Below are positions 1-64,000 of a stretch of DNA of 64,000 bases, piece by piece. The first letter of the stretch is position 1. Every line of letters starts with the position of its first letter. This stretch comes from a virus. Both the position numbers and the translations under genes were made by a program. Where the stretch lies: IMG/VR virus record IMGVR_UViG_3300031951_009873, positions 16,475-80,474 of that record; one strand, written 5' to 3'. Under the pieces are notes generated by a model that saw nothing but the letters and a program-made list of their open reading frames with translations, searched no databases and was not told the DNA's origin.

Positions 1-2
1 TT

Positions 3-905
3 GATAAGCATAAATTTAATAAAAACAAAATAATTTTTATAACTAATACTTCTAACATAAAAGAAATTTATGAAAATTATTTAAAAAAGTCACAATTATA
101 TTCATTTATGATTTGTGAGTCCATTAACTTTTACATTAGTGGTGAACCTGGTAAAAATATTGTACGGTATGAAAACACCACTAAAAACTATCTAGTAGAT
201 AAGATAGTAGAACATGATATGGAGTATTCCTTGGATATGTCTCCATCAAGTAATCTACGCAATAAACACTTCTTATGTATGAACAGAAATAGTGGTAGAC
301 TGCATAGACCCAAATTAATATTAAAATTAATACAAGAAGGAATATTTGATAAAGGATTGTCGTCTTTATTAAGGTCCGACGAATTTAATAGATTCTGCGA
401 AAAACCAGAAAATATAGATTATAAAACTAATATAAAAGAAAAGTATCCATTTGTGATAGATTATGAAAACGCAGATTATGTTGCGGGTATGCACAATTAT
501 TTCACAAAAAAAGAAATGTGGAATGATACTTACTTCTCGATAGTAGCAGAAAGTTGTATAGAAACAGGTCCGGTGTTTATTACAGAAAAGGTAGTAAGAC
601 CTATGATATATTTTCATCCGTTTATAGTTTATGGTAATCCAAACACGTTGTCAGAACTACGTAAACTAGGATTTAAAACTTTCCCAGAATTTTTTGATGA
701 AAGTTATGATTTAATTGAGAACGAAGATGAACGTTTATCAATGATTGTAGAAAATATAAAGCGTATAAGTAATATGACATTGGAAGATGTACATAAGTTA
801 TATAACTCTGTATATCCAAAATTAGTCCACAACAGAAATTTGTTAGCTAAAATGGCAAAAGATAATTTTGTTGGTAACAAGTTTTTAGATACTATAAATT
901 TATGA
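3..905 (+). CDS. GT10-like glycosyltransferase family protein, 5' partial
   Basis: The reading frame is open to the left edge of the window, so the first ATG at 108 is probably internal and the gene starts outside. The C-terminal half carries the signature shared by five proteins in this window: an LCMNRNSGRLHRP block, then S-x-V-x-E, FITEKVVRP, PFIVYG, GFKTFPEFFDESYD and a C-terminal HNRNLL. The E...(S/T)EK...P.I..G pattern resembles the acceptor/GDP-fucose motif of alpha-1,3-fucosyltransferases (GT10, GT-B fold). Sugar transfer is inferred from this motif only; donor and acceptor are unknown. The stop overlaps the next start by 4 bases (ATGA), so translation is likely coupled. Very AT-rich. 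Confidence 0.6.
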   Translation, partial: DKHKFNKNKIIFITNTSNIKEIYENYLKKSQLYSFMICESINFYISGEPGKNIVRYENTTKNYLVDKIVEHDMEYSLDMSPSSNLRNKHFLCMNRNSGRLHRPKLILKLIQEGIFDKGLSSLLRSDEFNRFCEKPENIDYKTNIKEKYPFVIDYENADYVAGMHNYFTKKEMWNDTYFSIVAESCIETGPVFITEKVVRPMIYFHPFIVYGNPNTLSELRKLGFKTFPEFFDESYDLIENEDERLSMIVENIKRISNMTLEDVHKLYNSVYPKLVHNRNLLAKMAKDNFVGNKFLDTINL

Positions 906-2335
906 AAGACATTTTTTTAGTGCATGATTATATAACACCGTATGGTGAGTTGGAAAACGGTTTGAATTTTGATTATTTTTATTCTTATATTGAAAAGGAT
1001 TTCAACAAATACCACGACATCATAGCCGATTTACAAAAAAAATATTACGATGGTGTCTCTGTATGGATTGGACAAGGTACTATCTCGTATGCAGTAAAGG
1101 AAGAACTATCCACATATGATGTATTTGCAAATAATCATAAAACCGATGGTGTGTATCTATATCCTATATCTCCATTTGGTGGAGCTAGTTGTGCGTTTGG
1201 AATAAACCATAGTTTACACCAGAACAGGTCATTTTTCTTTTTCATACCAGAGAAAACAAAATACTTAATTAGAACTTTAGAAAATTTCTACTTATTTATA
1301 AATTATTCCAACGAAGGTACGTTGGATACTAATTTTTTTGAAGTAATATATAAAGATGCAGAAGAATTCAATATTCCGTTCGAAAAAATAATATTCTGTA
1401 TATCTGATTATGATATAAAAATGAGTTTCGATGCTTGGTATCAAGGATATAAAAACAGACCAGATGTAAGTTCAAACATATCCAAAATCAAGATTTTGTA
1501 TCACACATGGTCATTGAGAGACAAGGCAAAGGAGTTTAAAAAAATATTAAACAACGAGGCCACGGTATTTAATCACAATAAAAACAAATGTACAGTCGTA
1601 ACAAAAGAAGAAGTTACAGACAAAATTGTTAGACAAAAACGATTTTTAATGTTGAATAGAAGATTAAGACCGCATAGGTTATACTCTATATTACTATGCA
1701 GCCATTTGAATTTGCTAAACGAGTTTTATATTTCTTATGATTTAAACAATATGGAAGTGTTTGAATTAGAAAAATCAATGTATACAACCGACCATCTTAA
1801 AAATGAATTTCCATTTGAATTAGTAGAAGAAGAATACAAAAAATTAAAGATGACAGCTCCGGTTAGTACGCTAGATTTTAAAAATTTACAAGATGTGTGG
1901 GGATTTAATTTTGAAGATAAACGAATTTATCAGCAATCATACATACACATAACTTCGGAAACTAATTTTTTTGAAAATGGTGGATATTTTTCTGAAAAGA
2001 CATGGAAACCCATCGGCCATCTCCAACCGTTCATTTTTCTTGGACCAGCAAATGGATTAAAAGAAATTAAAAAGTTAGGATTTAAAACATTTTCTCCATT
2101 TATAGATGAAAGTTATGATGAAGAAAGAAATAATGCAAAACGATTTAAAATGATAATAAATGAAATAGAAAGATTAGCAAAATTGCCATTAGAAGAAATT
2201 CATAATTGGTATCATTCTATTTTTGAAGATATTTTAATATATAATCAAGAGTTGTTTATACAATATGAAAATGATGACTTGATGAAAAATTTTTTCACTA
2301 AAAATCTGTTTGAGGTCTTGGATGTTAACACCTAA
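902..2335 (+). CDS. GT10-like glycosyltransferase family protein
   Basis: This 477-residue protein is a second copy of the family seen upstream. Its N-terminal half (to about residue 240) is unrecognised. The C-terminal half has FLMLNRRLRPHR, then ITSETNFF, FSEKTWKP, PFIFLGP and GFKTFSPFIDESYD, matching the other copies block by block. The SEK-type motif followed by P-x-x-x-G-P resembles the alpha-1,3-fucosyltransferase motif. It is expected to be a cytoplasmic glycosyltransferase acting on a phage-made glycan; the substrate is unknown. Its start overlaps the upstream stop (ATGA) and its end overlaps the amidinotransferase gene. Confidence 0.6.
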   Translation: MKDIFLVHDYITPYGELENGLNFDYFYSYIEKDFNKYHDIIADLQKKYYDGVSVWIGQGTISYAVKEELSTYDVFANNHKTDGVYLYPISPFGGASCAFGINHSLHQNRSFFFFIPEKTKYLIRTLENFYLFINYSNEGTLDTNFFEVIYKDAEEFNIPFEKIIFCISDYDIKMSFDAWYQGYKNRPDVSSNISKIKILYHTWSLRDKAKEFKKILNNEATVFNHNKNKCTVVTKEEVTDKIVRQKRFLMLNRRLRPHRLYSILLCSHLNLLNEFYISYDLNNMEVFELEKSMYTTDHLKNEFPFELVEEEYKKLKMTAPVSTLDFKNLQDVWGFNFEDKRIYQQSYIHITSETNFFENGGYFSEKTWKPIGHLQPFIFLGPANGLKEIKKLGFKTFSPFIDESYDEERNNAKRFKMIINEIERLAKLPLEEIHNWYHSIFEDILIYNQELFIQYENDDLMKNFFTKNLFEVLDVNT

Positions 2336-3329
2336 TGTAAATAATGAATGGGGACAACTTAAAAAAATAATACTGGGAAGTTCTTTCGGTGCGCAAATTC
2401 CTACTACGAAGGATAAAGGACTGCATTGTGTAGATTACGCTCATTATACTGATGAAGAGTTTTCTACAATACCAACTGGTTCATATCCATTACAAGTCTT
2501 AGAAGAAACACAACAAGACTTAATGCAGATAGAACAAATTTTAACTGGATTGGGAGTCGAGGTATATCGTCCACCCTCTATTCCGAAAAATAGACCATTT
2601 AATGACTCGTATTATGATTATTGTCCACGGGATTCTATGTTGGTAATTAAAGATAAAGTTATAGCTACTCCTATGACATTACGTCAACGAAGAGATGAAG
2701 CGGACAAATACAGACAACTATTTACGCCGGAAAGTTGGGTAACCTTTCCAAAACCAGTTGCAGATGATAGCTTATATGACCGTAGTGATTTGTCGAGAAG
2801 TACGTTGATGAATACTGAGCCCGTATTTGATGCAGCAAACGTACTTAAAGCAAACTATGATTTATTATACTTGGTATCAAATACTGGAAACAAGGCTGGA
2901 GCTGAATATTTACAAAATTGGTTACACGACAACATATCAGAACACTATAGAGTACATCTTGCAGAGAATATATACGCATATATTCATATAGACACCACGT
3001 TTGTTTTCTTACGAGAGGGGTTGGTATTGACAAACCCAGCTAGAGTTAATGTAAACAACATGCCAGATTTTCTAAGAAGATGGGATGTATTAAATGCATC
3101 GGAACCATATCCGACTCAAGTTATGTCAGATTGGTGTCCGGCGTCACCGTGGTTAGGTATGAATATTTTGTCTATTAATGAAAAACTGGTTATGGTAGAA
3201 GAACACCAGATTATGTTAATGAAAATGTTAAAAAAGTTTGGAATTGAGTCAATACCAGTTAAATTACGCCACGCAAGAACATTAAGCGGCGGTCCTCACT
3301 GTATTACATTGGATATTGAAAGAGAGTAA
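2322..3329 (+). CDS. Amidinotransferase (arginine:X amidinotransferase type)
   Basis: About 335 residues, similar in length to bacterial StrB1-like and glycine amidinotransferases, which move the amidino group of arginine onto an amine. Visible signatures are the N-terminal EWGQLKKIILG, the YCPRDSM block, the HIDTTF block carrying the expected catalytic His, and near the C-terminus SGGPHCITLD with the nucleophilic Cys (about residue 327). I chose ATG 2322 because a GAGG Shine-Dalgarno sits about 6 bases before it; a TTG at 2310 is the alternative. It overlaps the upstream gene. In this context a sugar amine or amino-polyol is a plausible acceptor (inference). Confidence 0.82.
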   Translation: MLTPNVNNEWGQLKKIILGSSFGAQIPTTKDKGLHCVDYAHYTDEEFSTIPTGSYPLQVLEETQQDLMQIEQILTGLGVEVYRPPSIPKNRPFNDSYYDYCPRDSMLVIKDKVIATPMTLRQRRDEADKYRQLFTPESWVTFPKPVADDSLYDRSDLSRSTLMNTEPVFDAANVLKANYDLLYLVSNTGNKAGAEYLQNWLHDNISEHYRVHLAENIYAYIHIDTTFVFLREGLVLTNPARVNVNNMPDFLRRWDVLNASEPYPTQVMSDWCPASPWLGMNILSINEKLVMVEEHQIMLMKMLKKFGIESIPVKLRHARTLSGGPHCITLDIERE

Positions 3330-3333
3330 CCCC

Positions 3334-3362
3334 TTGACATATTTACAAAAAAGTATTATAAT
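3334..3362 (+). promoter_or_regulatory. Consensus sigma70 promoter
   Basis: TTGACA (3334-3339), a 17-base spacer, then TATAAT (3357-3362): a perfect match to the bacterial sigma70 consensus, just after a stop codon and before a gene with a strong AAGGAGG ribosome site at 3375-3381. It should drive the gene at 3391 and those after it using host RNA polymerase. Confidence 0.85.
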
Positions 3363-3390
3363 TAATTAACCTTTAAGGAGGGTAAGTGTT

Positions 3391-4173
3391 ATGAAAGAAT
3401 GGAAGTATATAACGACAGAAGAACAACAGCAAATGTTATTCGCATGGCGGTACATTGGTTTCGTTAATTTGGAACTTTTGACCGAAGAAGAAGTAGACGA
3501 AATAAACGAAGAAATGGATACACTTCGCCGTGCAAGAACAGGAACTACTTCACCCGATGGAAAGGTTTGGGGAGAATGGGATCCATTCTCATATCCACAC
3601 AAGTTATCTCCTAAATTAGCAAAGTTGTATTCACACCCAAAGATTCTTGAAGCATCAGAATTCTTAATGGGAACAGAAATCATCGGTATGCAAAGTTGGG
3701 GATATTTCAAGCCACCCGGACAGCTCGGACGGGATATGCATCAAAACGCATTCTATACTAAGTGTGGCCCAAATGAAATCATCAATGTGGCTATTGCACT
3801 AGATAACCATGACCCTGTGAATGGTGCGGTATGGAATTACGAAGGTTCGCATCTTCTCCCAGTACTTCCAATCGAAGTTGATGAAGAACGGACAAAGACC
3901 AATCCAGCATTCTGGCACAATGAACGCGGTAAGCCTTGTGTAATGCCAGAAGGACATGGGTTCCGAAAGATTGAAGGTTTCCAACGAAAGGGAACGATGA
4001 CTCTTCTTCACTCCCACGTTGTCCATGGCTCTGAACCAAATGTATCAAATAGAATGCGCCGTAACTTCATCGGCGGTTATTTGAAGAAGGGAGCACCTTT
4101 CGCTTCTGGAAATCAAATGAAGCGTGAACCAATCGATATGTACGCAATGCGAAGGGAGCATTGGGGGTTCTAA
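3391..4173 (+). CDS. Phytanoyl-CoA dioxygenase (PhyH)-like protein
   Basis: 260 residues, the usual PhyH length. Family features: GRDMHQNAFYTK (residues 113-124, first metal-ligand region), ALDNHDPVNGAVWNYEGSH (136-154) and LLHSHVVHGSEPNVSNRMR (205-223) with the second ligand His (H212) and a likely 2-oxoglutarate-binding Arg. Members are Fe(II)/2-oxoglutarate oxygenases that hydroxylate small molecules. The first ligand motif reads H117-Q-N119 where PhyH enzymes normally have H-x-D, so metal binding may be altered. It has its own consensus promoter and strong ribosome site, and its base composition is more balanced than its AT-rich neighbours. Confidence 0.8.
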   Translation: MKEWKYITTEEQQQMLFAWRYIGFVNLELLTEEEVDEINEEMDTLRRARTGTTSPDGKVWGEWDPFSYPHKLSPKLAKLYSHPKILEASEFLMGTEIIGMQSWGYFKPPGQLGRDMHQNAFYTKCGPNEIINVAIALDNHDPVNGAVWNYEGSHLLPVLPIEVDEERTKTNPAFWHNERGKPCVMPEGHGFRKIEGFQRKGTMTLLHSHVVHGSEPNVSNRMRRNFIGGYLKKGAPFASGNQMKREPIDMYAMRREHWGF

Positions 4174-4174
4174 A

Positions 4175-5143
4175 GTGAAAGTATTATTAACTGGTGGTGC
4201 TGGTTATTTAGGTTCTATAATCACCAACAAGCTACTTAATGACGGATACGCGGTGACTGTGTTAGACTCTTTGGAGTTTAACCAGCTATCGCTGCTTCCG
4301 TATGTCAAAAATAAAAACTTTACTTTTATTTACGGTGATGCTAGAAATAAAACCATCCTTAAAAAATTAATAGAATCACACGATGTAATCATCCCGCTAG
4401 CAGCAAGAGTAGGATTTCCAGCGTGCGATGCTGACCCTCTTACCGCAACGCAACTGAATTACGAACAAATCGTTGATGTGGTTAAGTTTGCAGATGGTAA
4501 AGCTAAGATACTATTCCCAAATACTAATAGTGGATATGGAGTGGCAGAGGGTGGACAGGTTTGTAAAGAAACTAGTCCACTCAATCCTATTTCTCACTAT
4601 GGAGTAACTAAGGTAAACGCAGAACGATTCTTATTACAGAATAGTGATGCTATATGCTTTAGACTCGCTACTGTATTTGGTCCATCCCCACGAATGAGAA
4701 CCGATTTGCTGGTGAATGAATTCGTGTATAAAGCCATAACTGACAAATATATTGTATTGTTTGAACCACACTTCAAGAGAAATTACATTCATATTGAAGA
4801 TGTGGCAAATGTATTTTCATTTATGTTAGCAAATTATGACACACATAAGAACGAAGTATTCAATGTAGGATTATCTGATGCTAACTTGTCAAAGTTGGAA
4901 TTAGTTAATCTGATTAAAAAATATGTTCCAGATTTTGCTATAAGTGTTTCTGATTATTACGAAGACCCAGACAAGCGGGATTACATCGTATCTAACGAAA
5001 AGATTGAAGCAACCGGATGGCGTCCACAATATAGTATTGATGATGGTATCGTGGAACTTATTAACACATATAGAATGATTGTTCCTAGAATGTCATCTGA
5101 ATTTAGAAACGGATTTCCATTGGGATACGCAAACAATCTCTAA
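4175..5143 (+). CDS. NAD-dependent sugar epimerase/dehydratase (extended SDR)
   Basis: Rossmann-fold SDR with LLTGGAGYLGS at the N-terminus and a canonical catalytic YGVTK. The family interconverts or dehydrates nucleotide-linked sugars. GTG 4175 is chosen as start: it puts VKVLLTGG right at the N-terminus and has a GGGGG purine run upstream. The in-frame ATG at 4124 would add 17 unlikely residues inside the oxygenase gene. It is followed directly by an RmlC-like gene, a pairing usual in deoxysugar pathways. Confidence 0.85.
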   Translation: MKVLLTGGAGYLGSIITNKLLNDGYAVTVLDSLEFNQLSLLPYVKNKNFTFIYGDARNKTILKKLIESHDVIIPLAARVGFPACDADPLTATQLNYEQIVDVVKFADGKAKILFPNTNSGYGVAEGGQVCKETSPLNPISHYGVTKVNAERFLLQNSDAICFRLATVFGPSPRMRTDLLVNEFVYKAITDKYIVLFEPHFKRNYIHIEDVANVFSFMLANYDTHKNEVFNVGLSDANLSKLELVNLIKKYVPDFAISVSDYYEDPDKRDYIVSNEKIEATGWRPQYSIDDGIVELINTYRMIVPRMSSEFRNGFPLGYANNL

Positions 5144-5144
5144 T

Positions 5145-5696
5145 ATGAACTATAAATATACTCGCTGGAATGACTTTGAGGTTCGTCCATCAAAAGTATT
5201 TGGTGACGAAGTTCCTATGTTTTCTCCTACATCATATCAAGAATTTCGCGGGGAAATCTGGACCAGCTATCATTCTAAGTTCCATCCGATGAAGGATTAT
5301 ATTAGTTATATGACCGACCCCGTAATACACGATAGACATTCTCGGTCGTATAAAGGTGTATTGCGGGGACTACATTATGACCATAAAACTTGGAAAATGG
5401 TTCAGGCGCTAGTAGGTGACATTTATTTAGTGGTACTGGATGTTCGGGAAGATTCATTTACCTACGGAAAATGGGAATCATATATAATCTCAGAAGCCAA
5501 TAAAATGCAAGTACTTGTCCCACCTGGGTTCGCTAATGGCCATTATGCATTAACTGACTGTATATTTAGTTATAATTTATTTTATGACGGTGATTTTGTT
5601 GACGTAGATAAACAATTAGTTATCAAATGGAATGACCCCAAGTTTGGTATGGAATGGCCAACCTCTACCCCAATATTACAAAAACGTGATTCATAA
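5145..5696 (+). CDS. dTDP-4-dehydrorhamnose 3,5-epimerase-like protein
   Basis: About 184 residues, the usual RmlC size. The cupin core shows GVLRGLHYDHKTWKMVQ (first active-site His in RGLHY), the GDIYLVVLDVRE strand with SFTYGKW, and VPPGFANGHYAL. RmlC enzymes epimerise C3 and C5 of a 4-keto-6-deoxy sugar nucleotide; which sugar is made here cannot be told. ATG 5145 follows the upstream stop by one base. The next gene overlaps its stop (TAATG). Confidence 0.85.
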   Translation: MNYKYTRWNDFEVRPSKVFGDEVPMFSPTSYQEFRGEIWTSYHSKFHPMKDYISYMTDPVIHDRHSRSYKGVLRGLHYDHKTWKMVQALVGDIYLVVLDVREDSFTYGKWESYIISEANKMQVLVPPGFANGHYALTDCIFSYNLFYDGDFVDVDKQLVIKWNDPKFGMEWPTSTPILQKRDS

Positions 5697-6406
5697 TGAA
5701 AAGGTACAATCATGTATTATCTTTCGGATGTAGTTTTACCGAAGGTGGTGGGCTGGACTCACCAGAACATTATAGATATGTAAAAGGTAATTGTAATATA
5801 GGAAAAAGTACACTAAAAACATATATGTCGGACCACGCATATCCAGCGGTTTTAGCAAAACAATTAAAATGCGTTCACACAAATAAAAGTATTTCTCGTG
5901 CATCAAATGAATTAATTTTCAAAACTTTGTATGAAAATACAAAAAATATTTTTGATGGAACTGGATTATTAGTAACAATACAAACAACTATATTATCTAG
6001 ATTACTATTATACCTTGAAGATAATAAGCAATTTCAGACGGTTAATGGATTGTATGGTCCCGATTATATTCAACAATACTATGAACTATACATAAAACAT
6101 TTTTATAACGCAAAAATTGAATACGCAAAATTATTACAAAATATAGATGTGTACAGTCAGTATTTAAAAAATAAAAATATAGATTTTGTTTGGTTGTTAG
6201 GGGACACAGACGGAGAACCAGTGGTAGCAAACAAATATACGATACCATTTGAACATGAAAGTTTACTGTCATTTATCAGTAGTAATAAATTAAGAATATG
6301 CGATTTACCTAATAACCCGTTCGTTGATTATCATATTTCTGAACGTGGCCACGAAGTAGTTTCAGAAAAAATAATAAAGCATTTAGAGGAATATTATGGT
6401 TACTAA
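5696..6406 (+). CDS. SGNH/GDSL hydrolase-like protein (copy 1)
   Basis: 236 residues. Block I is SFGCSFTEGGG (nucleophile Ser near residue 14) and the C-terminal catalytic region is DYHISERGHEVV, giving the D-x-x-H...GH arrangement of SGNH enzymes. Such enzymes add or remove acyl esters, often acetyl groups on sugars. No signal peptide is seen, so it should act in the cytoplasm. First of ten SGNH-like proteins in the window. Start overlaps the upstream stop (TAATG). Confidence 0.7.
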   Translation: MKRYNHVLSFGCSFTEGGGLDSPEHYRYVKGNCNIGKSTLKTYMSDHAYPAVLAKQLKCVHTNKSISRASNELIFKTLYENTKNIFDGTGLLVTIQTTILSRLLLYLEDNKQFQTVNGLYGPDYIQQYYELYIKHFYNAKIEYAKLLQNIDVYSQYLKNKNIDFVWLLGDTDGEPVVANKYTIPFEHESLLSFISSNKLRICDLPNNPFVDYHISERGHEVVSEKIIKHLEEYYGY

Positions 6407-7028
6407 TTTAGAAAAATATCCAGTAGTCAGAGACATTTTACATACAACCGACGATTTAATTTTATTTGAAGATAAAATTGTACAGCATTGGGAAGATGGT
6501 AAGATTCGTGGTCCTGTTCATCTTTCGAATGGAAACGAAAGTCAGCTTATAGATATTTTCAAACGTATTAAAACAACTGATTGGGTATTCTCAACATGGC
6601 GTTCACACTATCATGCCCTACTCAAAGGAATCTCACCAGAGTGGATTGAATCGGAAATTCTTCAAGGTAAATCAATTACGCTATGTAATATAGATGAAAA
6701 GTTTTATTCTTCTGCCATAGTCGGAGGAACTCTTTCTATCGCTCTAGGTGTAGCCACGGCTATCAAGCGTGACGGCGGGAATGACAAGGTGTGGTGCTTT
6801 ATTGGTGATATGTCGTTTGAAAGTGGTATATTCTATGAAGTTCATAAGTACGCCAGAAACTTTGGATTACCATTATATTTTATTGTAGAAGATAATCATG
6901 TTTCTACTAATACACCAACAGAAGCCACTTGGAATTATACCCTACGGGATATTCCAGAGGATGTTATTTATTATAATTACAAGTCAAAATATCCTCATTA
7001 CGGCACTGGAAAATGGGTAGTGTTTTGA
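6396..7028 (+). CDS. TPP-dependent dehydrogenase E1 alpha-like protein
   Basis: 210 residues with the E1 alpha (pyruvate/branched-chain dehydrogenase) features STWRSHYHALLKG (66-78) and a TPP/Mg motif running from GDMSFESG (137) to VEDN (164-167), the right spacing for GD-x(about 27)-N. It is shorter than full E1 alpha (about 330 residues), ending soon after the cofactor motif. The partner with the E1 beta pyrimidine-binding domain is encoded at 12806. Likely role: decarboxylating or transferring a 2-oxo acid-derived unit for the island's product (inference). Starts inside the upstream SGNH gene. Confidence 0.75.
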   Translation: MVTNLEKYPVVRDILHTTDDLILFEDKIVQHWEDGKIRGPVHLSNGNESQLIDIFKRIKTTDWVFSTWRSHYHALLKGISPEWIESEILQGKSITLCNIDEKFYSSAIVGGTLSIALGVATAIKRDGGNDKVWCFIGDMSFESGIFYEVHKYARNFGLPLYFIVEDNHVSTNTPTEATWNYTLRDIPEDVIYYNYKSKYPHYGTGKWVVF

Positions 7029-7032
7029 GTTT

Positions 7033-8232
7033 ATGCGGTATAATTCTGAACAGCACAACTTTAAAAAATTTATAAAAGAGTGGGATACTGACTCCGAATA
7101 TGTTTTATTTGGGGCAAGTAAAGAGTGCGTTCAGTTTATCAGAAGTTTGGATTTGTTGATGGGAGAAGGAACGCTAAAGATAAAGTATATAGTTGACCAT
7201 AATCTTAAGAGTTCTACGACAGTTGACAGTATACAAGAAATAAGTTCATTCTATCGGCAGTCCAAGAAAATAGATAACAAACGTAATAACTTAAGATTAG
7301 TTCATATAGATGACTTTAATGATTCCGAAGCAAAGGTCATTATTACAACTGACGAATTTAGAAACGAGTATAAAAAGTACTTAGGAGAAAGAAACATAAA
7401 ATTTACTTGGTACAAAAATATAGCAGCTATTTGGCCGTTCGAACATAAAAACAAAGTCCACATATTTCAGACAGACATATTGGTTACGGAACGCTGTAAC
7501 TTGAATTGTTCTCACTGTAATATGTTTATACCGCATTATGAAACCCCCACACATAGAGATGCGGATATTATGATAAATGATATTGATTTGTTATTTACTA
7601 AGGCAGATTATGTAAGTATACTTCATCTGGTCGGAGGAGAACCGTTTTTATATCCTAACATAGATGCTGTGATTAAGCATATAGTGTACAATTATATCAA
7701 TAGAATAGATAAGTTTATTATCACTACCAACGGCACGGTCACTCCAAAAGATACCACTATGCAATTATTACGAAATAGTGATGTAATATTGAGTGTCAGC
7801 GACTATTCCAATAAACTAGAAAAACTTAAGACCAAAGTAACCAAAAACATAGAGAATTACCAGAACAATAATATCACACATTATGTTCGAAATAATATAG
7901 AGTGGTATGATTTTGGTGATTTACGAGTAAAGAAAAACCTACCAGAAGATGAGTTAATACAACACTTTGATAGCTGTACAGCTCCGTTCCGTGGACTAAA
8001 TGAAGGTAAATTCTACTATTGTCACTTGAACACCAGCGCGGTATTAACTAAATTGTTCCCACAAAACAACAATGATTATGTAGACTTAAAGTCGGTATCT
8101 CGGGAAGATTTTCTAAAATTTGATTTGGGATATACAAATTTGGGATACATTACATTCTGTGATAACTGTAATGGATGTAATACTGGAATAAAAATACCAG
8201 TTAGCTATGAAAAACAAGGGGTACGTCAATGA
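7033..8232 (+). CDS. Radical SAM enzyme with N-terminal Rossmann-like domain
   Basis: 399 residues. The first about 130 look like a small nucleotide-binding domain (YVLFGASKECVQF, then YIVDHN) of the kind fused to sugar-modifying enzymes. The radical SAM core starts at ILVTERCNLNCSHC (Cys-x3-Cys-x2-Cys for the 4Fe-4S cluster), with LVGGEPFLYP and FIITTNGT. A C-terminal Cys group (FCDNCNGC) may bind a second cluster. The substrate is unknown. Four-base overlap (ATGA) with the next gene. Confidence 0.82.
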   Translation: MRYNSEQHNFKKFIKEWDTDSEYVLFGASKECVQFIRSLDLLMGEGTLKIKYIVDHNLKSSTTVDSIQEISSFYRQSKKIDNKRNNLRLVHIDDFNDSEAKVIITTDEFRNEYKKYLGERNIKFTWYKNIAAIWPFEHKNKVHIFQTDILVTERCNLNCSHCNMFIPHYETPTHRDADIMINDIDLLFTKADYVSILHLVGGEPFLYPNIDAVIKHIVYNYINRIDKFIITTNGTVTPKDTTMQLLRNSDVILSVSDYSNKLEKLKTKVTKNIENYQNNNITHYVRNNIEWYDFGDLRVKKNLPEDELIQHFDSCTAPFRGLNEGKFYYCHLNTSAVLTKLFPQNNNDYVDLKSVSREDFLKFDLGYTNLGYITFCDNCNGCNTGIKIPVSYEKQGVRQ

Positions 8233-8702
8233 TTGTTATAGTTGATATTGACGGTACGGTTGGTACCCATAAGAAAAGAACTGAGCTAGCGACAGATAGT
8301 AATGGAGTATTTGATTGGGATATTTTCTATGCTCACGAAAATGTTATGTCTGATGAACCTATTTGGCAAACCATTTACAATGTTCGCCGGTATAAAAGTC
8401 AAAATTTTAAGATAGTAATGTTTACCGCTAGACCTGAATTTGTAAGGCGTTCTACTGAGGAATGGTTAAACTTGTATGATATACCATTCGATGAGTTACA
8501 CATGCGGAGCGCTGAAGACCATAAGATACCCGCGGTAGAATTAAAAAAGAAAATGTATGAAGCGTTTATTGATGATAGGGTGTTTTGTGCGTTTGATGAC
8601 AGAGATGAAATAATAGAACTGTGGTCATCATATGGGATACCAACATTTAAAGTAGATTATGAAATCGATAGATTACCAAACAAAATTATTACTGAGAAGT
8701 AA
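8229..8702 (+). CDS. HAD phosphatase, polynucleotide kinase 3'-phosphatase type
   Basis: 157 residues. HAD motif I is VDIDGTVG at the N-terminus, motif II is MFTARP, and AFDDRDEIIELW is the acidic motif typical of the phosphatase half of T4 Pnk-like proteins. There is no kinase P-loop, so this is a stand-alone phosphatase. It may remove a 3' or sugar phosphate. Its context among sugar genes leaves both DNA/RNA repair and metabolite phosphatase open. Confidence 0.75.
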   Translation: MIVIVDIDGTVGTHKKRTELATDSNGVFDWDIFYAHENVMSDEPIWQTIYNVRRYKSQNFKIVMFTARPEFVRRSTEEWLNLYDIPFDELHMRSAEDHKIPAVELKKKMYEAFIDDRVFCAFDDRDEIIELWSSYGIPTFKVDYEIDRLPNKIITEK

Positions 8703-9660
8703 AGATTTGCGAAGCCCCAAATCATTTGAAGATTTGGGGTACATATATTTTGGACCTTTATTGTTTAATTTTTTTGTTTGGCTGAAACGTGAAGTAAATG
8801 GTTGCGATAAAATTTTGTTTAATTCCAGAGAAGGATTTTTTCTTGAACAAATGTATAAAATGTTTCAAGAAAAATACCAACTGCCAGAGTCAGTTTACTT
8901 TAAAACTTCAAGAAAACTTTCCTCTATGGCAGCATGTTTTACTAGAGAAGATATATACAAAACATTTGAATTACATAGATATTCTGGTCATCTATCCAAT
9001 TTATTGAGAGATAGGTTTGGAATCTGTCCTAAAGTTGAACATGATTATGTATTAGATACACACATTACTACTCCTTTTTTAGACAATTATATAGATGAAA
9101 TTTTGGATAAGGCTAAATACTTACGTAATGAATACAGTACATACATTAGTAGTATAGTAGCTAATTCTAAAGACATTGTAATGGTTGACAGTGGATATCA
9201 AGGAACCACACAATACTATATTCAAAAGGCATATGGGTTGACATTTAAAGGTAGATATTTTACTTTTAAAGGTAACGAATATTTGAAAAATGTGTCTGGA
9301 TTCTATGATTTTAAAACAACTATGTTGCCAAAAAATATTATATTTTTTGAATCAGTTTTTATAGATAATGTCGGTTCTTATATAGACATAGTAAACGGTC
9401 AATTTGTAAATGAAAAACTTGAGGAACAAGTTCAATTCTTTGAAGAGAAAAAAGAAATAGTTCTAGGAGCACAACGGTTTATAAAAGATATGTTAGAGAA
9501 TAACATAGATATTGAGTATAACTCAGCCACATACTCAGACTATCTGTTTAGTCTTATGTGTACGAAAGATTTTATCAAAAACGTAGAGTTGATGGACATT
9601 TTTTATCACGATAACTATTATACTAGAGATAGTATTAAAAAAGTAATTGCAAAGGACTAA
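8659..9660 (+). CDS. HAD-like hydrolase of surface-glycan clusters (COG5610-like)
   Basis: 333 residues. Recognisable blocks are SFEDLGYIYFGPLLFNFFVWL, KILFNSREGFFLEQMY, TSRKLSSMAA and MVDSGYQGTTQYY. They resemble a predicted HAD-superfamily group found fused to or beside glycosyltransferases in bacterial surface-polysaccharide loci (recalled family resemblance). The exact reaction is unknown. The chosen ATG lies 44 bases inside the upstream gene; conserved SPKSFEDLGY begins only after the upstream stop, so a later non-ATG start is possible. A perfect 9-bp hairpin lies in its first codons. Confidence 0.55.
   Translation: MKSIDYQTKLLLRSKDLRSPKSFEDLGYIYFGPLLFNFFVWLKREVNGCDKILFNSREGFFLEQMYKMFQEKYQLPESVYFKTSRKLSSMAACFTREDIYKTFELHRYSGHLSNLLRDRFGICPKVEHDYVLDTHITTPFLDNYIDEILDKAKYLRNEYSTYISSIVANSKDIVMVDSGYQGTTQYYIQKAYGLTFKGRYFTFKGNEYLKNVSGFYDFKTTMLPKNIIFFESVFIDNVGSYIDIVNGQFVNEKLEEQVQFFEEKKEIVLGAQRFIKDMLENNIDIEYNSATYSDYLFSLMCTKDFIKNVELMDIFYHDNYYTRDSIKKVIAKD
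8715..8739 (+). other. Perfect 9-bp inverted repeat (hairpin) at gene junction
   Basis: CCCCAAATC (8715-8723), loop of 7, GATTTGGGG (8731-8739). It lies 12 bases after the phosphatase stop codon and inside the 5' part of the next gene. No T-run follows, so it is not a normal terminator; an RNA stability or processing element is possible. Confidence 0.6.
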
Positions 9661-9661
9661 T

Positions 9662-10849
9662 ATGAATACGTCTTTAAATTTTATATTCCTCAATGACACG
9701 TTGACAGCAAATGGAGATGGGTTATTCGGCACATCTGGACCATTTTTTAATTATATACAAAAGGAAAACTTTCAGTATAGCCTCAGTGGGACAATTAAAG
9801 ATGGGTGTAAAAATATACTACCGATTGAAATTTCCAAAGGCGGTATGGGAATTAAAGAAATACCTAACGAAATTTTTGATTTTGTCAATACCAATGACAT
9901 AAAGTTATTAATAATAAACTTAGCGGACCCGACTGCTAAGAATCAATATATACAGTGCCTAAATTATCTAAAGGATAGGCATTTGGATTTTGATAAATTA
10001 ATTTATGTAGATAGTAATTTACAATTATCAAAGCTTAAAACAAATTTTACCAATAAAATTTATACGTTTAATTATTTTATAGAAGAGGCAACGTGGACAA
10101 AGGATGGGTTTTATGACACCAATAATGATCTCGGGTATGTCAGTAAACATATAGAAGTAAGTGAATTAGACAACTTCAGAAGTAAAAAGTTTTTATGTTT
10201 TAATAGAAATATAGATAGAGCACATAGATTTGTTTTGTTATATGAATACATAAAAGGTGTATTTCATAACTCATACTTTAGTTTTCTCAGGCCTATAGAT
10301 TATTTTAAAGAAAATCAACACTTCATTGAAAATTATAATCAAACCATTTTAACAGAAGAAGATATAGATTTTTATAACCAAAAGCTTCCAATTGAATTGG
10401 ATACACAAAATACAGAAAAAAAGCATGGATTTTCAGTTACAAATACTTTGAAAAAAGATTTATTTTTAGATAGTTGTATTCATCTTGTTACGGAAACCAA
10501 ATATATAGATAATGAACTGTTTTTATCGGAAAAGATACTGAAACCAATATTAGGGTATCAGCCGTTTATTGTATTCGGACCTCATGGATATTTAAAAGAG
10601 CTAAAAAAATACGGATTTAAAACTTTTTCTGATATTTGGGATGAATCATACGATGACATAAAAGACCCAGTTGAGAGAATGAAATCTCTAATTTCTCTAG
10701 TAAAACAACTAAATAATAAGAGTATAGAAGAGTTGAATGATATTTATAGAAGTACGAAAGAAATCTGCATACACAACAGAGATTTGTTTTATAGTTTAGA
10801 GTTAGATACATTAAAAGTTATTTTTGAGGAAATACAAAATGAATGGTAA
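9662..10849 (+). CDS. GT10-like glycosyltransferase family protein
   Basis: Third member of the family. The C-terminal half has FLCFNRNIDRAHR, LVTETKYIDN, FLSEKILKP, PFIVFGP and GFKTFSDIWDESYD, ending in HNRDLF, the same order and spacing as in the other copies. The N-terminal half differs strongly between copies, as expected if it chooses the acceptor. ATG 9662 is preceded by AAAGGA at 9651-9656 and follows the previous stop; an in-frame TTG at 9647 is less likely. Very AT-rich. It overlaps the next gene by 11 bases. Confidence 0.6.
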   Translation: MNTSLNFIFLNDTLTANGDGLFGTSGPFFNYIQKENFQYSLSGTIKDGCKNILPIEISKGGMGIKEIPNEIFDFVNTNDIKLLIINLADPTAKNQYIQCLNYLKDRHLDFDKLIYVDSNLQLSKLKTNFTNKIYTFNYFIEEATWTKDGFYDTNNDLGYVSKHIEVSELDNFRSKKFLCFNRNIDRAHRFVLLYEYIKGVFHNSYFSFLRPIDYFKENQHFIENYNQTILTEEDIDFYNQKLPIELDTQNTEKKHGFSVTNTLKKDLFLDSCIHLVTETKYIDNELFLSEKILKPILGYQPFIVFGPHGYLKELKKYGFKTFSDIWDESYDDIKDPVERMKSLISLVKQLNNKSIEELNDIYRSTKEICIHNRDLFYSLELDTLKVIFEEIQNEW

Positions 10850-11822
10850 AAGGGTTCTGATTACAGGCGCCAACGGTTTAGTTGGTAACTACATGATTGC
10901 AAAATGTATAAACCGTGGGGCATTAGTTACCGCAGTAGATATTGTAGAACCAACTAATCAAATTAAACAATATAAAGAAAATTATTGGTATAAAGATAAT
11001 TATAATTTCATCCAAGCCGATTTACGTGAATTTAGTCAATGTAAAGAAGTCGTAAAAGGTCAAGATATAATATTTCATATAGCCGGAGTAAAGGGTTCCC
11101 CCAAGAGAGCGATGGAACAACCCGCAGATTACTTCGTCCCAATGTTACAATTTAATACCAATATGATGGAAGCCGCTCGACTCGAAGATGTCGAGTGGTA
11201 CGTTTTTACGTCTACCGTAGGCGTATACCAACCCGCAGAAGTATTCATTGAAGATGATGTGTGGAAGACCTTCCCATCAGAAAAAGATAAGTATGCTGGT
11301 TGGGCTAAACGTCTTGGGGAACTTCAAGCCGAAGTATACCAAGTATCCTATAATTGGAACAAAGCATCTATTGTCAGACCCGCCAACATTTATGGCAGAC
11401 ACGATAATTTTGGTCTAGAATCTACCGTTATCGCTTCATTAATTAAGAGATTGTTTGGCGAAAAGGAACACCCATTAGTATGTTGGGGTGATGGTTCGCC
11501 TATTCGTGATTTCATTTATGCAGGTGACGTAGCTGATGGTATCATCCAAGCATACGAACAACGTATCACACAACCAATCAATTTGGGTAGTGGAACTGGA
11601 GTGACGATTAAGGAACTTGCAGAAACTTTAGTGGAAATATATGAAGAAATGTACGGTGTTAAGGTTGCAATCGAATGGGATCCTACAAAACCAAATGGTG
11701 ATGCCAAGAGATTGATGAGTACTGAACGAGCAGAATCGTTTGGTATTAAACAAAAAGTATCATTAAAAGAAGGATTGAAAGAAACTATAGATTACTATCT
11801 AACACATTTTAAAGGGAAGTAA
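10839..11822 (+). CDS. NAD-dependent sugar epimerase/dehydratase (extended SDR)
   Basis: About 327 residues with VLITGANGLVGN at the N-terminus, VFTSTVGVYQP and RPANIYGRHDN, all extended-SDR hallmarks. The active-site segment reads KYAGWAKRLGE: the catalytic Lys is present, but the Tyr is one residue further upstream than in the usual YxxxK. ATG 10839 is chosen (GAGG at 10833-adjacent purines) over an in-frame TTG at 10824. Paired with another SDR directly downstream; together with 4175 they could give several sugar interconversions. Confidence 0.82.
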   Translation: MNGKRVLITGANGLVGNYMIAKCINRGALVTAVDIVEPTNQIKQYKENYWYKDNYNFIQADLREFSQCKEVVKGQDIIFHIAGVKGSPKRAMEQPADYFVPMLQFNTNMMEAARLEDVEWYVFTSTVGVYQPAEVFIEDDVWKTFPSEKDKYAGWAKRLGELQAEVYQVSYNWNKASIVRPANIYGRHDNFGLESTVIASLIKRLFGEKEHPLVCWGDGSPIRDFIYAGDVADGIIQAYEQRITQPINLGSGTGVTIKELAETLVEIYEEMYGVKVAIEWDPTKPNGDAKRLMSTERAESFGIKQKVSLKEGLKETIDYYLTHFKGK

Positions 11823-11825
11823 GTT

Positions 11826-12809
11826 ATGAATAAGACAGATAAGATTTTAGTTACTGGAGCTAGTGGATTTATTGGTTCACGTTTATTGAAGATGTTACAT
11901 GAAACCGGGTATACTAATTTACGTGCTACATCTTGGAATAGAGAATTACGTGATACTTTATCAGATATAGAACATATTAAGGGTAACTTACAAGATGCAG
12001 ACTTTTGTGAAGTAGTATCAAAAGACGTTGACGTAGTATTTCATTGTGCAGCTAATACGTCGAACGCTCTTGATACCAAGTTCAATCCTCTTCTTCACGT
12101 TACTCCAAACGTTGAAATGAATGTGAACCTTATGGAACAGAGTTGGAAGAATAAGGTTCGTAAGTTTATTTTCATCTCATCAAATACCACGTATCCAGAT
12201 ATGGGTGACATTCCTTGCAAAGAAGATACAAACGTTCAAACCCCAGACATCGTTCCAGTCTATAAAGCGGTAGGTTGGATGAAACGTTATTGTGAGACTT
12301 TGTGTGATTTCTTTTCTAATCAAATCCACAATCCTATGCAATGTGTAATTATCAGACCTTCAAACGCATACGGTCCTAATGACAAGTATGATTATGAAAA
12401 GTGTCACGTAACACCAGCTAATATCCGTAAGGTAGCAGATGGACTCAACCCAATTCCAGTTTGGGGTGACGGTACAGAAGTCCGTGACGTAATTCACGTT
12501 GATGATATGGTCAGTGGATTTATTACCGTGGCTGAAAAAGTAGACACCTATGACATTTATAACGTGTCGTATGGAGAGGGATATACTGTTATAGAAGTTT
12601 TGAATGCCATCAAGGAAATTGAAGGTAACACAAATCCAGTCAACTTTGTAAACAACAAGGCACCAATGATTCCAGTTCGATTACTTGATAACACCAAGTT
12701 AAAGAGCTTGGGATGGTCACCCAAGTATGACTTACGTAGTGGCTTGGCAGATGCATTGCGGTGGTACAAGGAAAACAAGCACCAATTCAACCCAAATTCA
12801 CAGCCATGA
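11826..12809 (+). CDS. NAD-dependent sugar epimerase/dehydratase (extended SDR)
   Basis: 327 residues with ILVTGASGFIGSRLL, FIFISSNTTYPD and IIRPSNAYGPNDKYDYEKC, typical of nucleotide-sugar SDRs. The active-site segment VPVYKAVGWMKRYCE aligns with KYAGWAKR of the preceding gene; Val stands where the catalytic Tyr of YxxxK would be. Reaction and sugar are unknown. It lies 3 bases after the other SDR gene and shares an ATGA junction with the E1 beta-like gene. Confidence 0.82.
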   Translation: MNKTDKILVTGASGFIGSRLLKMLHETGYTNLRATSWNRELRDTLSDIEHIKGNLQDADFCEVVSKDVDVVFHCAANTSNALDTKFNPLLHVTPNVEMNVNLMEQSWKNKVRKFIFISSNTTYPDMGDIPCKEDTNVQTPDIVPVYKAVGWMKRYCETLCDFFSNQIHNPMQCVIIRPSNAYGPNDKYDYEKCHVTPANIRKVADGLNPIPVWGDGTEVRDVIHVDDMVSGFITVAEKVDTYDIYNVSYGEGYTVIEVLNAIKEIEGNTNPVNFVNNKAPMIPVRLLDNTKLKSLGWSPKYDLRSGLADALRWYKENKHQFNPNSQP

Positions 12810-13321
12810 GCTACAAAGATGAATTAACAAATGCTATGAAACTGTTGATGGATAAACCAGAAACAGTTTTCATCGGTCAACAAATCGTGTACTACGGTAA
12901 TCCTATGTCAAAAACAATTGAGGGACTACCAAAAGAACGAATGATAGAAACTCCCGTTATGGAAGAAACTCAGATGGGAATGACACTGGGTATGGCTATG
13001 GCTGGTAAATTAGTAGTAAGTTTCTATCCACGGTGGGACTTTGTAATTTCTGCGATGAACCAATTGGTAAATCACCTTGATAAGTACACACTTATGACCG
13101 GTAAAAATGTTCATGTGATTATACGTGTTGGTAAAGGTTCGGATAAACCTCTGGACCCGGGCCATCAACATAAGGCAAATTACATAAAGCCGTTTGGTGA
13201 AATATTAAAAACGATAACCTTACTAGATTGCACAACAGTAGAAAGTGTAAGAAAAAATTATAATACAGCAATAAACACACCAGGTATCTATATCATAAAC
13301 GAATATCCTGAGGTATATTAA
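12806..13321 (+). CDS. TPP-dependent dehydrogenase E1 beta-like protein
   Basis: 171 residues equivalent to the pyrimidine-binding domain of transketolase-type enzymes. ETPVMEETQMGMTLGMAMAG contains the conserved Glu that activates TPP, and FYPRWDFVISAMNQLVNH follows. The C-terminal transketolase domain of a full E1 beta (about 330 residues) is missing. With the alpha-like protein at 6396 it would form a compact alpha2beta2-type enzyme (inference). The start is set by the ATGA overlap with the upstream SDR. Confidence 0.75.
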   Translation: MSYKDELTNAMKLLMDKPETVFIGQQIVYYGNPMSKTIEGLPKERMIETPVMEETQMGMTLGMAMAGKLVVSFYPRWDFVISAMNQLVNHLDKYTLMTGKNVHVIIRVGKGSDKPLDPGHQHKANYIKPFGEILKTITLLDCTTVESVRKNYNTAINTPGIYIINEYPEVY

Positions 13322-13322
13322 T

Positions 13323-14192
13323 ATGCAAAATGGAATATTATTTTTAGGTGATAGTTTTACATGGGGAGAGGGATTAGAACTTTATTGTGATACACCTAAA
13401 TGGATTGAAGAACGAACCCAACAAAATGGTTGGCCAACATTATCAACTAAACAAGACGAAGATGGTATTCGTTTTCGTGAAGAAAATAGATTTTCTAGAT
13501 TAGTTGCTAATCATTTTGGTAAAATTGATTGTGTTAATGACACAAATGGAGGATGTGTAGCGGGGTATATTAATGTTGCACATAAGTTTTTATTTGATCC
13601 TGATATAAGAATTGACACCATTATTATTCAATTTTCTATACTTGACCGAGAGCCTATTCATGGAAGTTTTAGTTGTGTGTGTGACTTTTGTAAAGCAACG
13701 GGATATCATCGATATTTTGAACAAGTAGAACACGTTATAGCAGCACTTATAAATGGTAATTTAACTGATAATCAAAAAGAAGCTTTAATATTTTTCGAAA
13801 AAAAAACAAATAGAAAGGCAACTGACAACGATTTTTTAGATGCTCTTATTAATGTAAGAGGAATCTGGTATTCCAATTTAGTACATGATTTTTATGTCAA
13901 TCATATTTTACACTGGGAAGCTTCTGGGAAACGAAAAATATATTACATAGATTCATGGGATAACGAAACAAGTTATAAATTACACAATTCAATTATACCT
14001 ATAGATAAAAAAGGAATTCCTTTAATTGGAGAAGATGATAGAAAATATCAAATATGGACCAAGTGGGAGAATTCATTCGAATTTAAAAACATATCACAGC
14101 AGTTTGTGAAAACTGGAAACGGTCACCCTACATTAAAACAACATCAACATTTAGCAAAATCTATTATACAATTTTTAGAAGAAAGACAATAG
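13323..14192 (+). CDS. SGNH/GDSL hydrolase-like protein (copy 2)
   Basis: 289 residues. Block I is LFLGDSFTWGEGLEL, a classical GDS nucleophile motif at the extreme N-terminus. The C-terminal block NGHPTLKQHQHLA supplies the catalytic His. A Cys pair in SCVCDFC near residue 120 is unusual for the family and may bind metal. No signal peptide. Likely a cytoplasmic acyl-esterase or acyltransferase on a sugar; substrate unknown. Confidence 0.7.
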   Translation: MQNGILFLGDSFTWGEGLELYCDTPKWIEERTQQNGWPTLSTKQDEDGIRFREENRFSRLVANHFGKIDCVNDTNGGCVAGYINVAHKFLFDPDIRIDTIIIQFSILDREPIHGSFSCVCDFCKATGYHRYFEQVEHVIAALINGNLTDNQKEALIFFEKKTNRKATDNDFLDALINVRGIWYSNLVHDFYVNHILHWEASGKRKIYYIDSWDNETSYKLHNSIIPIDKKGIPLIGEDDRKYQIWTKWENSFEFKNISQQFVKTGNGHPTLKQHQHLAKSIIQFLEERQ

Positions 14193-14205
14193 GAGAAATA
14201 GTATT

Positions 14206-14334
14206 ATGTTTAAGTTTATTAAAAAAATATACAATTCTTATTTAGAAAAGAAAAAAAAGAAGCAGTTAGAAAAATTATACAAAGAACGGTTAGAAGAATT
14301 AAGAAAGCGTGATCCGTTCGTGTACAAGCATTGA
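14206..14334 (+). CDS. Small highly charged protein, 42 residues
   Basis: A short reading frame fills the gap between an SGNH gene and a radical SAM gene. It has an AGGAG ribosome site at 14191-14195, ATG at 14206 and TGA at 14332. The product begins MFKFIKKIYNSYLEKKKKK and is rich in Lys, Glu and Leu, suggesting one amphipathic or coiled helix. No homologue is recognised; the good ribosome site and tight fit support it being real. Confidence 0.5.
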   Translation: MFKFIKKIYNSYLEKKKKKQLEKLYKERLEELRKRDPFVYKH

Positions 14335-14340
14335 TATTAC

Positions 14341-15594
14341 ATGCATAATAAAGAAACGTTTTGTATATTGCCATTCGTACATTTCTACACCCAACCAGAC
14401 GGTGAGGTAAAGCCTTGCTGTATCGCAGGTGGATTTGACAATAAACAATCTTTGCGGGATAAAAATCTAGAGGATATATTTAATTCTGATGAATATAAAC
14501 AACTCAGAAAAGATATGTTAACGGGAAAACGTAACAAGATGTGTGATATATGCTATAAAAAAGAGGATGCGGGGGAGTTTTCCCCTAGACATAATTATAA
14601 TAACAATCTTACAATTGGTGGTCCATGTGAATGGACTACTCCCGTGATACACGAAGATTATTCTGTACCTATCGAGTTTCAGCATATCGATATTAGATTT
14701 TCTAATCTATGTAATTTTAAGTGTAGAATGTGTAATCATTCCTTTTCTTCCCATTGGTATGAGGATTCCCAGAAAATAAAAGTGGGAAATCATCATATAT
14801 ATGCGACAAACGAGAACACAAAGATAATAGAAGCAAGTAAAACAATTATCGAAGATTTACTACCGTACTTAAAAAATTTAAAGAGTGTATATTTTGCAGG
14901 TGGTGAACCATTAATTAATGAGAAGCATTACAACTTGTTGGTTTGGTTAAGTGAAAATTTAGAGGATACCAATGACACTAATGGATTGGGTGCTCGTAAA
15001 AAGTTATCGATGCACTATAATACCAACTTGTCAGTTTTGAAATATCGTGATTATGATTTTGTGAAGTATTGGAAGAAATTTAAACGCGTACACTTAGCTA
15101 TATCATGTGACGGAATCGGTAATGTAGGAGAATACCAACGAGTTGGATTTAATCATACTACATTTATAAAAAACTTAAAAGAATTACAAACATACGCAAT
15201 ATCAAAGTCAACAACAGGACAAATAGATAATATTTCGTATAGTTTTCAGTACACTACTACAATTTTTAACATAGAACACATATTTGAATTTATAAATTTT
15301 ATGATGGAAAATAAATTCATTGATAGTGAAGATTGTATTAATTTTTATTATGCATGGGGTCCATTGATGTCAGTAAACAATATGTCCGATACTGATAAAA
15401 GAAGAATTACGGATATGTTTACAAAAAATATAAATAATATTTCATCAGAGATTACAAAAAGTCAGTTGACGGCGATAGTAAATTATATGAATAGTTCACC
15501 TACACATGAAATCAGTTTACTTAATGAATTGGTTACAAAACTAGATGATTTACACGGAACCGATTACAAAACTATAACTAACATACGACTATAG
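14341..15594 (+). CDS. Twitch/SPASM-type radical SAM protein
   Basis: 417 residues. An N-terminal twitch-like Cys region (CILPFVHFYTQPDGEVKPCC, then MCDICYKKE) precedes the radical SAM core at RFSNLCNFKCRMC (Cys-x3-Cys-x2-Cys) with YFAGGEPLINEKHY. This order, auxiliary cysteines before the core, matches radical SAM proteins common in large marine phages (family knowledge). Substrate unknown; SPASM/twitch enzymes often act on peptides, but sugar substrates also occur. Confidence 0.8.
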   Translation: MHNKETFCILPFVHFYTQPDGEVKPCCIAGGFDNKQSLRDKNLEDIFNSDEYKQLRKDMLTGKRNKMCDICYKKEDAGEFSPRHNYNNNLTIGGPCEWTTPVIHEDYSVPIEFQHIDIRFSNLCNFKCRMCNHSFSSHWYEDSQKIKVGNHHIYATNENTKIIEASKTIIEDLLPYLKNLKSVYFAGGEPLINEKHYNLLVWLSENLEDTNDTNGLGARKKLSMHYNTNLSVLKYRDYDFVKYWKKFKRVHLAISCDGIGNVGEYQRVGFNHTTFIKNLKELQTYAISKSTTGQIDNISYSFQYTTTIFNIEHIFEFINFMMENKFIDSEDCINFYYAWGPLMSVNNMSDTDKRRITDMFTKNINNISSEITKSQLTAIVNYMNSSPTHEISLLNELVTKLDDLHGTDYKTITNIRL

Positions 15595-15600
15595 AACAAA

Positions 15601-16539
15601 ATGAAATATATATTAGCTACGGGATGTTCATTTACAAACAATATAAGATTGAATCCAGATATACCGCAACAAGATACGGAACACAAAAGACGTTCTTGGC
15701 CGTATTATTTACAGCAAGAACTTGGAAATGAGTATTGTGTTTTAAATTATGGTGGAGCAACTAATGATAATGTGTCAATGTGTAGAATTATATTATATCA
15801 CATAAATCGTTTGTTGAAAGAAAACATAGACCCAAAAGATATAAAGATTATACTCCAATGGTCATCTGGTACTAGACAAGCAATTTATATGAGTAGACAG
15901 ATGGATAAATATTCTCATAGTATGGGGCACACATTGGTCTATCATAATAATTGGGAAACAACACCCGGAGTGTTTTATTTGACAGGTGGGTTTGACCCCC
16001 CGATGGGACCTGGTAGTGCAATAGAAAAATTTGGTATATATAATGCGATAAAGTACTGGCAAGCGGAAATTATGTGGGATAACCATATCAATACCGTTAT
16101 GCCTTGGTTAGAAATGTGGTTATTACTAGAAAAAACTTGTAAAGAATTGGGCATTGATGCGTATTACATGAATATGTGGGATAACTTTTCCCACCAATCG
16201 GAGTCCAATTTTACAAAAAATGGTAATAGCTTGCAGTTATATGGTAATCCAACCACAGATATTTGGATGGATAAAATTGAAGTTTTAAAACCATACCTTG
16301 ACAAGTTACCAATAAAGTCTGATAGACACTGGCATCATGAAAATTATAAGGGATTACTGGAATGGGCCATAGATACTAGAGATGATAATATACCTGTATT
16401 CCAAGAGTTCGATGAATATAAAGCAAAAACGTTTGAAGAGTATTTATATGCTACTGGTGGAAATTCGTGGGGACATCCTTCCGCTGAAATGATGGGAATA
16501 TTTGTTAGAACAGAACTTCTTAAGTTGATAAAATTATGA
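15601..16539 (+). CDS. SGNH/GDSL hydrolase-like protein (copy 3)
   Basis: 312 residues. Block I is LATGCSFTNNIRL, followed by the Gly block NYGGATNDNVSM and an ILQWSSGTRQ strand that recurs in several copies of this window. The C-terminal SWGHPSAEMMGIFV gives the catalytic His. It is followed by an ATGA junction to the SGNH-GT fusion gene. Acyl hydrolase or acyltransferase by family; substrate unknown. Confidence 0.68.
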   Translation: MKYILATGCSFTNNIRLNPDIPQQDTEHKRRSWPYYLQQELGNEYCVLNYGGATNDNVSMCRIILYHINRLLKENIDPKDIKIILQWSSGTRQAIYMSRQMDKYSHSMGHTLVYHNNWETTPGVFYLTGGFDPPMGPGSAIEKFGIYNAIKYWQAEIMWDNHINTVMPWLEMWLLLEKTCKELGIDAYYMNMWDNFSHQSESNFTKNGNSLQLYGNPTTDIWMDKIEVLKPYLDKLPIKSDRHWHHENYKGLLEWAIDTRDDNIPVFQEFDEYKAKTFEEYLYATGGNSWGHPSAEMMGIFVRTELLKLIKL

Positions 16540-18647
16540 ACTTATACAAAAAGAAATATCTATATGCGAATGGTTCTTCCGTGACTGCAGGTGGTGGGTT
16601 TGAACCAATAGAAAAAAGAACGGATGTACGGCCATTTTATGAACAAAAAGGAATCAAATTGCCCGATACACAAATTGAGTGTTCTTATCCTTATTTTATC
16701 GCAAAAAAATTGAATCTTGAACTAATAAACGAAGCTAAAAGTGGTAGTGGTATCGATAGATTGATACGAACCACCCTAGATTGGATATTAGCTAATGAAG
16801 ATATAGTAGACCAAACAATCTTTATATTAGAACCACAGGTTGGTATACGTCTAGATTGGTATGTTTTTGAATGGCAAGACTATGGTGTGTTGAACGCACA
16901 TAGGAATGGACAAGGAGAGTACCCGTTTACTCTGGTCAAAGAATATTTCGAAGACGATGTAGAGGAGCAAATCGACTGGAATCTAAAATATAAGTCAGCG
17001 ATAGATGGATATTTCTCTAATTTTTATGATCCAGATGAGCAATATAAATCTGAGTTCAAGCGATTAATATTATTTTTGGAATTTTTAAACAGTAGAAAGA
17101 TAGATTATCTTGTTTCAATGCCAAGTCATTTGGATTTTGGATTGTACGAACAGTTTAAAAAAGTTATTCCGAAAAAATGTAATCTATTTTATGCATTTAA
17201 AGAAGCAATAGCAAAAGCTTCTCCTAATGGTTGGGCAACAACCGGTCCTACTTGTGTATGGGAATATGCAAGATATTCTGAAATTTTAATATATAATGAA
17301 ACTGATAGTGAAGATAATCACATAGGTTACAAGGGAAATCAAATCGTAGCAGATATAATCACGGATTATATCAGATACAACAATTTCATCAAATATTATT
17401 CTGACAAACATTCGTATAATTTAGATGGAAATATCTATGTAAAAAATTTATCAATAAAGTTTGATAGAGTAGAAAATGTTGAAGATGCAGATTTTATATA
17501 TTTGGGTGATATGAACATATTCAATTATGAGCATGTACTCAGACATTCTGGTGTATTTCACAATATCGTAGGTTATAGTGACACATTCCAAAAAATGGAA
17601 GATTATGTAAAATCAGTTGATGAAACTTGGTCATGGTTGAGGGAAATCAATAAGAAGGGAAAAAGATTTTTTATAAAACTGTTTCATGAAAGAGTATTTA
17701 CAACAACATTTATACATTTTCTTGATTTTATGGAAAAAGAATATGGTATAAAATCTTCACAGATATGGTATCTGGACTGTAATATAACAGACTATCCATG
17801 TACTAATACTGTACCGTTGGAATTAAAACTTAGATCATTTGCTGCGTTAGATGCCTCAGAGGGTATAGTGGATGTAGATGTTTTTAATAAACCGGATGAT
17901 AACTTTAGAAACAAAAAACTAATTTCGTTGAATAATAAAGTTACCTTTAATAGATTGTTGGTATTTGATAGAATATTAAAAGAATACAATGACCACAATT
18001 TACTAAGAAAAGAGAACATAATTTCTATGAGAGAGGATGGTGGAGTAAATGTACCATCAAATGAACCTCTATTTTCTCGTAACTTGAAAAATGATATACG
18101 TAGGTATGCGGATATACAACTCCCATGGTATATTGATTCTTGGACCAGAGAAACACAACAAGTAAACGCAAGTGAAGTGTTATTGGATATTATAAATTAT
18201 CATAGACAATGCATATTTTCAATAACAAACGAAACGGAAAGACAATTATATTATGAATATGATATGACACGTGATTATGAACTGCTAAAAGAAATACAGT
18301 TCAGTGAAAAATGTATAGTGCCTATACTTGGGGGAGTATTTCCGTTCATCATAACCGATGGATTATTTTATAGAAATATGGAAAAAATTGGATTTGACTT
18401 TAGTTATCTTAAAAAGTTCTTTGACATAGATTATTTAACAAATACCTTAAGTCAAAATACAGAATCGGTTTCAAAAATAGCAAAGTTTGTAGCAAACACA
18501 TCTATTGAAGAATTAAACAAATTTAGAAAAGAAAACTATCACTATATTAAACATAATAGAAAATTATTATTAGATATTATGATAGGTGATTGCGGAGAAA
18601 CAGAATTGAAATTTTGGGAAAGGCTTAGTGGAAAAAGCCTACGATGA
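16536..18647 (+). CDS. Fusion of SGNH-like domain and GT10-like domain
   Basis: 703 residues. The N-terminal about 290 form an SGNH-like domain: block I YANGSSVTAGGG, Gly block NEAKSGSGIDR and a C-terminal NHIGYKGNQIVAD His block. From about residue 440 the protein matches the GT10-like family: KKLISLNNKVTFNR, FSITNETERQ, FSEKCIVP, FPFIITDG and the C-terminal KHNRKLL. The usual G after P-F-I is changed to ITDG. The fusion implies that acyl-type and glycosyl-type reactions act on the same product. ATGA overlap with the upstream gene. Confidence 0.65.
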   Translation: MNLYKKKYLYANGSSVTAGGGFEPIEKRTDVRPFYEQKGIKLPDTQIECSYPYFIAKKLNLELINEAKSGSGIDRLIRTTLDWILANEDIVDQTIFILEPQVGIRLDWYVFEWQDYGVLNAHRNGQGEYPFTLVKEYFEDDVEEQIDWNLKYKSAIDGYFSNFYDPDEQYKSEFKRLILFLEFLNSRKIDYLVSMPSHLDFGLYEQFKKVIPKKCNLFYAFKEAIAKASPNGWATTGPTCVWEYARYSEILIYNETDSEDNHIGYKGNQIVADIITDYIRYNNFIKYYSDKHSYNLDGNIYVKNLSIKFDRVENVEDADFIYLGDMNIFNYEHVLRHSGVFHNIVGYSDTFQKMEDYVKSVDETWSWLREINKKGKRFFIKLFHERVFTTTFIHFLDFMEKEYGIKSSQIWYLDCNITDYPCTNTVPLELKLRSFAALDASEGIVDVDVFNKPDDNFRNKKLISLNNKVTFNRLLVFDRILKEYNDHNLLRKENIISMREDGGVNVPSNEPLFSRNLKNDIRRYADIQLPWYIDSWTRETQQVNASEVLLDIINYHRQCIFSITNETERQLYYEYDMTRDYELLKEIQFSEKCIVPILGGVFPFIITDGLFYRNMEKIGFDFSYLKKFFDIDYLTNTLSQNTESVSKIAKFVANTSIEELNKFRKENYHYIKHNRKLLLDIMIGDCGETELKFWERLSGKSLR

Positions 18648-18648
18648 T

Positions 18649-19362
18649 ATGAAAGTACTATATTCCAATGGAGATTCCGTTATCTGGGGAGCAGAATTAG
18701 AAAACAAAACAGAGGAAAGATTTTCAAAGTTATTAGCAGATAAGTTGAAAATGGTTGATTGCAACAATGCTTCTGCTGGGGTGTCAAACGACTATATCTA
18801 CCGACAAACGATGAGAGATGTCTCTCATTGGTTAGACACTAAACAAATATGGAGTGAAGAATCTGATTGGGTCAGCGCAGATGAAATCCTTATAATTATT
18901 GGGTGGACCTCCCCTACCAGATTTGAATGGTGGAACGGACAACAATACATTCAAGAAAGATTGTGGACAGGATATGATAAGTGGGGCAATCCAGACTTAC
19001 ATAGAACTACAGAAGATGAGTTCGTATTGCATCAAACAGAACTTATTCCATCTTATATACGAACGCTAAACCATATTAATGCTTTACATGCATTTCTTAC
19101 AGTAAATACAATTCCTCATTATTTTTTCAATGTGTTCTATGAATATGAAGACTTATACGAACCAACGGATAAAATAGACACTTTTGGTAGAAAAAATTAC
19201 CAATTATCGACAAATTCTTTGTTAAAACTCACTCCAAACTCGTTTAGAAGCAAGACGATGTATAATTATATAAAGGAGAACGGGGGTGGATTTTTACCTA
19301 GAAATCACCCCGATAAACTGTCCCACAAGTTATGGGCGGAGTTTTTATTTAAGGAGGTTTGA
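18649..19362 (+). CDS. SGNH/GDSL hydrolase-like protein (copy 4)
   Basis: About 237 residues. Block I is VLYSNGDSVIWGAELE at the N-terminus, the Gly block is NNASAGVSNDYI, and RNHPDKLSHKLWAEF carries the C-terminal His. ATG 18649 is chosen because block I follows at once; a GTG at 18628 inside the upstream gene is the alternative. It ends at a TGATG junction with the carbamoyltransferase gene, which has its ribosome site inside this gene. Confidence 0.68.
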   Translation: MKVLYSNGDSVIWGAELENKTEERFSKLLADKLKMVDCNNASAGVSNDYIYRQTMRDVSHWLDTKQIWSEESDWVSADEILIIIGWTSPTRFEWWNGQQYIQERLWTGYDKWGNPDLHRTTEDEFVLHQTELIPSYIRTLNHINALHAFLTVNTIPHYFFNVFYEYEDLYEPTDKIDTFGRKNYQLSTNSLLKLTPNSFRSKTMYNYIKENGGGFLPRNHPDKLSHKLWAEFLFKEV

Positions 19363-20993
19363 TGTACATAATTGGAATATCGTGTTTCTATCACGATTCG
19401 TCTATTTGTTTGTTCAAGGATGGTGAATTGGTTTTTGCGTGTGAAGAAGAAAGGTTTACTGGCAAAAAACACGATTCGTCGTTCCCCCACAACGGATTGC
19501 GTTACATATTAGACACGTACAAGATACGTTTAGATGAAATAGAAAAGTTTTGCTTCTACGAAACCCCAGCACTAAAGCTGGGCAGAATAGTCAAAAACTA
19601 CATCCGACATCCTATTTCGTCGTTTTCATTTACTAAACAATCCTTGATAAACTGGTATAAGAATGCCCAAACTCTACGAAAAGAGGTTGGGAATAATGTC
19701 TATTACCAGCCACATCATCATTCCCATCTATATTATTCGTACTATACATCTATGTTCAAAGATGCAGTAGTTGTATCGGTCGATGGTGTGGGGGAAACAG
19801 ATACCGCAACCGTAGCGATTGTCAAAGACGGTAAATTTACATTCAAACCACTAATGAAATACCCACAGTCATTGGGACTATTTTACTCTGCGATGACTTC
19901 GTTCTTAGGGTTCAAACCCAACAACGGCGAATATAAGTTGATGGGGCTAGCTGGGTTTGGTAATCCTCACATATACTACGACAGAGTTAGTAGTTTAAGT
20001 ATGAAACACTTTGTATGGGACAAGTCTAATGAAGTAATGTTCAATGAGAACTTATCAAAGGAATTAGGAATCCCAAATAGACTCCCAGAAGAAGAAATAT
20101 TACAAGTCCATAAAGATATTGCCGCAGCAACTCAACTGGTATACGAACATAATTTGTTCTCGTTGTTAGACCAAGTAGCCAAAGAAACCGATATCAGAAA
20201 CTTGTGCCTCGGTGGTGGATGTGCATACAACGGGGTGGCTAACGGTAAAATAAAGAACATCACTCCGTTTACAGAATTATGGATACCACCCGCTCCATCT
20301 GATGCTGGGTCGTCTGTTGGTGCCGTACTAGGATATTTACGACACCAAAATGGATTTGAACATCGGGTAAAAGAAACCCCGTTCCTAGGACCAGAATATT
20401 CTGACGAAGATATTATCAACCAACTACCAGGAGTAAAGCTAAAGAAAGTCAGTGATAGTAAATTATACGAACTGGTTTCCCAAGAATTACAGAAGGGGAA
20501 AGTAGTTGGGTGGCTCAGAGGTAAGTCTGAATTCGGTGCAAGAGCATTAGGGCATCGGTCAATCCTAGCAAACCCATTCATCGATGGAACCAGAGATAAG
20601 GTAAACAGTATCATTAAGAAGAGAGAAGGGTTTCGTCCGTTTGCACCTATGGTCCGCTATGATATTCAATCTGAATATTTTCACGAAGAGGACTATGTTC
20701 CGTATATGAACCAAGTGGTTAATGTCAAGGAAGAACATCGAAACTTATTGAAAGAAGTGTCAAATGTCGATGGTACGGCTAGAATACAGAGTGTGAAACG
20801 GGCTGAGAACCCTACCATCCATAAGTTACTTACGAAGTTCTCAGAAGTATCGGGTAATCCACCCATCCTATTGAATACATCATTTAATGTTCGGGGTCAA
20901 ACGATGGTCTTGACACCACGCATGGCATATGATACATTTATAAGTACCGATATTGGCGTACTAGTATTAAATAATTTTATTATAATAAAGTGA
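19362..20993 (+). CDS. Carbamoyltransferase (NodU/CmcH family)
   Basis: About 543 residues, full length for the family. The N-terminal Kae1/HSP70-like domain has IIGISCFYHDSSICLFKDG, the metal-binding HHHSHLYYSYY, VSVDGVGETDTATV and a CLGGGCAYNGVANGK block. The C-terminal YrdC-like part includes GKSEFGARALGHRSI and REGFRPFAPMV. These enzymes make carbamoyl-AMP from carbamoyl phosphate and ATP and move the carbamoyl group to a hydroxyl, for example on Nod factors or antibiotic sugars. Here a sugar hydroxyl is likely (inference). Strong AAGGAGG at 19351-19357. More GC-balanced than its SGNH neighbours. Confidence 0.9.
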   Translation: MYIIGISCFYHDSSICLFKDGELVFACEEERFTGKKHDSSFPHNGLRYILDTYKIRLDEIEKFCFYETPALKLGRIVKNYIRHPISSFSFTKQSLINWYKNAQTLRKEVGNNVYYQPHHHSHLYYSYYTSMFKDAVVVSVDGVGETDTATVAIVKDGKFTFKPLMKYPQSLGLFYSAMTSFLGFKPNNGEYKLMGLAGFGNPHIYYDRVSSLSMKHFVWDKSNEVMFNENLSKELGIPNRLPEEEILQVHKDIAAATQLVYEHNLFSLLDQVAKETDIRNLCLGGGCAYNGVANGKIKNITPFTELWIPPAPSDAGSSVGAVLGYLRHQNGFEHRVKETPFLGPEYSDEDIINQLPGVKLKKVSDSKLYELVSQELQKGKVVGWLRGKSEFGARALGHRSILANPFIDGTRDKVNSIIKKREGFRPFAPMVRYDIQSEYFHEEDYVPYMNQVVNVKEEHRNLLKEVSNVDGTARIQSVKRAENPTIHKLLTKFSEVSGNPPILLNTSFNVRGQTMVLTPRMAYDTFISTDIGVLVLNNFIIIK

Positions 20994-21002
20994 GGAAGTG
21001 TT

Positions 21003-21407
21003 ATGAGTGAAAGAAAGTATTTGCCCACCTTAGCAGAGCTTGTGGATAGACTATCTATTTCGCAGCTGAAAGAAGTATTCATCCCACAACATAAGGGTGA
21101 GTATTCACAAGAAATTAAAGATATTGTTCACGATATTCAACTAGTACTGGACGAACAGCAAGGTGCGATTACCGCCGAAACTATTCGTGCTATTGTAGTA
21201 TTGGCACAGATGAATCTACACATTTGGCATAACGAATCAAACTATCGTAAGGGTATCAAGGAGGGTAACAATCTTGAACTTACCCACGGTATCAATGGTA
21301 TTCGTAACACCGCCAAGAACAAGATTCAAGAAATCGTTGGTGGTCGGAAGGACTACAAGATTGATTGTTTAGCGGCTGAATTTAAAGATTGGGAAATTAG
21401 CTGGTAA
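21003..21407 (+). CDS. Conserved-looking protein of unknown function
   Basis: 134 residues, no membrane segment. It has a TLAELVDRLSISQLKEVF start and MNLHIWHNESNYRKG in the middle, a pattern faintly like the DUF4254 proteins of polysaccharide loci (ELVDRLSI...WH.E), but I am not sure of this. Mostly helical by appearance. GAGGAAG ribosome site before ATG 21003. Codon use is more balanced than in the next gene, like the carbamoyltransferase upstream, so these two may have come together. Confidence 0.45.
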   Translation: MSERKYLPTLAELVDRLSISQLKEVFIPQHKGEYSQEIKDIVHDIQLVLDEQQGAITAETIRAIVVLAQMNLHIWHNESNYRKGIKEGNNLELTHGINGIRNTAKNKIQEIVGGRKDYKIDCLAAEFKDWEISW

Positions 21408-21408
21408 C

Positions 21409-22365
21409 ATGAAGAAATATAAATATTTGGTAGTGTGTGGATGTTCGTTATCATACGGTCAGCACTGTCCTGCCAATCAAACTTATGCGAAATTATTAGC
21501 AGATAAGTTAGGACTGACACTAATAAATTTGTCTACTCCAGCTACTGGTTGGTACTCGGTGGAAACAAATATAACATCATTTATACAAAATAACAAAAGT
21601 ATACTTGATGAATGTTTTTTCATACTACAAAAATCAATGTTGGATAGGCGAGTGAACTACGAAGAGGTTTCTACATGTAGAACAGATGTGTGGGAAAAAT
21701 GGAACATAAAGTATATGTCACCTATCAATGTGTTATTTCATGGATTTAATGATTGGTATACATATTTTGGACAAGACAAAGCAAGGATATATACTACCAA
21801 AGATGTATCTATGTCTGAATTAGCAATATCAATTTTTCCAGAGCATAAGCGTTCTATAGACCGACATAATCAAGGTTCATTTTACTGGAAATTGCAAGAA
21901 GGCATGTTAGATGTACAAGCAGTTTTTGAGGAAATCATGTTACATTGGGCTATGCGAATAAATTCGTTTCACTTGTTCCTTAAAAATTTAAATCTTGACC
22001 ATATAATTGTTGATGGGTATTCTCCATTTTTGTCATATAAATTAAATTTTACAAATTATTATGATACCGACGATGATTACGAAATGGTAAAAAGATTCTG
22101 GTCAACCCAACCAACCACCACTCACGCAAATACTGACTTTATTTTTGATTTTAAAAATATAAAAGCAGGATGGATATTTGATTCTATAGATACAAAATAT
22201 AAGATAGATGACGTAGTACTTTGGGGATTGTATTTATTCAAGCAAATAGGAACAGCTTGGAATATCGATGGAGGTCATGCTGGACCGCTGGGCATGCAAC
22301 TGATAGCAAATACGATATATAAGAATCTATTGAATAAAGGTTGGTTTTTGCCGGAGAATACATGA
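21409..22365 (+). CDS. SGNH/GDSL hydrolase-like protein (copy 5)
   Basis: 318 residues. Block I is LVVCGCSLSYGQHCP, the Gly block region is NLSTPATGWYSVE, and the C-terminal IDGGHAGPLGMQLIA provides the catalytic His. Likely a cytoplasmic sugar acyl-esterase or acyltransferase; no signal peptide. Shares an ATGA junction with another SGNH gene directly downstream, so two paralogues are in tandem. Confidence 0.66.
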   Translation: MKKYKYLVVCGCSLSYGQHCPANQTYAKLLADKLGLTLINLSTPATGWYSVETNITSFIQNNKSILDECFFILQKSMLDRRVNYEEVSTCRTDVWEKWNIKYMSPINVLFHGFNDWYTYFGQDKARIYTTKDVSMSELAISIFPEHKRSIDRHNQGSFYWKLQEGMLDVQAVFEEIMLHWAMRINSFHLFLKNLNLDHIIVDGYSPFLSYKLNFTNYYDTDDDYEMVKRFWSTQPTTTHANTDFIFDFKNIKAGWIFDSIDTKYKIDDVVLWGLYLFKQIGTAWNIDGGHAGPLGMQLIANTIYKNLLNKGWFLPENT

Positions 22366-23087
22366 AGAAAAAATTATTAATAGGAGGATGTTCCTTCTCA
22401 CAGTATCAAGGCCCTCCAACAGAAAGTCGTAAACCAAAATGGAAGCCGTGGACGGATTTTTTGATGGACGAATTTGAAGAAAAATTTAAAATCATAAACC
22501 GTGCGCAGAGTTCATTTGGCCAAGGTATGATTGCGCAATCTATTGTCGAAGAATTAATAAGATACAATTTTGAAGTTGATTATGTAATAATACAATGGTC
22601 AGCTATAGGTAGGTCTTATTCATTGAATAAAAAAGATTTCATCGATAGAGTAGTTCAGCATGGAGAATTACAATTCGCACCACATATGGAGGAGTACGTT
22701 ACTGGTAAGCCAGAAGGGCAGGTAACAGGTAACAATCCTCTTATGGATGTGATAAATGAAACTTCTTCACATTTTTATACAGCATCTCTAATAAAAATAT
22801 TGATGACGAAGGCACTATTGGAAAACAAAAAGATTCCATACATAATGTTCTGGGGATGGCAGCAAATTACTACGGAAATTGAATACGAAAATAAAAAGAT
22901 AATAGATTCAATTTATGATGAAAATTTTTGGAGATTTAATGATAATGGTGGAATGAACGAGTACATAGTATCTAATTTAGGAAAAGAGATAGGATTGGTG
23001 GGTAAAGGTGATTTTCATCCATCTACCACTGGGCAAAAGTTTTTTTATGATAATATAGTTAAGTCTTGGAAGTTTTTATGGGAGTAA
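22362..23087 (+). CDS. SGNH/GDSL hydrolase-like protein (copy 6)
   Basis: About 241 residues. Block I LIGGCSFSQYQGPP, Gly block NRAQSSFGQGMI, IIQWSAIGRS strand and a C-terminal GDFHPSTTGQKFFYD with the D-x-H dyad make this one of the clearest SGNH copies. ATG 22362 overlaps the upstream TGA. Its last codons overlap the start of a DUF2061 membrane protein. Confidence 0.72.
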   Translation: MKKKLLIGGCSFSQYQGPPTESRKPKWKPWTDFLMDEFEEKFKIINRAQSSFGQGMIAQSIVEELIRYNFEVDYVIIQWSAIGRSYSLNKKDFIDRVVQHGELQFAPHMEEYVTGKPEGQVTGNNPLMDVINETSSHFYTASLIKILMTKALLENKKIPYIMFWGWQQITTEIEYENKKIIDSIYDENFWRFNDNGGMNEYIVSNLGKEIGLVGKGDFHPSTTGQKFFYDNIVKSWKFLWE

Positions 23088-23287
23088 TAGAAACTAAGAA
23101 AAGAACTATGTTTAAAACTATTAGTTGGAGATTGGTTGCGATATTAAATTCATTTTTAATTTTAACTATGAACCTAACTACAAACAATTTACTCAATGCG
23201 ATATACATGAATATTACTGGGTTTTTTGTTTTCTATTTTTTTGAAAGAGTTTGGGCCAATATACAATATGGGAGATACATAGAGTGA
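23078..23287 (+). CDS. DUF2061 small membrane protein
   Basis: About 69 residues with two hydrophobic segments. The hallmark KRTMFKTISWRLVAILNSF and the later FYFFERVWANI match DUF2061 (KRtl.KtisWRiva ... .ERvW). Function unknown. DUF2061 genes are, as I recall, often found beside sulfate-activation genes in bacteria. A second copy lies at 29595 beside the APS-kinase gene here. ATG 23078 lies inside the upstream SGNH gene; its TGA overlaps the next GTG. Confidence 0.7.
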   Translation: MGVIETKKRTMFKTISWRLVAILNSFLILTMNLTTNNLLNAIYMNITGFFVFYFFERVWANIQYGRYIE

Positions 23288-24483
23288 TATATGTTTTGGA
23301 TATAGATGGTTGGCCGTTCGATTCACAGTGGCCCAGTAATAAGGAACCATTTCAATATGTAACATTAGAATACTTTATTAAAGATTTTTTGTTTAAAGGG
23401 AAACAAATTGCGGTACATAAAATAGAAGGCAATAACAAAATTTCCCCAGAGGCTGTAGATAAAATACTGACAGAAAATACAGATATTAAAGTATTTGCCT
23501 GTAATTTAGATGCATTTGAAGACAAGCAGTCATTATTATTATATGATGAACAACTTTGTCAAAAATATCCGAACGTATTTTTTATATTTTTTTACCACGA
23601 ATTAGATTTTACATTTTTAGTAGACTCGACTAGCAAAGGTATAAAAAATATAAGTTATGTCGTTAATTCGTTCACTACAAATGATTATGAAGAACTTAAT
23701 AAAAAGATATTTCCATACTATGTTATAAATTCCTACCTACAGAAAAATTATGAATCGATGTACAGAATGTACCATCCGAACTATAATCTAAGAAAAATTA
23801 AGAAATTTAATTTTCTAAATGGCATACATAAACCGCATAGATTAGCTGCGTACGAATTGATAAAAACGCATAATATGTTAGATGATGGTTTCTTTTCTTA
23901 TTTAGATTACACAAAATTTTTAAAGAATGACCAACACAAAGAAACAACAGCTAACTGGTTGGACATAACCATAGAAGAACTAGAAACCAGATTATCTAAC
24001 CTTGAAGTTCCTTATTTGTTAGAAACATACGAACCAAAGAACCAACCTGGGGTATTTGCTGCACCGTTCTTAATTCCCTTTATATATTCTTGGCAAAGTT
24101 ATATTTCGATTACATCTGAAACAAATTATATAGAACGTACAAACGTGGTATCCTTATCAGAAAAATCATTTAAAGCATTCGCTGGGTTTAATATTCCATT
24201 GATATATGGACAACCCAATCTAGTTGAATATTTAAAAAAGTTAGGATTTGATATGTTCGATGATTTATTTGATAACACTGTTGTAAACAGCAAAGCAGAA
24301 ACATTAAGTAAACTGGATAGAAATTTACAAGTTATTAAAAATATGTCGTTAGAAGAATTACACAATTTCTATGTAAAAAATTACAATAGGGTACAAAATA
24401 ATTTTTATAATCTAATTTACAAAATAAAAGATAGACACTTTAACCAAATTCAACAAAATGTTAATGAAATATTCAATAAGTGA
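23284..24483 (+). CDS. GT10-like glycosyltransferase family protein
   Basis: About 399 residues, fourth complete or near-complete member of the family. The C-terminal blocks are FNFLNGIHKPHR, SITSETNYIER, LSEKSFKAFAG, IPLIYGQP and GFDMFDDLFD. The start GTG 23284 overlaps the DUF2061 stop (GTGA) and gives IYVLDIDGWPF as N-terminus. A GGGAG purine run lies upstream. Role as glycosyltransferase is inferred from the SEK...P.I.G motif. Confidence 0.6.
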   Translation: MIYVLDIDGWPFDSQWPSNKEPFQYVTLEYFIKDFLFKGKQIAVHKIEGNNKISPEAVDKILTENTDIKVFACNLDAFEDKQSLLLYDEQLCQKYPNVFFIFFYHELDFTFLVDSTSKGIKNISYVVNSFTTNDYEELNKKIFPYYVINSYLQKNYESMYRMYHPNYNLRKIKKFNFLNGIHKPHRLAAYELIKTHNMLDDGFFSYLDYTKFLKNDQHKETTANWLDITIEELETRLSNLEVPYLLETYEPKNQPGVFAAPFLIPFIYSWQSYISITSETNYIERTNVVSLSEKSFKAFAGFNIPLIYGQPNLVEYLKKLGFDMFDDLFDNTVVNSKAETLSKLDRNLQVIKNMSLEELHNFYVKNYNRVQNNFYNLIYKIKDRHFNQIQQNVNEIFNK

Positions 24484-25090
24484 TTCGTGGGACTGGGTTA
24501 CACATTTTGAAAATACTATAGCAGAGTATTGTGGGTCACGGTATGCAGTTGCGTGTGATTCCAACACCAATGCAATACGACTTGTATTACACTATCTGGG
24601 TATACAAAATCAACGCATACATATTCCGGCGAGAACATATGTGTCTGTACCGAACCAAATTATACTATCAGGAAATACACCAGTATTCGTAGATATTGAT
24701 TGGCAAGGGTTGTACAATATTGGAAATACTTCTATTGTTGATGCGGCTACCGCATTTTATAAGGGAATGTACCAAGAAAAGTATACCATATTATCTTTTC
24801 ATCTTAAGAAAATTTTGAACATCGGAACGGGTGGTATGATTCTGACCAACGATAAAGAGTTTGAACAATGGGCACGCCCTATGATTTATGATGGTAGACA
24901 TAAGAACAAAATGTACGTTGATGACCAATTTGAGTGTGTAGGTTGGCATATGTATATGACTCCAGAACAAGCCAAGCGTGGATTAGAAATATTTCATTCC
25001 GACAAAATTAAAGATTGGAACTCTCCGTGTGGTGGAAGTTGGTTATACAAAGATTTACGAGAACAAAATGTTTTTAAGAGTTACGTATGA
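24458..25090 (+). CDS. DegT/DnrJ/EryC1/StrS aminotransferase, short form
   Basis: 210 residues, where the PLP-dependent sugar aminotransferases of this family are usually 360-400. Present: EYCGSRYAVACDSNTNAI (cofactor phosphate region), HIPARTYVSVPN, the FVDID block with a conserved Asp, and LSFHLKKILNIGTGGMILTN with the PLP-binding Lys. The C-terminal domain is almost entirely missing, and the reading frame stops cleanly at an ATGA junction. Either a reduced active form or a degenerate enzyme. Family substrate: 3- or 4-keto sugar nucleotides. Confidence 0.75.
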   Translation: MLMKYSISDSWDWVTHFENTIAEYCGSRYAVACDSNTNAIRLVLHYLGIQNQRIHIPARTYVSVPNQIILSGNTPVFVDIDWQGLYNIGNTSIVDAATAFYKGMYQEKYTILSFHLKKILNIGTGGMILTNDKEFEQWARPMIYDGRHKNKMYVDDQFECVGWHMYMTPEQAKRGLEIFHSDKIKDWNSPCGGSWLYKDLREQNVFKSYV

Positions 25091-25434
25091 CAAATTTAGT
25101 TTATTTTTTCTATTCTCTGGGATTATTTATTTTAGGTTCATTTGGTCACTGGTATATTATGTATTGGCAATTTAAGAATCCTAATTGGATTAAAATGCCG
25201 ACGCCATACATACTAGCAGCAGCGTCCGCATTTTTCTGGATTTCCGCATCTCATTACGGGGTTAAAGCATTCAACGGTGAGATGTGGTCAAACAGATTTT
25301 TGTTTTTCGTTACTGGTATAATGGTAGCAGCAATACTTTATCCTTATCATTTTAATCAACCATTTACAGGAAAGACGTTTGTACAACTACTTCTTTCACT
25401 AACCATAATTCTTGTAAGTTTACTTTGGAAATAA
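25087..25434 (+). CDS. Four-helix small membrane protein, SMR/DMT-like
   Basis: 115 residues with four hydrophobic segments: about 3-23, 38-55, 68-90 and 97-113. Size and layout resemble the DMT/EmrE-like families (the end F-T-G-K-T-F-V-Q-L-L-L looks like the last helix of DUF486-type proteins), but the match is weak. It could be an inner-membrane transporter or flippase subunit for a glycan intermediate, by context only. ATGA overlap with the aminotransferase gene. Confidence 0.5.
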   Translation: MTNLVYFFYSLGLFILGSFGHWYIMYWQFKNPNWIKMPTPYILAAASAFFWISASHYGVKAFNGEMWSNRFLFFVTGIMVAAILYPYHFNQPFTGKTFVQLLLSLTIILVSLLWK

Positions 25435-25435
25435 T

Positions 25436-26140
25436 ATGAAACAAAAACTATTTCATTATGGGTGTTCGTTCACAGAAAACATTCGTTCATTTAAACTACA
25501 TAACTTGTTTACGGACAAGTATGATTATCATAATCACGGTTTAGCTAGTTCCGGTAACGGATTGATTTTTGATACTTTTAAGAAAACCGCAGAATCAGAT
25601 TCTATAGCTATTTTACAGTGGTCATCTCTTACTCGTCCTCGGGATGAAAATTATAAAATATTAGAAACGTCTGATAATCCATTGTATGATTATTTGGAAG
25701 AATGGTATGGTACCTTATCCGAAGCAAGAGAATTTTCCAATAAAAATAATATAAAACTAGTACAGTATATTGGATGGGCTGAGTGGAAGGACTCTGAGTT
25801 AAACGATTATCATAGAAATAAACTTCAATCGTTTGGTATACATTGGTTTAAGTCTAAAAAGCAGTGGGACATAATTGCATCAAATTGTTTTCAATTTGAG
25901 GATCCTTACGAATGGAGTTCTCCTCCCAGACAGTTACCAGATGGAGAATATTTCCTTTGGTCAGATATAGAATGGGGCGGCATGAGTGAATGGATTAGAT
26001 CAAATATAGAGATACACGATAGATATAGGGGATGGACGGATGACACAGTTGCGGGAACCACATATTATGACCCGCACCCATCGGAGTATGCTAGTATTCA
26101 GTTTATAAAGGAATTTTTATTAAAAACATTGGAAATGTAA
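25436..26140 (+). CDS. SGNH/GDSL hydrolase-like protein (copy 7)
   Basis: 234 residues. Block I LFHYGCSFTENIRS, Gly block NHGLASSGNGLIFD, AILQWSSLTRPR strand, and YYDPHPSEYASIQF with the C-terminal Asp-x-His dyad (D-P-H). A compact, apparently intact copy. Cytoplasmic; substrate unknown. Followed one base later by another SGNH gene. Confidence 0.7.
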   Translation: MKQKLFHYGCSFTENIRSFKLHNLFTDKYDYHNHGLASSGNGLIFDTFKKTAESDSIAILQWSSLTRPRDENYKILETSDNPLYDYLEEWYGTLSEAREFSNKNNIKLVQYIGWAEWKDSELNDYHRNKLQSFGIHWFKSKKQWDIIASNCFQFEDPYEWSSPPRQLPDGEYFLWSDIEWGGMSEWIRSNIEIHDRYRGWTDDTVAGTTYYDPHPSEYASIQFIKEFLLKTLEM

Positions 26141-26141
26141 G

Positions 26142-26939
26142 ATGAAAACTATACTTTCTATTGGTTGTTCTTATGCTCTTGATTTAAATCAACACTATAA
26201 AAAAACTAGTACGCTTAGATTTTCATATGATGGTGCCTCGATAGAAACAATACTGGAAATGGTTAAGTATTTAGAAAGTACGGAAGAGCACTCAACTGAA
26301 AATTGGGTTGTGGGTATAACTCAAATAGGTAGATTGAATAAACAAATTCCAAAAGGATTAGAATGGCAATCTCCAACATTAATAAAACCTAGAAATTTAT
26401 TTTTCGACAAAGACCATAAATGGTGTTTTTTCTCGGAAGGACAAGAAGAAAAAGAAATGTCCTCTAATTTTTCATCAGAGTGGTGGAAAACCGAACATAT
26501 CTCACACGTTTCCAAGCCAATAGAAGAACACATTAGAAATTATCTGAATGCTATTGTTGAAATACAAAATATTTTGAAAGATAAAAAATTTGTAATGTTT
26601 TTGATGAATAATACATTAGATGGTTGGGTTTATAAAAAAGATGGTAGATTATCACATATATATTCTGAATATAAAGGTTTCGACATACCAGAATTTAATG
26701 ACACATTCACATTAGAAAAGATATGTCCCAGAGAGTGGTCTAATATAGATTTTAGTAAATTTTGTTTGTATGAACACATGCAAAGTAAGTTTGGTGGGCT
26801 TGATGAATACACTATACACAAGTATGGAGTAAATCATTTTGGTACGTATCAATCGGCGGATAAAAATGTATTTGGACAACATCCTATACACGAAGCACAA
26901 TGGAATTTTTTCAATGAGGTCATAAAACACAGATTATGA
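26142..26939 (+). CDS. SGNH/GDSL hydrolase-like protein (copy 8)
   Basis: 265 residues. Block I is ILSIGCSYALDLN; a Gly block is hard to see (FSYDGASIETI), and the C-terminal FGQHPIHEAQWNFFNE gives the His region. The most diverged of the small copies, so activity is less certain. ATGA overlap with the oxygenase gene downstream. Confidence 0.6.
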   Translation: MKTILSIGCSYALDLNQHYKKTSTLRFSYDGASIETILEMVKYLESTEEHSTENWVVGITQIGRLNKQIPKGLEWQSPTLIKPRNLFFDKDHKWCFFSEGQEEKEMSSNFSSEWWKTEHISHVSKPIEEHIRNYLNAIVEIQNILKDKKFVMFLMNNTLDGWVYKKDGRLSHIYSEYKGFDIPEFNDTFTLEKICPREWSNIDFSKFCLYEHMQSKFGGLDEYTIHKYGVNHFGTYQSADKNVFGQHPIHEAQWNFFNEVIKHRL

Positions 26940-27721
26940 TAAATAAAAAAACAGAATGGGATTTTAATAAATCCGAATATGGATTTGGCAGAACTAAAAT
27001 TGATAATTTCTTGGACGAAAACACCGTTCGGGCTTTATATGAAGAATGTGTAAACGCACCAAAGGGCGGATGGACTGTGTTTACTCGCGCGGGTTCTCGT
27101 ATGGAAGAGTTTAACGACTTGATTTCTTTACCGACCGCACACAGGATTACATATGATATTATGCACTCCGGTGAGTTCTTATATGAACTAGAACAAATGA
27201 CTGGTATCGTTGGATTACTACCAGACCCACATTTAGTTGGTTCGGGATATTCGATTATCAGAAATGGTAACACACTTGGGTGCCATTACGACTTTAACTG
27301 GAATGACCGTATCCGATTACATAGAAAATTGACATCATTGTTGTACATTACCCCAGACTGGCAAGACGAATGGGGTGGACATATTCAATATTATGATGAT
27401 AATATAGATGTTAATCCGAACGCAAAACTAATTGAATCGGTGGCACCAAGATTTAATAGATTTGTTATCAACGAGAATATTAAGCACGGACCATATCACA
27501 GAGTAAGTGCGGTAAATGCACCAGATGATATTGGTCGGTGTGCTATCAGGTTCTTCTATTATATCAGTACTTCTGATCCAGATAAAGACAATCCACCACA
27601 CAGAAGTACTTATAAATCCAACGAATATTCACATCACAAGCTATATGAAGAAGAAACTTGGGATGGGCATTTCGTAGGAAATGGCGGGGAAGACTACGGA
27701 TATAACCACACGAATAAATAA
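26936..27721 (+). CDS. 2-oxoglutarate/Fe(II) oxygenase (prolyl-4-hydroxylase-like)
   Basis: 261 residues. The double-stranded helix core has GCHYDFNWNDR (H117-x-D119 metal ligands), LLYITPDWQDEWGGHIQYYD, and HGPYHRVSAV (H188, third ligand), followed by RCAIRFFYY with a likely 2-oxoglutarate-binding Arg. All ligands are present, unlike the PhyH-like protein at 3391. It would hydroxylate a small molecule or sugar. The C-terminal tail is His/Asp rich. Confidence 0.8.
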   Translation: MINKKTEWDFNKSEYGFGRTKIDNFLDENTVRALYEECVNAPKGGWTVFTRAGSRMEEFNDLISLPTAHRITYDIMHSGEFLYELEQMTGIVGLLPDPHLVGSGYSIIRNGNTLGCHYDFNWNDRIRLHRKLTSLLYITPDWQDEWGGHIQYYDDNIDVNPNAKLIESVAPRFNRFVINENIKHGPYHRVSAVNAPDDIGRCAIRFFYYISTSDPDKDNPPHRSTYKSNEYSHHKLYEEETWDGHFVGNGGEDYGYNHTNK

Positions 27722-28368
27722 TGTATTGTGTTTTCCACTTACCGAGAACAGGCTCAAGATATTTACACAGTTTAATTAATAGTAGCTTGTCATATCTTGA
27801 CCCAAGACACATAGGTACACATTTAGAACCATTCAATCCTGAGTTCAACACTTTAAATGATATTGAACATAAGTTTGAAGAGTTCACTAATAACGAACCA
27901 CCGACAACCGTGAAAATGGTTATCAATCATTATCCGTGGTTAGCGGATAAATTCATACAGCACCAAAAATACACTACGATTTTTATAAAACCTTTAAATT
28001 ATAGAAAACGTTTATTGAAAGCACTGGTAGAAAAACATTTCAGAACATACAGTAACGGAACGAATAGAAAGGATGTAAGAGAGCCATTTGTGGGTAAATT
28101 AAAGTTTTCTGATGAATTAATAGAAGAACGTTTTTTTCATTACAAACTTCATATGGAATATGAAACACGATGCGACTATGTTTTTTATGATGAGTATTTA
28201 TTCACGCATACAACTGACGTATTAACTAAATTGAATTTACCATTAGTTACTACAAGATATAAACGGGTGGCACCATACTATTCAGATGAAGATATGCTAG
28301 AAAATATTGATGAGTTCAACAAACAATACGATAAACTTAGTGTAAAAATTTTTGGATATGTTGTATGA
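27721..28368 (+). CDS. Sulfotransferase-like protein
   Basis: 215 residues. FHLPRTGSRYLHSLI at the N-terminus resembles the PAPS 5'-phosphosulfate loop of sulfotransferases (P-x-x-G-S/T). TIFIKPLNYRKRLLKAL is where a 3'-phosphate-binding R...S motif would lie. A diverged paralogue is at 28963, sharing PFNP, KLKF, YKLHM/YKKHM and DDMLEDIDEFN-type endings. Close to an APS-kinase fusion gene, it could use PAPS to sulfate a glycan (inference). TAATG overlap with the upstream gene. Confidence 0.5.
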   Translation: MYCVFHLPRTGSRYLHSLINSSLSYLDPRHIGTHLEPFNPEFNTLNDIEHKFEEFTNNEPPTTVKMVINHYPWLADKFIQHQKYTTIFIKPLNYRKRLLKALVEKHFRTYSNGTNRKDVREPFVGKLKFSDELIEERFFHYKLHMEYETRCDYVFYDEYLFTHTTDVLTKLNLPLVTTRYKRVAPYYSDEDMLENIDEFNKQYDKLSVKIFGYVV

Positions 28369-28946
28369 TAACAAATGAATTGTTAAAAATAGAACGTATC
28401 AAACCTACTGATATGGTAGGTATAATGTTGTCTGGTGGAATGGATAGTGCATTATTATTATATCTACTAGCTAAAAATTTAACTAATCAAATAATTCCGT
28501 TCACTGTTCCAAAAACAGATGGTGCGAAACATTACGTCGTACCGATTGTTACGTGGGTAAATAATAAACTAAATAAAAACATACCAGAACCACAGTTGAT
28601 AGGAAATCCATCAGTATATCATTCTCAAATAATAAACCATTCTTTAAAGGAAATAGAAGAAATGTACGATGTTTTATACTTTGCAGGAAATTCATATCCA
28701 GAAAATATATTGCCTGGCGGACCCAATCGTACTAAAAGAACAAATTCCAAACATTTACAACCATTTTTTGAGTTATATAAAACAGATATCTTACGAGGAT
28801 ATATAACTTATGATATAATGGATTTAATATTACTAACTCATACGTGCACAGAATTAGAATATGGTAGATGTAATGTCTGTTGGCAATGCAAGGAAAGAGA
28901 ATGGGCCTTCAAAGAACTAGATATATTAGACAGAGGGATACAATGA
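28365..28946 (+). CDS. QueC-like PP-loop ATPase (copy 1)
   Basis: 193 residues. PP-loop VGIMLSGGMDSALLLYLL near the N-terminus binds ATP pyrophosphate. The C-terminal THTCTE...GRCNVCWQCKEREWAF supplies four Cys in the arrangement of the zinc site of QueC (7-cyano-7-deazaguanine synthase). The other enzymes for 7-deazaguanine are not in the window, so the acyl or nitrile substrate is open. Placed between two sulfotransferase-like paralogues; ATGA junction upstream. Confidence 0.68.
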   Translation: MITNELLKIERIKPTDMVGIMLSGGMDSALLLYLLAKNLTNQIIPFTVPKTDGAKHYVVPIVTWVNNKLNKNIPEPQLIGNPSVYHSQIINHSLKEIEEMYDVLYFAGNSYPENILPGGPNRTKRTNSKHLQPFFELYKTDILRGYITYDIMDLILLTHTCTELEYGRCNVCWQCKEREWAFKELDILDRGIQ

Positions 28947-28962
28947 TAATAGAGATATTAAT

Positions 28963-29598
28963 ATGTATTGTATAGTTGCATTACCTAAAACTGCTTCTAC
29001 ACTTACATGGCACATAATTGATGACGCACTGAAACGAAATAATTTAAACTGTGATTACGGAGATATAGAACCATTTAATCCATATAATAAAAATTATACA
29101 CCTAGATTAGAAAACCAAGAAATTATTTATCAACGTTTGTTGATTAGTAAACCGTTACCATTGATAAAATTATTAACTAACTATAACTACAATATATTTA
29201 ATTGGTTTAATAATTCACCGTATCAATTGATTTTTTTAAAACCAAAAAACATTAGAAAACAAATACTTGGTTCATTAATAGGCAACGTGACAAAAAATTA
29301 TTTTGGTATAAGAGAAGAACGATTGGAGTTGAAAGGTAAGTTAAAATTTGAAAGATATAAAATAGAACAAAAAGTGTTCGCATACAAAAAACATATGAGA
29401 CTAGAACGATTCTGTAAATACAGTTTTTACGATACAGAAATCATAACCAATCCAAATTATTTATTAGAAACTTTAAAGTTACACAAAACAGAAACAGTAT
29501 ATAATAATTACACACTACCAATTATCAGCGATGATGATATGTTAGAAGATATTGATGAGTTTAATAAACTATATGAGGAGTGTATTAATACATTATGA
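28963..29598 (+). CDS. Sulfotransferase-like protein, paralogue
   Basis: 211 residues, paralogue of 27721. The loop reads VALPKTASTLTWHII, closer to the classical P-K-x-x-S/T-x-x form. LIFLKPKNIRKQILGSLI and KGKLKFERYKIEQKVFAYKK align with the first copy, as does DDDMLEDIDEFNK near the end. Much more AT-rich than its partner. Sulfotransfer is inferred from loop and context. ATGA junction to the DUF2061 gene. Confidence 0.5.
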   Translation: MYCIVALPKTASTLTWHIIDDALKRNNLNCDYGDIEPFNPYNKNYTPRLENQEIIYQRLLISKPLPLIKLLTNYNYNIFNWFNNSPYQLIFLKPKNIRKQILGSLIGNVTKNYFGIREERLELKGKLKFERYKIEQKVFAYKKHMRLERFCKYSFYDTEIITNPNYLLETLKLHKTETVYNNYTLPIISDDDMLEDIDEFNKLYEECINTL

Positions 29599-29816
29599 CA
29601 GTTCATATAAAAAGACATATTGCAAAAGCAATTACATATAGAATAGTAGGTACCTTGACAACATTTATTATTTCGTATATATTTACGGGTAGTATATCTC
29701 TATCATCCGCGATAGGGGCCACAGAATTAATAGTCAAACCCGTCAATTATTTTTTACACGAACGGGCGTGGTATAAGTGGATTAAATTTGGTCTTACTAA
29801 TAAGAACGAGGAATAA
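29595..29816 (+). CDS. DUF2061 small membrane protein, second copy
   Basis: 73 residues, two hydrophobic segments, with KRHIAKAITYRIVGTLTTF and FLHERAWYKWIKFG, the DUF2061 landmarks. It lies directly between a sulfotransferase-like gene and the APS-kinase fusion, which fits the recalled association of DUF2061 with sulfate-activation operons. A role in sulfate or sulfonucleotide handling at the membrane is a guess. Confidence 0.75.
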   Translation: MTVHIKRHIAKAITYRIVGTLTTFIISYIFTGSISLSSAIGATELIVKPVNYFLHERAWYKWIKFGLTNKNEE

Positions 29817-29819
29817 TAT

Positions 29820-30584
29820 ATGAGAATTTTGGTTATGGGATTGCCTGGGTCTGGAAAGACTACATTATCTAAGGTATTGGCGGAAAAGTTAGATGCCGCT
29901 TACTTCAATGCAGACGAAGTACGGAAACAGTTCAACGATTGGGACTTTTCTGAAACTGGTCGTAAACGTCAAGCATATCGGATGCGGGAACTTTGTGATA
30001 TGTCAGAAACGTATCATACGGTGGCAGATTTTGTCTGTCCCACAGAAGAAACCCGTGAACTCTTCTTACCAGATTTTATTGTGTTTATGAATACAATAGA
30101 TGCTGGGAGATTTGAGGATACCAATAGAGTGTTTGAGGTACCCGAAAAGGTAAATGTATTGGTGAATGGATGGATAGACACAAATACACAAGCAGATATT
30201 ATCATTGAACAAATCAAGAAAGTGGACGTACATTTTGGTTGGCAGAATCCTACGGGACTGATGATTGGTCGGTTCCAACCATTCCACGATGGGCACTTGA
30301 AGTTATTTGAGACTATCTTGGAGAAGGAAGGTCAGGTACTTATTGCGGTCAGAGACACCTATAATACCGACGAAAAGAACCCATTCAATTATGTGGAGGT
30401 TATCGAAGGAATCCACAAGAAGCTGGAAAATAAGTACCGTGGAAAATACTATATAATGTCTGTCCCGAATATCACTGGGGTCTATTATGGTCGGGATGTG
30501 GGATATAAAGTCGAGAAAATCAATCTGGACCCACAAACTGAATCGATTTCTGCTACCCAAATTCGGAAGGAAATGGGGAAGTAA
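29820..30584 (+). CDS. APS kinase-like / HxGH nucleotidyltransferase fusion
   Basis: 254 residues in two halves. Residues 1-130: kinase with P-loop GLPGSGKT (7-14) and FNADEVRKQFN followed by a FSETGRKRQAYR segment, matching adenylylsulfate kinase (CysC), which makes PAPS. Residues 140-254: nucleotidyltransferase with GRFQPFHDGH (HDGH 156-159) and the second motif ISATQIR (243-249), like NMN adenylyltransferases. The second half may activate a nucleotide or sugar phosphate rather than sulfate. Together with two sulfotransferase-like genes this suggests a PAPS-supplied sulfation step. Well balanced base composition. Confidence 0.75.
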   Translation: MRILVMGLPGSGKTTLSKVLAEKLDAAYFNADEVRKQFNDWDFSETGRKRQAYRMRELCDMSETYHTVADFVCPTEETRELFLPDFIVFMNTIDAGRFEDTNRVFEVPEKVNVLVNGWIDTNTQADIIIEQIKKVDVHFGWQNPTGLMIGRFQPFHDGHLKLFETILEKEGQVLIAVRDTYNTDEKNPFNYVEVIEGIHKKLENKYRGKYYIMSVPNITGVYYGRDVGYKVEKINLDPQTESISATQIRKEMGK

Positions 30585-30586
30585 AC

Positions 30587-30595
30587 GATATTTAT
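30587..30595 (+). promoter_or_regulatory. GATATTTAT box
   Basis: GATATTTAT three bases after a stop codon and 5 bases before the next ATG. One of seven related boxes found in intergenic gaps of this window; this is the weakest case because of the short distance to the start codon. Confidence 0.25.
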
Positions 30596-30599
30596 TAGT

Positions 30600-31166
30600 A
30601 TGCAAGTAAATGTACCTGCGAATTGTGAAAGAATAAATGTTTTGTTTTCTGGAGGGGCAGATAGTTCACTATTGGCGTATCTGTTGATAAAGCAAAATAC
30701 TGATATACCGATAGTTCTTCATTTTATGAAACATAGGCTGGATTTTCAGAGTCCACACATGACTAACTGCCACAATTGGTTAGAACGACATTTTAATAAG
30801 AAAATTTTGTTAAATGGATGGGGAAAGACATTTATTAGACAAGCAGTTGAAATGATACTCATAGACTTTCCAGGATATGTGTATAGTGGGTGTAATAAGG
30901 TTCCTGAAAACGTATTTGTTCCAACGGTTATTATTCCGTACGATACCCCGCCGGTACGTGGTACTGAATATAATGAGTTTCATAAACGTCCGTTCATAGA
31001 AATGTTAAAGCCAGAGTTATATAAAATATACCAGAAAGAAAATATTTTAGATTTATTTAATCTATCTTTTTCTTGCGGGGCTCCTGTAAAAAATGAAGAT
31101 GGAGTAAATGTTCCGTGTGGGGGTTGTTTTTTCTGTATGGAACGCGTATGGGGAATGCAAAGTTAA
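30600..31166 (+). CDS. QueC-like PP-loop ATPase (copy 2)
   Basis: 188 residues. PP-loop INVLFSGGADSSLLAYLL and a C-terminal SFSCGAP...VPCGGCFFCMERVWGM with the four-Cys zinc arrangement, as in the copy at 28365 (identity between them is low). The middle part differs, suggesting a different substrate. Two such enzymes in one 3-kb stretch without other queuosine genes argue for a role in the island's pathway, for example amide or nitrile formation (inference). Confidence 0.68.
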   Translation: MQVNVPANCERINVLFSGGADSSLLAYLLIKQNTDIPIVLHFMKHRLDFQSPHMTNCHNWLERHFNKKILLNGWGKTFIRQAVEMILIDFPGYVYSGCNKVPENVFVPTVIIPYDTPPVRGTEYNEFHKRPFIEMLKPELYKIYQKENILDLFNLSFSCGAPVKNEDGVNVPCGGCFFCMERVWGMQS

Positions 31167-31189
31167 TTATACACTAGTTTGGAGATTTT

Positions 31190-32689
31190 ATGTCTGTATA
31201 TAATGTAGTTTACACCGGAGACACATCAAATCTTGTTACCAGTCTTACCTCCGCAGGTATCACTGTTAACAAAACATTTGAAGCTCTTAAGGTTTTAAAT
31301 GTTACCTCGGATAGTTCTGATTTTTCTCAATTTGCACAAATACTTGTAGTTGAGGAAGATATAGAAACCACGCCTGTGTTGGGTGCTTGGGCATTAAATA
31401 GAGTAAACAGTAAGATGTTACCTATGAGAAATGTATATACCCCAAGAAATTATGGCGATAACGTGGTTGTGTATGTTGTGGACTCCGGTATCGACTGGAC
31501 ACATCCAGAACTAACACATCTTACTCCAAACAATTTATATTCATATGATGAAAATTTCCAAGACATTATAGGTCACGGAACTGCTATTGCTAGTTTAGTT
31601 GCGGGAATGGTAGTGGGTGCATCTAAGTACGCCGTCTTAAAATCAGTAAAAATTCAAAGTGGAGTTCCCATACCAGTTAGTGATTTATTAACTGCGTTCA
31701 ATGTAATACTTACTGACCACAATGTAACTCCAACAGTTGTAAAAGTTGTAAACTGTTCGTGGTCAGTTGCAAAAAGTCAAATTCTTGATTTAAAAATTCA
31801 AGAATTGAAGGACGCGGGATTGGTAGTAGTTGCGTCGGCAGGTAATACTGTGTCAGATGCAAACTTACTGTCTCCTGTGGGATTAAACACCGTAATAGGT
31901 GTTGGTGCATGTGATGCATACGACAGAGTAATTAACTGGGGTCCAGCTGCAGGGTCAAACTGGGGGCCTGATGTAGATATTACTGCGCCAGGAATAGATG
32001 TAGAATATGCAAATGTTTCCGGTGGACTTATGTTGGGGTCAGGTACATCATTTGCGGCAGCTCTAGTTAGTGGATTAATCTGTCAATATATCTCCGCATA
32101 TCCAACAAAAACAGCAGCAGAAATACAAAGTGAATTCCTTGCCGCAGGTTTGCCGGATATGTTGTTTAGAAACGAAACAATATATGGTACTACCCCCAAT
32201 CTTTTAGCACAAGCTCTAGCACACGAAGAATTATTCACTTCACCGACACAAGTTTATTACAAAATACAACGTGGAACGGAATTGATTATTCCTATAACCG
32301 TGTTATCTCCTGCAGTAGCCGTACGTATCGATGATATTTTATTTGGTACACACGTACGAGATTGTTTACCGTGGGTGACTAGAAATAGTAATGGTGAGTT
32401 GGTAGTTTCACCACCAGCAGATTTGTTAGTTGGTGGGTATCGTATGTTTTTAGAAGCATTAGATGAAAACAATCAATCGTTAGAGATACGAGGAATTCGT
32501 TTTGGTGTGTACAATATAGACCCTAATGAAGTGGATTCAAGTGAACCAGATCAATATTATAGTCATCAAGAAGATGGTACAGTTGTAGTTCGTTTGGACG
32601 CATGTGTGTCTAGTTGTTTTGATACGTGTTCTGAAAGTTTCAAAGAAGGTCAATGTGCTTGTATTGGTGGTGGATGTAGTACTTTTTAA
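31190..32689 (+). CDS. Subtilisin-like serine protease (S8)
   Basis: 499 residues. Catalytic triad is complete: Asp98 in VVYVVDSGIDWTHPE, His129 in IGHGTAIASLVAG, Ser287 in GSGTSFAAALVSG; oxyanion Asn219 in ASAGNT. Residues 1-70 look like a short I9-type propeptide. After about 340 a beta-rich region follows, ending in a Cys-rich tail (CVSSCFDTC, then CACIGGGC). No signal peptide, so it is probably a virion-associated or assembly protease rather than a secreted one. It stands at the border between the island and the structural genes. Confidence 0.85.
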   Translation: MSVYNVVYTGDTSNLVTSLTSAGITVNKTFEALKVLNVTSDSSDFSQFAQILVVEEDIETTPVLGAWALNRVNSKMLPMRNVYTPRNYGDNVVVYVVDSGIDWTHPELTHLTPNNLYSYDENFQDIIGHGTAIASLVAGMVVGASKYAVLKSVKIQSGVPIPVSDLLTAFNVILTDHNVTPTVVKVVNCSWSVAKSQILDLKIQELKDAGLVVVASAGNTVSDANLLSPVGLNTVIGVGACDAYDRVINWGPAAGSNWGPDVDITAPGIDVEYANVSGGLMLGSGTSFAAALVSGLICQYISAYPTKTAAEIQSEFLAAGLPDMLFRNETIYGTTPNLLAQALAHEELFTSPTQVYYKIQRGTELIIPITVLSPAVAVRIDDILFGTHVRDCLPWVTRNSNGELVVSPPADLLVGGYRMFLEALDENNQSLEIRGIRFGVYNIDPNEVDSSEPDQYYSHQEDGTVVVRLDACVSSCFDTCSESFKEGQCACIGGGCSTF

Positions 32690-32715
32690 AATATGTATAA
32701 TATAACAGTTATTAT

Positions 32716-33141
32716 ATGATACGAGTGTATACCGGAGGAACATTTGATTTATTTCACTATGGTCATATGAACTTCCTCCGGCAGTGTTCTGAGTTAGGTG
32801 ATGAGGTGATAGTGGCATTAAACACTGACGAGTTCATAGAAAAATATAAAAATCAGAAACCTATACTGTCATACGCAGAACGTTATGAGAGTTTAATGGG
32901 TTGCAAATATGTCACTCGTATAGTAAAAAATTTGTCAAGTGAGGATAGTAAGCCCACCATCTTGTCAGTACAACCTGATATCATTGCAATTGGAGATGAT
33001 TGGAAACATAAAAACTATTATAAACAAATGATGTTTACTGAAGAATGGCTTCGAGAACATTACATTGAATTGGTGTATTTGCCATACACCTCTATTATTT
33101 CTACCACTATTTTGAAAGAACGTATTAGGTATGGAAAATAA
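32716..33141 (+). CDS. Glycerol-3-phosphate cytidylyltransferase-like protein
   Basis: 141 residues, the length of TagD. RVYTGGTFDLFHYGHMNFLR contains the HxGH motif (HYGH), IAIGDDWKHKNYY is the RxDW-type segment, and TSIISTTILKERI is the ISTTxIK motif. Enzymes of this type form CDP-glycerol or related CDP-activated polyols. Likely supplies an activated alditol for the surface product. A TATAAT-like sequence lies in the 26-base gap upstream but lacks a clear -35 box. Confidence 0.85.
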   Translation: MIRVYTGGTFDLFHYGHMNFLRQCSELGDEVIVALNTDEFIEKYKNQKPILSYAERYESLMGCKYVTRIVKNLSSEDSKPTILSVQPDIIAIGDDWKHKNYYKQMMFTEEWLREHYIELVYLPYTSIISTTILKERIRYGK

Positions 33142-33880
33142 AATTGCAGTTGTTATTCGTGGACAGTTCAGAACTTGGAATTTTTGTAAACATCAAACAT
33201 TTCACGTATTTGAATCTCGCTATCCAGAAGTTGACTGGTATTTTATGTCCTGGGAAGATAGTGTCACAGACTCACAATTAGAAACACTGCAAGAAGATTT
33301 CAAAGACAGAAATGCCACAATAAAAATACTTGTTCGTGATGAAACTGGAAATAATTCTTGGAATTCTCAACGTCGGTTAGGTTATGAATTACTAGGTAAA
33401 ATGGATGCCTACACACAAATATTTGAAATGCGCCCAGATGTTTATTTGGAGATATCTGACACTCAACAATTTCCAAGTAACAACACACAATGGTATGTTA
33501 CTGGCCTGAGAACTAGAGAAGAAGTGTGTAGGGAATCTGATAGATACATTCGACGAGTAAAGACCAGCATCAACGATTGGTTCTATGTGCAAAATCCTCT
33601 CATGTTCCAAAAATTCACTGAGTCATATACAGAGTCCATGAAATTGGAAGGACCACGGGCACAACTAGTTGATGTGGCTCTAGGAAACAACATAGAGATT
33701 ACTGACATCTCTGATGTAGTGACCCCATGGGTGCTTCGTCCCACATACACGCCCAACGCACTATTTGGTCATGAAAAATTATGGATGGGGATGGCCAGCA
33801 AAGAAAAAATAAAATTGTTGGAATCTTTGAATATTCAGATACAAGATTATAAAACTAATAACAGGTTTATTAGTATATGA
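33131..33880 (+). CDS. Putative glycosyltransferase-like protein
   Basis: 249 residues. IAVVIRGQFRTWNFCKH at the N-terminus, then WYFMSWEDSV, and AYTQIFEMRPDVYLEI with an R-x-D-like element. This layout recalls small GT-A-like proteins of phage and capsule loci, but no donor-binding DxD is obvious, so the call is tentative. Overlaps the cytidylyltransferase by 11 bases and the next SGNH gene by 4 (ATGA), so the three form one cassette. Confidence 0.4.
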   Translation: MENKIAVVIRGQFRTWNFCKHQTFHVFESRYPEVDWYFMSWEDSVTDSQLETLQEDFKDRNATIKILVRDETGNNSWNSQRRLGYELLGKMDAYTQIFEMRPDVYLEISDTQQFPSNNTQWYVTGLRTREEVCRESDRYIRRVKTSINDWFYVQNPLMFQKFTESYTESMKLEGPRAQLVDVALGNNIEITDISDVVTPWVLRPTYTPNALFGHEKLWMGMASKEKIKLLESLNIQIQDYKTNNRFISI

Positions 33881-34788
33881 AATATGAAAGAAGCATTTTG
33901 ATAAGAAGAACTTTACCAACTGTTGAGTTTGCACCAAGCTATTTTGGGCAGGTGTTGAAATTTCCACACCAAGGTGTTAGAAAATTTCACAATAACTATG
34001 ATAGTGAACGCTATCAGGATGTTGTAAAATTAGTTAGTGATTTGGAGATTTCTGAAGAGATATGGCCATATTATCACCTCGAAGAAGACTTTTACAAATA
34101 CAACTCTTTTGGTTATCGTACTTATGAATTGGATGAACTACAAAAATCTTTTGATATTGCTATAGGTTGTTGTTGTGTGGAGGGGTTAGGGTTAAGGCAG
34201 GAAGAAACCTGGGTACACCATTATGAAAAAAATACTGGCAGACAACTTGTTAACTTAGGAAAAGGTGGTACTGGATCAAACTACATTAATATAAACTTAA
34301 CTGCCTGGTTGAGTCATCGCCGGCGTCCAGACAGAGTTATCATTTTTTGGTCAGATCCAACCTCTAAAACAGTGTTTCGTGATAATGGTGATTTTACTAC
34401 ACTGCAATTTGGAAACCAACGTATACATCCAGTGGTTACTGATGGTGATGAGAACATAAATAAATGGTACAAAGCTGAACTACAAGACCGAGGCATTTCC
34501 AGTAATGAATTTGTCTTGACATATATGAGCACAAATGTTATGTTACACAGTAGTGGTATAGATGTTAGAAACTTTTTTCCTAGCATTTATTGGAAAGAAG
34601 AAGATGTAAGAAGTATAGAACAGTTCACCAACACCCAAGCTCACTATCTGGATTACAACAATGTTAGTGGCGGGTGGTCCTCTTTTCGTGATTATCAATA
34701 TTTTCCTTCATCTGACATGACTCATCATGGTTGGCAGCATCAAAAACCAATAGCAACTAAAATAGGTGAAATTTATGAAAATACCTGA
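33877..34788 (+). CDS. SGNH-like protein with Cys in the nucleophile motif (copy 10)
   Basis: 303 residues. Block I reads AIGCCCVEGLGLRQEETW, where other members read G-(D/C)-S-(F/x)-(T/x)-E-G: Cys stands at the catalytic Ser position. NLGKGGTGSNYI is the Gly block and VIIFWSDPTSKT the following strand. MTHHGWQHQKPIA near the end is the His region. Either a Cys-nucleophile variant or a non-catalytic homologue. I count it tenth, with the N-terminal domain of 16536 included. Confidence 0.6.
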   Translation: MKYERSILIRRTLPTVEFAPSYFGQVLKFPHQGVRKFHNNYDSERYQDVVKLVSDLEISEEIWPYYHLEEDFYKYNSFGYRTYELDELQKSFDIAIGCCCVEGLGLRQEETWVHHYEKNTGRQLVNLGKGGTGSNYININLTAWLSHRRRPDRVIIFWSDPTSKTVFRDNGDFTTLQFGNQRIHPVVTDGDENINKWYKAELQDRGISSNEFVLTYMSTNVMLHSSGIDVRNFFPSIYWKEEDVRSIEQFTNTQAHYLDYNNVSGGWSSFRDYQYFPSSDMTHHGWQHQKPIATKIGEIYENT

Positions 34789-35014
34789 TATTAAAGAAAT
34801 CATTACCGCTTGGCATCATGCAGCCAACCCTACACCAGAACAACGAGAATTGGCTGAGTATCGTGGTTCTATTTGTGAGAGATGTGAACATAAAGAGTTC
34901 CGAACACTTATCAGATTCTATGTGTGTGGAGCATGTGGGTGTCCAATATCAAAGAAAATATACAGTCCCAAACCAGGCCCAGAAGCTTGTCCTAAAGAGA
35001 AGTGGGATAAATAA
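34775..35014 (+). CDS. Small zinc-ribbon protein
   Basis: About 79 residues. Four cysteines in two pairs, CERCEHK and CGACGCP, with a fifth Cys near the end, suggest a rubredoxin-like or zinc-ribbon fold. ATG 34775 has an AGG-containing site about 8 bases upstream; GTG 34766 is the alternative. Similar short zinc proteins are common in T4-like phages. Role unknown. Confidence 0.6.
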   Translation: MKIPDIKEIITAWHHAANPTPEQRELAEYRGSICERCEHKEFRTLIRFYVCGACGCPISKKIYSPKPGPEACPKEKWDK

Positions 35015-35033
35015 CGTAATTTATTAGTATTGC

Positions 35034-35043
35034 GATATTTATA
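35034..35043 (+). promoter_or_regulatory. GATATTTATA box
   Basis: GATATTTATA lies 38 bases before the first structural gene of the next block (35072). The box contains TATTTATA, the reverse complement of the T4 late-promoter sequence TATAAATA; on the + strand the overlapping TATACT (35040-35045) could be a -10 element. Confidence 0.35.
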
Positions 35044-35071
35044 CTAGTACACTTTAAGAGTAAACCACAGT

Positions 35072-36508
35072 ATGGGATTCATAAACCAATTCTCACGCAA
35101 CGTAAATACACGGACAGAAACCGTCATCTCTAAAGATGCGGGGTCACCTGATATTGCAAGTTCCTCGCTCCAAACAATGGGTGGGGCATTTGTGTTATTG
35201 GATGCCAAGGTGTCCACAAACCCACCAGTACGACTTAGATTATATACAGATTCATCCAGTATGGTTATAGATGCTAACCGTGCAGCTGGAAACTTTAATC
35301 TTTCCCAATCTGTAGGATTAATTGCAGATATCAATCTCACCACAACAGAAAAACTAGTATTTGCACCGCCGGTAATCGGACACACCAACGCTGGTGGGGA
35401 GGTGTGGTATAATCTAAGTGGGTCAGGGTTACAAAATGTTACCCTCACTACCTACGCTTTAAGTAATATAGGTGACAGTGAAGATAACAAAGAGGCTATT
35501 CATATCAGTGGGTCACAAGTATTGGTCACAGGTGGGTCGATATACGGAGTTAGTGGAAGTATTACCACCCCAAAGAGTTTTGCAATCTTGAAGGCTAAGG
35601 GTACTTATAATTTCAATGTAGACCAACAATGGGAACGTGGGCTCGCATCGTTTGATCTTGATGGTTGGGAATTTTGGCAAACTCGTTCTCTAACAAGTGA
35701 ATTACACACAACCACTGACCCAACAAAAGTAACCCAACAATTCCCAGAAATTCCAGTCGGGTCTACATTATATGCTGGACAAATTGCAACACGTACCGGA
35801 ACATTCTGGAAAGATGGTAATTTCTACTACTTACCGGTAGACGTAGGAAATGTGTATAGAATTTCTGGTTGGGTATATGGCACGTATGATGGTACTGCTA
35901 ACGATACATTATTTGGTAACTATGATATTGGATTTTTAGTCATCGGCGCAGATGCTGGAAATAATCTAATACCCGATTATACCTTTGCACGAACCGCTCC
36001 TGCTCCTCGTTGGCAATATGTATCTGCCGACTTTACCGTTGGAGCAGGTACTTCATCTTTGGTTGTTGGAACATTTATTGATGGACCATATCCAGCAGGT
36101 TATGGATACGGTGCACCAGTATGTACCTCCCCAACGTATGATTTTCAACCAATGGTATGTCCTGGATACGCTTGGTATACTGGATTTACCGTAGAAAATG
36201 TAACTGATTTTGCTAGTAGATTACGACTATATTCTACGGATATTGAAGATGTACCTTTAGCAGAACAAATCAGACCGTTCGGAAATGTTCCAAACTCTGG
36301 GTCAAAACTTATCGCTGATATGATGTTTGATTCTGCAAGTTATCATTATCCGTTAGTTCCTGTATTGGAAGGATTTACTTGGGAAGACCCTAATTATAGT
36401 CCTGGTGTCAACCGTACCAGTTACATACTAGAAAATTTATCTGCGGTAGCCACAGTATATTCTGGTTCATTAAACGCAGACCTTACCATTTATAACTTAG
36501 AAGATTAA
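35072..36508 (+). CDS. Virion structural protein, unrecognised
   Basis: 478 residues, beta-rich with many Ser, Thr, Gly and Asn and few charged patches, like phage appendage or neck proteins. No domain is recognised. The middle (about 190-340) contains an aromatic-rich stretch reminiscent of carbohydrate-binding modules, for example FWQTRSL and WVYGTYDGTAND. It heads the structural block and is followed by three collagen-like proteins, so a tail-fibre or whisker role is likely. Confidence 0.55.
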   Translation: MGFINQFSRNVNTRTETVISKDAGSPDIASSSLQTMGGAFVLLDAKVSTNPPVRLRLYTDSSSMVIDANRAAGNFNLSQSVGLIADINLTTTEKLVFAPPVIGHTNAGGEVWYNLSGSGLQNVTLTTYALSNIGDSEDNKEAIHISGSQVLVTGGSIYGVSGSITTPKSFAILKAKGTYNFNVDQQWERGLASFDLDGWEFWQTRSLTSELHTTTDPTKVTQQFPEIPVGSTLYAGQIATRTGTFWKDGNFYYLPVDVGNVYRISGWVYGTYDGTANDTLFGNYDIGFLVIGADAGNNLIPDYTFARTAPAPRWQYVSADFTVGAGTSSLVVGTFIDGPYPAGYGYGAPVCTSPTYDFQPMVCPGYAWYTGFTVENVTDFASRLRLYSTDIEDVPLAEQIRPFGNVPNSGSKLIADMMFDSASYHYPLVPVLEGFTWEDPNYSPGVNRTSYILENLSAVATVYSGSLNADLTIYNLED

Positions 36509-36511
36509 CCT

Positions 36512-36775
36512 ATGCGTTTTTATCCATTTGGGTCCAGTTCGCTAAACCAGATATATAATACTACACTTGCGACCACTGCCTCGTTGTCAACTTATGCAGC
36601 ATCTGCGAGTTTCGCAACACGCATACTCAGTGCATCGTTTGCAATTTCTGGTTCACGTGGAATTGCTGGTACAGACGGTAGTTGTAGTTTCACCCCAGGA
36701 CTTACAGGCGACATAGGAATTCAAGGAATTGGTGGTTCGGCTGGTGGGGTATCCTTAGCAGTAGGAGTACCATAA
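36512..36775 (+). CDS. Short collagen-like fibre protein
   Basis: 87 residues. It starts MRFYPFGSSS, followed by a small-residue S/A repeat (ASASFATRILSASFA) typical of phage fibre shafts, then a short Gly-X-X run (GSRGIAGTDG; GLTGDIGIQGIGG). One of three tandem genes with similar layout. A trimeric fibre or head/tail decoration is likely. Confidence 0.6.
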   Translation: MRFYPFGSSSLNQIYNTTLATTASLSTYAASASFATRILSASFAISGSRGIAGTDGSCSFTPGLTGDIGIQGIGGSAGGVSLAVGVP

Positions 36776-36776
36776 C

Positions 36777-37331
36777 ATGCAATTTTATCCGAATACTATC
36801 TCCGTAAATGAAGTAGCATTTGCTGTAAGTGCTAGTATCGCTAGATCCGGCTCACTTATTGAAAAGTTTGCTGCTGTACCTATAACCGCAAGTTTGGCAT
36901 TAAATATAAGAGGGTCAACTGGAACTGCGGGCACTAACGCAGGACCAATATCTGGGCCAAAGGGGGCACAAGGACAACGAGGTGTAACTGGTCTGCGTGG
37001 AGATAGCGTATATCTTCTCTCCAGTTCATGGCATGATGAAAGTAAAGGTGGGGCTTCTTGTTCATCAGCACCAGCAAATTGTTATCCGTATGATTTCTGG
37101 CCATCCTATAGAGTAGGAGGAGTCAGATTCTGCGACTACAGTGGTGTTTATATTACGTATTATAGTACAGATCTTACTTTGGGAGCAGGAAGTCCAATGT
37201 TCTATAATGAGGTGTGTACGAATCCTGCGCTTGACCAGAAACTTGGTGCATATCAGATTGAACAAACAGTATACAACACAGATGCAAACGGCGACTTAGT
37301 AATAGTAGGTTCATGCGAGCAATCACTATAA
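36777..37331 (+). CDS. Collagen-like fibre protein with C-terminal domain
   Basis: 184 residues. N-terminus MQFYPNTIS, then S/A-rich shaft, then collagen-type repeats (GSTGTAGTNAGP, GPKGAQGQRGVTGLRG), then about 90 residues with several Cys (GGASCSSAPANCYP) forming a likely globular tip. Same layout as its neighbours but with an added C-terminal domain, so it may carry receptor binding. Confidence 0.6.
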   Translation: MQFYPNTISVNEVAFAVSASIARSGSLIEKFAAVPITASLALNIRGSTGTAGTNAGPISGPKGAQGQRGVTGLRGDSVYLLSSSWHDESKGGASCSSAPANCYPYDFWPSYRVGGVRFCDYSGVYITYYSTDLTLGAGSPMFYNEVCTNPALDQKLGAYQIEQTVYNTDANGDLVIVGSCEQSL

Positions 37332-37343
37332 AATAATTTAAAT

Positions 37344-37844
37344 ATGTCATACTATTTTCCATTCGGTGGTAGTCAAGCAACTACAACACAGAACATAAGT
37401 CATTCATTATCAGCAGCAACCGCTAGTGCACCAACGTCAAACAGTACCACAGCAATTACTGCATCTTGGGCAGCAACAACTAAATTTACACCAGAATCGG
37501 GGTTTGCTGGGTTAAATGTAACTTTGGAAGGATGTCAAACCGCTTCAGCTGCAAATCCGTCATTACTGGTATCTGGTGCTACTGGAAATCAAGGACCATC
37601 GGGGTCAAACGGAACTAATATACTAACGTGTCCAGATGGTACTGTTCGGTGTATGGCGTTAGAACCTTCATTATCCGCACAGTTTTTTATTGGTGGTATA
37701 CGAGGTGCGAACTATAATGTCCCATCGGGGTCACAGTATAGTATTGTCTGTATGCAAATTCCAACCACCTGTAGCGCAGCACAAGCATTAGCTGGTTGTC
37801 CAGATTCCTTGTATATACCTACTCCACGACCAAGCATCCCTTGA
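37344..37844 (+). CDS. Collagen-like fibre protein, third copy
   Basis: 166 residues starting MSYYFPFGGSQ, like the YPFG start of 36512. S/A/T-rich shaft with ATASA and TASWA units, a short GATGNQGPSGSNG collagen-like run, and a Cys-containing C-terminal domain (CMQIPTTCSAAQALAGC). Its TGA stop lies inside the -35 box of the next promoter. Confidence 0.6.
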   Translation: MSYYFPFGGSQATTTQNISHSLSAATASAPTSNSTTAITASWAATTKFTPESGFAGLNVTLEGCQTASAANPSLLVSGATGNQGPSGSNGTNILTCPDGTVRCMALEPSLSAQFFIGGIRGANYNVPSGSQYSIVCMQIPTTCSAAQALAGCPDSLYIPTPRPSIP

Positions 37845-37869
37845 CAAATAATAAACTATATTTTAAATT
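37841..37869 (+). promoter_or_regulatory. Sigma70-like promoter
   Basis: TTGACA (37841-37846), 17-base spacer, TAAATT (37864-37869). The -35 is perfect, the -10 moderate. The stop codon of the preceding gene is read from within TTGACA (TGA 37842-37844). Expected to drive 37897 and the helicase gene inside the structural block. Confidence 0.65.
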
Positions 37870-37896
37870 TAATTAAACACCAACAAAAGGTAATTT

Positions 37897-38121
37897 ATGG
37901 CACAAACGGTTCCACTACCAACAGCATTACGTAGTTTAATTGAAAGTAATAATCAATTATTAAAAATGTATCAATCTGATTTGACTAAGCAAGTTATGCA
38001 AGCAAATGAAGAAATGATGCGAATGTTGAATCTTAACCCAAGTGAGGGGTGGAGATTAGATTTAGATAGTCTCACATATGTCAAGGTAGAAAATACTGAT
38101 GCTACATCAGTCAGCGAATAA
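37897..38121 (+). CDS. Small protein of unknown function
   Basis: 74 residues, mostly helical by appearance (LRSLIESNNQLLKMYQ and KQVMQANEEMMRMLN), with a short C-terminal part GWRLDLDSLTYVKVE. No homologue recognised. Its own promoter lies upstream and its end overlaps the helicase gene by 23 bases, suggesting coupled expression and perhaps a role as helicase partner. Confidence 0.6.
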   Translation: MAQTVPLPTALRSLIESNNQLLKMYQSDLTKQVMQANEEMMRMLNLNPSEGWRLDLDSLTYVKVENTDATSVSE

Positions 38122-39985
38122 CGCGATACTGACATTCGGGAAGTTCAGAGGACACTCACTCGCCCACATATATTATAATAATCAGTCATACCTAACTTGG
38201 ATGACGCAGACTGTCGGGATTCCCGAAGTCTGGAAAGAAGCGGCGACATTGACTCTTAAAGGTGAAGATATCTCGCACTTAAAGATAGCGAGAACCAATA
38301 ATCCGACTGTCACCAATACACCACAAACATCTACAGATACCACAGTTACTATTCATTTAAAGGATAGTAAAACTGCGGTTGTTGTTATGCCATATAATCC
38401 CAACTTGATGGCAAAGTTCAAGTATGAAGTGGATGGTCGGAAATGGAACGGGGAAGAAAAGTGGTGGGAGTTTCCTGCGGTACATCTCCCCAAAGCATTT
38501 AATGTATTCGGTCCAACCAATATCAAATGTGATGACAAGGTATTGAACTTACTGGAGAAACTCAAAGACCGCCGTGAGGATTTAGACGAAATACGTGTGA
38601 AAGAAGATGTAGAATTTGACATTAAGGGGATGCAACTCCAACTCTATCCATACCAGAAAGTCGGTGTCAAGTTCGTCGAACGAGCAGATGGTCGTTGCTT
38701 GATTGCCGATGCGCCTGGGTTGGGTAAGACTGCACAAGCTATTGGATTTGCCCAACACAAGAAACTCAAAACCATTATCGTCTGTCCTTTATCAGTCGTG
38801 GTCAATTGGAAGCGTGAAATCAAAAAGTTCACGGGCAAAGATGCCACCATCTGGGATAGTAAGAGTTATGATGGAAAGCTGTCGAATCAGTTCCACATCG
38901 TCCATTATGATGCGGTCGGTAAGGTGGTCAATGATTTACGAAAGCAAGAGTTTGACCTGCTGGTATGTGACGAGGCTACCTATCTAAAAAACAGACAAAC
39001 CATCAGAGCAAAGTCTATTTTAGGTTCTTATAAAGAACGACGAAAATATCCCGGCATTAAAACGAAGTACTGCTTATTCCTCACTGGTACTCCCGTGATG
39101 TCTCGTCCAATCGAAGCGTTCGCTTTGTTGAACTTCCTTGACAAAGAGCGTTTCAATAATTTCTTCCACTTCACCCAACGATACGGTGGATGGAAAGGAG
39201 AAGCCCCCCGTAATCTCCAAGACTTGCATGACCGTACAAAGGATTTGGTTATCCGCAGAAAGAAAGAACAAATATTGACGGAACTTCCAGCAAAACAACG
39301 CAATGACTTGTATGTGGAATTGACGAAGGACGAACAAAAGCAGTACAAGGAATTATTAAGAGAAGTCTTTGGTCGTTGGAAGGTGGAGAAACCTACCATT
39401 GGTCACATGCCAAAGATTCAAAGTTTCTTGATTGAAAAGAAGATTCCACGGTTGGTGGAGATGGTGGATGAATTCTTAGATAACGATAAACCTATCCTCA
39501 TTTTCAGTAATTATCTTGCTCCATTGAAGTTCTTGGCTGAACAATACGGAGATAAGGCGGCAATGTTGACGGGTGAGATGAATAGTAAGGAACGTCAACA
39601 TACTATTGACCGATTAACCAAGGGTGAAGCAAAAGTCGGACTATTCAGTTTGATGGCAGCAGGTATGGGTATTGACGGACTCCAACATCAGATAGATACA
39701 GTTGTTTTTCTCAATTGTGATTGGGTTCCCGCAAACCACGAACAAGCAGAGGACAGAACCCACCGCATCGGTCAAAAGGGTCAAGTTCAAGTCTATTATA
39801 TGTTATGCGCCGATACCATTGACGAATATATGCGGGATATCCTTAAAGAGAAGCAGCAGGTGGCAGACTTGGTGGTGGACGGGGCGTTGGTCACCCCAGA
39901 ACGGTCAAAATCGTATTTTAAGGAGTTTGTCAGTAAAATAAATCAGGTTTATAAGCAGGATATTTCTACTAAAAACGTGGAGTAA
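38099..39985 (+). CDS. SNF2/SMARCAL1-like DNA helicase
   Basis: 628 residues. Residues 10-35 (LTFGKFRGHSLAHIYY, YLTWM) match the small module found in exonuclease-X-like and DUF3820 proteins. Residues 90-140 resemble a HARP annealing module (VVVMPYNPNLMAKFK ... KWWEFP). The motor has Walker A DAPGLGKT (204-211), Walker B DEAT (291-294), TGTP (329-332) and motif VI QAEDRTHRIGQ. It probably anneals or remodels forked or single-stranded DNA, in the place of T4 UvsW. Its location inside the tail region is unusual; it has a host-type promoter upstream. Confidence 0.88.
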   Translation: MLHQSANNAILTFGKFRGHSLAHIYYNNQSYLTWMTQTVGIPEVWKEAATLTLKGEDISHLKIARTNNPTVTNTPQTSTDTTVTIHLKDSKTAVVVMPYNPNLMAKFKYEVDGRKWNGEEKWWEFPAVHLPKAFNVFGPTNIKCDDKVLNLLEKLKDRREDLDEIRVKEDVEFDIKGMQLQLYPYQKVGVKFVERADGRCLIADAPGLGKTAQAIGFAQHKKLKTIIVCPLSVVVNWKREIKKFTGKDATIWDSKSYDGKLSNQFHIVHYDAVGKVVNDLRKQEFDLLVCDEATYLKNRQTIRAKSILGSYKERRKYPGIKTKYCLFLTGTPVMSRPIEAFALLNFLDKERFNNFFHFTQRYGGWKGEAPRNLQDLHDRTKDLVIRRKKEQILTELPAKQRNDLYVELTKDEQKQYKELLREVFGRWKVEKPTIGHMPKIQSFLIEKKIPRLVEMVDEFLDNDKPILIFSNYLAPLKFLAEQYGDKAAMLTGEMNSKERQHTIDRLTKGEAKVGLFSLMAAGMGIDGLQHQIDTVVFLNCDWVPANHEQAEDRTHRIGQKGQVQVYYMLCADTIDEYMRDILKEKQQVADLVVDGALVTPERSKSYFKEFVSKINQVYKQDISTKNVE

Positions 39986-39986
39986 G

Positions 39987-39996
39987 GATATTTATA
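39987..39996 (+). promoter_or_regulatory. GATATTTATA box
   Basis: GATATTTATA one base after the helicase stop codon and 35 bases before the tail-assembly gene at 40031. Same sequence as at 35034, both ahead of structural genes, which suggests a late-gene signal. Confidence 0.4.
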
Positions 39997-40030
39997 TAGG
40001 TGGTAAAACCAAATAGTTTAAGGAGTTATT

Positions 40031-40783
40031 ATGGCAGAATACAATTTCCCGACAGAAACGATAGACCTTCCAAGTGGTGGGAAGTTCTATTCTGAGGGGA
40101 GTCCGTTACGAAGTGGAAAAGTCGATGTCAAGTATATGACCGCTAAGGAAGAAGATATCTTGACCTCGACCAATTTGATTCAAAAGGGTGTGGTCATTGA
40201 CAAATTGATGGAAAGTTTGATTGTCACACCAGGCGTCAAACCAGATGATTTATTGATTGGGGATTTAAATGCAGTAATGGTTGCCGCTCGTATTTTAGCA
40301 TACGGGAAGGAGTATCCAATTCAGTTGGTCTGTGGTACCTGCGTAACCAAGGTTGACCATAACGTTGACTTATCGAAGTTGGAAACCATTACCCCAGATA
40401 TACCAGCAGAAAACAGTGAGTATCAAGTCACTTTACCAACTGGTGTTGTAATTACATTTAAGTTATTGACTCGCGGTGATGAAAAGGATATTCAAGCAGA
40501 AGTTGAAGGAATGAAGAAGTTTAACAAGTCAATTGAAGGAGATTCCACTACCCGATTGAAGTATATGATTACTTCGGTTAATGGAAACAGTGACCGTAAA
40601 GTAGTTCGAGAATTTGTTGATGCAATGATTATTCGTGATGTACGAGCATTTCGTGAACACTATAAGAAGGTTTCTCCAGATGTCAACTTTGATTTAGATA
40701 TACAATGTTCTAACTGCGACGGTACAATTAAAGCGAGGATGCCCTTTGGGGCAAACTTTTTTTGGCCTGACTTCGGAACATAA
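40031..40783 (+). CDS. T4 gp26/gp51-type baseplate hub or tail chaperone protein
   Basis: 250 residues. Start EYNFPTETIDLPSGGKFY with a YMTAKEEDIL block matches the T4 baseplate family (gp26/gp51, PF12322). Two Cys pairs (VCGTC near 111-114 and CSNC near 228-231) suggest a zinc ribbon. The gene sits directly upstream of the tape-measure gene, the usual place of tail-assembly chaperones. Its end ANFFWPDFGT overlaps a second frame whose product reads on as the missing C-terminus of the family, so a longer fusion may be made. TTAAGGAG ribosome site before ATG. Confidence 0.78.
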   Translation: MAEYNFPTETIDLPSGGKFYSEGSPLRSGKVDVKYMTAKEEDILTSTNLIQKGVVIDKLMESLIVTPGVKPDDLLIGDLNAVMVAARILAYGKEYPIQLVCGTCVTKVDHNVDLSKLETITPDIPAENSEYQVTLPTGVVITFKLLTRGDEKDIQAEVEGMKKFNKSIEGDSTTRLKYMITSVNGNSDRKVVREFVDAMIIRDVRAFREHYKKVSPDVNFDLDIQCSNCDGTIKARMPFGANFFWPDFGT

Positions 40784-40967
40784 GGTCGATATCCACAAGA
40801 CGTTGTTTACAATGGCGTATTATAGTAATGGAGCGTTTGATTTCCAACAAGTGTATAATATGCCGGTCTATTTACGAACCTTCCATATGAAACAATTGGA
40901 AGATGCAAAAACCAAAGAAGCAGAAGCGGTAAAGTCGGCACAAAAAAGTAGACCTTCAAAGAGATAG
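40746..40967 (+). CDS. Second frame of the gp26/gp51-type gene (likely +1 frameshift extension)
   Basis: The frame lies +1 relative to 40031 and is open from before the overlap. It reads EHKVDIHKTLFTMAYY, then FQQVYNMPVYLRTFHMKQL, then a charged tail. The VYNMPVYLR type segment is what I expect at the C-terminus of gp26-like proteins (family recollection). The first ATG (40812) has no good ribosome site; the frame otherwise begins at a TTG (40746). Either a separate small gene starting at 40812 or, more likely to me, the second part of a frameshifted fusion. Confidence 0.6.
   Translation: MGQTFFGLTSEHKVDIHKTLFTMAYYSNGAFDFQQVYNMPVYLRTFHMKQLEDAKTKEAEAVKSAQKSRPSKR
40757..40783 (+). other. Candidate +1 frameshift site
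   Basis: A run of seven T (40757-40763) is read TTT TTT TGG in the first frame. Skipping one base gives TTT TTT GGC and enters the second frame. The alternative is slippage at the end, ACA TAA G read as ACA AAG across the stop. A -1 shift would meet TGA at once and is excluded. Confidence 0.45.
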
Positions 40968-40970
40968 CAC

Positions 40971-42677
40971 ATGGAAGAAGATTTTGAACAAGGTAGTTCT
41001 GCTATACAAAAATTAACAGACAGTATTCTTGCACTGATGAACGCAAATAAGGAAGCTGAACAAGCTGCATTAGACCGTGCCAAAGAAGATAAAGAAGCCT
41101 CAGAAAGAAAAAAGAAAGAAAAAGAAGTTGATGATAAGTCTAAAGCTACTAAAAAAGAGTTAATTGAAGCAACTAAACGATTGGGATCAGAGTTTCTAAA
41201 AATCGGTGAAGCTGGTATTAAGTTTGCATCCACAATAGGAACCAGCGCAACCCGTGGTATAGAATTAGAATTCCGAAACAGAGCAGCGGTTGTCGCCCAA
41301 ATATTAAAGTTGGATGCAGACCGAGCAGTATCTCTTGCACAACAACAAGCAGCTCAACAAGCACTGACCGATACCTTTATCAGTACCCGTGAAGGATTTC
41401 AACTTAGTGCAGACGGTACTAAAGCATTCGCTGCAAATCTTAAGGGTGGGTTCAAATCAGAATTCCAACTTACCAATGAATCTCTTCGTGCCTTAGTTAC
41501 CACGGGAATGGCAACGGAAGCACAATTTGAAAACTTCCGTAAAGCAAGTGGTCGAGCAAGTCTATCCTCTGGTCAATTCGCCAATATTGTTAACAAGAAT
41601 ACATTATCATTCTTATTATATGGACCTAAGTTCGCAAAAGCAGCTACCGATGCAGAACGCTTAGGAATTAGTTTAGCAGGAGTTCAAGCCGCTCAAGAAG
41701 GATTGGTCACCAATCTTGATGGTACGATTGATACCGTTGCACAACTTAATCAGCTTGGAGCACAAGTAGATTTTGGTACATTAGTCAGAGTTGCTGAACA
41801 AGAAGGACCAGATGCGTTGATGGCATATGCTAGAGCAACCATTCCAGCAAATCTCCTACAAAGTACCAGTACTCGTGCGCTCTTCAAACAATTAGGTATT
41901 TCCGCTGAAGATTTCTTAAAAGCTGGAGGTCAACAAAAGAGTGCAGCAGAATCTATTGAAGAACAAATGACAGAAGCAGCAAAGAAAACTAATAACTTTG
42001 GTGCAACACTAGTAGCGATTGGTACTAGAGCCTTTAGTCTATTGACTACCACATTTGGAGGAGTTGCTATTGCTGGATTCGCAGCAGCTAAAGCACTGTT
42101 GGCAGTGGCTCGCTCTGGTGGATTAAGTTCACTTGGTAGGTCTATGGGTTTCGTTTCTCCTATGGGTGGACTAGGAAGAGTTGGAGCTATGTATAGAGCT
42201 ACTGGGATGTTGGGCACCTTAGGTGCAGCCGGTGTTGGTATAGGTGGTGGAGCAATGCTAGGAAATGCTTTGGGGGGAACCACAACAGGTAGTACTATTG
42301 GTTCATTAATCGGTACAGGTCTTGGTGCATTCTTTGGTCCAGCAGGTATGATGGTTGGTGGTGCATTAGGTGGAGCAGTAGGAGGATATTTAACTAAAGC
42401 AAACGACATGTTCTCCGCTGGGTATGGTAAACGAATGTTGGTCACCCCAACCGGCGCATTTGCAATGAATAACGCAGATGATATTATCGCCGGTACTAAT
42501 CTTTTCCCGAAGGGATCACTAAACGCTGGTTCCAATAACTCTGATTTGGTTCTCAAGGTTGATAGTCTTATTACCGCATTATCGAACGCAACTACGACAA
42601 TTAATGTTGGTGGTAGTACACAAACGGTTCCTCGTATGCAATTGGTTGGTGTGTACTCTCGTAACGAAGTGAGATAA
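40971..42677 (+). CDS. Tail tape-measure protein (gp29-like role)
   Basis: 568 residues. The N-terminus is strongly helical and charged (AALDRAKEDKEASERKKKEK), followed by long Ala/Gln-rich helices, then from about 350 a Gly/Ala-rich hydrophobic stretch with membrane-like segments (GGAMLGNALGG; GGALGGAVGGYL), ending in MQLVGVYSRNEVR. This composition and the position just after the chaperone-like gene identify the tape measure, which sets tail length and may enter the host membrane. It is short for a T4-like tail, suggesting a tail shorter than T4 (inference). Confidence 0.75.
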   Translation: MEEDFEQGSSAIQKLTDSILALMNANKEAEQAALDRAKEDKEASERKKKEKEVDDKSKATKKELIEATKRLGSEFLKIGEAGIKFASTIGTSATRGIELEFRNRAAVVAQILKLDADRAVSLAQQQAAQQALTDTFISTREGFQLSADGTKAFAANLKGGFKSEFQLTNESLRALVTTGMATEAQFENFRKASGRASLSSGQFANIVNKNTLSFLLYGPKFAKAATDAERLGISLAGVQAAQEGLVTNLDGTIDTVAQLNQLGAQVDFGTLVRVAEQEGPDALMAYARATIPANLLQSTSTRALFKQLGISAEDFLKAGGQQKSAAESIEEQMTEAAKKTNNFGATLVAIGTRAFSLLTTTFGGVAIAGFAAAKALLAVARSGGLSSLGRSMGFVSPMGGLGRVGAMYRATGMLGTLGAAGVGIGGGAMLGNALGGTTTGSTIGSLIGTGLGAFFGPAGMMVGGALGGAVGGYLTKANDMFSAGYGKRMLVTPTGAFAMNNADDIIAGTNLFPKGSLNAGSNNSDLVLKVDSLITALSNATTTINVGGSTQTVPRMQLVGVYSRNEVR

Positions 42678-42680
42678 TCT

Positions 42681-44474
42681 ATGGCAACCTTAGCAGACCT
42701 ATTTAACGAAAAATCTCAGGACATCTATAAAAGATTTTCTCCAAGTTCTGACCAGTTCGTAAGAGTCAAACCAGATACCGAAGGAGTCTTTGGTAGTCGT
42801 AGTCGTATCAAGAATGACAATCGTTCGGTCCCTACTATATCTGTACTGCGTGACACTCAACGAGTCAGTAAATTTTTGGCGTCTGCCGAGGGTGTGTTAT
42901 TTTTAACTAAGCAGGCTTTACTACAAACTGGAAATACTTTCGTTAATACAAAACTGTACAATCCAGCATCTCCATTATTAAATGTTGTGCCGTTCTTACA
43001 TACTAGACGACACATACCAACACAAGAAGTCACCGGAGCTGCATCTGGACTACTACAGAATACTACAGTAAATAATGTAACTAGTAAGTTTATTATTAGT
43101 GGTCAACTTCAAGCATTGTCTACTGGCGGCCGCGGATTACTACCTACGATTGGAAGTATAGCAAAAACTTATGTAGCAACACAATTAAAAAACGCAGCTA
43201 ATACCATAGTCCCCTTACCACAGACTTTCTTAGGTTCTAGACCAGAATATAAAGTATTTACCGATGCAATTGGACCTATGGTGTTCGCTCCTCAACCGTT
43301 AGAACAACGAGGTAAAGTATTAACCAGTTTAACTGCTAATGTTAAAGATGTGGTGGTATCAGCCGCGCGTAAAAAAATAGTATCTGTTGCTACTGCAGCG
43401 TTAAATCGTGCATTACCAAAATCATTAAGAAATAATATTCCTTTACCAATACCACTTTCAAGCGAACCACAAAAAATCCCCACATTTGTAAAGGCTGCCA
43501 AGGACTTTAGAAAAAACTTTTATGATAGACAACTAAGAAAATTTAGAGGAGACTCTACAAATAGTAGACTAAAAAACAAATATTTTTATGAAAGTGATAA
43601 TGGTTTTGCTGATACGGACGAAAATCCAAGTACCAAAACATTTGGTACTGCAAAACCTACATCATATTATCCAACTGATAACGGTTTAAAATCAACATTA
43701 AAAGACCCATATAATATTGCTCCATTCGTACCTGCCTCTGAAGAAAATACCATTAGTTACAGAAAAATAATAAAAGAGCAAGATAAAAATACAGATATTA
43801 TACGATTTATATTTTCTGATGTAGATGGTAACAATCCCGTATACTTTCGTGCATTACTATCATCTATTAAAGAGTCAATCAAGCCTGAATTCAATGAACA
43901 ACGATATGTCGGTCGTACCGAACGATTTGTAACTTATGGTGGTGTAAAGCGTGGTGTGAATTTAACATTCAATATCGTGGCGTTTTCACCAGACGAACGA
44001 GATGGTATGTGGACCAAAGTAAATTATCTATCCGGTTTAACTTTTCCAAAAGAAATAAAAAATGGATTTATGGTTCCGCCTTTGTTTAAAATTACTATCG
44101 GTGGTATTTACGATAACCAACCATGTTATATTGAATCTTTAGACTATGATTTCTTGGATGAAAGTATTACATTTGATATTGATAAAGAAGTACCATTTGC
44201 AATTAATGTTACAATGCAACTGAGTATTCTTGAAAAACGTAGTAAATTCTCAGACAGTCCATTCTATAAGATTACAGAAGATGCTAGTAAACTAGGGATA
44301 GAACGATTGGGGTCTGCCGCCACTACAACTGCTATAGCTGCACGACCAAATACCGCAGTGGCCCCACCTAAAAGTTTGGGTTCGTTGATTACTCCAACTA
44401 AGTTTCCTACCACTGGACCGACTACTGGAGAAGGGTTTGTATTACTAGATGAAAGTGGTCAACCTATTCCTTAA
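42681..44474 (+). CDS. Baseplate or tail-tube cap protein (gp48/gp54-like role)
   Basis: 597 residues. The first 230 are low-complexity and helical; the C-terminal half has IKPEFNEQRYVGRTERFVTY, GVKRGVNLTFNIVAF, and ITIGGIYDNQPCYIESLDY, strands like those of tube-type folds in tail-tube initiator proteins. It lies between the tape measure and the LysM gp53-like gene, where gp48/gp54 equivalents occur in contractile tails. The specific T4 equivalent is uncertain. Confidence 0.5.
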   Translation: MATLADLFNEKSQDIYKRFSPSSDQFVRVKPDTEGVFGSRSRIKNDNRSVPTISVLRDTQRVSKFLASAEGVLFLTKQALLQTGNTFVNTKLYNPASPLLNVVPFLHTRRHIPTQEVTGAASGLLQNTTVNNVTSKFIISGQLQALSTGGRGLLPTIGSIAKTYVATQLKNAANTIVPLPQTFLGSRPEYKVFTDAIGPMVFAPQPLEQRGKVLTSLTANVKDVVVSAARKKIVSVATAALNRALPKSLRNNIPLPIPLSSEPQKIPTFVKAAKDFRKNFYDRQLRKFRGDSTNSRLKNKYFYESDNGFADTDENPSTKTFGTAKPTSYYPTDNGLKSTLKDPYNIAPFVPASEENTISYRKIIKEQDKNTDIIRFIFSDVDGNNPVYFRALLSSIKESIKPEFNEQRYVGRTERFVTYGGVKRGVNLTFNIVAFSPDERDGMWTKVNYLSGLTFPKEIKNGFMVPPLFKITIGGIYDNQPCYIESLDYDFLDESITFDIDKEVPFAINVTMQLSILEKRSKFSDSPFYKITEDASKLGIERLGSAATTTAIAARPNTAVAPPKSLGSLITPTKFPTTGPTTGEGFVLLDESGQPIP

Positions 44475-44486
44475 CTAGACTCATAT

Positions 44487-44744
44487 ATGGAACGATATAC
44501 TACACCATTAGAAACAGATACTACTAAAAAGATTCCATACTATAAGACGGTGTTACCAACCTCAATTCCGTCTGAAGATATTCCATTCTATTATGTCGTT
44601 CAAGACGGTGATAGATTGGATACTTTATCTTATAAGTTTTACAACACCACAGAAAATTGGTGGATGTTGGCAAAGGCTAATAACTTAGCAAACGGTAGTA
44701 TGGCAGTACCTATTGGTACCAGACTTTTTATTCCAAATATCTAA
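44487..44744 (+). CDS. LysM-type baseplate wedge protein (gp53-like)
   Basis: 85 residues. IPFYYVVQDGDRLDTLSYKF followed by NTTENWWMLAKANNL and PIGTRLFIP is a LysM-like fold as in T4 gp53 and related baseplate LysM proteins, which clamp wedge and tube. T4 gp53 is larger (about 196 residues), so this is a minimal form. Followed one base later by the giant hub gene. Confidence 0.78.
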   Translation: MERYTTPLETDTTKKIPYYKTVLPTSIPSEDIPFYYVVQDGDRLDTLSYKFYNTTENWWMLAKANNLANGSMAVPIGTRLFIPNI

Positions 44745-44745
44745 T

Positions 44746-47700
44746 ATGGCACAAGTTAATGATGCACCGTGGAGTGCTGCGTTTATCGTTTGGGTGGTAA
44801 ATGAAGCAGCAAGAAAAGAAGGTGTAACCGGACTTACATTCCCAACTGGACCAAACTTTGTTGCTCACGTTGAATACGCTAATGCAATTCGTCGTGGAGG
44901 ATTTCCATGGAAAGCCCTCAAACCAACAAACTTTGGTGTACCTATTAAATTACAACCTGGCGACATCGTAGTAATCAATCGTGCGAACAACAATTTAACA
45001 TTTGATGGGTGGGATAGAACTACTGGATGGGGCGGGTTTAGTCATGGAGATGTTGTAATAGAAGATAACGACGGTCCAGGTTTTACAATAATTGGTGGTA
45101 ACTTAAGCAATAGAGTACGGTCTGACACTAAATACGGACTAGGAAAAGCATTCGTTGTACTGCGGCCAAATAATATAGCACACGGTAATATTATACGAGA
45201 TGTTGCGAAAGCAGAATTAAAACTTTGGGAAGATAACAAATGGATAAGTGAAAACCAAGCAGGCGCTCGTGAACGTGTAGCATTATATTGGAACACTTCC
45301 GGATTACCATACATCCCATCTTCTGCGTTTACTAACCCAGGAGGAGTAACCCCACGACAAGCACCAGAGTCACCAGCCGCTATCTCACCATTTATTGAAT
45401 CACTTGAATCATTTCATCCAAATATTCAATACGAACTAACACGGCGCAGAGTATCGGCAGAAACGGCGAATACATATATGCCGTTTGTCAAACTAACATC
45501 GTTGTCAAGAGTATTGCCCGACAATTTACCAGACGGACAAACTTCGGCATACTGCCCTTCACTTGGTATACATGGTCAAGATAATATATCTTTCGATGAT
45601 ATTTACCTACCAAAAAGTAATAAAAGTATTATAGGATACGCAAGAGCTGGTGCTAATGGGGAAACTACCGTACCCGTGGTTGTGTCTGATTCAACAAGAG
45701 ATGCAGCAAATATTCCTATACCTGGAATTACTCAATTCACTGTTGAGCGCAGTACTGCGGGTCCAATGGGAGTACGTGGTGGATTGGTAAAAGCTGATTT
45801 AAAAATAGTTGCATATTCTATTGGACAAGTAGATACACTACTTAGATATTATTTACGCCCTGCTACTAGATTAGTTCTTGAAGTAGGTAGAATGTCGGCT
45901 AATCAAAAAGAAAAACAAATAAAACAGTTTGACTGGAATTTACCAGAATCATTCATTAGTGATTACTTCAGTAAATTTATTAAAAGTCAGCGTCTACAAA
46001 ACGCCTTTATCAAAGAATATATTTACAACAATAATGGTAATTATGAAGCCTTTATTACTTATGTAGTGAAATTTAATCTTAAGTATAATAAAAACAATAC
46101 TTTTGAAATAGACTTAACATTACACTCGGTTCAACAATTTGAAGTAACAACAAAACACACCGCGGTACAATCTAGTTGCCCAAGTCCAACGAAGGCATGC
46201 GATGTAATGGACATTCAAGAGTATTTTAATGGTGCATATGATTGGAAAAACAATTCGTTTAGTAAACTGATGTCACGATATCAAAATGATATAGATTGGG
46301 GTGCTCAAATTGTACCAATAAAAAATAAAGATACTAATGAAGTTGGTGCGCAAAGTACTCAGGCGGGAACTAGAGAAAATGAGTATTATGTATCGTGGAC
46401 ATTTTTTGTAGAAAAAATATTAAACGATAGAGAATACGGTATTGCTGCTATGTTGGGAGATAGTACATCTGTGGGAGCACTATCAGACTTAGCATTATTA
46501 CGACCTGTAGCAAATCCAACTGGATCGTTTGAATCTGGACTAATTTCAAATCAATGTGGATACCATCCAAATTTAAGATCGGTAAACCCAGGCGTAATGA
46601 TTATTTACAATCCAGAAGCACAAATAAGATATGAAAAATCAAAAGATAAAGGCATATTTGAAAGTGTTAAAAATGCGGCCGCATCCGGCTCAAAAGAAGT
46701 AAGCGATGCGTTAAAAGTTAGTTCCTTAGCACAACAAATCAGTGGGTCATCTGTCCCATTTACCAACACACTAAATAAAGTAAATACTGTAGCGGGTGCA
46801 AGTTCATTAACAAATGGTGTGTGGTTAAATACCCAAGCAATTAAGCAAGCATTTACATCCACCGATACAATTTCATCCGCAATAAGTTCATTGTTAAGTA
46901 TGATGAATTCGGCAACAGAAGGTTACTGGAATCTTCAATTATACTCTACTGATGTGAAGAACCCAGGCCTCCATGTGATTGATATGGGACTGTCGAAAGA
47001 ACCAAAATTACTTTCCAAGCCTTCACTTGGTATTGATAGAGAAGAAGCAGAAACAAGTAATATTCTGAATAGTATTACTGGTATAACTCCCGCTCGTTAT
47101 CGCGGTGACAAAGAAGATGAACCTAAATACATCTACATGTTTAATCGAGGTACAAAATTATTTGACGATGGGGAACTTGGTAGTGAATTAATTGACTTAA
47201 ATGTAGAATTTAATTTACCACAAGTAATCGCAGTACAAGCTATTGCTAACATTGGTGGCCCTGCACAAAAACCACTGTTGTCATCTATTAATGTAAAAGA
47301 ATTACAAGAAATTAGTCTTATCAAAGGATTATATACATCATGTGGTGATTCGGCAGACGATGCTAGCTGCGAAAGTGACGAAATAAGAAAGCTCCGTGCA
47401 CAAATAAGCGAAGCTGAAAGTGCCAATCAACGTGCACAGGGGCTTCGAGCCCCTAGTATATTCGCGGGAGATGTTAGTACTCAACTTGCGTTAGCAATAA
47501 ATCGTGATATAGCATCAACAAATCTTAGAACTCTTCAAGATCAGTTAGATGCAACAAAAGCTGGTCAATTTAATCCAAATTTAGTAGGAACCGTGCGAGA
47601 ATATGCAAGTTTAGGTACTGCTTTAGAATTAATAGAAATCAATCCATCTCGTATGATGAAGGAATTAAATATAGACTCGGTATCAGGTACACCTACTCCA

Positions 47701-48138
47701 CGCAGTCCTACCCATGCATTTAACAGTTCTAACTTGACAAAGACCGTCATTGATATCACACTACCTGGTATCGGTGGTATTGGATTATTCCAGAGCTTCT
47801 TGGTAGATAGAATTCCATCAATCATAACCAGAGGATTCTATGTAGTTACAAAAGTGGTACATGAGTTTAGTACACAAGGTGGATGGATTACTAAAATTCA
47901 AGGACGCTTTAGATTTAAACCGGAGGGTACAGAAGATGCTCCTGTTATCACCACATCCACAGGTGCTACAGTACCTTCTGTTCCCGCTGGCCAAGCAGCA
48001 AATCCAATGGTAAGACGACCAACATTAAATCAAGCTGCGTCTAACTTTAGACGTGCAACTGTTACACCTCCACTTGGTGGCGGAGCCACAACTTTTGGTG
48101 AATTTTTAAACAATAATAATCCAAGGGGTAACAGATAG
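44746..48138 (+). CDS. Giant baseplate hub protein with N-terminal DUF2272-like domain
   Basis: About 1130 residues. Residues 1-150 resemble DUF2272 of the NlpC/P60-like fold: APWSAAFIVWVVNEA, then HVEYANAI, LQPGDIVVI and FSHGDVVI. Then a long hub-like part (about 290-480: VKADLKIVAYSIGQVD, LLRYYLRPATRLVLEVGR) and a C-terminal region RGFYVVTKVVHEFSTQGGW typical of phage hub proteins such as gp27/gpD-like. ATG 44746 is used; an upstream in-frame ATG at 44713 lies inside gp53. The N-terminal domain may digest peptidoglycan during entry, as gp5 lysozyme does in T4 (inference). Confidence 0.68.
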   Translation: MAQVNDAPWSAAFIVWVVNEAARKEGVTGLTFPTGPNFVAHVEYANAIRRGGFPWKALKPTNFGVPIKLQPGDIVVINRANNNLTFDGWDRTTGWGGFSHGDVVIEDNDGPGFTIIGGNLSNRVRSDTKYGLGKAFVVLRPNNIAHGNIIRDVAKAELKLWEDNKWISENQAGARERVALYWNTSGLPYIPSSAFTNPGGVTPRQAPESPAAISPFIESLESFHPNIQYELTRRRVSAETANTYMPFVKLTSLSRVLPDNLPDGQTSAYCPSLGIHGQDNISFDDIYLPKSNKSIIGYARAGANGETTVPVVVSDSTRDAANIPIPGITQFTVERSTAGPMGVRGGLVKADLKIVAYSIGQVDTLLRYYLRPATRLVLEVGRMSANQKEKQIKQFDWNLPESFISDYFSKFIKSQRLQNAFIKEYIYNNNGNYEAFITYVVKFNLKYNKNNTFEIDLTLHSVQQFEVTTKHTAVQSSCPSPTKACDVMDIQEYFNGAYDWKNNSFSKLMSRYQNDIDWGAQIVPIKNKDTNEVGAQSTQAGTRENEYYVSWTFFVEKILNDREYGIAAMLGDSTSVGALSDLALLRPVANPTGSFESGLISNQCGYHPNLRSVNPGVMIIYNPEAQIRYEKSKDKGIFESVKNAAASGSKEVSDALKVSSLAQQISGSSVPFTNTLNKVNTVAGASSLTNGVWLNTQAIKQAFTSTDTISSAISSLLSMMNSATEGYWNLQLYSTDVKNPGLHVIDMGLSKEPKLLSKPSLGIDREEAETSNILNSITGITPARYRGDKEDEPKYIYMFNRGTKLFDDGELGSELIDLNVEFNLPQVIAVQAIANIGGPAQKPLLSSINVKELQEISLIKGLYTSCGDSADDASCESDEIRKLRAQISEAESANQRAQGLRAPSIFAGDVSTQLALAINRDIASTNLRTLQDQLDATKAGQFNPNLVGTVREYASLGTALELIEINPSRMMKELNIDSVSGTPTPRSPTHAFNSSNLTKTVIDITLPGIGGIGLFQSFLVDRIPSIITRGFYVVTKVVHEFSTQGGWITKIQGRFRFKPEGTEDAPVITTSTGATVPSVPAGQAANPMVRRPTLNQAASNFRRATVTPPLGGGATTFGEFLNNNNPRGNR

Positions 48139-48139
48139 T

Positions 48140-49627
48140 ATGACAACCCCATATAGTAATCGACCAAAAATTACACAAATTGACATAAGCAATGGGTATG
48201 TCACCAGATATTTTGTACGCAATGTTTCGACGAGAATGGTGACCGAAATAGACAAAAAGCAATATGAGGCATTCAAGAATAACGTATTGTATGAAAAGTT
48301 AGAATTACAATGGAATATCTCTGGGTTTGCAAACGATATAGTATCAACGGACAATAAAATTATTTATGGTACTAAGCATAAGAACTCAGTAATCATAGAA
48401 TTTTATAACAGAAAGTTACCAGGACTGTCCAGACTATTATCAAATCCGTTAGAATATTTTCAAGGTGTTACTAATACTCCGGTTGTTCCTCCTATAGAAA
48501 CAAAATATAACGAAGACGAAATTGGTAGAGCTGTCGAACCATTTGTTGAACCCACAAGAGAAATTCGTGAGTATTCGGCGGATTTTGAGTTGAAATTTAC
48601 ATATCTGTCAAGTGGCTCATCATTAACACAACGTCCAGATGCAGTATCATTAGATTATAAGACAACCTATACATTAGGTCCAATTGCTATATCATCTGGT
48701 AGTGATGGATTGTTTGAACGGGTATGGAAAGTATGGGGCGAAGAAGATGCACTTACAGGAACACATAGTGTCTGGTACGCTATTGAAAGTGCATCAAGTT
48801 GGTCATCGGACTCCGCATCATTGTTCACATACACGGGAACTTCGAGTATAGAACTTGATGCTGCGTTTGACCAAAGTGGTAGATTGTATGTGGTGACGCA
48901 AAGATATACGGGAAGTGCGTCAGAAGTGTGGCTATACTTCTATAACCCACTCGAAACTGGCTTCGTATTTAATAATTTAGGATCAGGAAGAACTCCACGT
49001 ATGTCGCTTGATAACTGGAGAGATACGACTGATTCAGATGTATTGGTGTTTTATGTAGATGATACTCAAAATAAAATTAAATATCGGGCACAAAAAGATA
49101 GATTTACCGCCTCCTACGATACACCGATTAATACAACAGAAAATACTTATATAGAAAAGGTAGGATTCGGTGCGGATAACAGATATCGGGTAACATATGT
49201 AGAACGTAATACTAGTACAGGCAAATATGAAATAAAACAATTGGCTACTTTACTATATCCGTTCCCGATGACCACCGAAGCATATATGTTAACAGGTAGT
49301 TTCTTAAGTATGTCACTTATTGACACGCTCATAACTACCAGTATCGATACAGAAGCGTATACCTTAACCGGTAGTTTCCTAAGTATGTCAATTATCGATA
49401 CAGTGATAACTCCTAGTATCGATACAGAAGCATATATCTTAACCGGTAGTTTCTTAAGTATGTCACTTACCACGCCAGTGATAACGGTTAGTATCGATAC
49501 AGAAGCATATATCTTAACCGGTAGTTTCCTAAGTATGTCAGCTATAGATATTTTAGTTACTAGAAGCCTAGATGAAGCATATATGCTAACCGGTAGTTTC
49601 TTAAGTGCATCAATAATAACAGTATAA
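48140..49627 (+). CDS. Fibre or appendage protein with C-terminal tandem repeats
   Basis: 495 residues. The N-terminal 110 (SNRPKITQIDISNGYVTRYF) may attach to the baseplate. Residues 150-370 are beta-rich with repeated sugar-binding-like features (EARVWKVWGEEDA-like segment, LDAAFDQSGRLYVVTQRY). The last about 115 residues are five copies of a 25-residue unit, EAY(M/I/T)LTGSFLSMS plus variable I/T/D-rich spacer. A host-contact fibre is likely. Confidence 0.6.
   Translation: MTTPYSNRPKITQIDISNGYVTRYFVRNVSTRMVTEIDKKQYEAFKNNVLYEKLELQWNISGFANDIVSTDNKIIYGTKHKNSVIIEFYNRKLPGLSRLLSNPLEYFQGVTNTPVVPPIETKYNEDEIGRAVEPFVEPTREIREYSADFELKFTYLSSGSSLTQRPDAVSLDYKTTYTLGPIAISSGSDGLFERVWKVWGEEDALTGTHSVWYAIESASSWSSDSASLFTYTGTSSIELDAAFDQSGRLYVVTQRYTGSASEVWLYFYNPLETGFVFNNLGSGRTPRMSLDNWRDTTDSDVLVFYVDDTQNKIKYRAQKDRFTASYDTPINTTENTYIEKVGFGADNRYRVTYVERNTSTGKYEIKQLATLLYPFPMTTEAYMLTGSFLSMSLIDTLITTSIDTEAYTLTGSFLSMSIIDTVITPSIDTEAYILTGSFLSMSLTTPVITVSIDTEAYILTGSFLSMSAIDILVTRSLDEAYMLTGSFLSASIITV
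49277..49624 (+). repeat. Five tandem 75-base coding repeats
   Basis: Units start at 49277, 49352, 49427, 49502 and 49574: four steps of 75, 75, 75 and 72 bases. Each encodes EAYxLTGSFLSMS followed by about 12 variable residues; the DNA core GGTAGTTTC(C/T)TAAGTATGTCA is nearly identical in the first four units. The final unit is shorter and ends LSASIITV. Confidence 0.92.
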
Positions 49628-49646
49628 AACAATATAGGAGTAGTGT

Positions 49647-50654
49647 ATGAACAAGGCACCAGCAATTATTACACCAGAGCGGATAGTAGAAAGTACCCAA
49701 CATATGGGATTTCACGGTCATTTTAATGTCGAATTAATTCATAAACCAACTGGATTACTTAAACGAAAATTACAGTTTAAAAATCTAATAACTACTGCAG
49801 GTCTTAATTGGATAGGTGCGGGGTCTGGTGGAAGTTCTGGTTGGGACATTTCCTTCAATCGCGGGTCGTCCGCCCATACAGCAGTGGGTACAGGTACAAC
49901 GACCCCGACCATCGGCGACACGGCACTTGTAGCACAAGTATTTCGTACCAACTCAACAGGAGTACCTTCAATATCACCAACATATGGATTCGCAGACGAT
50001 TATTCATACGCATATGTGGAGCATACGAGAGTGTTTCTTCCTGGATCAGGATCAGGTAATTTGACCGAGGTAGGAATTTTCAACGCTTCTTCAGGGGGTA
50101 CTATGTGGACTCGTCAACTCTTTAAAGATGAGTTTGGTGCTCCTACTACAATTATTAAAACAGACGATGATGAACTACGTATCACGTATCAATTGCGACT
50201 CAATATTTTAACCACCACACAGGACACTACTCAAACCATAAAAAGTGTATCACGTGATCTTAGTACAAGAGCGTATGATATAGATGCGAGCGGTAGATGG
50301 GGAGCTACTAGTAACGCAAGTTGTGTGATAAACAGTATTGGACAGAGCTGGCGCACGGCTGGATCTGGTATTCTATATAGTGCTTCTGCCATGCCGGCAA
50401 TAACTGCGACACAAACAGGAACGGGTACAGGTAATAGTACTGGATCGTTTGCAGCATATACAGCCCCAGAAAGATTTAGAGATGGTACATATATATGGAA
50501 TCCTGGACTTGGAAGTTTAGATATTGGCAGTGTTATTTGGGGAAATAGTAACTGGGGAACCCCGCCAATCATTACTACGATAAATCCAGCGGTTAACAAA
50601 ACCGCTAGTGAACGATTTACATTTGTTGGTAGATTCTCATTTGGTTCCGTATAG
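49647..50654 (+). CDS. Tail fibre or minor structural protein
   Basis: 335 residues. LLKRKLQFKNLITTAGLNWIG near the N-terminus is a motif of many phage fibre proteins (N-(L/I)-I-T-x-A-G-L). Then Gly/Thr/Ser-rich beta region with LTEVGIFNASSGGTMWTRQL, also typical of fibre base domains. The final 120 residues are unrecognised. Likely a virion appendage partner of the 48140 protein. Confidence 0.55.
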   Translation: MNKAPAIITPERIVESTQHMGFHGHFNVELIHKPTGLLKRKLQFKNLITTAGLNWIGAGSGGSSGWDISFNRGSSAHTAVGTGTTTPTIGDTALVAQVFRTNSTGVPSISPTYGFADDYSYAYVEHTRVFLPGSGSGNLTEVGIFNASSGGTMWTRQLFKDEFGAPTTIIKTDDDELRITYQLRLNILTTTQDTTQTIKSVSRDLSTRAYDIDASGRWGATSNASCVINSIGQSWRTAGSGILYSASAMPAITATQTGTGTGNSTGSFAAYTAPERFRDGTYIWNPGLGSLDIGSVIWGNSNWGTPPIITTINPAVNKTASERFTFVGRFSFGSV

Positions 50655-50657
50655 TAT

Positions 50658-50954
50658 ATGATTGATGTAAATGATTGGAATACTTCGTCGGTAAACTTTA
50701 CTTCCAGCTATACATTTAAAGATACCGCGTTACCAACGCCATATAAGGTAGTTGCTTATGATAACCTATTCGTATCCTCCTCTGGCGTACAGAGGCCAGA
50801 CGCAGTAACCTATCCAAAAATAATAGGAACACCATACACTTCGCTTAGAGTGAGGAATAAACAAAGTATCGGAATGTACCTTGATTTTACTATAAACAAT
50901 GCATATGATGTTATTTTAATAGATACTCTTGACGTATTTTTCAACAACTATTGA
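50658..50954 (+). CDS. Small structural-block protein, unknown
   Basis: 98 residues, beta-rich, start IDVNDWNTSSVNFTSS. SSSGVQRPDAVTYP resembles SLTQRPDAVSLDY in the 48140 protein, suggesting a shared short motif and a structural role. Its stop codon (TGA 50952-50954) lies within the next -35 box. Confidence 0.5.
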   Translation: MIDVNDWNTSSVNFTSSYTFKDTALPTPYKVVAYDNLFVSSSGVQRPDAVTYPKIIGTPYTSLRVRNKQSIGMYLDFTINNAYDVILIDTLDVFFNNY

Positions 50955-50979
50955 CAAATCAACTGACTCATACTATATT
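50951..50979 (+). promoter_or_regulatory. Sigma70-like promoter of the replication block
   Basis: TTGACA (50951-50956), 17-base spacer, TATATT (50974-50979). The preceding stop codon is inside TTGACA, exactly as at 37841. It should start transcription of the family A polymerase gene at 51008. Confidence 0.75.
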
Positions 50980-51007
50980 TAAATTATAATATATTATTGA
51001 GGAACCA

Positions 51008-52285
51008 ATGGTTATTACAAATCTAGACGATATTACAAAACTCACCAACCGCTTACAGGAAGAGACTGCGTATGTCTATCCCGTGGCGGTTGATGCGTTT
51101 TTACATCCTGTCCAGAATAAGTTGTCCTCGCTCCATTTTCGATTTGACGATGGAACATTCTATACTGTATCGGTCAATCATCCAGATGCCCCACACTTTG
51201 AGATTGACCTTTCTCATGCGTATAAATTGGTCACTCTACATCAAAAGGAACTCCGACATCTGACCAATACGTTTGATGGAATTACATCATATGCAACCAA
51301 TGTCATTGATTTGGCAACGATGGTACATCTCAACAATGATGTGATTCCGTTATATCGTGAATTCTATACGATGGGTATTCATCAGATTAAGAACCAATTT
51401 AAGTTTAAGAATCTCCACTATAGTATCCCGTTGACTTCGTGGGTAGAAACGGCAGAGGCATTCCTCCAACATTGTGAACATCTTTACAAACGATATGAGT
51501 CCACAGAACTCGACCCGGCGTTTCAATACATTAATCAACTGACTATTCCTACTTTGGGTAATATTGAAAAGTCTGGAATTCAAACGACCGATGGGTTGGT
51601 ATATTCCGATTACAACATCTATACGTCTACGGGTCGTCCAAGTAATGCTTTCGGTGGTATCAACTTTGCCGCTCTGAACAAGAACGATGGAAGCCGTGAG
51701 AAGTTCGTTAGTCGGTTTGGGGAGAACGGCACTCTTGTTCAGTTTGACTATGAAGCGTTCCACTTACGATTGGCAGGAAAGTTGATGGATTATTACCTAC
51801 CCCCCACATCACTTCACAAATATCTCGCTCAACAATATTATGGTAACCTTACTATAACCAAAGAGCAATATGAGGAGTCCAAGGCTAGAACATTCGCCTT
51901 GATGTATGGTCAGTCCGACGATACGGGTGGTGTAGAGTTCTTCCAAAAGATTAAAGGATATTCCTCCAAACTGTGGGATGAGTACTGTCAGAATGGATTT
52001 GTATTGTCAGGAACGGGTCGCAAAGTGATACTCACCGACCCATCCAAGAACAAAGTATTTAATTATATGATGCAGTTGACAGAAACCGAAGAAGCCATCC
52101 AACGAGTCAACAAAGTCAGCCAATTCCTTAATCGGGTGATTCTGTACACCTATGATGCAATTCTACTGGATGTCCCGAATAATGAATTACATTTAATGGA
52201 CAAAGTGGCTGAGATATTGAGTGAAGGTGGGTTCCCTATTCGGCAGTATCGGGGTCACAATTATAATGAGTTAAATCTTATTTAA
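51008..52285 (+). CDS. Small family A DNA polymerase
   Basis: 425 residues, about half of E. coli Pol I. The polymerase core is visible: TSTGRPSN (206-213), motif A QFDYEAFHLRLAG with Asp247, motif B region K292-x-R-x-F-A-x-M-Y-G (292-301), GTGRKV (335-340) and motif C YTYDAI with Asp383. The usual H-D-E of motif C is Y-D-A, so the Glu after the catalytic Asp is lost. The first 150 residues (VYPVAVDAFLHP ... DGTFYTVSVNHPDA) look like a worn 3'-5' exonuclease domain. Likely a repair or lagging-strand enzyme next to the family B replicase at 61070. Confidence 0.8.
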   Translation: MVITNLDDITKLTNRLQEETAYVYPVAVDAFLHPVQNKLSSLHFRFDDGTFYTVSVNHPDAPHFEIDLSHAYKLVTLHQKELRHLTNTFDGITSYATNVIDLATMVHLNNDVIPLYREFYTMGIHQIKNQFKFKNLHYSIPLTSWVETAEAFLQHCEHLYKRYESTELDPAFQYINQLTIPTLGNIEKSGIQTTDGLVYSDYNIYTSTGRPSNAFGGINFAALNKNDGSREKFVSRFGENGTLVQFDYEAFHLRLAGKLMDYYLPPTSLHKYLAQQYYGNLTITKEQYEESKARTFALMYGQSDDTGGVEFFQKIKGYSSKLWDEYCQNGFVLSGTGRKVILTDPSKNKVFNYMMQLTETEEAIQRVNKVSQFLNRVILYTYDAILLDVPNNELHLMDKVAEILSEGGFPIRQYRGHNYNELNLI

Positions 52286-52310
52286 AATGTAGTGTTATTG
52301 AAGTAAATTT

Positions 52311-52320
52311 GATACTTATA
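52311..52320 (+). promoter_or_regulatory. GATACTTATA box
   Basis: GATACTTATA in the 66-base gap before the gene at 52352, 41 bases from its ATG. Same box type as at 60344. The downstream TATAAG overlaps it. Confidence 0.35.
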
Positions 52321-52351
52321 AGAAGTTGGTTAACAGTCTTACGAGTATTAT

Positions 52352-52753
52352 ATGAACGAAACTCAATTGTTATGCACCTTTATAGCAGCTGATAAGTTGG
52401 ACGAAAATGTAAACTTAGTGAAGTATTCCTATACATTAGCGTTCAACAACATATATGTTTTAGAAAATGTAGATGACCCAAATCAATTAATTTTGACCTA
52501 CAATATTGTTGCGGGTTCATTAAAAGAACATTATGCACCACCAGCTTCAACTATATCAGTACATAGAAAGAAACAAACAAATACAATATACACCATTAAT
52601 GCATTAAACGCATTAATTGCAAGTAAGAACGGCGGTAAGATAGATAAGTCCTATAAGATTGATTGGGATGAATTAAAGAATTCTATTTTAGTAACCGCAC
52701 ATGGCCAATTAAAAATCGTTAAAACCAAAATAAAAGAAATATTAAACTTCTAA
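52352..52753 (+). CDS. Conserved T4-like phage protein, unknown function
   Basis: 133 residues. FNNIYVLENVDDPNQLILTYN, then STISVHRKKQTNTIYTINAL (about 69-88) and ALIASKNGG are segments I recall from small conserved proteins of T4-like cyanophages; the function there is also unknown. Soluble, slightly basic at the C-terminus. It lies between the family A polymerase and gp32, which suggests a replication or regulation role. Confidence 0.6.
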   Translation: MNETQLLCTFIAADKLDENVNLVKYSYTLAFNNIYVLENVDDPNQLILTYNIVAGSLKEHYAPPASTISVHRKKQTNTIYTINALNALIASKNGGKIDKSYKIDWDELKNSILVTAHGQLKIVKTKIKEILNF

Positions 52754-52764
52754 TCAAGTAGGAC

Positions 52765-52793
52765 TTGACAAACTAAACGCAGGGTAGTATACT
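52765..52793 (+). promoter_or_regulatory. Sigma70-like promoter of gene 32
   Basis: TTGACA (52765-52770), 17-base spacer, TATACT (52788-52793). It is framed by a perfect 9-bp inverted repeat, CAAGTAGGA (52755-52763) and TCCTACTTG (52797-52805), which could be an operator. Confidence 0.82.
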
Positions 52794-52854
52794 TCTTCCT
52801 ACTTGGGTATACTACAACATAAACACCCATTAAACACTTTTAAACGAGGTAAAC
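52784..52854 (+). promoter_or_regulatory. Structured leader of gene 32 with TTAAAC repeats
   Basis: A second perfect 9-bp inverted repeat, GTAGTATAC (52784-52792) and GTATACTAC (52807-52815), overlaps the -10 region. TGGGT (52804-52808) can pair with ACCCA (52825-52829). Then TTAAAC at 52830 and 52840 and TAAAC at 52850 repeat every 10 bases up to and around the GAGG ribosome site (52846-52849). T4 gp32 represses its own mRNA by binding an unstructured UUAAA-rich leader next to a folded element; this layout is alike. Confidence 0.6.
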
Positions 52855-52857
52855 AGT

Positions 52858-53649
52858 ATGGCGCTAGACATCAATGCATTAAAGAGTAAGCTTAACAGTT
52901 TCAAGCGGACAGGCGGTGGGGACCGCGATACCGCTATCTGGAAGCCGAAGGAAGGAAAGACAGTCATCCGTATCGTCCCGTGGAAGGATAACCCCGAGAA
53001 TCCCTTTATCGAACTCTACTTCCACTATTTGGGCAACAAGACCCATCTCTCACCACTATCATATGGCAACCGTGACCCGATTGCGGAGTTTGCTGACGCA
53101 CTGAAGTCAGACCAGACCCGTGACCCGAAGGAGCGTTATGCCGAGGCTCGGCCGTTCATGCCGAAGCTTCGTACCTATATCCCTATCATCGTTCGTGGTG
53201 AAGAGGATAAGGGTGTTCGGTTCTATTCGTTCGGTAAGACGGTCTATCAGGAACTTCTTTCGTACATCTCTGACCCTGATTACGGGGATATCACCGATGC
53301 GAAGACTGGCCGTGATATCGTAGTTGAGTACATTCCGAAGGAGAAGTCTGACACGAATTTCGCCAAGACTTCCGTAAAGGTCAAGCCCGCTCAGACTCCG
53401 CTTTCCTCTGATTCCGCTCAGATGAAGATGTGGATGACGGAACAGCCGGATATCAAGGAACTTTACACCGAGCCAACTTACAATGAGCTGAAGGTCACGC
53501 TTGAGAAGTATCTTGACCCAGATAATTCGGTTATTACTCCAGCCCGTGAGGCTGAGGCTCCCAAGTCTGAGACTGCCACGGCTGCAGCACCAAAGGAGAA
53601 TGTCAAGAACGCAGTTGATGCGTTTGACGAGCTGTTCAACGATAATTAA
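52858..53649 (+). CDS. 32: Single-stranded DNA-binding protein (gp32-like)
   Basis: 263 residues. N-terminal basic LAST-like region (LKSKLNSFKRTGGG), then KEGKTVIRIVPWKDNPENPF and FHYLGNKTHLSPL as in gp32 homologues of marine T4-like phages. ARPFMPKLRTYIPIIVRGEE follows, and an acidic C-terminus DAFDELFNDN for partner binding. The zinc site of T4 gp32 is not evident. It coats single-stranded DNA in replication and recombination. Codon use is visibly richer in G and C than in its neighbours (AAG, GAG, CCG, CGT), fitting very high expression. Own promoter, leader and terminator. Confidence 0.85.
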   Translation: MALDINALKSKLNSFKRTGGGDRDTAIWKPKEGKTVIRIVPWKDNPENPFIELYFHYLGNKTHLSPLSYGNRDPIAEFADALKSDQTRDPKERYAEARPFMPKLRTYIPIIVRGEEDKGVRFYSFGKTVYQELLSYISDPDYGDITDAKTGRDIVVEYIPKEKSDTNFAKTSVKVKPAQTPLSSDSAQMKMWMTEQPDIKELYTEPTYNELKVTLEKYLDPDNSVITPAREAEAPKSETATAAAPKENVKNAVDAFDELFNDN

Positions 53650-53659
53650 TTAACCAAAG

Positions 53660-53710
53660 ACACGCTGTGTGCTGGGTAGCCTCAAAACTACCCAGCGCCT
53701 GCGTGTTTTG
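53660..53710 (+). terminator. Strong two-part stem-loop terminator after gene 32
   Basis: Inner stem GCTGGGTAG (53671-53679) with CTACCCAGC (53688-53696), perfect 9 bp, loop 8. Outer arms ACACGC (53660-53665) and GCGTGT (53701-53706) add 6 bp, and TTTG follows. It separates gp32 mRNA from uvsX and should also protect its 3' end. Confidence 0.85.
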
Positions 53711-53727
53711 TTACATAAAGGAACCAT

Positions 53728-54888
53728 ATGGCAAAAGAAACAAAAACAAAGAAGTCAAGTCCATCAGCTGACCGCGATGAACTGGCACAAGTTATCGCAG
53801 ATAGCTTGAATAAGTTGTACAAGGATGGTCAAGTCGCCTATTTCCTTGACGGGGAAGAGGAGACTCCTACTGATTTAACTGATTTTATCTCGACGGGTAA
53901 TACGATGTTGGATATCGCAATCAGTAATCGTCCGAATGGTGGTATTGCCGCCGGTCGTATTACTGAACTGACTGGATTGGAAGCATCTGGTAAATCATTA
54001 GTCGGTGCACAACTTATCGCTACCACACAGAAGCGAGGTGGTGTTGCGGTTCTTATTGATACCGAAAACGCGGTGAACGATGAGTTCTTCCAAGCAGTCG
54101 GTGTTGATATGAAGAAGTTAGTGTATGTTCAACACGATACGGTCGAAGATATCTTTGATTCTATCGTGAACATCATTGAAAAGGTCAGAGCCGCAGCGAA
54201 GAAGGATAAGTTGGTCACTATCGTTGTTGACTCTGTTGCCGCCGCTTCTACCAAGACGGAAATGGCTGCGGACTTCAATAAGGATGGATACGCAACTGCT
54301 AAGTCTATCATTATCAGTAAGGCAATGAGAAAGATTACGAATCTTCTTGGTCGTGAAAAGATTGCACTGGTGTTCACCAATCAGTTACGTTTGAAGATGA
54401 ACGCTCCTGCGTTCTCTGACCCGTATACAACCTCTGGTGGTAAGGCAATCGGATTCCATGCTTCAACTCGTATCCGTCTGTCACAGATTGGTAAGTTGAA
54501 GGATTCAGCTGGTAACATCATTGGTATCACCACAAAGGCGGTGGTCACCAAGAATCGTTTGGGTCCGCCGTATCGTGAAGCTGAATTCAATATCTACTTC
54601 AATCGTGGTATTGATGATTACAGTAGTTGGTTGGATGTCTTGAAGGAAAACGGCATCATCAAGCAGTCTGGTGCATGGTATTCTTACAACGATGAGAAGT
54701 TCCAAAGTAAGGAATTCCCATCATTCCTCGAAGCTGACCAAGAACGGAAGGAAGCGTTGTACGAGAAGATTTGTGACGCACTCATTATGAAGTACGAGAA
54801 GGACTTCGACCCATCTGCGGTTAACAAGGAAGCCGCAGAGGATGAGGACGAAGTATCACCATCTAAAAAGCAATTACTAAATGACTGA
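53728..54888 (+). CDS. uvsX: UvsX/RecA-like recombinase
   Basis: 386 residues. Walker A GLEASGKS (83-90), close to the RecA form; LIDTENAVNDEFF; Walker B VTIVVDSVAA; L2/RecA signature GGKAIGFHAS. Acidic Lys/Glu-rich C-terminus. It forms the strand-exchange filament in recombination-dependent replication and repair. The P-loop is nearer bacterial RecA than T4 UvsX. Ends 8 bases inside the RNase H gene, so coupling is likely. Confidence 0.9.
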   Translation: MAKETKTKKSSPSADRDELAQVIADSLNKLYKDGQVAYFLDGEEETPTDLTDFISTGNTMLDIAISNRPNGGIAAGRITELTGLEASGKSLVGAQLIATTQKRGGVAVLIDTENAVNDEFFQAVGVDMKKLVYVQHDTVEDIFDSIVNIIEKVRAAAKKDKLVTIVVDSVAAASTKTEMAADFNKDGYATAKSIIISKAMRKITNLLGREKIALVFTNQLRLKMNAPAFSDPYTTSGGKAIGFHASTRIRLSQIGKLKDSAGNIIGITTKAVVTKNRLGPPYREAEFNIYFNRGIDDYSSWLDVLKENGIIKQSGAWYSYNDEKFQSKEFPSFLEADQERKEALYEKICDALIMKYEKDFDPSAVNKEAAEDEDEVSPSKKQLLND

Positions 54889-55921
54889 TTTATTGAAGGC
54901 GTTTAATGAGATGCAGTTTGACAGTAAGGACATTGGGTATAACTCCCGTGTCCTTATTGTTGACGCATTGAATACGTTTATGCGGAGTTATGCTGCAATT
55001 CCTACATTAGATGAAGATGGAAATCATATAGGTGGAATGGCTGGATTTATGAAGTCATTGGGATATGCGGTAAAAACATTCAAGCCCACCAGAGTAGTAC
55101 TCGTATTTGATGGTAAAGGTGGGTCACAAAGACGCCGAAAGATATACAAGGATTACAAGGCAAATCGGAAGCCACCAACCAGATTGAATCGGCAGTATGA
55201 TATGACTACCGATGAACAAGAAAAGGAAAACATGAAGTGGCAGTTGGTGTCACTTGTTGATATGGTGGAATGTTTACCTGTATCTATTCTTGCCTTAGAC
55301 AATGTAGAAGCAGATGATGTGATTGCCTATATGTCAGAACTGGTGACAAAGAATGGTGGGAATAGTATCATCTATTCTACAGATAAGGACTTCTTACAGA
55401 TGGTCAGCGAGTCGGTCAAGCTGTACAATCCCGTCAAGAAGAAAACCTTTGATATAGATGTGGTACTGGAAACATATGGTGTACATCCAAGTAACTTTGT
55501 ATTCTACAGGTCACTTCTTGGCGATAAGAGTGATAACATTGATGGAATCAAGGGAGCTGGAGAAAAGACCGTACTGAAGTATCTTCCAGAATTGGCTGAT
55601 GCAAATGTTGAGGTCAATCTGGATTTACTTGAACAAAAATATGTTGATATTAAAAAGAAGCCGAAGTTAGTAGAAAACATACTGGATAATACCAGTATAG
55701 TAAATAGAAATTTGCAATTAATGAATTTGCATGATGTGGATATTAATATTGATGCAAAGATGAAAATATTACATAAATACGAAGAAGGTTGCCCTCCACT
55801 TCGGAAGGCAGACTTGACAAAGCTGATGTTTAAGACTAAGATTATTAGTAGTATACAAAACTACGATGAATGGATTACATTTTCCTTTGGCACTTTAGCG
55901 AGATATTATGGTAAATCATAA
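54881..55921 (+). CDS. rnh: RNase H / 5'-3' flap exonuclease (T4 Rnh-like)
   Basis: 346 residues. FEN/PIN-type acidic residues in LIVDALNTFMR, VVLVFDGKGG, VEADDVIAYM and YSTDKDFLQM, followed by the helix-hairpin-helix GDKSDNIDGIKGAGEKT. It removes RNA primers from Okazaki fragments. Length is close to T4 Rnh (305 residues). Overlaps both uvsX and the helicase gene. Confidence 0.88.
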   Translation: MTDLLKAFNEMQFDSKDIGYNSRVLIVDALNTFMRSYAAIPTLDEDGNHIGGMAGFMKSLGYAVKTFKPTRVVLVFDGKGGSQRRRKIYKDYKANRKPPTRLNRQYDMTTDEQEKENMKWQLVSLVDMVECLPVSILALDNVEADDVIAYMSELVTKNGGNSIIYSTDKDFLQMVSESVKLYNPVKKKTFDIDVVLETYGVHPSNFVFYRSLLGDKSDNIDGIKGAGEKTVLKYLPELADANVEVNLDLLEQKYVDIKKKPKLVENILDNTSIVNRNLQLMNLHDVDINIDAKMKILHKYEEGCPPLRKADLTKLMFKTKIISSIQNYDEWITFSFGTLARYYGKS

Positions 55922-57290
55922 GCAGTATGATAAGAATGTAGACACCCTAGCAAAGTTTGGGCCGAGCTTTCAAGCAAAAGCCGTAGCGGCAATGTTGAAC
56001 TCGCCAGACTTTGTTGCCCAATCGTTTGATGTTATCAACCCAAACTATTTTGAGTTGGAAGCTAATCAATGGATTGTGGAAACGACTTTAGAATATTTCG
56101 ACGACTATAAGGTTCTTCCGACTTTGGAAGTCTTTAAGGTTGAAATGAATAAGGCGGTCAAGGATGATACGTTGCGTACATCTATCGTTGAATCGCTCCG
56201 TGGTATCTTCCAGAAGATGAAGGACAACGATTTGGATTACATCAAGGACAGCTTTGTTGATTTCGCTAAGAATCAAACATTGAAGTCAGCAATTATCAAA
56301 TCAGTTGATCTGCTTCAGATGGGTCAGTATGGTGAAATCAAGACCATCATTGACGGAGCGATGCGTAGTGGTCAACCCAAGACCGTTGGTCACGATTGGA
56401 AGAAGGATGTTGAGAAGCGACTTGCTAAGGACGCCCGTGATACGGTACCGACTGGTTGGGATGCACTTGATTCACTTATCGGTGGTGGGTTGGCTGGCGG
56501 TGAACTTGGGGTAGTTATCGCTCCGTCTGGTGTCGGTAAGAGTTGGGCACTTGCCACGATTGGTGCAAACGCAATACAAAAGGGCAAGAAGGTTGTTCAT
56601 TATACGCTCGAATTGAATGAGAATTATGTCGGTCTACGATATGATACGATTTATACGGGTATCGAGCCTGGGAAGATTCCAGAGCATCCTGATATGATTA
56701 AGGAGCTGGTCGAGAATATTAAGGGTGAGATTATCATCAAGTATTATCCCGCTCGTACGATTACATCACATACGATTCAAGCACACATTCAACAGATGGC
56801 ATCGTTGGGGTTCAAGCCAGACCTTATCATCGTTGACTACGCAGACTTGATGAGTGCGAACGCTAAGACTGATGCACGATATCAAGAGTTGGGTGCGGTC
56901 TATGAAGAACTCCGTGGATTGGCTGGCGAATTGCAGATTCCTATTTGGACGGCTTCACAGACTCAACGTAGTGCATTACAAGATGAAGTCATTCAGGCGG
57001 ACAAGATTGCAGAATCATATAGTAAGATTATGACAGCCGACTTGGTACTCTCAATCTCACGGAAGCTAGAGGATAAGGTTCATAAGACTGGACGTGCCCA
57101 TATCATCAAGAACAGATTTGGTGCTGATGGTCAGACCTTCCCGATGATTATTGACGCAAGTGTAGGTAAGATAGAGATTTACGACGAATCCTCTGCCAAG
57201 GGGATTATGTTGAAGAAGCAGATGGAAAATGGTGAAACGGTTACGAAACAGAATCTAGCAAAGAAACTATTAGAAATGGATTTAGAGTAA
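55908..57290 (+). CDS. 41: Replicative DNA helicase (DnaB/gp41-like)
   Basis: 460 residues, near the T4 gp41 length. N-terminal helical domain, then PTGWDALDSLIGGGL, Walker A APSGVGKS (205-212), HYTLELNENYVGLR, Walker B LIIVDYADLMSAN, and WTASQTQRSAL with the sensor region. It unwinds DNA ahead of the polymerase. The primase partner (gp61 type) is not in the window. ATG 55908 overlaps the end of rnh. Confidence 0.9.
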   Translation: MVNHKQYDKNVDTLAKFGPSFQAKAVAAMLNSPDFVAQSFDVINPNYFELEANQWIVETTLEYFDDYKVLPTLEVFKVEMNKAVKDDTLRTSIVESLRGIFQKMKDNDLDYIKDSFVDFAKNQTLKSAIIKSVDLLQMGQYGEIKTIIDGAMRSGQPKTVGHDWKKDVEKRLAKDARDTVPTGWDALDSLIGGGLAGGELGVVIAPSGVGKSWALATIGANAIQKGKKVVHYTLELNENYVGLRYDTIYTGIEPGKIPEHPDMIKELVENIKGEIIIKYYPARTITSHTIQAHIQQMASLGFKPDLIIVDYADLMSANAKTDARYQELGAVYEELRGLAGELQIPIWTASQTQRSALQDEVIQADKIAESYSKIMTADLVLSISRKLEDKVHKTGRAHIIKNRFGADGQTFPMIIDASVGKIEIYDESSAKGIMLKKQMENGETVTKQNLAKKLLEMDLE

Positions 57291-57332
57291 AAATATCGTT
57301 GGGTAATCACCGTATTTTTCATGTAACATCGT

Positions 57333-57360
57333 AGTATTTATTTAACCCCAACCCCTAACG
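57333..57360 (+). promoter_or_regulatory. AGTATTTAT box with ACCCCTAACG element
   Basis: AGTATTTAT (57333-57341), then ACCCCTAACG (57351-57360), 18 bases between their starts, in the 87-base gap before the reductase gene. The pairing recurs at 60344 and 63582. Confidence 0.4.
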
Positions 57361-57377
57361 ATTTTGGAGCAAGCAGT

Positions 57378-59228
57378 ATGCAATTAGAATCAAAGATATT
57401 ATCGGAAATCACAACGTTTATGAAATATGCGAAGTATCTTCCAAAGAAGCAACGTCGAGAAACATGGAAAGAACTCGTTGATAGAAATAAAGCAATGCAC
57501 TTAGAGAAGTTCCCTAAGCTTGAAAAGGAAATTGAAGATGCGTATAAATTTGTCTACGATAAGAAGATACTTCCTTCCATGCGCAGTTTGCAGTTTGCTG
57601 GGAAACCAATTAACATTAATAACGCTCGTTTGTATAATTGCTGCTTCCTACCTATTGATCACACTGACGCATTCTCAGAAGTCATGTTCTTGTTGCTCTC
57701 AGGAACAGGGGTCGGATATTCCGTACAAAAGTATCATGTAGAAAAGTTACCAGAAATCACCAAGCCCACAAAGTCACGCCGTTACTTGGTCGGTGATAGT
57801 ATTGAAGGTTGGGCAGATGCAGTGAAGGTGATGATTACTGCATACATGAAGGGTAAGGCTCTTCCAATTTATGATTTCAGCGATGTTCGTCCAAAGGGCG
57901 CATTACTCTTGACCTCTGGTGGTAAGGCACCTGGTCCAGAACCGCTCAAGGATTGCTTACACAATATCCAAAAGATTTTTGACCGTAAGCAAAACGGTGA
58001 AAAGCTCAGTACCCTCGAAGTACACGATATGTTGTGCTTTATCGCTGATGCAGTTCTTTCTGGTGGTATTCGTCGTTCGGCAATGATTTCGTTGTTTGAT
58101 TTGGACGATGATGATATGTTGACCTGTAAGTTCGGCAACTGGTGGGAAACTGCCCCACAACGCGGTCGCTCAAACAACAGTGCGGTTATTGTTCGTCACA
58201 AGATTGAGAAAGAAGTATTCTTGGACCTCTGGAAGAAGATTGAAATGTCTGGTTCTGGTGAACCTGGCTTCTTCTTTACGAATGACCCAAATTGGGGATT
58301 AAATCCTTGTGCAGAAATTTCACTTCGTCCGTTCCAATTCTGTAACTTGACTACCATCAATGCTGGTGATATCAAGGACCAAGACGATTTCAACGCACGT
58401 GCGAAGGCAGCAGCATTTATCGGCACACTACAAGCAAGTTATACAGATTTTCATTATTTGAGAGACATATGGAAGAGAACAACAGAGAAGGAAGCACTCA
58501 TCGGAGTGTCGATGACGGGTATAGCTTCTGGCACCGTCCTGAATTTAGATATGAAAGAAGCAGCGAACGTGGTAAAGGAGGAGAATGCACGTGTGGCGGA
58601 AGTGATTGGAACCAACAAGGCTGCAAGAACCACAACTGTCAAGCCAGAAGGCACCTCGTCACTAGTATTAGGAACTTCCTCTGGCATTCACGCTTGGCAT
58701 AATGACTTCTATGTTCGTCGTGTCCGTGTTGGTAAGAACGAAAGTATCTATCAATACTTGATTGACAACCATCCAGAAATCGTGGAAGATGAATTCTTCA
58801 AGCCAAAGCAACAAGCAGTTATCTCTGTTCCACAAAAGGCTCCGAAGGGCGCAATCACTCGTCAAGAATCTGCACTCGACTTACTCGGTCGTACCAGTAA
58901 GGTCTGGAAGGAATGGGTAAAGGCTGGTCACCGTAAGGGCGAAAACAAGAATAATGTATCCGTGACTGTCACCATCAAGCCAGATGAATGGGTTGGTGTT
59001 GGGGAATGGATGTGGAACAATCGTGAAAACTTTACAGCATTGAGTGTGCTACCTTTCAGCGACCACAGCTACATGCAAGCACCGTTCGAAGATATCGACG
59101 AAGCACAATACAACGAAATGGTTGGTCACTTACATAAGATTGACTTGACCAAGGTAGTTGAAGTCGAAGATAATACCGACCTCGCAGGTGAAGTTGCTTG
59201 TGGTGGCGGTGGGTGCGAGGTCCAATAA
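57378..59228 (+). CDS. nrdJ: Class II (B12-dependent) ribonucleotide reductase, monomeric type
   Basis: 616 residues. Cys88/89 in RLYNCCFLP and Cys322 in FCN form the expected reducible pair; Cys311 in LNPCAEI is the thiyl-radical site. The C-terminal shuttle is Cys608 and Cys613 (CGGGGC), the same 5-residue spacing as in Lactobacillus leichmannii RTPR. GTGVGYSVQ and SGGIRRSAM are also typical. It makes deoxynucleoside phosphates using adenosylcobalamin, so it needs B12 from the host but no oxygen or second subunit. Thioredoxin genes follow at once and can reduce it. Confidence 0.9.
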   Translation: MQLESKILSEITTFMKYAKYLPKKQRRETWKELVDRNKAMHLEKFPKLEKEIEDAYKFVYDKKILPSMRSLQFAGKPININNARLYNCCFLPIDHTDAFSEVMFLLLSGTGVGYSVQKYHVEKLPEITKPTKSRRYLVGDSIEGWADAVKVMITAYMKGKALPIYDFSDVRPKGALLLTSGGKAPGPEPLKDCLHNIQKIFDRKQNGEKLSTLEVHDMLCFIADAVLSGGIRRSAMISLFDLDDDDMLTCKFGNWWETAPQRGRSNNSAVIVRHKIEKEVFLDLWKKIEMSGSGEPGFFFTNDPNWGLNPCAEISLRPFQFCNLTTINAGDIKDQDDFNARAKAAAFIGTLQASYTDFHYLRDIWKRTTEKEALIGVSMTGIASGTVLNLDMKEAANVVKEENARVAEVIGTNKAARTTTVKPEGTSSLVLGTSSGIHAWHNDFYVRRVRVGKNESIYQYLIDNHPEIVEDEFFKPKQQAVISVPQKAPKGAITRQESALDLLGRTSKVWKEWVKAGHRKGENKNNVSVTVTIKPDEWVGVGEWMWNNRENFTALSVLPFSDHSYMQAPFEDIDEAQYNEMVGHLHKIDLTKVVEVEDNTDLAGEVACGGGGCEVQ

Positions 59229-59533
59229 TGCAGGAACTCACGTTACAAGAATTTGAAGAAAAGTTGGCATCCAAGGAACCCTTTGTTGTAGATTTCTGGG
59301 CTCCTTGGTGCCCAACCTGCATCGAAATGTTACCTATGGTAGAAGAGATTGCTGGTGAGTCGGATATCCCATTCTATAAGGTGAATGTGGATGAACAACC
59401 AGAGCTGAAAGAAAAGAATCGTATTAAGGCAATTCCGATGTTGATGTTCTACAAGGAAGGTCGAACACGGGAATTCTTATATGGGAAAAACGAGAAGTCT
59501 AAGATTGAACAGAGGTTGAATCGTATTAAGTGA
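59228..59533 (+). CDS. Thioredoxin
   Basis: About 101 residues. Active site FWAPWCPTC and the cis-Pro segment AIPMLMFYKEG are in place. Start codon overlaps the reductase stop (TAATG), so it is coupled to it and is the likely reductant for the C-terminal CGGGGC of the reductase. Confidence 0.9.
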   Translation: MQELTLQEFEEKLASKEPFVVDFWAPWCPTCIEMLPMVEEIAGESDIPFYKVNVDEQPELKEKNRIKAIPMLMFYKEGRTREFLYGKNEKSKIEQRLNRIK

Positions 59534-59540
59534 GGTTACT

Positions 59541-59936
59541 ATGATAATTCAGTTAACACCTGAAACATTTTTCGAAAGTGTATTTATCGAAGGTCCATTA
59601 CATGTGGTGATGCACTATGGTGAAACTTGTGGTCCGTGTAAAATTACTATGCCACACTACGAAATTTTAGAACAACATTTTTCTCAGTATGATATTAAGA
59701 ATGTTAAGTTTTATAGATTCCATCATTGGCAGCCAGAATATAAACCATTTATTGAAGAGAACAATTTAAAAACAAATGGTGTACCAACATTCCGATATTA
59801 TTATATGGGTGAAAAGTTACACGAAGTTACCGCATCATATAAAGACCCAAACGATATGAAAAAAGTTGTTATGGAAGTTATAGAAGGAATAGAACAAACA
59901 ATGGGGAGTTTTGATTTATATGCCACTACAAATTAA
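59541..59936 (+). CDS. Thioredoxin-like protein
   Basis: 131 residues. Active site YGETCGPCK, then FYRFHHWQPEYKPF and NGVPTFRYYYMGEKL with the cis-Pro. More diverged than the thioredoxin upstream; CGPC matches the thioredoxin dipeptide. Two thioredoxin-fold proteins after the reductase suggests separate partners. Overlaps the dUTPase start. Confidence 0.82.
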   Translation: MIIQLTPETFFESVFIEGPLHVVMHYGETCGPCKITMPHYEILEQHFSQYDIKNVKFYRFHHWQPEYKPFIEENNLKTNGVPTFRYYYMGEKLHEVTASYKDPNDMKKVVMEVIEGIEQTMGSFDLYATTN

Positions 59937-60345
59937 GTTACTATCAGAATTTGCAAAGTTACCACAAAAGGCACATAGTGGGGATTTAGGATATGATTTA
60001 TATGCAGATTCACCGGCAGCAATATTTCCACACGAAACGAAGGTCGTTAAGACAGGCATCGCTATTCAATTTCCTGCAGGATTTGGTGGATTCATCAAAG
60101 ACCGCTCCTCTGTGGCTACGAAGAAAGGATTGTTTACTGTGGCTGGGGTTATTGATAATGGGTATATTGGTGAGATTTGTATAGCGTTACACAATGGCAC
60201 TGACAGTCTCATCCACGTAGCTCCAGGCGAAAAGATTGCACAATTGGTGTTGATTCCAACCGTCAACTTTGAAGTGACCGAAGTAGATGAAGTGGTATCG
60301 GCAGACCAACGTGGTGACGGAGGGTTTGGTTCGACGGGAACTTGA
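59920..60345 (+). CDS. dut: dUTPase
   Basis: About 141 residues with the trimeric dUTPase motifs in order: AHSGDLGYDLYAD, FIKDRSSVATKKG, VIDNGYIGEI, PGEKIAQLVLIP and RGDGGFGSTGT. Hydrolyses dUTP to dUMP. ATG 59920 is preferred; an in-frame TTG at 59911 is possible. It overlaps the previous gene by 17 bases. Confidence 0.92.
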   Translation: MPLQIKLLSEFAKLPQKAHSGDLGYDLYADSPAAIFPHETKVVKTGIAIQFPAGFGGFIKDRSSVATKKGLFTVAGVIDNGYIGEICIALHNGTDSLIHVAPGEKIAQLVLIPTVNFEVTEVDEVVSADQRGDGGFGSTGT

Positions 60346-60367
60346 TACTTATAGGAAACCCCTAACC
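60344..60367 (+). promoter_or_regulatory. GATACTTATA box with ACCCCTAACC element
   Basis: GATACTTATA (60344-60353) overlaps the dUTPase stop region; ACCCCTAACC follows (60358-60367). The next start codon is 44 bases from the box, as at 57333 (45 bases). Confidence 0.4.
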
Positions 60368-60387
60368 GAGATGTCGCATGAGAGTTT

Positions 60388-60777
60388 ATGTCACGGCGTA
60401 AGAATGGTAAGAAGGTTTCACAAAGTAATACAATAGAAACAAAGGTTGCGACAATATTAGAATCAATGAATGTCCCGTTTGAACAACAAGTAACAATTGA
60501 TAGATACACCGTAGATTTTTTGGTGGATAAGAAGTATATTGTAGAGTGTTATGGTGACTTTTGGCACTGTAACCCTCATCAGTATACTTCTTCGTATTTT
60601 AATAGAGGTAAAAAGAAAACCGCAGAGGAAATCTGGGAACGAGATAATCAGCGGAAAGAACAATTCCAAAAAATGGGTTATAAGTTCCTTTGTCTATGGG
60701 AAAGTGATATCCGTGAAAATCCCAAAATTGTGCGGTCCAAAATAAAAAAGAATATTAGACTTGACAATCAGCAATAG
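60388..60777 (+). CDS. Vsr-like endonuclease
   Basis: 129 residues. YTVDFLVDKKYIVECYGDFW with HCNP, then TAEEIWERDNQRKEQFQKMG and FLCLWESDI match very-short-patch-repair (Vsr) and related PD-(D/E)XK nucleases, including phage free-standing homing types. The catalytic Asp is in the VDFLV strand and E/His lie in ECYGDFWHC. Could act in mismatch repair or spread itself between phages. The -35 box of the next promoter lies in its last codons. Confidence 0.78.
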   Translation: MSRRKNGKKVSQSNTIETKVATILESMNVPFEQQVTIDRYTVDFLVDKKYIVECYGDFWHCNPHQYTSSYFNRGKKKTAEEIWERDNQRKEQFQKMGYKFLCLWESDIRENPKIVRSKIKKNIRLDNQQ

Positions 60778-60789
60778 ATTGCGTATATT
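60761..60789 (+). promoter_or_regulatory. Sigma70-like promoter of the DNA polymerase genes
   Basis: TTGACA (60761-60766), 17-base spacer, TATATT (60784-60789), the -35 inside the end of the endonuclease gene. A GGAGG ribosome site (60801-60805) precedes ATG 60811. Confidence 0.82.
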
Positions 60790-60810
60790 TAAAGTCTGAC
60801 GGAGGATATA

Positions 60811-61092
60811 ATGGTTTTTATTTGGGTATTTATATTTCAAGTATTATTCAATATTTTTAAAGTATTAGAAATAAGGTATACGCTACATCACCAAGTACGC
60901 CAGCTATTGATGAATTCAATCTGGATAAACTTAGTGGCACTGGCGTCTACCTTTTATTCTATTGATGCCCTCTTGAAAGGGAACTTCACAGTGATTATAT
61001 TCTATATAGCAGGAAGTGTGGTAGGAAAGTATATTGGTATGAAGATTGATGTAAACGACAGAGGTAAGCATGTATCAAGCGATTTATATTGA
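60811..61092 (+). CDS. Small membrane protein, DUF5698-like
   Basis: 93 residues with three hydrophobic segments: about 1-20, 35-50 and 58-75. FKVLEIRYTLHHQVRQLLMN and GSVVGKYIGMKID resemble the N-terminal membrane domain of UPF0316/DUF2179 proteins, a weak match. Function unknown. It overlaps the DNA polymerase start by 23 bases, so the two are translated together. Confidence 0.5.
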   Translation: MVFIWVFIFQVLFNIFKVLEIRYTLHHQVRQLLMNSIWINLVALASTFYSIDALLKGNFTVIIFYIAGSVVGKYIGMKIDVNDRGKHVSSDLY

Positions 61093-63583
61093 GCGAGGGG
61101 AAGGCTTCGGAAACGATACGGTACATCTATGGGATGACCAGATGGGATATAAGACTGTCCCGTATCGTAACTTTGACTATGCCTATAAGCCAGACCGTAG
61201 TGGTAACTTTATCAGTATGACTGGTGTGAAGTTGGCAAAGGTCAAGCGCTATAAGCGAGATGACCCAAATCTATTCGAGAGCGACCTTCCTCCAGAGACT
61301 CGCGTTCTGACTGACCTATATCTCAATGAGGACAATGTTTCCCAAGGGCATAAGACGATGTTCTTTGACATCGAAGTGTCTATGGAAAACGGTGTGCCGA
61401 ATATTGAGAATCCCAACAACGAGATTACATCTATCGCCGTTTATGATTCGGTGACCCAAGAGTATTCCGTGTTGGTATTGGATAAGGCAGGATATCAACC
61501 CAGCCGTGAATATGATAATGTCAAGGTCGTGATGTATACTTCTGAAACCGATTTGTTATATGGGTTCTTGGACCTGTATGAGCAGATTGGTCCGACGATT
61601 ATTACGGGTTGGAATACTGATAATTTTGATATTCCCTATCTCTATAATCGTATCAAGCAGCAGTGTGGACCAAACACTGCTGGTCGCTTGAGTCCGATTG
61701 GAAAAATTAAGTATTCTCAATTCCGAGGAAGATATCAGATTGCTGGTGTATCTTCTCTTGACTATTTGACCTTATATAAAAAGTTTACCTATACCCAACA
61801 GCCCAACTATCGGCTGGATACGATTGGTCGATTGGAAGTCAATATGGGTAAGGTTGAATATGAAGGGTCATTAGATGAATTGTTTCGTACTGACTTGGAA
61901 AAGTTTATTGAATACAATCTTCAAGACGTTCGTATCATTGTGGAGATGGACAAGAAGCTCAAGCTGATTGAGTTGGTTCGTGGTATCTGTCATTTGGGTC
62001 ACGTGTCATACGAAGATTATTGGTTCAGTTCAAAGTTCTTGGAAGGAACCATCGTAACCTATCTTCACCGTAAGGGTATTATCGTGACCAACAAACCAGC
62101 TGGCGGTCGTGAGATGATGGACAATAAGATGGAGAATGATGATGAAGGATTCGCTGGTGCCTTCGTCAAGGAACCTATACCTGGGTTGTATGAGTGGGTG
62201 TATTCTCTCGACTTACAATCGCTGTATCCGTCTATCATTATGAGTCTCAACATTAGTCCAGAAACCAAGATTGGATTCGTGACCAACTGGAATGTAGACA
62301 AGCATGTTAACGAAGAGTTAACCGAATATCTCATTCGTGGAACGACTGACGAGCAGGTTGTCAGATTGAGCCGTGAGGCATTCTTGAAGTATATGAAACT
62401 CGAAAGTTTGATGATTAGTTCGAACGGTGTCTTGTATAATGGAAAGGTCGTGGGGATTATTCCAGAAGTTCTTGACCAATGGTTCAAGGAGCGTGTCGAA
62501 TATAAGAACTTGATGAAGAAGTATAAGAATGAAGGGAACGTAGAGCAGGCCGAATACTATGACAGACGCCAACACATTCAGAAAATCTTCTTGAATTCTC
62601 TGTATGGTGTGCTTGGTCTTCCCATCTTCCGTTTCTTTGATTTGGATAATGCTCTTGCCGTAACCGCATCTGGTCAAGATGTGATTAAGAAGTCTGCGGC
62701 ATTTGCAAACAATCTCTATCAACACAAGCTACAAACCCAAGAAGACTACTGTACCTATATTGACACAGACTCTTTGTACTTCTCTGCGACTCCGCTGGGG
62801 AATGGAAAAGAATTCACTATCAAGTTGGCTCGTGCGATGGAAAAGAAGTTGAACGAATATTATGATTTGATGGCAAAGGATTTGTTCTTCTGTGACAAGC
62901 ATCGGTTATATATCAAGGGTGAATCGGTGGCAGAGACTGCGGTGTGGATTGCCAAGAAGCGATACACGATGAATGTGGTATACGATTTGGAATCGAACCT
63001 TGATGTCGCAAACAAGATGAAGGTCAAAGGATTGGATGTTGTTCGTTCATCATTCCCACCAGCCTTCCGTGACTTTATGAATAAGATGATGAAGGATATC
63101 TTGAATAAGGCAACAAAGGAAGATATTGACCAGAAGGTATTAGGGTTCCGTGATTCGATGAATAGTATGTCGTATCTGGAAGTCGCCCGAAACACGGCGG
63201 TCAAGAATATCTCTGAATATGATTTGAGAACTGGTAAGCTCAACGACTTCCGTAAAGGAACTCCAGCCCACGTAAAGGCGGCAATCACCTATAATTCGTT
63301 GTTGAAACATTTCAAGATTGAGAATAAGTATGAACGGATTTCTGATGGGGAAAAGGTCAAATGGTTGTATCTAAAGCAGAATCCGTGGAATCTAGAAACT
63401 GTGGCTGTCAAGGGATACAATGACCCCCAAGAAATCGTTGAACTAGTAAATACTTATATTGACTATAATGCATTATTTGAGAACGAACTGCAGAAGAAAC
63501 TGGAAGATTTTTATTCGGCACTAAAATGGGGTAATATACCTACCGAAGTTAATCAGAATGCTCAGGAATGGTTTAGTTTTTGA
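61070..63583 (+). CDS. 43: DNA polymerase, family B (gp43-like)
   Basis: 837 residues, near T4 gp43 (898). Exonuclease: Exo I FFDIEV (98-103), Exo II NTDNFDIPYL (182-191), Exo III YNLQDV (282-287). Polymerase: motif A SLDLQSLYPSII (Asp381), motif B KIFLNSLYG (505-513), motif C YIDTDSL (563-569). The replicative enzyme with proofreading. No intein or split is seen. It starts inside the membrane-protein gene and shares its promoter. Confidence 0.95.
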   Translation: MYQAIYIERGEGFGNDTVHLWDDQMGYKTVPYRNFDYAYKPDRSGNFISMTGVKLAKVKRYKRDDPNLFESDLPPETRVLTDLYLNEDNVSQGHKTMFFDIEVSMENGVPNIENPNNEITSIAVYDSVTQEYSVLVLDKAGYQPSREYDNVKVVMYTSETDLLYGFLDLYEQIGPTIITGWNTDNFDIPYLYNRIKQQCGPNTAGRLSPIGKIKYSQFRGRYQIAGVSSLDYLTLYKKFTYTQQPNYRLDTIGRLEVNMGKVEYEGSLDELFRTDLEKFIEYNLQDVRIIVEMDKKLKLIELVRGICHLGHVSYEDYWFSSKFLEGTIVTYLHRKGIIVTNKPAGGREMMDNKMENDDEGFAGAFVKEPIPGLYEWVYSLDLQSLYPSIIMSLNISPETKIGFVTNWNVDKHVNEELTEYLIRGTTDEQVVRLSREAFLKYMKLESLMISSNGVLYNGKVVGIIPEVLDQWFKERVEYKNLMKKYKNEGNVEQAEYYDRRQHIQKIFLNSLYGVLGLPIFRFFDLDNALAVTASGQDVIKKSAAFANNLYQHKLQTQEDYCTYIDTDSLYFSATPLGNGKEFTIKLARAMEKKLNEYYDLMAKDLFFCDKHRLYIKGESVAETAVWIAKKRYTMNVVYDLESNLDVANKMKVKGLDVVRSSFPPAFRDFMNKMMKDILNKATKEDIDQKVLGFRDSMNSMSYLEVARNTAVKNISEYDLRTGKLNDFRKGTPAHVKAAITYNSLLKHFKIENKYERISDGEKVKWLYLKQNPWNLETVAVKGYNDPQEIVELVNTYIDYNALFENELQKKLEDFYSALKWGNIPTEVNQNAQEWFSF

Positions 63584-63606
63584 TATTTATTTATTCACCC
63601 CTAGCG
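63582..63606 (+). promoter_or_regulatory. GATATTTAT box with ACCCCTAGCG element
   Basis: GATATTTAT (63582-63590) overlaps the polymerase stop; ACCCCTAGCG (63597-63606) follows. Third example of this pairing in the right-hand region. Confidence 0.4.
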
Positions 63607-63607
63607 T

Positions 63608-63631
63608 CGAGCCACCCACAGACGGGGCTCG
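63608..63631 (+). other. 6-bp hairpin in the leader of the last gene
   Basis: CGAGCC (63608-63613) can pair with GGCTCG (63626-63631), loop 12, with possible extra C-C/G-G pairs inside. No T-run follows, so it is more likely a leader structure of the next gene than a terminator. Confidence 0.45.
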
Positions 63632-63648
63632 GTTATAGAGACTCTCCT

Positions 63649-64000
63649 ATGAGAAAATTGTTGGAAATTCTTTTAGCAACTGCGATGTTGTCTACCTCCG
63701 CTTATGCGCAAATCACCAGCGGAATCCTTCGTGGTACTGTTAAAGATGTTACAGGTAGTACAATTGAAAATGCAAATGTTGCTGTGGTCTTTGTTCCAAC
63801 CAATCAACGAATTGTTACGAAAACGACAACAGAAGGTCGGTTTACATTATCCAACTTAAAACCAGGTGGTCCATATACCGTATCGGTGACCGCACTGGGG
63901 TTCCGTCCAAAGTCCTCTGATAATTTAACGGTTCGTTTAGGTGAAGCAACAAGCACAGATATTGAGATGGAAAAGATTGTTGTAGTATTAAATCAAGTAT
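63649..64000 (+). CDS. Secreted carboxypeptidase-regulatory / TonB-receptor-like protein, 3' partial
   Basis: 117 codons are visible before the window ends. MRKLLEILLATAMLSTSAYA is a clear Sec signal peptide with cleavage expected after AYA. Then GILRGTVKDVTG, TTTEGRFTLSNLKPGGPYTV and VTALGFRPKS form a carboxypeptidase-regulatory-like (CarboxypepD_reg) domain, the usual N-terminal extension of SusC-like or related TonB-dependent receptors. In a phage this is unexpected; it may be a phage-made surface protein or an acquired host gene. The rest of the gene decides which. Confidence 0.72.
   Translation, partial: MRKLLEILLATAMLSTSAYAQITSGILRGTVKDVTGSTIENANVAVVFVPTNQRIVTKTTTEGRFTLSNLKPGGPYTVSVTALGFRPKSSDNLTVRLGEATSTDIEMEKIVVVLNQV

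Follow-up and report, generated by a model that had tools for sequence, protein, structure and literature searches.

An Oar-like TonB-dependent receptor gene in T4-like phages, its hairpin leader and its possible role in ligand uptake

The receptor gene and its family

The stretch of DNA analysed here, referred to as the window, comprises 64,000 bases (G000:C1:16475-80474) of an 80,474-base virus record. An ATG-started open reading frame begins at position 63649 of the forward strand and continues without a stop codon up to base 64000, giving 117 codons; as the contig also ends there, the gene is truncated. The encoded protein starts with MRKLLEILLATAMLSTSAYA followed by QITSG, which by inspection is a textbook Sec signal peptide, and continues with a CarboxypepD_reg domain and the first residues of a TonB-box-like motif (Table 1). 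A family-B DNA polymerase gene ends 65 bases ahead of the ATG, and the surrounding region also encodes UvsX, a DnaB-like helicase, ribonucleotide reductase and a single-strand-binding protein. These neighbors bear out the label of a T4-like replication region given in the first-pass annotation, which had also correctly recognized the signal peptide, the CarboxypepD_reg domain and the placement right behind the polymerase gene. Elsewhere in the window, at 49274-49617, a 72-75-base unit (EAYxLTGSFLSMSxID) is repeated five times in tandem within a 495-aa open reading frame of the tail-gene region. Positions 1-34800 are AT-rich (28-38% GC, with 40-42% in the replication region) and contain epimerase-like, carbamoyltransferase-like and other sugar- or surface-related open reading frames.

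Table 1. Features at and around the receptor gene (positions in the window).
Feature	Position	Strand	Basis or remark
Ribonucleotide reductase gene	57378..59228	+	One flank of the alternative insertion site (receptor gene in L170/L171)
Thioredoxin-like gene	59228..59533	+	Other flank of the alternative insertion site
Family-B DNA polymerase gene, immediately before the receptor gene	61070..63583	+	phrog_262, E 1e-185
Conserved 5' leader of the receptor gene	63592..63651	+	Scores 86.4 bits with covariance model R1
Hairpin inside the leader, 24 nt (6+2 pairs, one bulged A, 7-base loop)	63608..63631	+	Changes on both sides at 4/8 pairs
Oar-like TonB-dependent receptor gene, 5' end (117 codons)	63649..64000	+	Relatives 1045-1051 aa when complete
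Predicted Sec signal peptide, MRKLLEILLATAMLSTSAYA	63649..63708	+	Cleavage before Q21, by inspection of the sequence
CarboxypepD_reg domain, an N-terminal extension characteristic of the Oar subclass	63727..63972	+	Pfam PF13620, E 1.7e-19, residues 27-108
Start of TonB-box-like motif (LNQV)	63988..63999	+	Alignment with phage and bacterial receptors; LNQVSV in L002/L003

Searches of the truncated 117-codon piece against PHROGs and NCBIfam returned no useful family. The visible 117 aa are found in six other IMG/VR phage contigs at 88-96% identity, and a complete gene of 1045-1051 codons, followed by an ATP-dependent ligase gene, is present in L002, L003 and L007. The complete relatives exhibit the domain order PF13620 (E 9e-18 in L003), TonB-box-like motif LNQVSV, plug region and Oar-type barrel PF25183 (E 1e-39 and 4e-40 in L003 and L007; the window copy ends before the barrel). 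At the expected place of the plug, profile PF07715 gives sub-threshold matches (E 2e-4 to 6e-3), and the L-x-x-V-x-V motif aligns with that of bacterial receptors (LNQVSV, LDQVSV, LEGVQV). An AlphaFold model of the receptor (44 sequences, pLDDT 71, pTM 0.70) contains strands which, by our own count, are consistent with a 22-stranded barrel. Its closest PDB structures are FusA, YddB, FepA/PfeA and Cir (E to 5e-29), all of which are TonB-dependent receptors.

The SusC/RagA profile TIGR04056 has no match in L003, L007, L171 or L190, and no SusD lipoprotein gene lies beside the receptor, whose neighbors are polymerase, ligase, reductase and thioredoxin genes. The receptor is therefore classed as Oar-like and not as SusC, and its identity as an Oar-like TonB-dependent receptor is close to certain. 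With plug region and barrel present in the relatives which read through the gene, the first-pass description of a TonB-receptor-like outer-membrane protein holds, while its assignment to the SusC class does not. For the family, the same full-length relatives exclude a tail fiber, a short secreted protein and an assembly junction, the last of these also by the phage genes found on either side in several independent contigs.

A conserved leader and the movement of the gene between sites

Upstream of the gene, box elements of the phage had been proposed. A repeated phage box is not supported, as the upstream sequence occurs only once within the window; what precedes the start codon instead is a conserved leader containing the hairpin CGAGCC-A-CC...GG-GGCTCG. 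The leader structure was derived from six distinct sequences, among which the two-sided changes occur (Table 1). Pairing holds in 95.8% of cells, the covariation score was not reached by any shuffle, and slid registers fail. The covariance model R1 detects the leader as a single copy in L006 and in every record of the polymerase-site group that carries a receptor. It is absent from receptor-less relatives, from the regions before other phage genes and from 67 bacterial loci, and the records searched yielded no other confident match (a weak match in G008, E 0.28, was ignored). Because the model was trained on these same sequences, only this absence elsewhere counts as independent evidence. In Rfam, no family reaches its gathering score in the window and matches around the receptor gene are at chance level; a known riboswitch or leader family was therefore rejected.

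L006 retains the leader behind unrelated upstream sequence, so the conserved element does not include a promoter located further away, and we infer that the leader acts in the mRNA. In L113, whose polymerase is 88% identical, the same leader precedes a canonical receptor of 905 aa with Plug PF07715 and a PF00593 barrel. This receptor shares the post-polymerase locus, the covarying leader, the signal peptide and the CarboxypepD_reg domain with that of the window but belongs to a different family. The copies beside ribonucleotide reductase carry a different leader. The conserved leader can serve as a marker for locating further receptor cassettes. On the 3' side of the receptor, a promoter-like sequence with an inverted repeat (L003:13162-13202, TTGACA...GGGGTGTATGATATATTTCATACATCCCC) is kept in L105, L113, L114 and L170.

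Receptor genes occupy three sites, namely between polymerase and ligase, between ribonucleotide reductase and thioredoxin, and between exonuclease and tmRNA. Phage genes lie on both flanks in L002, L003 and L007, and a complete open gene is likewise located between phage genes in L171; judged by its sequence context, the receptor is a phage gene and not contamination. Relatives with a polymerase of approximately 70% identity have no receptor at the polymerase site, and four of these records contain a copy of 74% identity flanked by the ribonucleotide reductase and thioredoxin genes (L170/L171). A DUF6065 protein (L108:8533-9795; PF19541, E 2e-70) fills the post-polymerase slot in relatives without a receptor there. 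The copy at the third site, in L006, is 97% identical and has one in-frame TAG at codon 176. The dN/dS values, 0.05-0.11 across clade A (the window's group) and 0.10-0.17 for the window's 117 codons, are low, indicating purifying selection of the kind a functional protein would show.

Nucleotide identity between L002 and L003 amounts to 74-90% over most of the polymerase gene (approximately 83%), rises to approximately 95% from near the end of that gene to the receptor stop codon and drops to 52-60% (approximately 55%) just beyond. In the same pair, dS is 1.23 for the polymerase and 0.28 for the receptor; between the window and L003, the values are 1.26 and 0.14, with the receptor value covering 117 codons. 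We read this pattern as recombination which moves leader and gene together as a cassette.

Origin, a second phage group and the host

Bacteroidota Oar-like receptors (PF25183 and PF13620) have the same domain order and length as the phage receptor and are approximately 40-44% identical to it over the full length. The nearest bacterial sequences found reach 42-44% for the window's group, and neither 395 Bacteroidota genomes nor a GTDB scan contained a donor closer than approximately 44%. A recent host donor was therefore rejected, and the distance points to an old phage lineage in place of a recent pick-up, which corrects the earlier suggestion of a host-derived gene. The genome-by-genome donor search covered Bacteroidota, and the true donor may belong to a phylum outside it. 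In INPHARED, the sole match is a 6-kb unannotated fecal fragment at 29%.

Five contigs of up to 195 kb (L187 and L189-L192) make up a second group of large phages which also encode Oar-like receptors. These receptors are 69-94% identical to one another and approximately 37% identical to those of the window's group, and their nearest bacterial sequence found is 59% identical. In a tree of 65 sequences, the window-group receptors form a distinct clade on a long stem and the phage label requires two changes, with the caveat of long branches; these sequences indicate that the second group acquired its receptor independently. A further, canonical TonB-dependent receptor (Plug and PF00593) is located at L230:6251-8794, in the same phage record as L189, so that two receptor types occur together in a single phage of the second group.

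Shine-Dalgarno motifs precede approximately 50% of genes against a background of 8% (window 36000-64000 and relatives L003, L105 and L114), and the window's group has promoter sequences of the TTGACA-17-TATATT type, including an exact TTGACA. Neither the second phage group nor the Bacteroidota loci show such signals. The window's group thus probably does not infect Bacteroidota, which the second group plausibly does, even though the nearest receptors to the window's group were found in Bacteroidota despite its non-Bacteroidota-like translation and promoter signals. Directly 3' of the receptor in L006 lies a permuted (two-piece) tmRNA (L006:13129-13449; RF04321, 113.8 bits, tag GTYNTPLALAA), a clue to a non-Bacteroidota host for this phage. 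Among cultured phages, the closest is Microcystis phage Mel-JY01 (polymerase 44%), a relationship too remote to serve for host assignment.

Possible roles in the infected cell

The plug is the most conserved part of the phage receptor, with a plug/strand divergence of 0.23 in the window's group, whereas the bacterial pairs have a median of 0.67 and go no lower than 0.30. Predicted extracellular loops also diverge less than strands (ratios of 0.77 and 0.81 in the two phage groups), whereas 464 bacterial pairs of similar overall identity give a median of 1.15; this comparison uses a medium-confidence model and our own loop assignment, and the bacterial pairs may mix paralogues with different ligands. 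Read on the model, such conservation of plug and loops favors a conserved ligand and a working gate, and hence TonB-driven uptake over a diversifying decoy.

On this basis, the best explanation as a whole is a selected, exchanged Oar-like receptor gene which serves TonB-driven ligand uptake in the infected cell, and we give it an even chance of being correct; the receptor function as such is a reasoned guess from sequence. The gene would be read through from the replication operon early or in the middle of infection, with the hairpin leader acting on the stability or translation of the mRNA. The product would then be exported via the host Sec/Bam machinery and inserted in the host outer membrane, where the host TonB system would engage the TonB box and open the plug. 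A search for a phage-borne TonB gene found none, so the TonB of the host must serve. The imported ligand would be one that limits phage replication, for example an iron-siderophore, a cofactor, a peptide or an oligosaccharide. As with phage auxiliary metabolic genes for nutrient acquisition, a host-type gene is kept by selection among replication genes; unlike these, it encodes a predicted outer-membrane energy-coupled receptor and not an enzyme or periplasmic binding protein.

TonB-dependent receptors are frequent phage receptors, such as FhuA for T1 and T5, and phage PA-2 encodes a porin which replaces the host receptor. The phage protein could accordingly act in superinfection exclusion or receptor replacement by displacing or competing with a host receptor, or by adsorbing rival virions without DNA entry, and the swapping of different receptor subfamilies at one locus behind one leader could represent specificity switching. 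We consider this role unlikely, though the strongest of the alternatives, as the predicted extracellular loops vary less than the strands in either phage clade, contrary to what is expected of an arms-race decoy, the plug is the most conserved part and the TonB-box-like motif is kept. Moreover, far smaller proteins would appear to suffice for exclusion in known phages.

Two further roles, both improbable and to a similar degree, derive from Myxococcus xanthus Oar, a protein that shares the CarboxypepD_reg extension and is needed to secrete the protease PopC (PMC6434023). The phage receptor could likewise be a channel exporting a phage or host protein, and clade B receptors of the second group indeed adjoin several genes which start with secretion-signal-like sequences; the clade A gene, however, is linked to no candidate substrate among its polymerase, ligase, ribonucleotide reductase and thioredoxin neighbors. 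Oar was first known by a developmental and social phenotype (PMC6434023), and the window's phage also has many sugar-modifying genes, which would suit a role in adhesion or surface remodeling, altering cell-cell contact or surface properties without transport. Such a role needs neither a strictly conserved plug nor a TonB-box-like motif. Finally, three contigs of the group (the window, L004 and L005) end inside the gene and the L006 copy has its in-frame stop, yet a passive host fragment, pseudogene or assembly junction is highly improbable given the complete open genes between phage genes in L002, L003, L007 and L171, a dN/dS of about 0.05-0.1 and the conserved leader.

Compared with its Bacteroidota homologues and Myxococcus xanthus Oar, the receptor favored here for ligand uptake is phage-encoded, has its own hairpin leader, forms a distinct long-stem clade and shows unusual conservation of plug and loops. 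Among phages, a putative SusC TonB-dependent receptor has been reported for the marine megaphages Mar_Mega_1 and LR745206 and proposed as an auxiliary gene for carbohydrate uptake, the only report on other phage TonB receptors that our literature search found (PMC9723777). Both are TonB-dependent receptor genes in phages, but the megaphage protein belongs to another subfamily (9% identity in structural alignment), and the accessible text describes neither cassette nor leader (PMC9723777). In BFVD, the sole viral model matched over its length is a SusC of an uncultured marine phage. Phage-borne TonB-dependent receptors are thus already known but barely documented, and their cassette behavior and dedicated leader are described here.

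As far as their gene content indicates, these phages probably give the infected cell a remodeled surface. More broadly, T4-like phages of several lineages could convergently carry exchangeable receptor cassettes which rewire uptake or receptor display, with one group adding its own covarying RNA leader and specificities swapped at one locus like tail-fiber tips, a generalization we hold tentatively and rate at somewhat below even odds. If uptake were confirmed, phages would equip the outer membrane of the infected cell with a new energy-coupled gate, drawn from a recurring gene family which at least two phage groups have captured independently. Outer-membrane transport would then join the functions taken over by phages during infection, and nutrient limitation and phage gene content would be connected by a testable link.
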